From the NCBI GenBank assembly GCA_020853255.1, contig JADYZI010000276.1, forward strand, positions 1 through 11,069: a stretch of 11,069 nt of DNA, written 5' to 3'. The notes under the pieces are model-generated. The model made no database searches. It was not told where the DNA came from and worked only from the letters and a program-made list of their open reading frames with translations. Below, one piece after another: positions 1 to 11,069 of the stretch; position 1 is the first letter of the stretch; each line of letters opens with the position of its first letter. A program made the translations under genes and the position numbers. This DNA is from Acidobacteriota bacterium. Its GTDB lineage: Bacteria > Acidobacteriota > Blastocatellia > Pyrinomonadales > Pyrinomonadaceae.

Positions 1-55
1 AACTTTGTTGCGTCGGAATCCGGTGTTCAAAGAGCGAACCTTTTAATTAAACGCT

Positions 56-2134
56 TTAACCCGTTAGAAAAGTTTCAATTACCTTGTAACTTGCCTCGAC
101 CGCCTCGCCGAGCTTTTCTGTTTCGGGGCCGCCGCCTTCGGCCATGTCGGGGCGGCCGCCGCCTTTTCCGCCGAGGATCGGCACAATTTCCTTGATAACA
201 TTGCCGGCCTTGACCTTGTCTTTCAGATCATCGGAAACGCGGACGATAACGCCTGCTTTTCCCTCGTCTTTGCGGCCGAGAACGACGACGCCCGACTTTA
301 GTCTCGCCAAAAGCGTGTCTGAAAGCTGCCGCATCCCGCTTGCGTCAAGCCCTTCGACGATCTTGCCGACCACCTTTACTCCTGACACCTCGCGGGCCTC
401 GTCTCCATTAGATGACGCTCCGCCGATCGTGCCGGTTGCAATTTTCAGCTTCAGGTCGTCCATCTCACGCCGCGTTCGTTTCAATTCATCCTGCAATTTT
501 TCGATCGCATTCGGCAATTGATCGCGTTGGGTTTTCAAAACATCAAGGCTGCGGCCGATCAATAGCTCGTCCTCGCGGAAACGTTCGAACGAGTCGAAAC
601 CGGTAATTGCTCTGATGCGTCGAACACCGGATGCGATAGCTTCGTCGGACGTGATCTTAAAGCTGCCGATATCGCCCGTCGCGCGAACATGCGTCCCGCC
701 GCAAAGCTCCATCGAGAACTTGCCGTCGCCGACACTCAATACGCGTACTTCCGAGCCGTATTTTTCACCGAACATCGCGACCGCGCCCGATCGCATTGCG
801 TCTTCGATCGCCATCATGTTCGTCGTAACCGGCTCATTCTGAAGGATATAGCGGTTCACGAGATCTTCGACTTCGCGGATCTCCGCCTCGCTCATCGGCT
901 GATAATGCGTAAAATCAAACCGCAAATAATTCGGCGCAACGACCGAACCTGCCTGCTTTACATGCGTCCCAAGCACCTCTTTCAACGCCGCGTGAACAAG
1001 ATGCGTAGCCGTATGATTTCGCCGCGTCGCATCGCGCTTTTCGACATCGACAAAGGCGTTCACTATATCGCCAACCTTGATCGAACCTTTGTCGATCTTT
1101 ACCTTGTGGATTATCAATCCCGCCACCGGCGAATACGTGTCCGCAACCGTCGCCCGCATCAAGCTCCCCTCCTTCCGAAGGAGGGGTGCGGCTTTAGACG
1201 CGGGGTGGTTCTCTGCAACCTCGTCAGGATTCATGTCGGGTTGGCCTCGATCAGCCTCGGAAAGAACCACCCCGTCACCCGAAGCGAGTGCCACCCCTCC
1301 TTCGTAAGGAGGGGAGCTAAGAACGCCGACAAGAACTCCCGTGTCGCCAACCTGTCCGCCCGACTCGGCGTAGAACGGTGTTTCGTCCAGCACGACGCTG
1401 CCCTGCTCGCCCTCGCCGAGTGCATCAAGCTGCTTGTCGCCATCAAGGATCGCCACGACCTTTGATCCCTCACGCGATGTCGTTTCATAACCGTGAAATT
1501 TATTCGCTCCGACCTTGCCCAAAACTTCCGCATAAAGCGGACTTATCTCCGATTTTCGCTGTGTTTGGCCTATGCCCGAATGCTTTTGCAGTTCCTGTAA
1601 AGCGTTGTCGAATTTGGCGTTATACTCGTCCTCGTCGAACGAAATTTCCTTTTCTTCCAGAAATACGCGGATCAGATCGCGAGGCGTGCCGAAAGTGTCG
1701 TAGAGCTTCGCGATCTGAACGAACAGGTCCTCGTCTCGGGTGTCTTTCGACACATTCAGTTCGTTAAGTTTTCCAAGCCCGACCGTGACCGTATTCCCAA
1801 ACCTACTCTCCTCCAATCGCACCATTTTGCCGATAAAATCGCGTTGTGTTTCAAGCTCAGGAAATGCGGCGGAAAAATTCTCCACCACGAGATCGCAGAC
1901 TTTATAAAAGAATGCGTCTTTCAACCCAAGATGCTCGCGGCCGTGATAGATGGCTCGGCGCATTATTTTGCGCAGCACGTAGTTGCGTCCCTCGTTGCCG
2001 GGCAAAATACCGTCGGCAATTGCAAACGCCGTCGCCCGCGCGTGGTCGGCGATGACACGGCAGGCGAACTGTTGAGTCTCTGATAAACTTTCGTAAGCGC
2101 TCATTCGATTTAATTGTATAACAGGCGGAAACAC
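56..2134 (-). CDS. alaS: Alanyl-tRNA synthetase lacking its N-terminal catalytic core (editing and C-Ala domains present)
   Basis: AlaRS normally charges tRNA-Ala and hydrolyses mischarged Ser/Gly-tRNA-Ala. This 692-residue product starts about where the helical tRNA-recognition region begins (RVIADHARATAF, residues 26-37; LPGNEGRNYVLRKIMRR, 44-60). Then come the editing domain, with zinc-site motifs NHTATH (H374, H378) and CGGTH (C478, H482), a coiled-coil linker (about 535-566) and the C-Ala domain with GGKGGGRPDMAEGGG (655-669). Bacterial AlaRS is usually about 870-880 residues; roughly the first 250, holding class II motifs 1-3, are absent and are not found upstream on the same strand. 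A palindromic repeat adds about 55 residues (268-326) in the editing-domain region. The GTG at 2134 lies inside a repeat arm. The ATG at 2104 (MSAYES) is an equally good start; neither has a Shine-Dalgarno (SD) site. It could be a recent 5'-truncated pseudogene, one half of a split alaS, or an assembly join at the repeat. Family identity is certain; functional status is not. Confidence 0.9.
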   Translation of the reverse strand: MFPPVIQLNRMSAYESLSETQQFACRVIADHARATAFAIADGILPGNEGRNYVLRKIMRRAIYHGREHLGLKDAFFYKVCDLVVENFSAAFPELETQRDFIGKMVRLEESRFGNTVTVGLGKLNELNVSKDTRDEDLFVQIAKLYDTFGTPRDLIRVFLEEKEISFDEDEYNAKFDNALQELQKHSGIGQTQRKSEISPLYAEVLGKVGANKFHGYETTSREGSKVVAILDGDKQLDALGEGEQGSVVLDETPFYAESGGQVGDTGVLVGVLSSPPYEGGVALASGDGVVLSEADRGQPDMNPDEVAENHPASKAAPLLRKEGSLMRATVADTYSPVAGLIIHKVKIDKGSIKVGDIVNAFVDVEKRDATRRNHTATHLVHAALKEVLGTHVKQAGSVVAPNYLRFDFTHYQPMSEAEIREVEDLVNRYILQNEPVTTNMMAIEDAMRSGAVAMFGEKYGSEVRVLSVGDGKFSMELCGGTHVRATGDIGSFKITSDEAIASGVRRIRAITGFDSFERFREDELLIGRSLDVLKTQRDQLPNAIEKLQDELKRTRREMDDLKLKIATGTIGGASSNGDEAREVSGVKVVGKIVEGLDASGMRQLSDTLLARLKSGVVVLGRKDEGKAGVIVRVSDDLKDKVKAGNVIKEIVPILGGKGGGRPDMAEGGGPETEKLGEAVEASYKVIETFLTG
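1162..1318. repeat. Palindromic repeat element inserted in frame within alaS
   Basis: Two inverted arms (1162-1212 and 1263-1318) face each other across about 50 bases. Each arm begins AGCTCCCC and ends at the GGTTCT side. Each outer end holds its own hairpin: at 1166-1186 the ten bases CCCCTCCTTC pair with GAAGGAGGGG around one base, and 1294-1314 holds the near-identical hairpin. The arms differ by a few substitutions and a 5-base indel. The element is read without stops by alaS (residues about 268-326, SSPPYEGGVALASGDGVV to PLLRKEGS). It replaces the short loop that AlaRS proteins have between the GDTG and VADT segments. A related half element lies in the hydrolase gene at 3574. It has no transposase and is best seen as a REP/MITE-like element. 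Confidence 0.85.
2113..2118 (-). promoter_or_regulatory. Candidate -10 hexamer upstream of the truncated alaS
   Basis: On the minus strand TACAAT (5 of 6 to TATAAT) is followed by 8 bases and then the ATG at 2104. A TG dinucleotide just upstream (TGTTATACAAT) could act as an extended -10. No convincing -35 box is seen, because that position falls inside the inverted-repeat arm. If real, the mRNA would start close to the ATG and be leaderless. This is weak evidence from one short motif in an AT-rich stretch. Confidence 0.25.
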
Positions 2135-2271
2135 GAGCGGTAGCGAGTGTGCCCTTTGAGTCTTTGGTCTTGCGTTTTAACTCAATTCACCCTGCGGAAC
2201 TGGACTCACGACTTAAGACTCAAAACTTACGACTAATTGGGGCACACTCCCTACCGGTCGTGTTTCTGCCT
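2123..2271. repeat. 149-bp inverted-repeat (MITE-like) element between alaS and the membrane-protein gene
   Basis: The left arm 2123-2154 and right arm 2240-2271 (32 bases each) are inverted copies with three mismatches; both contain AGGC.GAAACACGA and GAGTGTGCCC. Inside, a weaker second pair (TTTGAGTCTT near 2155 and its complement near 2210-2220) continues the symmetry around a loop of about 35 bases. There is no ORF of its own. The left arm contributes the first codons of the long alaS reading frame. The right arm encodes the last six residues (RQKHDR) and the stop of the 2251-2646 gene. No target-site duplication is obvious. It could be a MITE, a REP-type element or a structured RNA. Confidence 0.75.
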
Positions 2272-2646
2272 AAAACCGCCGAGCAATTGCAGCACGACAC
2301 CAGCGAGAGAAAGATATATCCCGTTGCGGCTGAGATCCGAAAAACCCATGACAGTGTATGTTTCCTCAACAAATGCCCAAACTAGAAGGCCGCTCGAAAT
2401 GAACAGAAACGCAGAGCCGATGTACTGAGCAAACTGCTGCCAGCGCGACCCGCTCATCCGCAAATAAACGCCGAGCACAATGTGAATCAACGCCGAGAAC
2501 AGAATATAAATATGTCTCGACCGCATCAGAACGCGCAATTCCTGCGAGATCGCTTCTTTGTCCGGAAAGTCCACCCGCATATACTCGCCCGTCTGTGTGA
2601 AGACTATGAACAGGACGATACCGAATATTAGGTGAAACCAGGACAT
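2251..2646 (-). CDS. Small integral membrane protein with four predicted helices, function unknown
   Basis: A 131-residue hydrophobic protein that I cannot assign to a named family. Four hydrophobic segments are visible: about 3-19 (HLIFGIVLFIVF), 45-63 (HIYILFSALIHIVLGVYL), 72-92 (FAQYIGSAFLFISSGLLVW) and 107-124 (GIYLSLAGVVLQLLGG). They are separated by short charged loops, the longest being about 20-44 (EYMRVDFPDKEAISQEL), so it should sit in the inner membrane. The ATG at 2646 is the natural start, with no strong SD site. The gene is divergent from the hydrolase gene; the 73-bp gap must hold both promoters. The C-terminal RQKHDR plus stop coincides exactly with the right arm of the repeat at 2240-2271, so the original C-terminus has probably been replaced. 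It is on the same strand as alaS, but the repeat lies between them. Confidence 0.7.
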   Translation of the reverse strand: MSWFHLIFGIVLFIVFTQTGEYMRVDFPDKEAISQELRVLMRSRHIYILFSALIHIVLGVYLRMSGSRWQQFAQYIGSAFLFISSGLLVWAFVEETYTVMGFSDLSRNGIYLSLAGVVLQLLGGFRQKHDR

Positions 2647-2708
2647 TTGATTTGTAAAAGCTAAAGCCGCTAATTATTATCGACGAAGCCTTTTTAAATC
2701 AAGCCGTC

Positions 2709-2712
2709 GAGG
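2709..2712 (+). promoter_or_regulatory. Ribosome binding site of the serine hydrolase gene
   Basis: GAGG lies 7 bases before the ATG at 2720. It is the clearest SD site in the window and fixes the start that gives the hydrolase its signal peptide. Confidence 0.6.
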
Positions 2713-2719
2713 TAATCAA

Positions 2720-3991
2720 ATGAGATATGCGCGGATCGCCGCTCTTCCGTTATTGTTTTTGACAATTGTGATCGCAATAAATGCCCAATCCACAGTGACC
2801 GAGACCAAATTCACAAAATTCAAAGACGCGTACCTGAAAGAGGTCACAGATGCAGGCATTGTCGGGAGCAGTTTTGTATTTATTAAGGATGGCAAGACTG
2901 TTTCGGAGGTTCACTACGGCTCAGCGAACCTTGAAAAAAAGCAGCCTGTCAATGCGGAGACGATCTATCACTGGGCGTCGAACACAAAGCCGTTTACGGG
3001 CATTGCTATCATGCAATTGCGTGACCGCGGGCTGTTGAAATTGGACGATCCGGTAACGAAATATTTGCCCGAATTGCGCGCGGTTCATAACAAATTCGGC
3101 TCGATGGACGAGATAACGATCCGTCATCTGATGACGCATTCGGCAGGTTTTAGAAATCCTACGTGGCCGTGGGACAAAGGCGAGGATTGGGAGCCTTTTG
3201 AGCCGACCGAATATTCACAGCTTGTCGCGATGTTCCCGTTCACCGAGATATTGTTCAAACCGGGCAGCAAATTCAGCTATTCAAATCCCGGAATAATCTT
3301 CCTCGGCCGCATTATCGAAAAGCTAAGCGGGGAAGATTACGAGGTCTATGTCGATAAGAACATCCTCAAACCATTGGGCATGTATCACAGCTATTTCGAC
3401 ACAACGCCGCCATACCTGCTGGGCCGCCGCTCGCACAGCTACTATATCGAAAACGGAAAACGCACAACGGGCCGCTTCGACGCAAACAGCGGCATCACCG
3501 TCTCAAACAGCGGCCTGAACTCGCCGATCTCGGACATGGTCAAGTATCTCAATTTCTTGATCGGCAGTTCCGGCTCCCCTACTGTCTCAGGAGGGGTGGC
3601 AGCCGCTTCGGCTGACGGGGTGGTGAAAAGCGACCGGCCTCCTGTCAGAACCGCGAGCGATAGCGACCGGGTTCCGTATGACATGATCCTAAAACGCTCA
3701 TCCCTGGAAGAAATGTGGCACCCACAGCTTCCGACGCCTGTCGATGCCAACGGCAACAGCGGTTTTACGACCGATATCGGCCTGATCTATTTCCTCAACC
3801 GCCGCGACGGCCGAACATTCATCGGCCACGGCGGCGACCAGAACGGATTTATCAGCTATATCGACTTCGAACCCGCCACAAAACAAGCGTCGATCATCGT
3901 GTCCAATACAAATGTGATCTATCCGCCAAATACACCTCCGGATAGAGATGTCGTCAGTCGACTTAGGAATGCTATTCGGGAATTGTATTAG
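2720..3991 (+). CDS. Secreted serine hydrolase of the beta-lactamase / penicillin-binding-protein fold (class C-like)
   Basis: A 423-residue protein with a Sec signal peptide (MRYARIAALPLLFLTIVIAI, likely cut after NAQ near residue 23), hence periplasmic or exported. The three active-site elements of the PF00144 beta-lactamase family are present: SNTK (S87 nucleophile, K90), Y187-S-N189 in FSYSNPG, and HGG (370-372), which takes the place of KTG. The segment HLMTHSAGFRNPTW (136-149) is also typical. Such proteins include esterases, D-aminopeptidases and carboxypeptidases as well as class C beta-lactamases. The sequence does not decide the substrate, and resistance should not be assumed. Residues about 284-319 are encoded by a dispersed repeat and lie between VKYLNFLIG and ILKRSSLEEMW, probably a surface loop. 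The start is supported by an SD site. The gene ends convergently with the PLP-enzyme gene. Confidence 0.9.
   Translation: MRYARIAALPLLFLTIVIAINAQSTVTETKFTKFKDAYLKEVTDAGIVGSSFVFIKDGKTVSEVHYGSANLEKKQPVNAETIYHWASNTKPFTGIAIMQLRDRGLLKLDDPVTKYLPELRAVHNKFGSMDEITIRHLMTHSAGFRNPTWPWDKGEDWEPFEPTEYSQLVAMFPFTEILFKPGSKFSYSNPGIIFLGRIIEKLSGEDYEVYVDKNILKPLGMYHSYFDTTPPYLLGRRSHSYYIENGKRTTGRFDANSGITVSNSGLNSPISDMVKYLNFLIGSSGSPTVSGGVAAASADGVVKSDRPPVRTASDSDRVPYDMILKRSSLEEMWHPQLPTPVDANGNSGFTTDIGLIYFLNRRDGRTFIGHGGDQNGFISYIDFEPATKQASIIVSNTNVIYPPNTPPDRDVVSRLRNAIRELY
3574..3675 (+). repeat. Half palindromic repeat inserted in frame within the hydrolase gene
   Basis: Bases 3574-3634 match one arm of the alaS repeat: CTCCCCT, AGGAGGGGTGGCA, CGCTTCGG and TGACGGGGTGGT occur in the same order and spacing. 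The outer hairpin is kept, although its inner bases differ (CTG pairing with CAG instead of CTT with AAG). The second arm is missing. Instead 3638-3675 carries another palindromic piece (GAACC ... GGGTTC around GCGAGCGATAGCG). Both pieces are read as protein (SPTVSGGVAAASADGVV, then PPVRTASDSDRV). Confidence 0.8.
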
Positions 3992-3995
3992 ATCT

Positions 3996-4020
3996 CCCCT
4001 CTGTGACTCTGTGGTTAAAT
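3996..4020. repeat. Short CTCTGTG tandem motif filling the convergent gap
   Basis: CTCTGTGA followed by CTCTGTGG (3999-4014) and TTAAAT occupies nearly all of the 31 bases between two convergent stop codons. It resembles the ACCACAGAG-type sequences that I recall as dispersed in many environmental bacterial genomes. With one copy here, the repeat status is inference. It is not a recognisable terminator. Confidence 0.35.
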
Positions 4021-4022
4021 GC

Positions 4023-5147
4023 CTACCACCCGCGATGGATCTCCCAGCGGTCGATGATCTGGCCGTTTTCGACGACGTTGTAATGCGAGTGTTGGGCAGC
4101 GGTGAGGCAGGAATGGTTCGCGAGAATTCGCAGCCGATCGCCGACATTCAGACGATGAAACGCGTCGCTTTCGCCAGCCTCGATCTCGCCGTGCTCTTGC
4201 GACAGGCCGGAAACGCGCATTCCGGTCTCGTTTCCATCGATATCGAGAACGCGGCCGTATCCGCACGCCGGATCAAGCCCGACCGGGCCGCGATCTTTTG
4301 ATAACGCAACAGCTCCGGCATCGACGACCAGCCGGTTTCGGGTCTTGTCTTTGTGGATCACCGCTGCAAGGACCGTCAACGCCGTGTCTTCGAATGAGCA
4401 GCTGCCAAGCGTCGCCTGAAAATTGTCGTAAAAAATGTAATTGCCCGGGCGGATCTCGTCGATACCTTCGAGATGATCGATCAGCGACATCGTTGGCGTC
4501 GAACCGATGCTGACCGTCGGCACTTCGATGCTCTGGCTTCGTAATCGTTCCGCCAGCTCAACCATCGAATCCCGCTCATGGCGCGCAACCGCAAGAATTT
4601 CCTCCTTTGACGTTGCATCATAAGATTGCCCGGCATGCGTCAACAGTCCCGCAAACTTCAGTTTGCGGCTGTTTGTTATCGATCGCGGAATCTCCACCGC
4701 CTCCGCCGCGTGAGCCTCGACGCCAACCCGATGCGTCCCGCAATCGATCTTGACGTACACATCGAATTGCAGGCCCGCTTCACCGGCCGCCGTATCCAAA
4801 GCTTTCACCGTCGCCGCATCGTCCGTCAACAGGTTGAGTTTAATGCCGCCAAGCCGCGATATTTCGATAGCCTCGTCAAACTTCCCGCGCTCGATCGGCA
4901 CTGCATAAGTGATATCCGAAAACCCGGCTCGCGCAAACGCCCTCGCCTCAGCCAGCGTCGAAACCGTGATCGCACCGCTATGCCCCGCCGTCTGTATCCT
5001 CGCCACTTCGACACACTTATGTGTCTTAACGTGCGACCGCAGCCGGACGTTGTTGCGGCGAGCAACATCGCTCATACGCTCGGCATTCCGGCGAACACGG
5101 GCTATGTCGAGAAGGATGGATGGCGTATTAAGATTCGAGAAATTCAC
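4023..5147 (-). CDS. PLP-dependent D-serine dehydratase / D-threonine aldolase-like protein (DSD1 family, alanine-racemase fold)
   Basis: A 374-residue protein of the fold-type III PLP family that cleaves or deaminates D-3-hydroxy amino acids (D-threonine, D-serine) in the cytoplasm. The N-terminal barrel starts NTPSILLDIARVRRNA (7-22). HVKTHK (39-44) is the PLP-lysine motif, with K41 the likely Schiff-base residue. IDCGTHRVG (134-142), GLLTHAG (167-173) and SIGSTPTM (213-220) follow. The C-terminal domain ends NHSC (344-347) ... SHYNVVENGQIIDRWEIHRGW. The metal pair reads H345-x-C347, the pattern known for D-serine dehydratase; characterised D-threonine aldolases have HxD. That favours, but does not prove, dehydratase-type chemistry. 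The start is GTG at 5147, equivalent to the start of the fossil paralogue at 7279. It lies 3 bases after the vapC stop, so it is likely read through from vapBC. Confidence 0.85.
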   Translation of the reverse strand: MNFSNLNTPSILLDIARVRRNAERMSDVARRNNVRLRSHVKTHKCVEVARIQTAGHSGAITVSTLAEARAFARAGFSDITYAVPIERGKFDEAIEISRLGGIKLNLLTDDAATVKALDTAAGEAGLQFDVYVKIDCGTHRVGVEAHAAEAVEIPRSITNSRKLKFAGLLTHAGQSYDATSKEEILAVARHERDSMVELAERLRSQSIEVPTVSIGSTPTMSLIDHLEGIDEIRPGNYIFYDNFQATLGSCSFEDTALTVLAAVIHKDKTRNRLVVDAGAVALSKDRGPVGLDPACGYGRVLDIDGNETGMRVSGLSQEHGEIEAGESDAFHRLNVGDRLRILANHSCLTAAQHSHYNVVENGQIIDRWEIHRGW

Positions 5148-5150
5148 TTT

Positions 5151-5546
5151 TTAGCTATCAAGGTGGATAGGCAGGATCTTCGCGTAATGTTGAAAATCCG
5201 TATCCGTTGTGAAGATCGACATGTCACGACGCACTGACGCCGCGCATATCAGAAAATCTGTATTGGAGCCTTGAATGCCGCGGGCCCGGCACTTGTTAAA
5301 GTAACTGGCCGCTTCCTCGTAGTCTTCACTCGTCAGAAAAACATCAGGAAAATTCCTTAAATTCTCTCGCAGCAATTTGAATTGAGACTCGACCTTCACG
5401 CCTGAAAGGATCTCTTGACGAATGGGCCCGATAATAGCTACCAGGCCGTTCTGAATCAATACTTCGAGCCTGGCCCTTGACGGATGAGCCGCTCCGGTTC
5501 GTCTCAAAGCCAGCGACCAAACGGATGTGTCAATCAAAACTTTCAT
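5151..5546 (-). CDS. vapC: VapC-type PIN-domain ribonuclease toxin
   Basis: A 131-residue PIN-domain protein. The acidic metal-binding residues of the family are visible: D6 (LIDTSVW), E45 (PIRQEILSG), D97 (NTDFLICA) and D115 (TTDTDF). VapC toxins are Mg-dependent endoribonucleases, often cutting tRNA or rRNA, and are held inactive by the cognate VapB. The start ATG overlaps the vapB stop by 4 bases (ATGA), the usual sign of translational coupling. The length and motif spacing match full-length VapC, so it should be active. The RNA target cannot be read from the sequence. Confidence 0.9.
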   Translation of the reverse strand: MKVLIDTSVWSLALRRTGAAHPSRARLEVLIQNGLVAIIGPIRQEILSGVKVESQFKLLRENLRNFPDVFLTSEDYEEAASYFNKCRARGIQGSNTDFLICAASVRRDMSIFTTDTDFQHYAKILPIHLDS

Positions 5547-5743
5547 AGCCGCCGACGCTGTTTCTTATAGTCGTACTGCGGGTCGAGGTCGATCTTTCCA
5601 AAAATCTCAACGATCTTTGCTTGTTTGCGACGCTGAATGTACTCGACAAGAGCTTCGGTAACCGCGGCTTTCTTCGTACGATGCCCTCCAACCTTCAGTG
5701 CCGTTTCGATCAGTTTGTCGTCAATTGCAAGATTCGTCGCCAT
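5543..5743 (-). CDS. vapB: VapB-type antitoxin
   Basis: A 66-residue protein beginning MATNLAIDDKLIETALKVGG. It continues HRTKKAAVTEALVEYIQRRKQAKI and ends IDLDPQYDYKKQRRRL, which is the standard layout of the short VapB family paired with PIN toxins. It has an N-terminal DNA-binding dimerisation part and a C-terminal tail that occupies the toxin. The frame is open further upstream, to 5797. The start at 5743 is chosen because family members begin MATNLAIDD and because the upstream codons fall in a palindrome and a likely promoter. No SD site precedes it. It overlaps vapC by 4 bases. Confidence 0.88.
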   Translation of the reverse strand: MATNLAIDDKLIETALKVGGHRTKKAAVTEALVEYIQRRKQAKIVEIFGKIDLDPQYDYKKQRRRL

Positions 5744-5762
5744 GTGTAAATGTTTACACATG
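5741..5762. promoter_or_regulatory. Perfect palindrome over the vapB start codon, probable VapBC operator
   Basis: CATGTGTAAA and TTTACACATG are exact inverted copies separated by 2 bases. The CAT at 5741-5743 is the complement of the vapB ATG, so the symmetry starts at the start codon and covers the candidate -10 region. VapBC complexes are known to repress their own operon by binding such inverted repeats. Binding here would block RNA polymerase directly. Confidence 0.65.
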
Positions 5763-5778
5763 AAGGGGTGCAAGTCAA
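5751..5778 (-). promoter_or_regulatory. Candidate vapBC promoter (leaderless arrangement)
   Basis: On the minus strand a -35 box TTGACT (5773-5778, 5 of 6 to TTGACA), 16 bases and a -10 TAAACA (5751-5756, 3 of 6) stand 7 bases before the ATG at 5743. The -10 is poor, but its position within the operator palindrome and the lack of an SD site make the arrangement coherent. Confidence 0.4.
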
Positions 5779-5823
5779 ATGATTTTAATCGAGTCATCTA
5801 TTCGAGCTTGGACACCATGAGCC

Positions 5824-5852
5824 TAGACGTTTTAACGCTTTAACGTTATAAT
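5824..5852 (+). promoter_or_regulatory. Promoter and possible operator of the antitoxin-relE operon
   Basis: A perfect TATAAT (5847-5852) is preceded by a 17-base spacer and TAGACG (5824-5829, 4 of 6 to TTGACA). The ATG at 5860 lies only 7 bases after the -10, so transcription should begin at or next to the start codon. The spacer carries two direct copies of TTTAACG (5831-5837 and 5839-5845), a plausible binding site for the ribbon-helix-helix antitoxin. Confidence 0.6.
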
Positions 5853-5859
5853 GCGTGTT

Positions 5860-6093
5860 ATGGCAACTCAGCTTAAACGAGCCACTGTCTATTTCCGGCC
5901 TGACATCCATCAGGCGATCAAATTGAAATCTGCGTTAACGGACCAAAGCATTTCAGACATCGTTAATGACGCACTGATCGCGACCCTAAGCGAAGACGAA
6001 GAGGACTTACGTGCCTTTGACGAGCATACGAACGATCCCTTAATGACCTATGAAGAGCTGCTGGCTCGGTTGAAAGCGGATGGCAAAATATAA
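5860..6093 (+). CDS. Ribbon-helix-helix (CopG/RelB-like) antitoxin of a RelE-type module
   Basis: A 77-residue protein starting MATQLKRATVYFRP. The segment RATVYFRP (7-14) fits the beta-strand of a ribbon-helix-helix DNA-binding domain. HQAIKLKSALTDQ and SISDIVNDALIATL (about 17-44) fit its two helices. The acidic middle (SEDEEDLRAFDEH) and the tail LMTYEELLARLKADGKI are typical of the toxin-neutralising part of such antitoxins. An in-frame ATG at 5851 is rejected because it lies inside the TATAAT box. The 3' end overlaps the toxin start by 14 bases. It should both neutralise the toxin and repress the operon. Confidence 0.85.
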   Translation: MATQLKRATVYFRPDIHQAIKLKSALTDQSISDIVNDALIATLSEDEEDLRAFDEHTNDPLMTYEELLARLKADGKI

Positions 6094-6346
6094 CGTTCTC
6101 TACACCGAGGCGTTCTATAAAAGCCTTAAATCCATCCCAAAACGGGATGTTAAACGCATACTTCGAAAGACGCGCTCTTTGGCGGCCGAACCACGTCCGT
6201 TCGGTTGCCAAAAACTTGCTGGTCAGGAAAAGTACAGGATTCGACAGGGCGACTACAGGATCATCTATTCGATCGAAGACTCACGCTTGGTCGTGGTTGT
6301 GGTCAAGGTCGGCAACAGACGTGAGGTGTATGACCGCGGAAAGTGA
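6080..6346 (+). CDS. RelE/ParE-family toxin, probable mRNA interferase
   Basis: An 88-residue protein with the full RelE-fold pattern: YNVLYTEAFYKSLKSIPKRDVKRIL at the N-terminus, then GCQKLAGQEKYRIRQGDYRIIYSI (42-65) and VVKVGNRREVYDR (74-86). The basic and aromatic residues of the RelE active surface are present (R54, R60, R80/R81, Y84), which favours ribosome-dependent mRNA cleavage. ParE-type gyrase poisons share the fold and are not fully excluded. The ATG lies inside the antitoxin's last codons, a standard overlap. The RNA ligase gene starts 18 bases after its stop on the same strand. Confidence 0.88.
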   Translation: MAKYNVLYTEAFYKSLKSIPKRDVKRILRKTRSLAAEPRPFGCQKLAGQEKYRIRQGDYRIIYSIEDSRLVVVVVKVGNRREVYDRGK

Positions 6347-6364
6347 GTTTCAAAAGCCGGAAAA

Positions 6365-7105
6365 GTGGAGAGAATCAAGCCATTTGGATGTAAAAACTAC
6401 GGCAGCATCCCGCATTTGTCCGGCTCTCGGTTGGGTGAACGGGACTATTCCGCAAATGCGGGCCAGGAACGTATCGCAACAGTCCGTCGTCGCGACCGAT
6501 TTGACGAGGTGCTTGTCCAAGAAAAGTTGGACGGCTCAAATGTCGGGGTCGGGCTGCTCGACGGCGTTCTCCACCCGCTCGTTCGTGCGGGCTATCCGGC
6601 TTCGACCTCGCCGCGCCGCCAGCATTGGGAATTTTCAAATTGGGTGTTCGCAAATGAAGAACGATTCCGCGCCGTTCTCAAAGAAGGCGAACGCATTGCC
6701 GGCGAATGGCTGATGCAGGCACACGGAACAAGATACAAGCTTGTTCACGAACCCTTTGTCGCTTTCGACCTAATGACCGGTGAGATGCGGACGCCGTATG
6801 ACGAGTTTGTCAAAAGGATTGACGGCACGTTCACGCTCCCATACCTGCTTCATCGCGGCGACAGCATTTCCATACAAAAGATCCTTGGCTTGTTGGGCGA
6901 GCACGGCCATCACGGATCACTCGATAAGGCAGAAGGAGCGATCTGGCGTGTAGAGCGTCAGGCCCCGGTCGGCAAACAGCAAGCCCGCCGGCGAGTCGTC
7001 GATTTCCTATGCAAATATGTCCGAACCGACAAACAAGACGGCGCCTATCTCCCCGAAATAAGCGGCCGCGACGCAGTATGGAACTCGCTGCCAGATTCTC
7101 CGTGA
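6365..7105 (+). CDS. ATP-dependent RNA ligase (Rnl2-like nucleotidyltransferase)
   Basis: A 246-residue protein carrying the covalent nucleotidyltransferase motifs. Motif I is EKLDGSN (53-59), with K54 the AMP-accepting lysine. EGERIAGEWL (107-116) and FVAFDL (131-136) correspond to motifs III/IIIa, EGAIWRVER (190-198) to motif IV, and VVDFLCKYVR (211-220) to motif V (K217). The N-terminal KNYGSIPHLSGSRLG is typical of the PF09414 RNA-ligase family. Such enzymes seal RNA nicks or breaks through an RNA-adenylate. The start is GTG at 6365, 18 bases after the toxin stop, with only a weak purine stretch as SD site. Homologues begin at a similar distance before the KYGSI motif. It is possibly co-transcribed with the TA pair, since no promoter is evident between them. 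No OB-fold or kinase domain is attached, so a kinase or phosphatase partner would have to be elsewhere. Confidence 0.87.
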   Translation: MERIKPFGCKNYGSIPHLSGSRLGERDYSANAGQERIATVRRRDRFDEVLVQEKLDGSNVGVGLLDGVLHPLVRAGYPASTSPRRQHWEFSNWVFANEERFRAVLKEGERIAGEWLMQAHGTRYKLVHEPFVAFDLMTGEMRTPYDEFVKRIDGTFTLPYLLHRGDSISIQKILGLLGEHGHHGSLDKAEGAIWRVERQAPVGKQQARRRVVDFLCKYVRTDKQDGAYLPEISGRDAVWNSLPDSP

Positions 7106-7147
7106 TGGCGGGCGAAATCTATCCATTACCTTTATCTTCTCATCTGA

Positions 7148-7279
7148 CGCTTTTACCGATTCCGAATCATCCGTTAGGAGGTTTAGCTTAACGACGCCGT
7201 GCAAAATCCCGATCTTGGCATTCCGGCGAAGGCGAGCGATGTCGAGAAACAACAATGAAGGTGTCATCAATTCATTCAC
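7148..7279 (-). pseudogene. Decayed fragment of a second DSD1-family PLP-enzyme gene
   Basis: The minus-strand frame from ATG 7279 reads MNELMTPSLLFLDIARLRRNA and then, after a jump, KIGILHGVVKLNLLTDDSESVKA. These align with residues 1-22 and about 95-116 of the intact enzyme at 4023-5147 (NTPSILLDIARVRRNA and ISRLGGIKLNLLTDDAATVKA). About 75 residues between the blocks are deleted, and everything after VKA, including the rest of the barrel and the C-terminal metal domain, is gone. Most nucleotide differences between the two copies are at third codon positions, so this was a separate, selected paralogue before it decayed, not a recent copy. It lies just beyond the RNA ligase gene. Confidence 0.8.
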
Positions 7280-7288
7280 ACTCTCGGA

Positions 7289-7304
7289 TCCCGCAGGCGC
7301 GGGA
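7289..7304. other. Small perfect hairpin downstream of the RNA ligase gene
   Basis: TCCCGC and GCGGGA pair around a 4-base loop (AGGC), followed by AAA on the plus strand. There is no U-tract for plus-strand transcripts, so a Rho-independent terminator is not supported. On the minus strand a TTTT precedes the stem, which is the wrong side. It could be a small REP-like hairpin or chance. The rest of the 7106-7330 gap holds only the gene fragment. Confidence 0.3.
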
Positions 7305-7330
7305 AAACTGAACCAATTGTGGATAGCTAG

Positions 7331-8137
7331 CTAGTTTTTGTTGTATCCAAACTTTCTGGTCATCAAGGTGTTTTTCCACCACTGTTCCCGTTTAATGATC
7401 ACGTCATCGTCAATCGTCGATTTAAAGATGTCCAAAATAGAGTACTGAAAATGTTCTTTGATATGATTGAAATCGCATTCGTCTCTTTTGAGTTCCACAT
7501 TTCCGCCGTGACCAGTTCTCACGTATGACGACCACCTGCCATATAACATTGTCGTTCCGTACGCCGAACCCACGTACATCTGGCCATTGCTCTTGTCGGT
7601 AATCAGGTAAACGCCTTTCTGGTTCTCCAATGCCGTTTTCCAGATGCTCTTGGTCAAAACCCTTTTAAGATCGGCCCACGATAGGTTAACGTTCTCGTAT
7701 CCAGGGAAAACGTCGTCGTCGAAGGTGTCCTCCAATATCTGCTGGACAACACAGTCATGAATAACGCTTTCGGCCTTCCTAACCATCTGTTGAGATCGAT
7801 TCTTGTAGTGAATGATTATCCGCCCAAAGTATTTCTCGTATTCGTTCAACGTCTCGTACTCATAACCAACGCCACTAAGTCGGTTCAAGTCTTTGGTAAT
7901 GCGACTAATGTCGAATAGCAACCACCTGTCACCTTCAATTCGCACGAGACCGATTGCCACTTGGTTTAAACGAAAAGACTTGCCCTTTTTGTAATTCCAA
8001 AACTGCCATTCGAAGAGCCTTTTTCGGTCTTCCTTAAAAATGGCTATTGGGTTATCTTTACCGTTTGAAGTGACAAATCGTATCTTGGAGTTCCCGAGGT
8101 CGGGAAGGTTAAGTATTTCGTTCAACAGAATTGTCAT
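7331..8137 (-). CDS. GIY-YIG nuclease-family protein with an N-terminal accessory domain
   Basis: A 268-residue protein. The C-terminal part has the GIY-YIG nuclease signature: KGVYLITDKSNGQMYVGSA (174-192, with G-V-Y and Y-V-G), R201 in GRWSSY, E251 in IKREQWWK, and a terminal FGYNKN (263-268) with the conserved Asn. The first 165 residues (FEWQFWNYKKGKSF, RWLLFDISRITKDLN, GYEYETLNEYEKYFGR, FPGYENVNLSWADLKRV) form a separate domain that I know from similar proteins in diverse bacteria but cannot name. It probably recognises the substrate. Base composition stands out: 7381-7440 has 23 G+C of 60, against 41 of 60 at 8461-8520 in tkt, so recent transfer is likely. It may be a homing-type, repair or defence nuclease. 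No methyltransferase or helicase partner is adjacent. Confidence 0.8.
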   Translation of the reverse strand: MTILLNEILNLPDLGNSKIRFVTSNGKDNPIAIFKEDRKRLFEWQFWNYKKGKSFRLNQVAIGLVRIEGDRWLLFDISRITKDLNRLSGVGYEYETLNEYEKYFGRIIIHYKNRSQQMVRKAESVIHDCVVQQILEDTFDDDVFPGYENVNLSWADLKRVLTKSIWKTALENQKGVYLITDKSNGQMYVGSAYGTTMLYGRWSSYVRTGHGGNVELKRDECDFNHIKEHFQYSILDIFKSTIDDDVIIKREQWWKNTLMTRKFGYNKN

Positions 8138-8195
8138 TTTCTGATCTAGTTCTCAAAAGAATTGAGTTAATCTGCGGTACGTTCAAAAGTCTCAA

Positions 8196-8213
8196 AAGCT
8201 ACTAAAGTAGCTT
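8196..8213 (-). terminator. Possible intrinsic terminator overlapping the transketolase stop codon
   Basis: On the minus strand AAGCTAC and GTAGCTT pair around TTTA and are followed by a short T run (TTTTGAGACTTTTG, counting the last stem bases). The TAG stop of tkt is inside the hairpin. The stem is perfect but has only three G-C pairs and the T run is interrupted, so termination may be weak. Confidence 0.4.
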
Positions 8214-10235
8214 CCTTGCCTTCTTTACGACATTCTCAACGGTAAACCCGTAGTCACGAAACACATCTTCCGCTGGAGCAGAGGCGCCGAAGCGGTCCAC
8301 CGAAAGGGTGTCGCCGTGGTTGCCGGTGTATTTGGCCCAGCCGAGGGAGACGCCGGCTTCGATGGCGAGACGGGCTTTTACGGATGACGGCAGGACGGAC
8401 TCTTTGTATTTAGCGGATTGCGCGTCAAAGAATTCCCAGCAGGGCATTGAGACGACGCGGGTCGGGGTGCCGGAGCGGTTTAGGCGTTCGCGGGCTTCCA
8501 TCGCCAAGCCGACCTCGGAACCGGTGGCGATGAGGATAAGCTTTGGAGCGGTTTTATTGCCCTTGCGGTCTTCGGCTTCCGCCAGAACATACGCGCCTTT
8601 GTGAAGGCCGCTGGCCGAGGCGAATTTCTTGCGGTCGATCACGGCAACCTTTTGACGCGAGAACGCGAACGATGTCGGGCCGTCGGTCCGCAGCAATGCT
8701 GCACGCCAGGCTTCGCGGGTTTCGTGGGCATCGCAGGGGCGAATGACGGCGAGATTCGGGATCGAGCGCAACGCCGCGAGGTGTTCGACCGACTGATGCG
8801 TCGGGCCGTCCTCGCCGAGGCCGATCGAGTCGTGCGTGAAAACGAACAGCACCTGAATATGCGACAACGCCGCAAGCCTGATCGCCGGGCGCATGTAATC
8901 CGAGAAAGTTTGGAATGTTCCGCCAAACGGGATGAGGCTGCCGTACAACGCCATACCGTTCATCGTCGCGCCCATCGCGTGTTCGCGGATGCCGAAATGA
9001 ATGTTGCGGTTCGCATAACGGCCGGGCTCAAAATTCGACGACGATTTGATGTAAGTGTTGTTTGAAGGCGTCAGGTCGCCCGAACCGCCGATCAATTGCG
9101 GTATCGCGTCCGCAATCGCGTTTATCACCTCGCCGGAATAAGCACGTGTCGCTTTTGCCTCAACATTATCAAACTTCGGCAGGCTTTTCTCCCAACCTTC
9201 AGGGAGTTTGCCGCTCCGGGTTTCGCTCAAAGTTTTCCCCATTTCGGGATATTTCTTTGAATATACTTTCACCGCCGCTTCCCAATCTTTCTCCAAACGC
9301 GCTCCGTTTTTTACGGCCTGGCGGAAATGCGAGAGAACTTCTTTTGGCACGAAGAAACTCTTGTTCTCGGGCCAATCGAGGTTTCGTTTTGTTTCCTTTA
9401 CAGCCTCGGGGCCGGGTGCGTCGGAGTGAGCTTTGTTCGTTCCCTGTTTCGGCATTCCAAAACCGATGATCGTCTTTATTCGGATCAGCTTTGGCTTGCC
9501 GGTGCTTTTACGCGCCGCGCGGATCGCGCTTTCGATGGCAAACAGATCGTTGCCGTCCTCGACCGAGGTAACCTCCCAACCGGCCGCTTCGAACCGCATT
9601 GTCACGTCTTCGGTGAAGGCCAGGCTCGTCGGGCCGTCGATCGTTACCTGATTGTCGTCGTACAGGTAGATAAGGTTATCGAGCTGCAAATGACCGGCAA
9701 GCGATGCCGATTCATAACTCACGCCTTCCATCAGATCGCCGTCCGAACAGATGCAGTAAATGAAGTGGTCAATGACGTTATGGCCCGGCCGGTTGAACAT
9801 CGCTTCGAGATGCTTCTGCGCAATTCCCATCCCGACGCCGTTCGCAAAGCCCTGCCCCAGCGGCCCGGTCGTTATCTCGACACCCGGCGTCAGAAGATTT
9901 TCCGGATGCCCCGGCGTCTTAGAATGAAGCTGCCGAAAATGCTTGATGTCGTCCATCGAAAGGCCGTAACCGGTCAGGTGAAGCAAGGAATAAAGGAGCA
10001 TCGAACCATGCCCGGCGCTCAGCAAAAACCGGTCGCGGTTAAACCACTTCGGGTTCTTCGGATTGTGCCGCAGAAACTTGGTCCACAACACATAAGCCGC
10101 CGGGGCCATCCCCAACGGCAGCCCCGGATGCCCTGAATTCGCCTTCTGTATCGCATCAAGCGAAAGCGTGCGGATAGTGTTGATAGAAAGCTGGTCGATG
10201 TCGGTCGTTCGTTTCATTTTGGCTGCTGTGGTCAT
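8202..10235 (-). CDS. tkt: Transketolase
   Basis: A 677-residue, full-length transketolase (family usually 660-690). It is a cytoplasmic homodimer that uses thiamine diphosphate to move two-carbon ketol units in the non-oxidative pentose phosphate pathway. The PP domain holds [13 protein letters not shown] (33-45, H36), SAGHGSML (73-80, H76), KTPGHPE (106-112) and the metal/ThDP site [12 protein letters not shown] (164-175) with N195. The Pyr domain has GSGDLTPSN (384-392), [10 protein letters not shown] (413-422, E418 being the cofactor-activating glutamate), the [13 protein letters not shown] segment (441-453) and GPTHQ (477-481, H480). The C-terminal domain has [14 protein letters not shown]. 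All catalytic residues are intact. The start at 10235 (MTTAAKMK) is slightly upstream of a second Met at 10217; neither has a clear SD site. It stands alone, with no other pentose-phosphate gene beside it. Confidence 0.97.
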
Positions 10236-10426
10236 TTACTAAGTTTAGTTTATTGAAATAGATTTTTGTAGTCCGCAAACTTCGATGCACGAACAGGTAA
10301 AGGTTCGGGAAACGGCGAGATGGAAACAAGTAGCGAAATTCGTTTCATCATCAACCTCAAGCGCTTATTCTCCGGTCGTCATAGGTCTCTGCGACGAAGT
10401 CCAGTAAGGACTAACGCACTGCGGTT

Positions 10427-10864
10427 CTAATTTGTCAGCGGATCAATGATCTTTATGTAGTCCGAGAATCTGCGAAAGTCCTTATCCGTGGAGGCGATGG
10501 CGGCATTGTGTTCGGCGGCGAGCGCGGCAATGTGTGCGTCGGATACGAGATCGGCCGTCAAGTCCAGGTCGGAGAGGATCCGCGAAAATATTTGCCAATG
10601 CCTCGGCGTCGGCACAACGGCGGTCACAAGCGGATGTGCGAACAACTCGTCCAGTTTAGAACGCGAAAACTTGCCCGTGAACGGAGCATCGAAGATGCGG
10701 CGATTCGTGCTGAGCCGCAAAAAAGCCGTCGCGACATGCCAGGTGATCCCGATCGAGTCCTTCCCGTCCGACAATGTCGTTTCAAGCCATTCTACTGCTC
10801 GCTTATGCTGCGAAAAATGGGGCATATAAGCGTACAGAAGGATGTTCGCATCGACGACGATCAT
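10427..10864 (-). CDS. vapC: VapC-family PIN-domain toxin (second, distinct subgroup)
   Basis: A 145-residue PIN protein: MIVVDANILLYAY (D5), WHVATAFLRLSTNRRIF (42-58), LVSDAHIAALAAEHNAAI (106-123, D109) and STDKDFRRF (125-133, D127, D129). It belongs to the VapC subgroup whose middle motif reads W.V...FLRL.TN rather than carrying the usual conserved glutamate, so the metal site differs from the vapC at 5151. Probable endoribonuclease. Its ATG overlaps the stop of the upstream antitoxin (ATGA at 10861-10864), so the two are translationally coupled. The 190 bases between it and tkt hold no gene that I can see. Confidence 0.87.
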   Translation of the reverse strand: MIVVDANILLYAYMPHFSQHKRAVEWLETTLSDGKDSIGITWHVATAFLRLSTNRRIFDAPFTGKFSRSKLDELFAHPLVTAVVPTPRHWQIFSRILSDLDLTADLVSDAHIAALAAEHNAAIASTDKDFRRFSDYIKIIDPLTN

Positions 10865-11067
10865 TTATGCTGATCTCCTTCGGCTATGGAGATAAGCGAA
10901 CTGATCTTGTCGTAATTGATTCCCGCTTTCGGCTTCGTATCACGACCCGGTCTGACCTTGAACCTGACTTTCACGGCCTCGCCATCTGCCGCCAGCCCTT
11001 TTCGCATTATGTCGTTAACGATCTGTTTGAAAGAAGCCTCAGGCCGTTTTTTTTGAACGCCTTTAAT
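10861..11067 (-). CDS. vapB: Partial antitoxin of the right-hand VapC module (start outside the window)
   Basis: The minus-strand frame ending in TGA at 10861 is open to the window edge (68 residues visible). It reads RPEASFKQIVNDIMRKGLA, then VKVRFKVRPGRDTKPKAGI, then NYDKISSLISIAEGDQHK. The SFKQIVNDIMRKGLA segment matches the second helix of ribbon-helix-helix antitoxins (pattern SFKEVVNEALRRGL), and the rest is the toxin-binding tail, as in VapB proteins of about 80-90 residues. Only the N-terminal strand is missing, lying beyond the edge. The stop overlaps the toxin ATG. Confidence 0.8.
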   Translation of the reverse strand: MKGVQKKRPEASFKQIVNDIMRKGLAADGEAVKVRFKVRPGRDTKPKAGINYDKISSLISIAEGDQHK

Positions 11068-11069
11068 GC

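Follow-up and report, generated by a model that had tools for sequence, protein, structure and literature searches.

Repeat units in alaS and a hydrolase gene

The window, by which we mean the whole 11,069-nucleotide stretch analysed, contains two genes that host copies of a short palindromic repeat. On the minus strand, positions 56–2134 encode the C-terminal part of alanyl-tRNA synthetase (alaS; Pfam PF01411 at positions 261–509, PF07973 and PF02272), a piece that spans the end of the core, the editing and the DHHA1 domains and hosts a dimer insert. On the plus strand, positions 2720–3991 encode a serine hydrolase of the beta-lactamase family (PF00144, E 4e-59, and orthologues), which hosts a single unit. 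The alaS insert had been read in the original prediction as one 157-bp element; it consists instead of two ~52-bp units in inverted order. Unit A (1162–1211, plus strand) is antisense to alaS, has a degenerate hairpin 2 and is read by alaS as ENHPASKAAPLLRKEGS. After a spacer of ~54 bp (1212–1265) follows unit B (1266–1318, minus strand), which is sense to alaS and reads SSPPYEGGVALASGDGVV. Unit C in the hydrolase gene (3573–3624, plus strand) is also sense and reads GSPTVSGGVAAASADGVV. It is one unit, and a different palindrome, unrelated to unit C, lies close behind it (3643–3675, plus strand); this one, CAGAACCGCGAGCGATAGCGACCGG, is in frame and by eye resembles a GTAG-type REP.

Window positions 1266–1317 and 3573–3624 are 85% complementary over 52 nt. 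The repeat is read in the same frame in both genes, giving SSPPYEGGVALASGDGVV in alaS (minus strand) and SPTVSGGVAAASADGVV in the hydrolase (plus strand), and both ORFs stay open through the inserts, as predicted. The shared orientation relative to the gene holds for units B and C; unit A, being antisense, departs from it. The paired T-A to G-C change was found again in hairpin 1 (CCCCTCCTT/AAGGAGGGG versus CCCCTACTG/CAGGAGGGG), and hairpin 2 has a paired change between the window copies too. What the earlier reading overlooked, and what carries more weight, is that the units form a dimer and that DUF559, described below, is their partner.

Judging from the length variation at each site, both inserts probably lie in surface loops. 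At the AlaRS site, a bare 10-residue loop is present in 58 of the 120 nearest proteins (two of the 120 could not be parsed). The hydrolase insert is absent from four orthologues (L022, L027, L028 and L029), and a fifth (L024) has a few residues there. In many species the kin carry inserts in the same two loops, including residues of the RTGSGSDRVP type like those after unit C. Many other kin have nothing there, and the inserts that do occur come from three or more repeat families, unrelated to one another and differing in frame and orientation. Since the orthologous sites are empty or otherwise filled, the window repeats are insertions. The orthologue alignment, which had been named as a possible refutation, did not show the residues in all orthologues. 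No target-site duplication was seen at the alaS sites, the kin being diverged and lacking a near-identical empty site, and between genomes so diverged no exact empty site is definable.

Architecture, spread and reading frame of the repeat

The unit of ~52 bp comprises two hairpins, CTCCCCTCCTT..AAGGAGGGG followed by TGGCA, a variable stem-loop and TGACGGGGTGGT; on the opposite strand its core reads CCGTCA, stem-loop, TGCCA. Units occur as single copies, inverted dimers and short arrays. Stem 2 covaries among copies, with runs of 2–11 pairs among those listed, an inner length of 12–30 nt (77 distinct segments) and GCTTC, 5 nt, as its commonest loop. Of 37 genomes searched in the genus, 31 have exact-pattern copies, as against 0 of 23 from other genera, and a reversed control pattern had no match in the same genome search. 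The limitation of copies to the genus, together with the absence of reversed-pattern matches, shows that the repeat is not due to chance. We interpret the unit as REP/MITE-like and non-autonomous; as with MITEs, the dimer and the larger DUF559 cassette have their inverted end units in common. A structured-RNA family was considered and rejected, as Rfam returned no match at the gathering score for ten sources including the window.

A census of copies was made in four genomes related to the source, with gene calls from our own ORF and codon-score procedure, for which 20 hand-picked ORFs were checked by Pfam. Fifty-nine of the 112 copies examined lie within ORFs, and the invaded genes include dnaE, gltX and gidA. 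Among 34 strict intragenic cases, 26 are sense; two sense frames are open in the unit, yet 23 of these 26 use the window's frame. The frame preference, tabulated as had been suggested, is thus present in the kin, and together with the orthologue sites it supports behaviour like that of the Rickettsia palindromic elements. Of the sense frames, selection probably retains chiefly the one giving the hydrophilic peptide SPPYEGGVAAASADGVV. The dominance of a single frame, and the recurrence of inserts in the same two loops across many species, might also be expected if the peptides were functional, positively selected (domesticated) loop extensions rather than tolerated parasites. We consider this very unlikely, given that the loops are empty in many kin or filled by the unrelated families, and that purifying selection would equally produce a hydrophilic frame bias.

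DUF559 genes between inverted units

New here is a small DUF559 gene as the partner of the repeat. The gene product matches PF04480 and has the Vsr/homing-endonuclease fold with its conserved residues; the fold matches that of I-Bth0305I. All 27 solitary DUF559 genes detected in 41 genomes of the genus lie between inverted repeats, compared with 6 of 1500 random positions, the gene being represented in these tests by a fixed 310-bp stand-in. The 27 genes fall into 13 flank groups. Thirteen of the genes sit at a common locus, and several flank groups may go back to a single old site with surroundings that later diverged; therefore the cases are not all independent. With a strict finder, the unit order is +/- at 19 cassettes, -/+ at two and -/- at one, and the remaining 5 of 27 have a recognisable unit on just one side. 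Two genes (L045 and L056) contain an internal stop. A C-terminal end encoded by the unit was found in 47 of 120 DUF559 homologues (control 0 of 240). The weak partial DUF559 matches L050–L053 and L059 were placed in no test group; in a separate analysis they scored 16–25.

Copy number is higher in DUF559-bearing genomes (p = 2e-4, genomes compared regardless of kinship). Among the 19 genomes that lack a solitary DUF559 gene, six nevertheless hold at least five copies (5, 6, 6, 9, 11 and 11); loss of the gene, its omission from a draft assembly, or a repeat that can do without it may account for these. Copies can greatly outnumber genes: G012 has 51 pattern copies, a count that includes some nested or overlapping matches, and one DUF559 gene, and G295 has 163 copies and one match.

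In other phyla, DUF559 genes often, but not always, lie beside hairpin repeats that are spelled differently. Among small-ORF loci of other Acidobacteriota, 8 of 12 are flanked (8 of 13 if L093 is counted, a 1275-aa open frame with score 34 that belongs with the long-ORF set), one of the eight, L095, having a repeat without the hairpin layout. Of the 10 long-ORF proteins, 2 have flanking repeats (2 of 11 with L093). Of 23 plasmid records found, 15 were used in the test, and 8 of these 15 are flanked with hit-specific bounds or 7 of 15 with fixed bounds; in one, L221, the domain lies within a large annotated protein. In this set, flanking repeats were weak or negative at the DUF559 loci of E. 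coli, Photobacterium, Methylobacterium and N. gonorrhoeae and at three cyanobacterial loci. The DUF559 gene of G088 (L107) is flanked by a repeat other than that genome's 81-copy repeat. Two Sinorhizobium loci (L226 and L232) have DUF559 flanked by a CCCCTCACCCTAACCCTCTCCCC repeat with no Rfam match, perhaps akin to the RIME of rhizobia.

We propose, with a probability of roughly 0.6, that DUF559 mobilises the repeats; the association is observed directly, and mobilisation is what it suggests. The autonomous form would be the unit-DUF559-unit cassette, in which the 3' end of DUF559 often lies within the downstream unit. The nuclease would recognise a hairpin or a pair of hairpins and then nick or cut the DNA; units, dimers and whole cassettes would in this way be copied elsewhere, possibly through repair with an existing copy as donor, and insertions that introduce no stop into tolerant protein loops would survive. 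The system would be an analogue of the RAYT-REP 'REPtron' with another enzyme. We know of no strand-transfer or strand-joining activity among PD-(D/E)XK nucleases of this fold.

Could DUF559 instead be a passenger caught between copies that a RAYT/Y1 tyrosine transposase moves in trans? Y1_Tnp is abundant (5–21 matches in each of 25 genomes of the genus), and some tyrosine-transposase TIRs share the motif GGGGWSAS (PMC3733652), similar to the G-rich arms in the wider class of repeats. The unit was present, however, at just one of 30 Y1 loci (22 of the 30 in the genus); no pattern copy lay within 2 kb of 21 Y1 genes in four genomes (those of 54 matches with listed places); and at 19 of the 30 loci there are separate inverted repeats, unlike the unit. 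A RAYT partner is accordingly unsupported in the genus, and a passenger would hardly be expected in 13 flank groups and several phyla, with its stop codon often inside the unit. We regard this account as unlikely.

A rather improbable alternative is that DUF559 is a homing endonuclease spreading its own cassette between alleles only, the dispersed units being remnants of dead cassettes with no means of spreading. The I-Bth0305I-like fold, the locus shared by 13 of the 27 cassettes and the commonness of degenerate units are all consistent with it. But solitary DUF559 genes are far fewer than the single units and dimers whose covarying stems are intact, and these also occur inside conserved coding genes, which a whole cassette would presumably destroy.

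Implications and relation to known systems

REP-like palindromes are common across bacterial genomes, and the machinery so far missing for repeats like the one in this soil-bacterium group may be DUF559. Tentatively, and at somewhat less than even odds, DUF559 proteins might mobilise a second superfamily of REP-like elements, independent of RAYT, to which the CGTC-type REPs would belong. It would, with the same reserve, cover Acidobacteriota, Pseudomonadota, Cyanobacteriota and Deinococcota, and conceivably rest on a repair/homing-type nuclease that recognises fast-changing, covarying hairpins and copies itself and its tiny derivatives. If so, a repair or homing nuclease drives a miniature transposable element and goes on supplying essential proteins with in-frame peptides, a continual source of new protein segments in, for example, dnaE, gltX and alaS. 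With a candidate nuclease and the repeat as its predicted substrate, the question of the CGTC-class enzyme becomes testable in vitro.

The 2013 survey by Di Nocera divides REPs into GTAG and CGTC classes, the latter left without an enzyme and stated to have no association with transposase genes; it gives a CGTC head and CCA tail for the class with RPE-4 and RPE-6, and intragenic REPs are already known from many bacteria (PMC3733652). Like these CGTC-tagged REPs, which also include Neisseria dRS3, our repeat has a CCA-type tail (TGCCACC after the stem in the commonest copies) and, in part of its copies, CGTC at one end of a stem-loop; it also forms inverted dimers, has intragenic copies and lacks RAYT association. 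It differs in that stems of unlike sequence and length occur side by side in one genome, departing from the class layout of an 8- or 9-bp stem with a loop of 4 or 5; in its fused second hairpin; in its DUF559 partner; and in that some copies are without CGTC. The motif is present in units B and C and missing in unit A; all copies of the GACGGGG pattern have it, but that pattern demands it, and a looser pattern yields copies without, such as GGCCGGGGTGGT. The Rickettsia palindromic elements resemble the repeat in their in-frame entry into unrelated genes and absence from orthologues; they differ in organism, and the present repeat comes with a partner gene and with inverted cassettes. The likeness of behaviour drawn in the original prediction was therefore apt, but the sequence it called unrelated is not entirely dissimilar, the core having on its other strand the CGTC head and CCA tail of the class description.

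No link between DUF559 or Vsr and palindromic repeats or REPs was found in searches of an open-access library; subscription papers could hold one. The Caulobacter DUF559 protein VsrA is described as a mismatch-repair-type nuclease, and palindromes, repetitive elements and transposition go unmentioned in that paper (PMC12907096). With I-Bth0305I and other Vsr-like EDxHD homing endonucleases, DUF559 shares the fold and the conserved acidic and histidine residues; unlike them, it sits between dispersed repeats and not in an intron or intein. The RIME of rhizobia, which the Sinorhizobium repeat may resemble, are likewise large intergenic double palindromes. Finally, REPtrons likewise place a small gene between inverted palindromes with scattered solo copies; their repeats flank a Y1 tyrosine transposase of the HUH type, whereas the Y1 loci examined here mostly carry repeats other than ours, the enzyme here being a Vsr/homing-type PD-(D/E)XK nuclease.

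Insertion of the repeat in alaS and the hydrolase gene

The repeats in alaS (56..2134, minus strand) and in the serine hydrolase gene (2720..3991, plus strand) are genuine and related (85% over 52 nt, inverted), and translation confirms that both are read in the same frame. The original prediction had described the alaS insert as one 157-bp palindromic element; its relation to the hydrolase copy holds, but the insert consists of two inverted units (1162..1211, plus; 1266..1318, minus) round a spacer of about 54 bp. The hydrolase carries one unit (3573..3624, plus), followed shortly by an unrelated palindrome. From comparison of the copies, the unit is about 52 bp long and comprises hairpin 1 (CTCCCCTCCTT-loop-AAGGAGGGG), TGGCA, hairpin 2 and TGACGGGGTGGT.

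Orthologues of the window proteins were found in named Acidobacteriota and Chloracidobacterium MAGs, which places the window in an Acidobacteriota genome. At both sites some orthologues lack the repeat, establishing it as an insertion, as had been proposed. For the hydrolase, the insert is absent from L022, L027, L028 and L029, reduced to a few residues in L024, and present in different versions in L019, L020, L023, L025 and L026. The L025 version lies in another reading frame; in L020 (about 10890-10960) one unit is nested inside hairpin 2 of another and read through in frame. L021, with 8 stops in the translated stretch, was left out of the reading.

The AlaRS loop is bare, at 10 residues, in 58 of the 120 nearest proteins and longer (14-84 residues) in 60, many of these loops being recognisable repeat translations; two were unparsed. 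At the DNA level, the 30 loci compared in the genus (L200 unparsed) include bare sites (L194, L197, L202, L203, L208, L209, L211, L213), a single antisense unit (L195, L196, L201, L204, L207), a dimer as in the window (L189) and a different, GTAG-like palindrome (the nearest kin L188, plus L190, L191, L212 and L217). Given these varied fillings, members of several repeat families have landed in this loop. GTAG-like palindromes also form in-frame inserts (RTGSGSDRVP, PPATAGGSD) in the alaS and hydrolase loops, and just upstream of alaS (2123-2271) another large inverted repeat (91% over 32 nt, containing GCGGTAGCGAGTGTG / CTCCCTACCGG) looks like a GTAG-type REP dimer.

AlaRS itself looks split in the genus, with 56-2134 being the C-terminal gene. 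In 8/8 genus genomes, a separate open frame of 280-371 aa matches PF01411 1-260, the N-terminal catalytic part, and lies far from the C-terminal gene (~640-680 aa) or on another contig; many AlaRS orthologues are 629 aa long, consistent with the split. Elsewhere in the window, a 35-nt direct repeat (5079-5113 and 7214-7248, 86%) duplicates part of the start of an alanine-racemase/D-serine-dehydratase-like gene. Genes for PIN/VapB, a ParE-like protein and an RNA ligase lie between its copies, an arrangement resembling the insertion of a block whose ends were duplicated. Downstream (7331-8137) is a GIY-YIG domain protein (PF01541, E 4e-6), which shows no apparent connection with the repeat.

Frame, orientation and stem pairing in related genomes

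Of 60 related genomes, 31 have copies that match the exact pattern (31/37 in the genus, 0/23 elsewhere), and a reversed control pattern had no matches in the same 60; a looser pattern gives 0-51 copies per genome and is present in 34 of 41 genus genomes. Context was recorded in 77 regions of G012, G014, G004 and G022, excluding five stretches with DUF559 cassettes (unit-DUF559-unit). Among the 112 copies classified, 59 lie within ORFs and 53 outside. Collapsing arrays left 82 copies, 43 of them inside ORFs, and 34 of the 43 form a strict set with coding signal and no fewer than 60 codons to either side. Here the expected frame and orientation preference is borne out: 26 of the 34 are sense (p = 0.003), 23 of these in frame 0 and 3 in frame 1 (p = 9e-5 against two open sense frames, the third containing a stop), with 5 and 3 antisense copies in two frames. 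In G004, 0 of 10 copies lie inside ORFs. The peptide from the preferred frame is small and hydrophilic; that from the other open sense frame is APLLTKEGWQPLRLTGWF. Thus, the excess of sense, frame 0 copies indicates that frame choice is not neutral. Host ORFs that we chose had a Pfam match in 19 of 20 cases, including DNA polymerase III alpha, glutamyl-tRNA synthetase, GidA, asparagine synthase and DFP. At L114, L136, L137 and L181, tandem units with a ~57 or ~190-bp period run partly within long ORFs, yielding coding repeats.

Stem pairing is kept despite changing sequence. Across 77 distinct inner segments the stem begins with 32 different 5-mers, yet the mean pair run is 5.26, as opposed to at most 2.91 across 200 right-arm shuffles; four or more pairs form in 81% of the segments.

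DUF559 as the partner gene

DUF559 (PF04480), a small nuclease of the Vsr/homing-endonuclease fold, has 29 matches at E <= 1e-15 in 41 genus genomes, two in long ORFs (L030, L091) and 27 as solitary small genes, two of them (L045, L056) interrupted by an internal stop. Inverted repeats scoring >= 45 flank all 27 (23/23 in a first batch, then L238-L241 with scores 64-96); random positions reach this score in 6/1500 trials in kin DNA and 6/1500 in plasmid DNA. In the 23 loci whose repeats were printed, the flanking repeat is the window's unit. With a stricter single-unit finder, the nearest units are plus upstream and minus downstream in 19/27, which is the order of the alaS dimer; of the others, two are -/+, one is -/- and five have a unit that can be recognised on just one side. 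Grouped by their flanks, the 27 genes form 13 sets, one of them with 13 genes; the count of sets may exceed that of true sites, since an old site could have diverged surroundings, but five genomes carry two genes apiece, in different sets. Unit and gene also overlap: the protein ends exactly with unit-encoded TTPS..TPP[SLW] in 47/120 nearest homologues versus 0/240 control proteins, unit-encoded residues start 8/120, and among 19 printed loci, 7 have as stop codon the TAA of the hairpin 1 loop. Copies outside the cassette are more numerous in genomes with a solitary DUF559 gene (22 versus 19 genomes, p = 2e-4), also among better assemblies (14 versus 5, p = 0.008), with kinship and draft quality not fully controlled; six of the 19 genomes without one still have 5-11 copies.

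Y1_Tnp tyrosine transposases are the known REP partners. The unit is present at 1/30 Y1_Tnp loci, no pattern copy lies within 2 kb of any of 21 listed Y1 genes in four genomes, and 19/30 loci have inverted repeats of their own. Therefore, two associations of repeat and gene exist side by side, each with its own partner. The palindromes at the Y1 loci L064-L089 are inverted and of several kinds, e.g. TTTAGCCGTGGG..CCCACGG.

Of 297 genomes drawn from across the phylum, 16 contain the pattern GGAGGGGTG..CGGGGTGGT: all 13 genus members drawn, G243 of another family (18 copies) and two single-copy genomes, which are at control level (1 in each of two genomes). A strong DUF559 match is present in 25 genomes; G243 is one of them, and there the unit flanks the gene. 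At loci of the rest of the phylum, DUF559 is flanked at score >= 45 in 8/13 cases, by repeats spelled differently but alike in layout, except L095, which is without the hairpin layout. The repeat type of L097 (G323) and L101 (G295) reaches 102 and 163 copies (control 0 and 1), and the G295 copies are for the most part listed as inverted pairs. This type is also present in G088, at 81 copies, but the DUF559 gene of that genome (L107) has another repeat on its flanks. In plasmid and chromid DUF559 loci of other phyla, 8/15 (hit-specific bounds) or 7/15 (fixed bounds) score >= 45, and the Novosphingobium L227 repeat shares the core GGTGGCA-[stem-loop]-TGACGG. Flank scores were weak or negative in this set for Picosynechococcus (29) and two Synechocystis loci (25 and 20), and likewise for Photobacterium (16), E. 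coli (18), Methylobacterium (21) and N. gonorrhoeae (32).

Probable mechanism and relation to CGTC repeats

The comparisons show that the units are insertions with a preferred frame and a covarying stem, and that the cassette has a defined structure, several sites and a specific partner. The most likely explanation, which goes beyond these observations, is that the DUF559 nuclease acts on the repeat and causes its spread, and that selection against harmful frames shapes the surviving insertions. The step from cut to copy could, at a guess, be repair from a donor copy. According to PMC3733652, CGTC repeats have no associated transposase gene. The commonest copies of the unit share with these the CCA tail, and the window units at 1266..1318 and 3573..3624 also the CGTC head, which is absent from the unit at 1162..1211 and from some copies in related genomes. 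The unit does not have the fixed stem of 8-9 bp that is a feature of CGTC repeats and is therefore not filed as a member; it works like a CGTC repeat.
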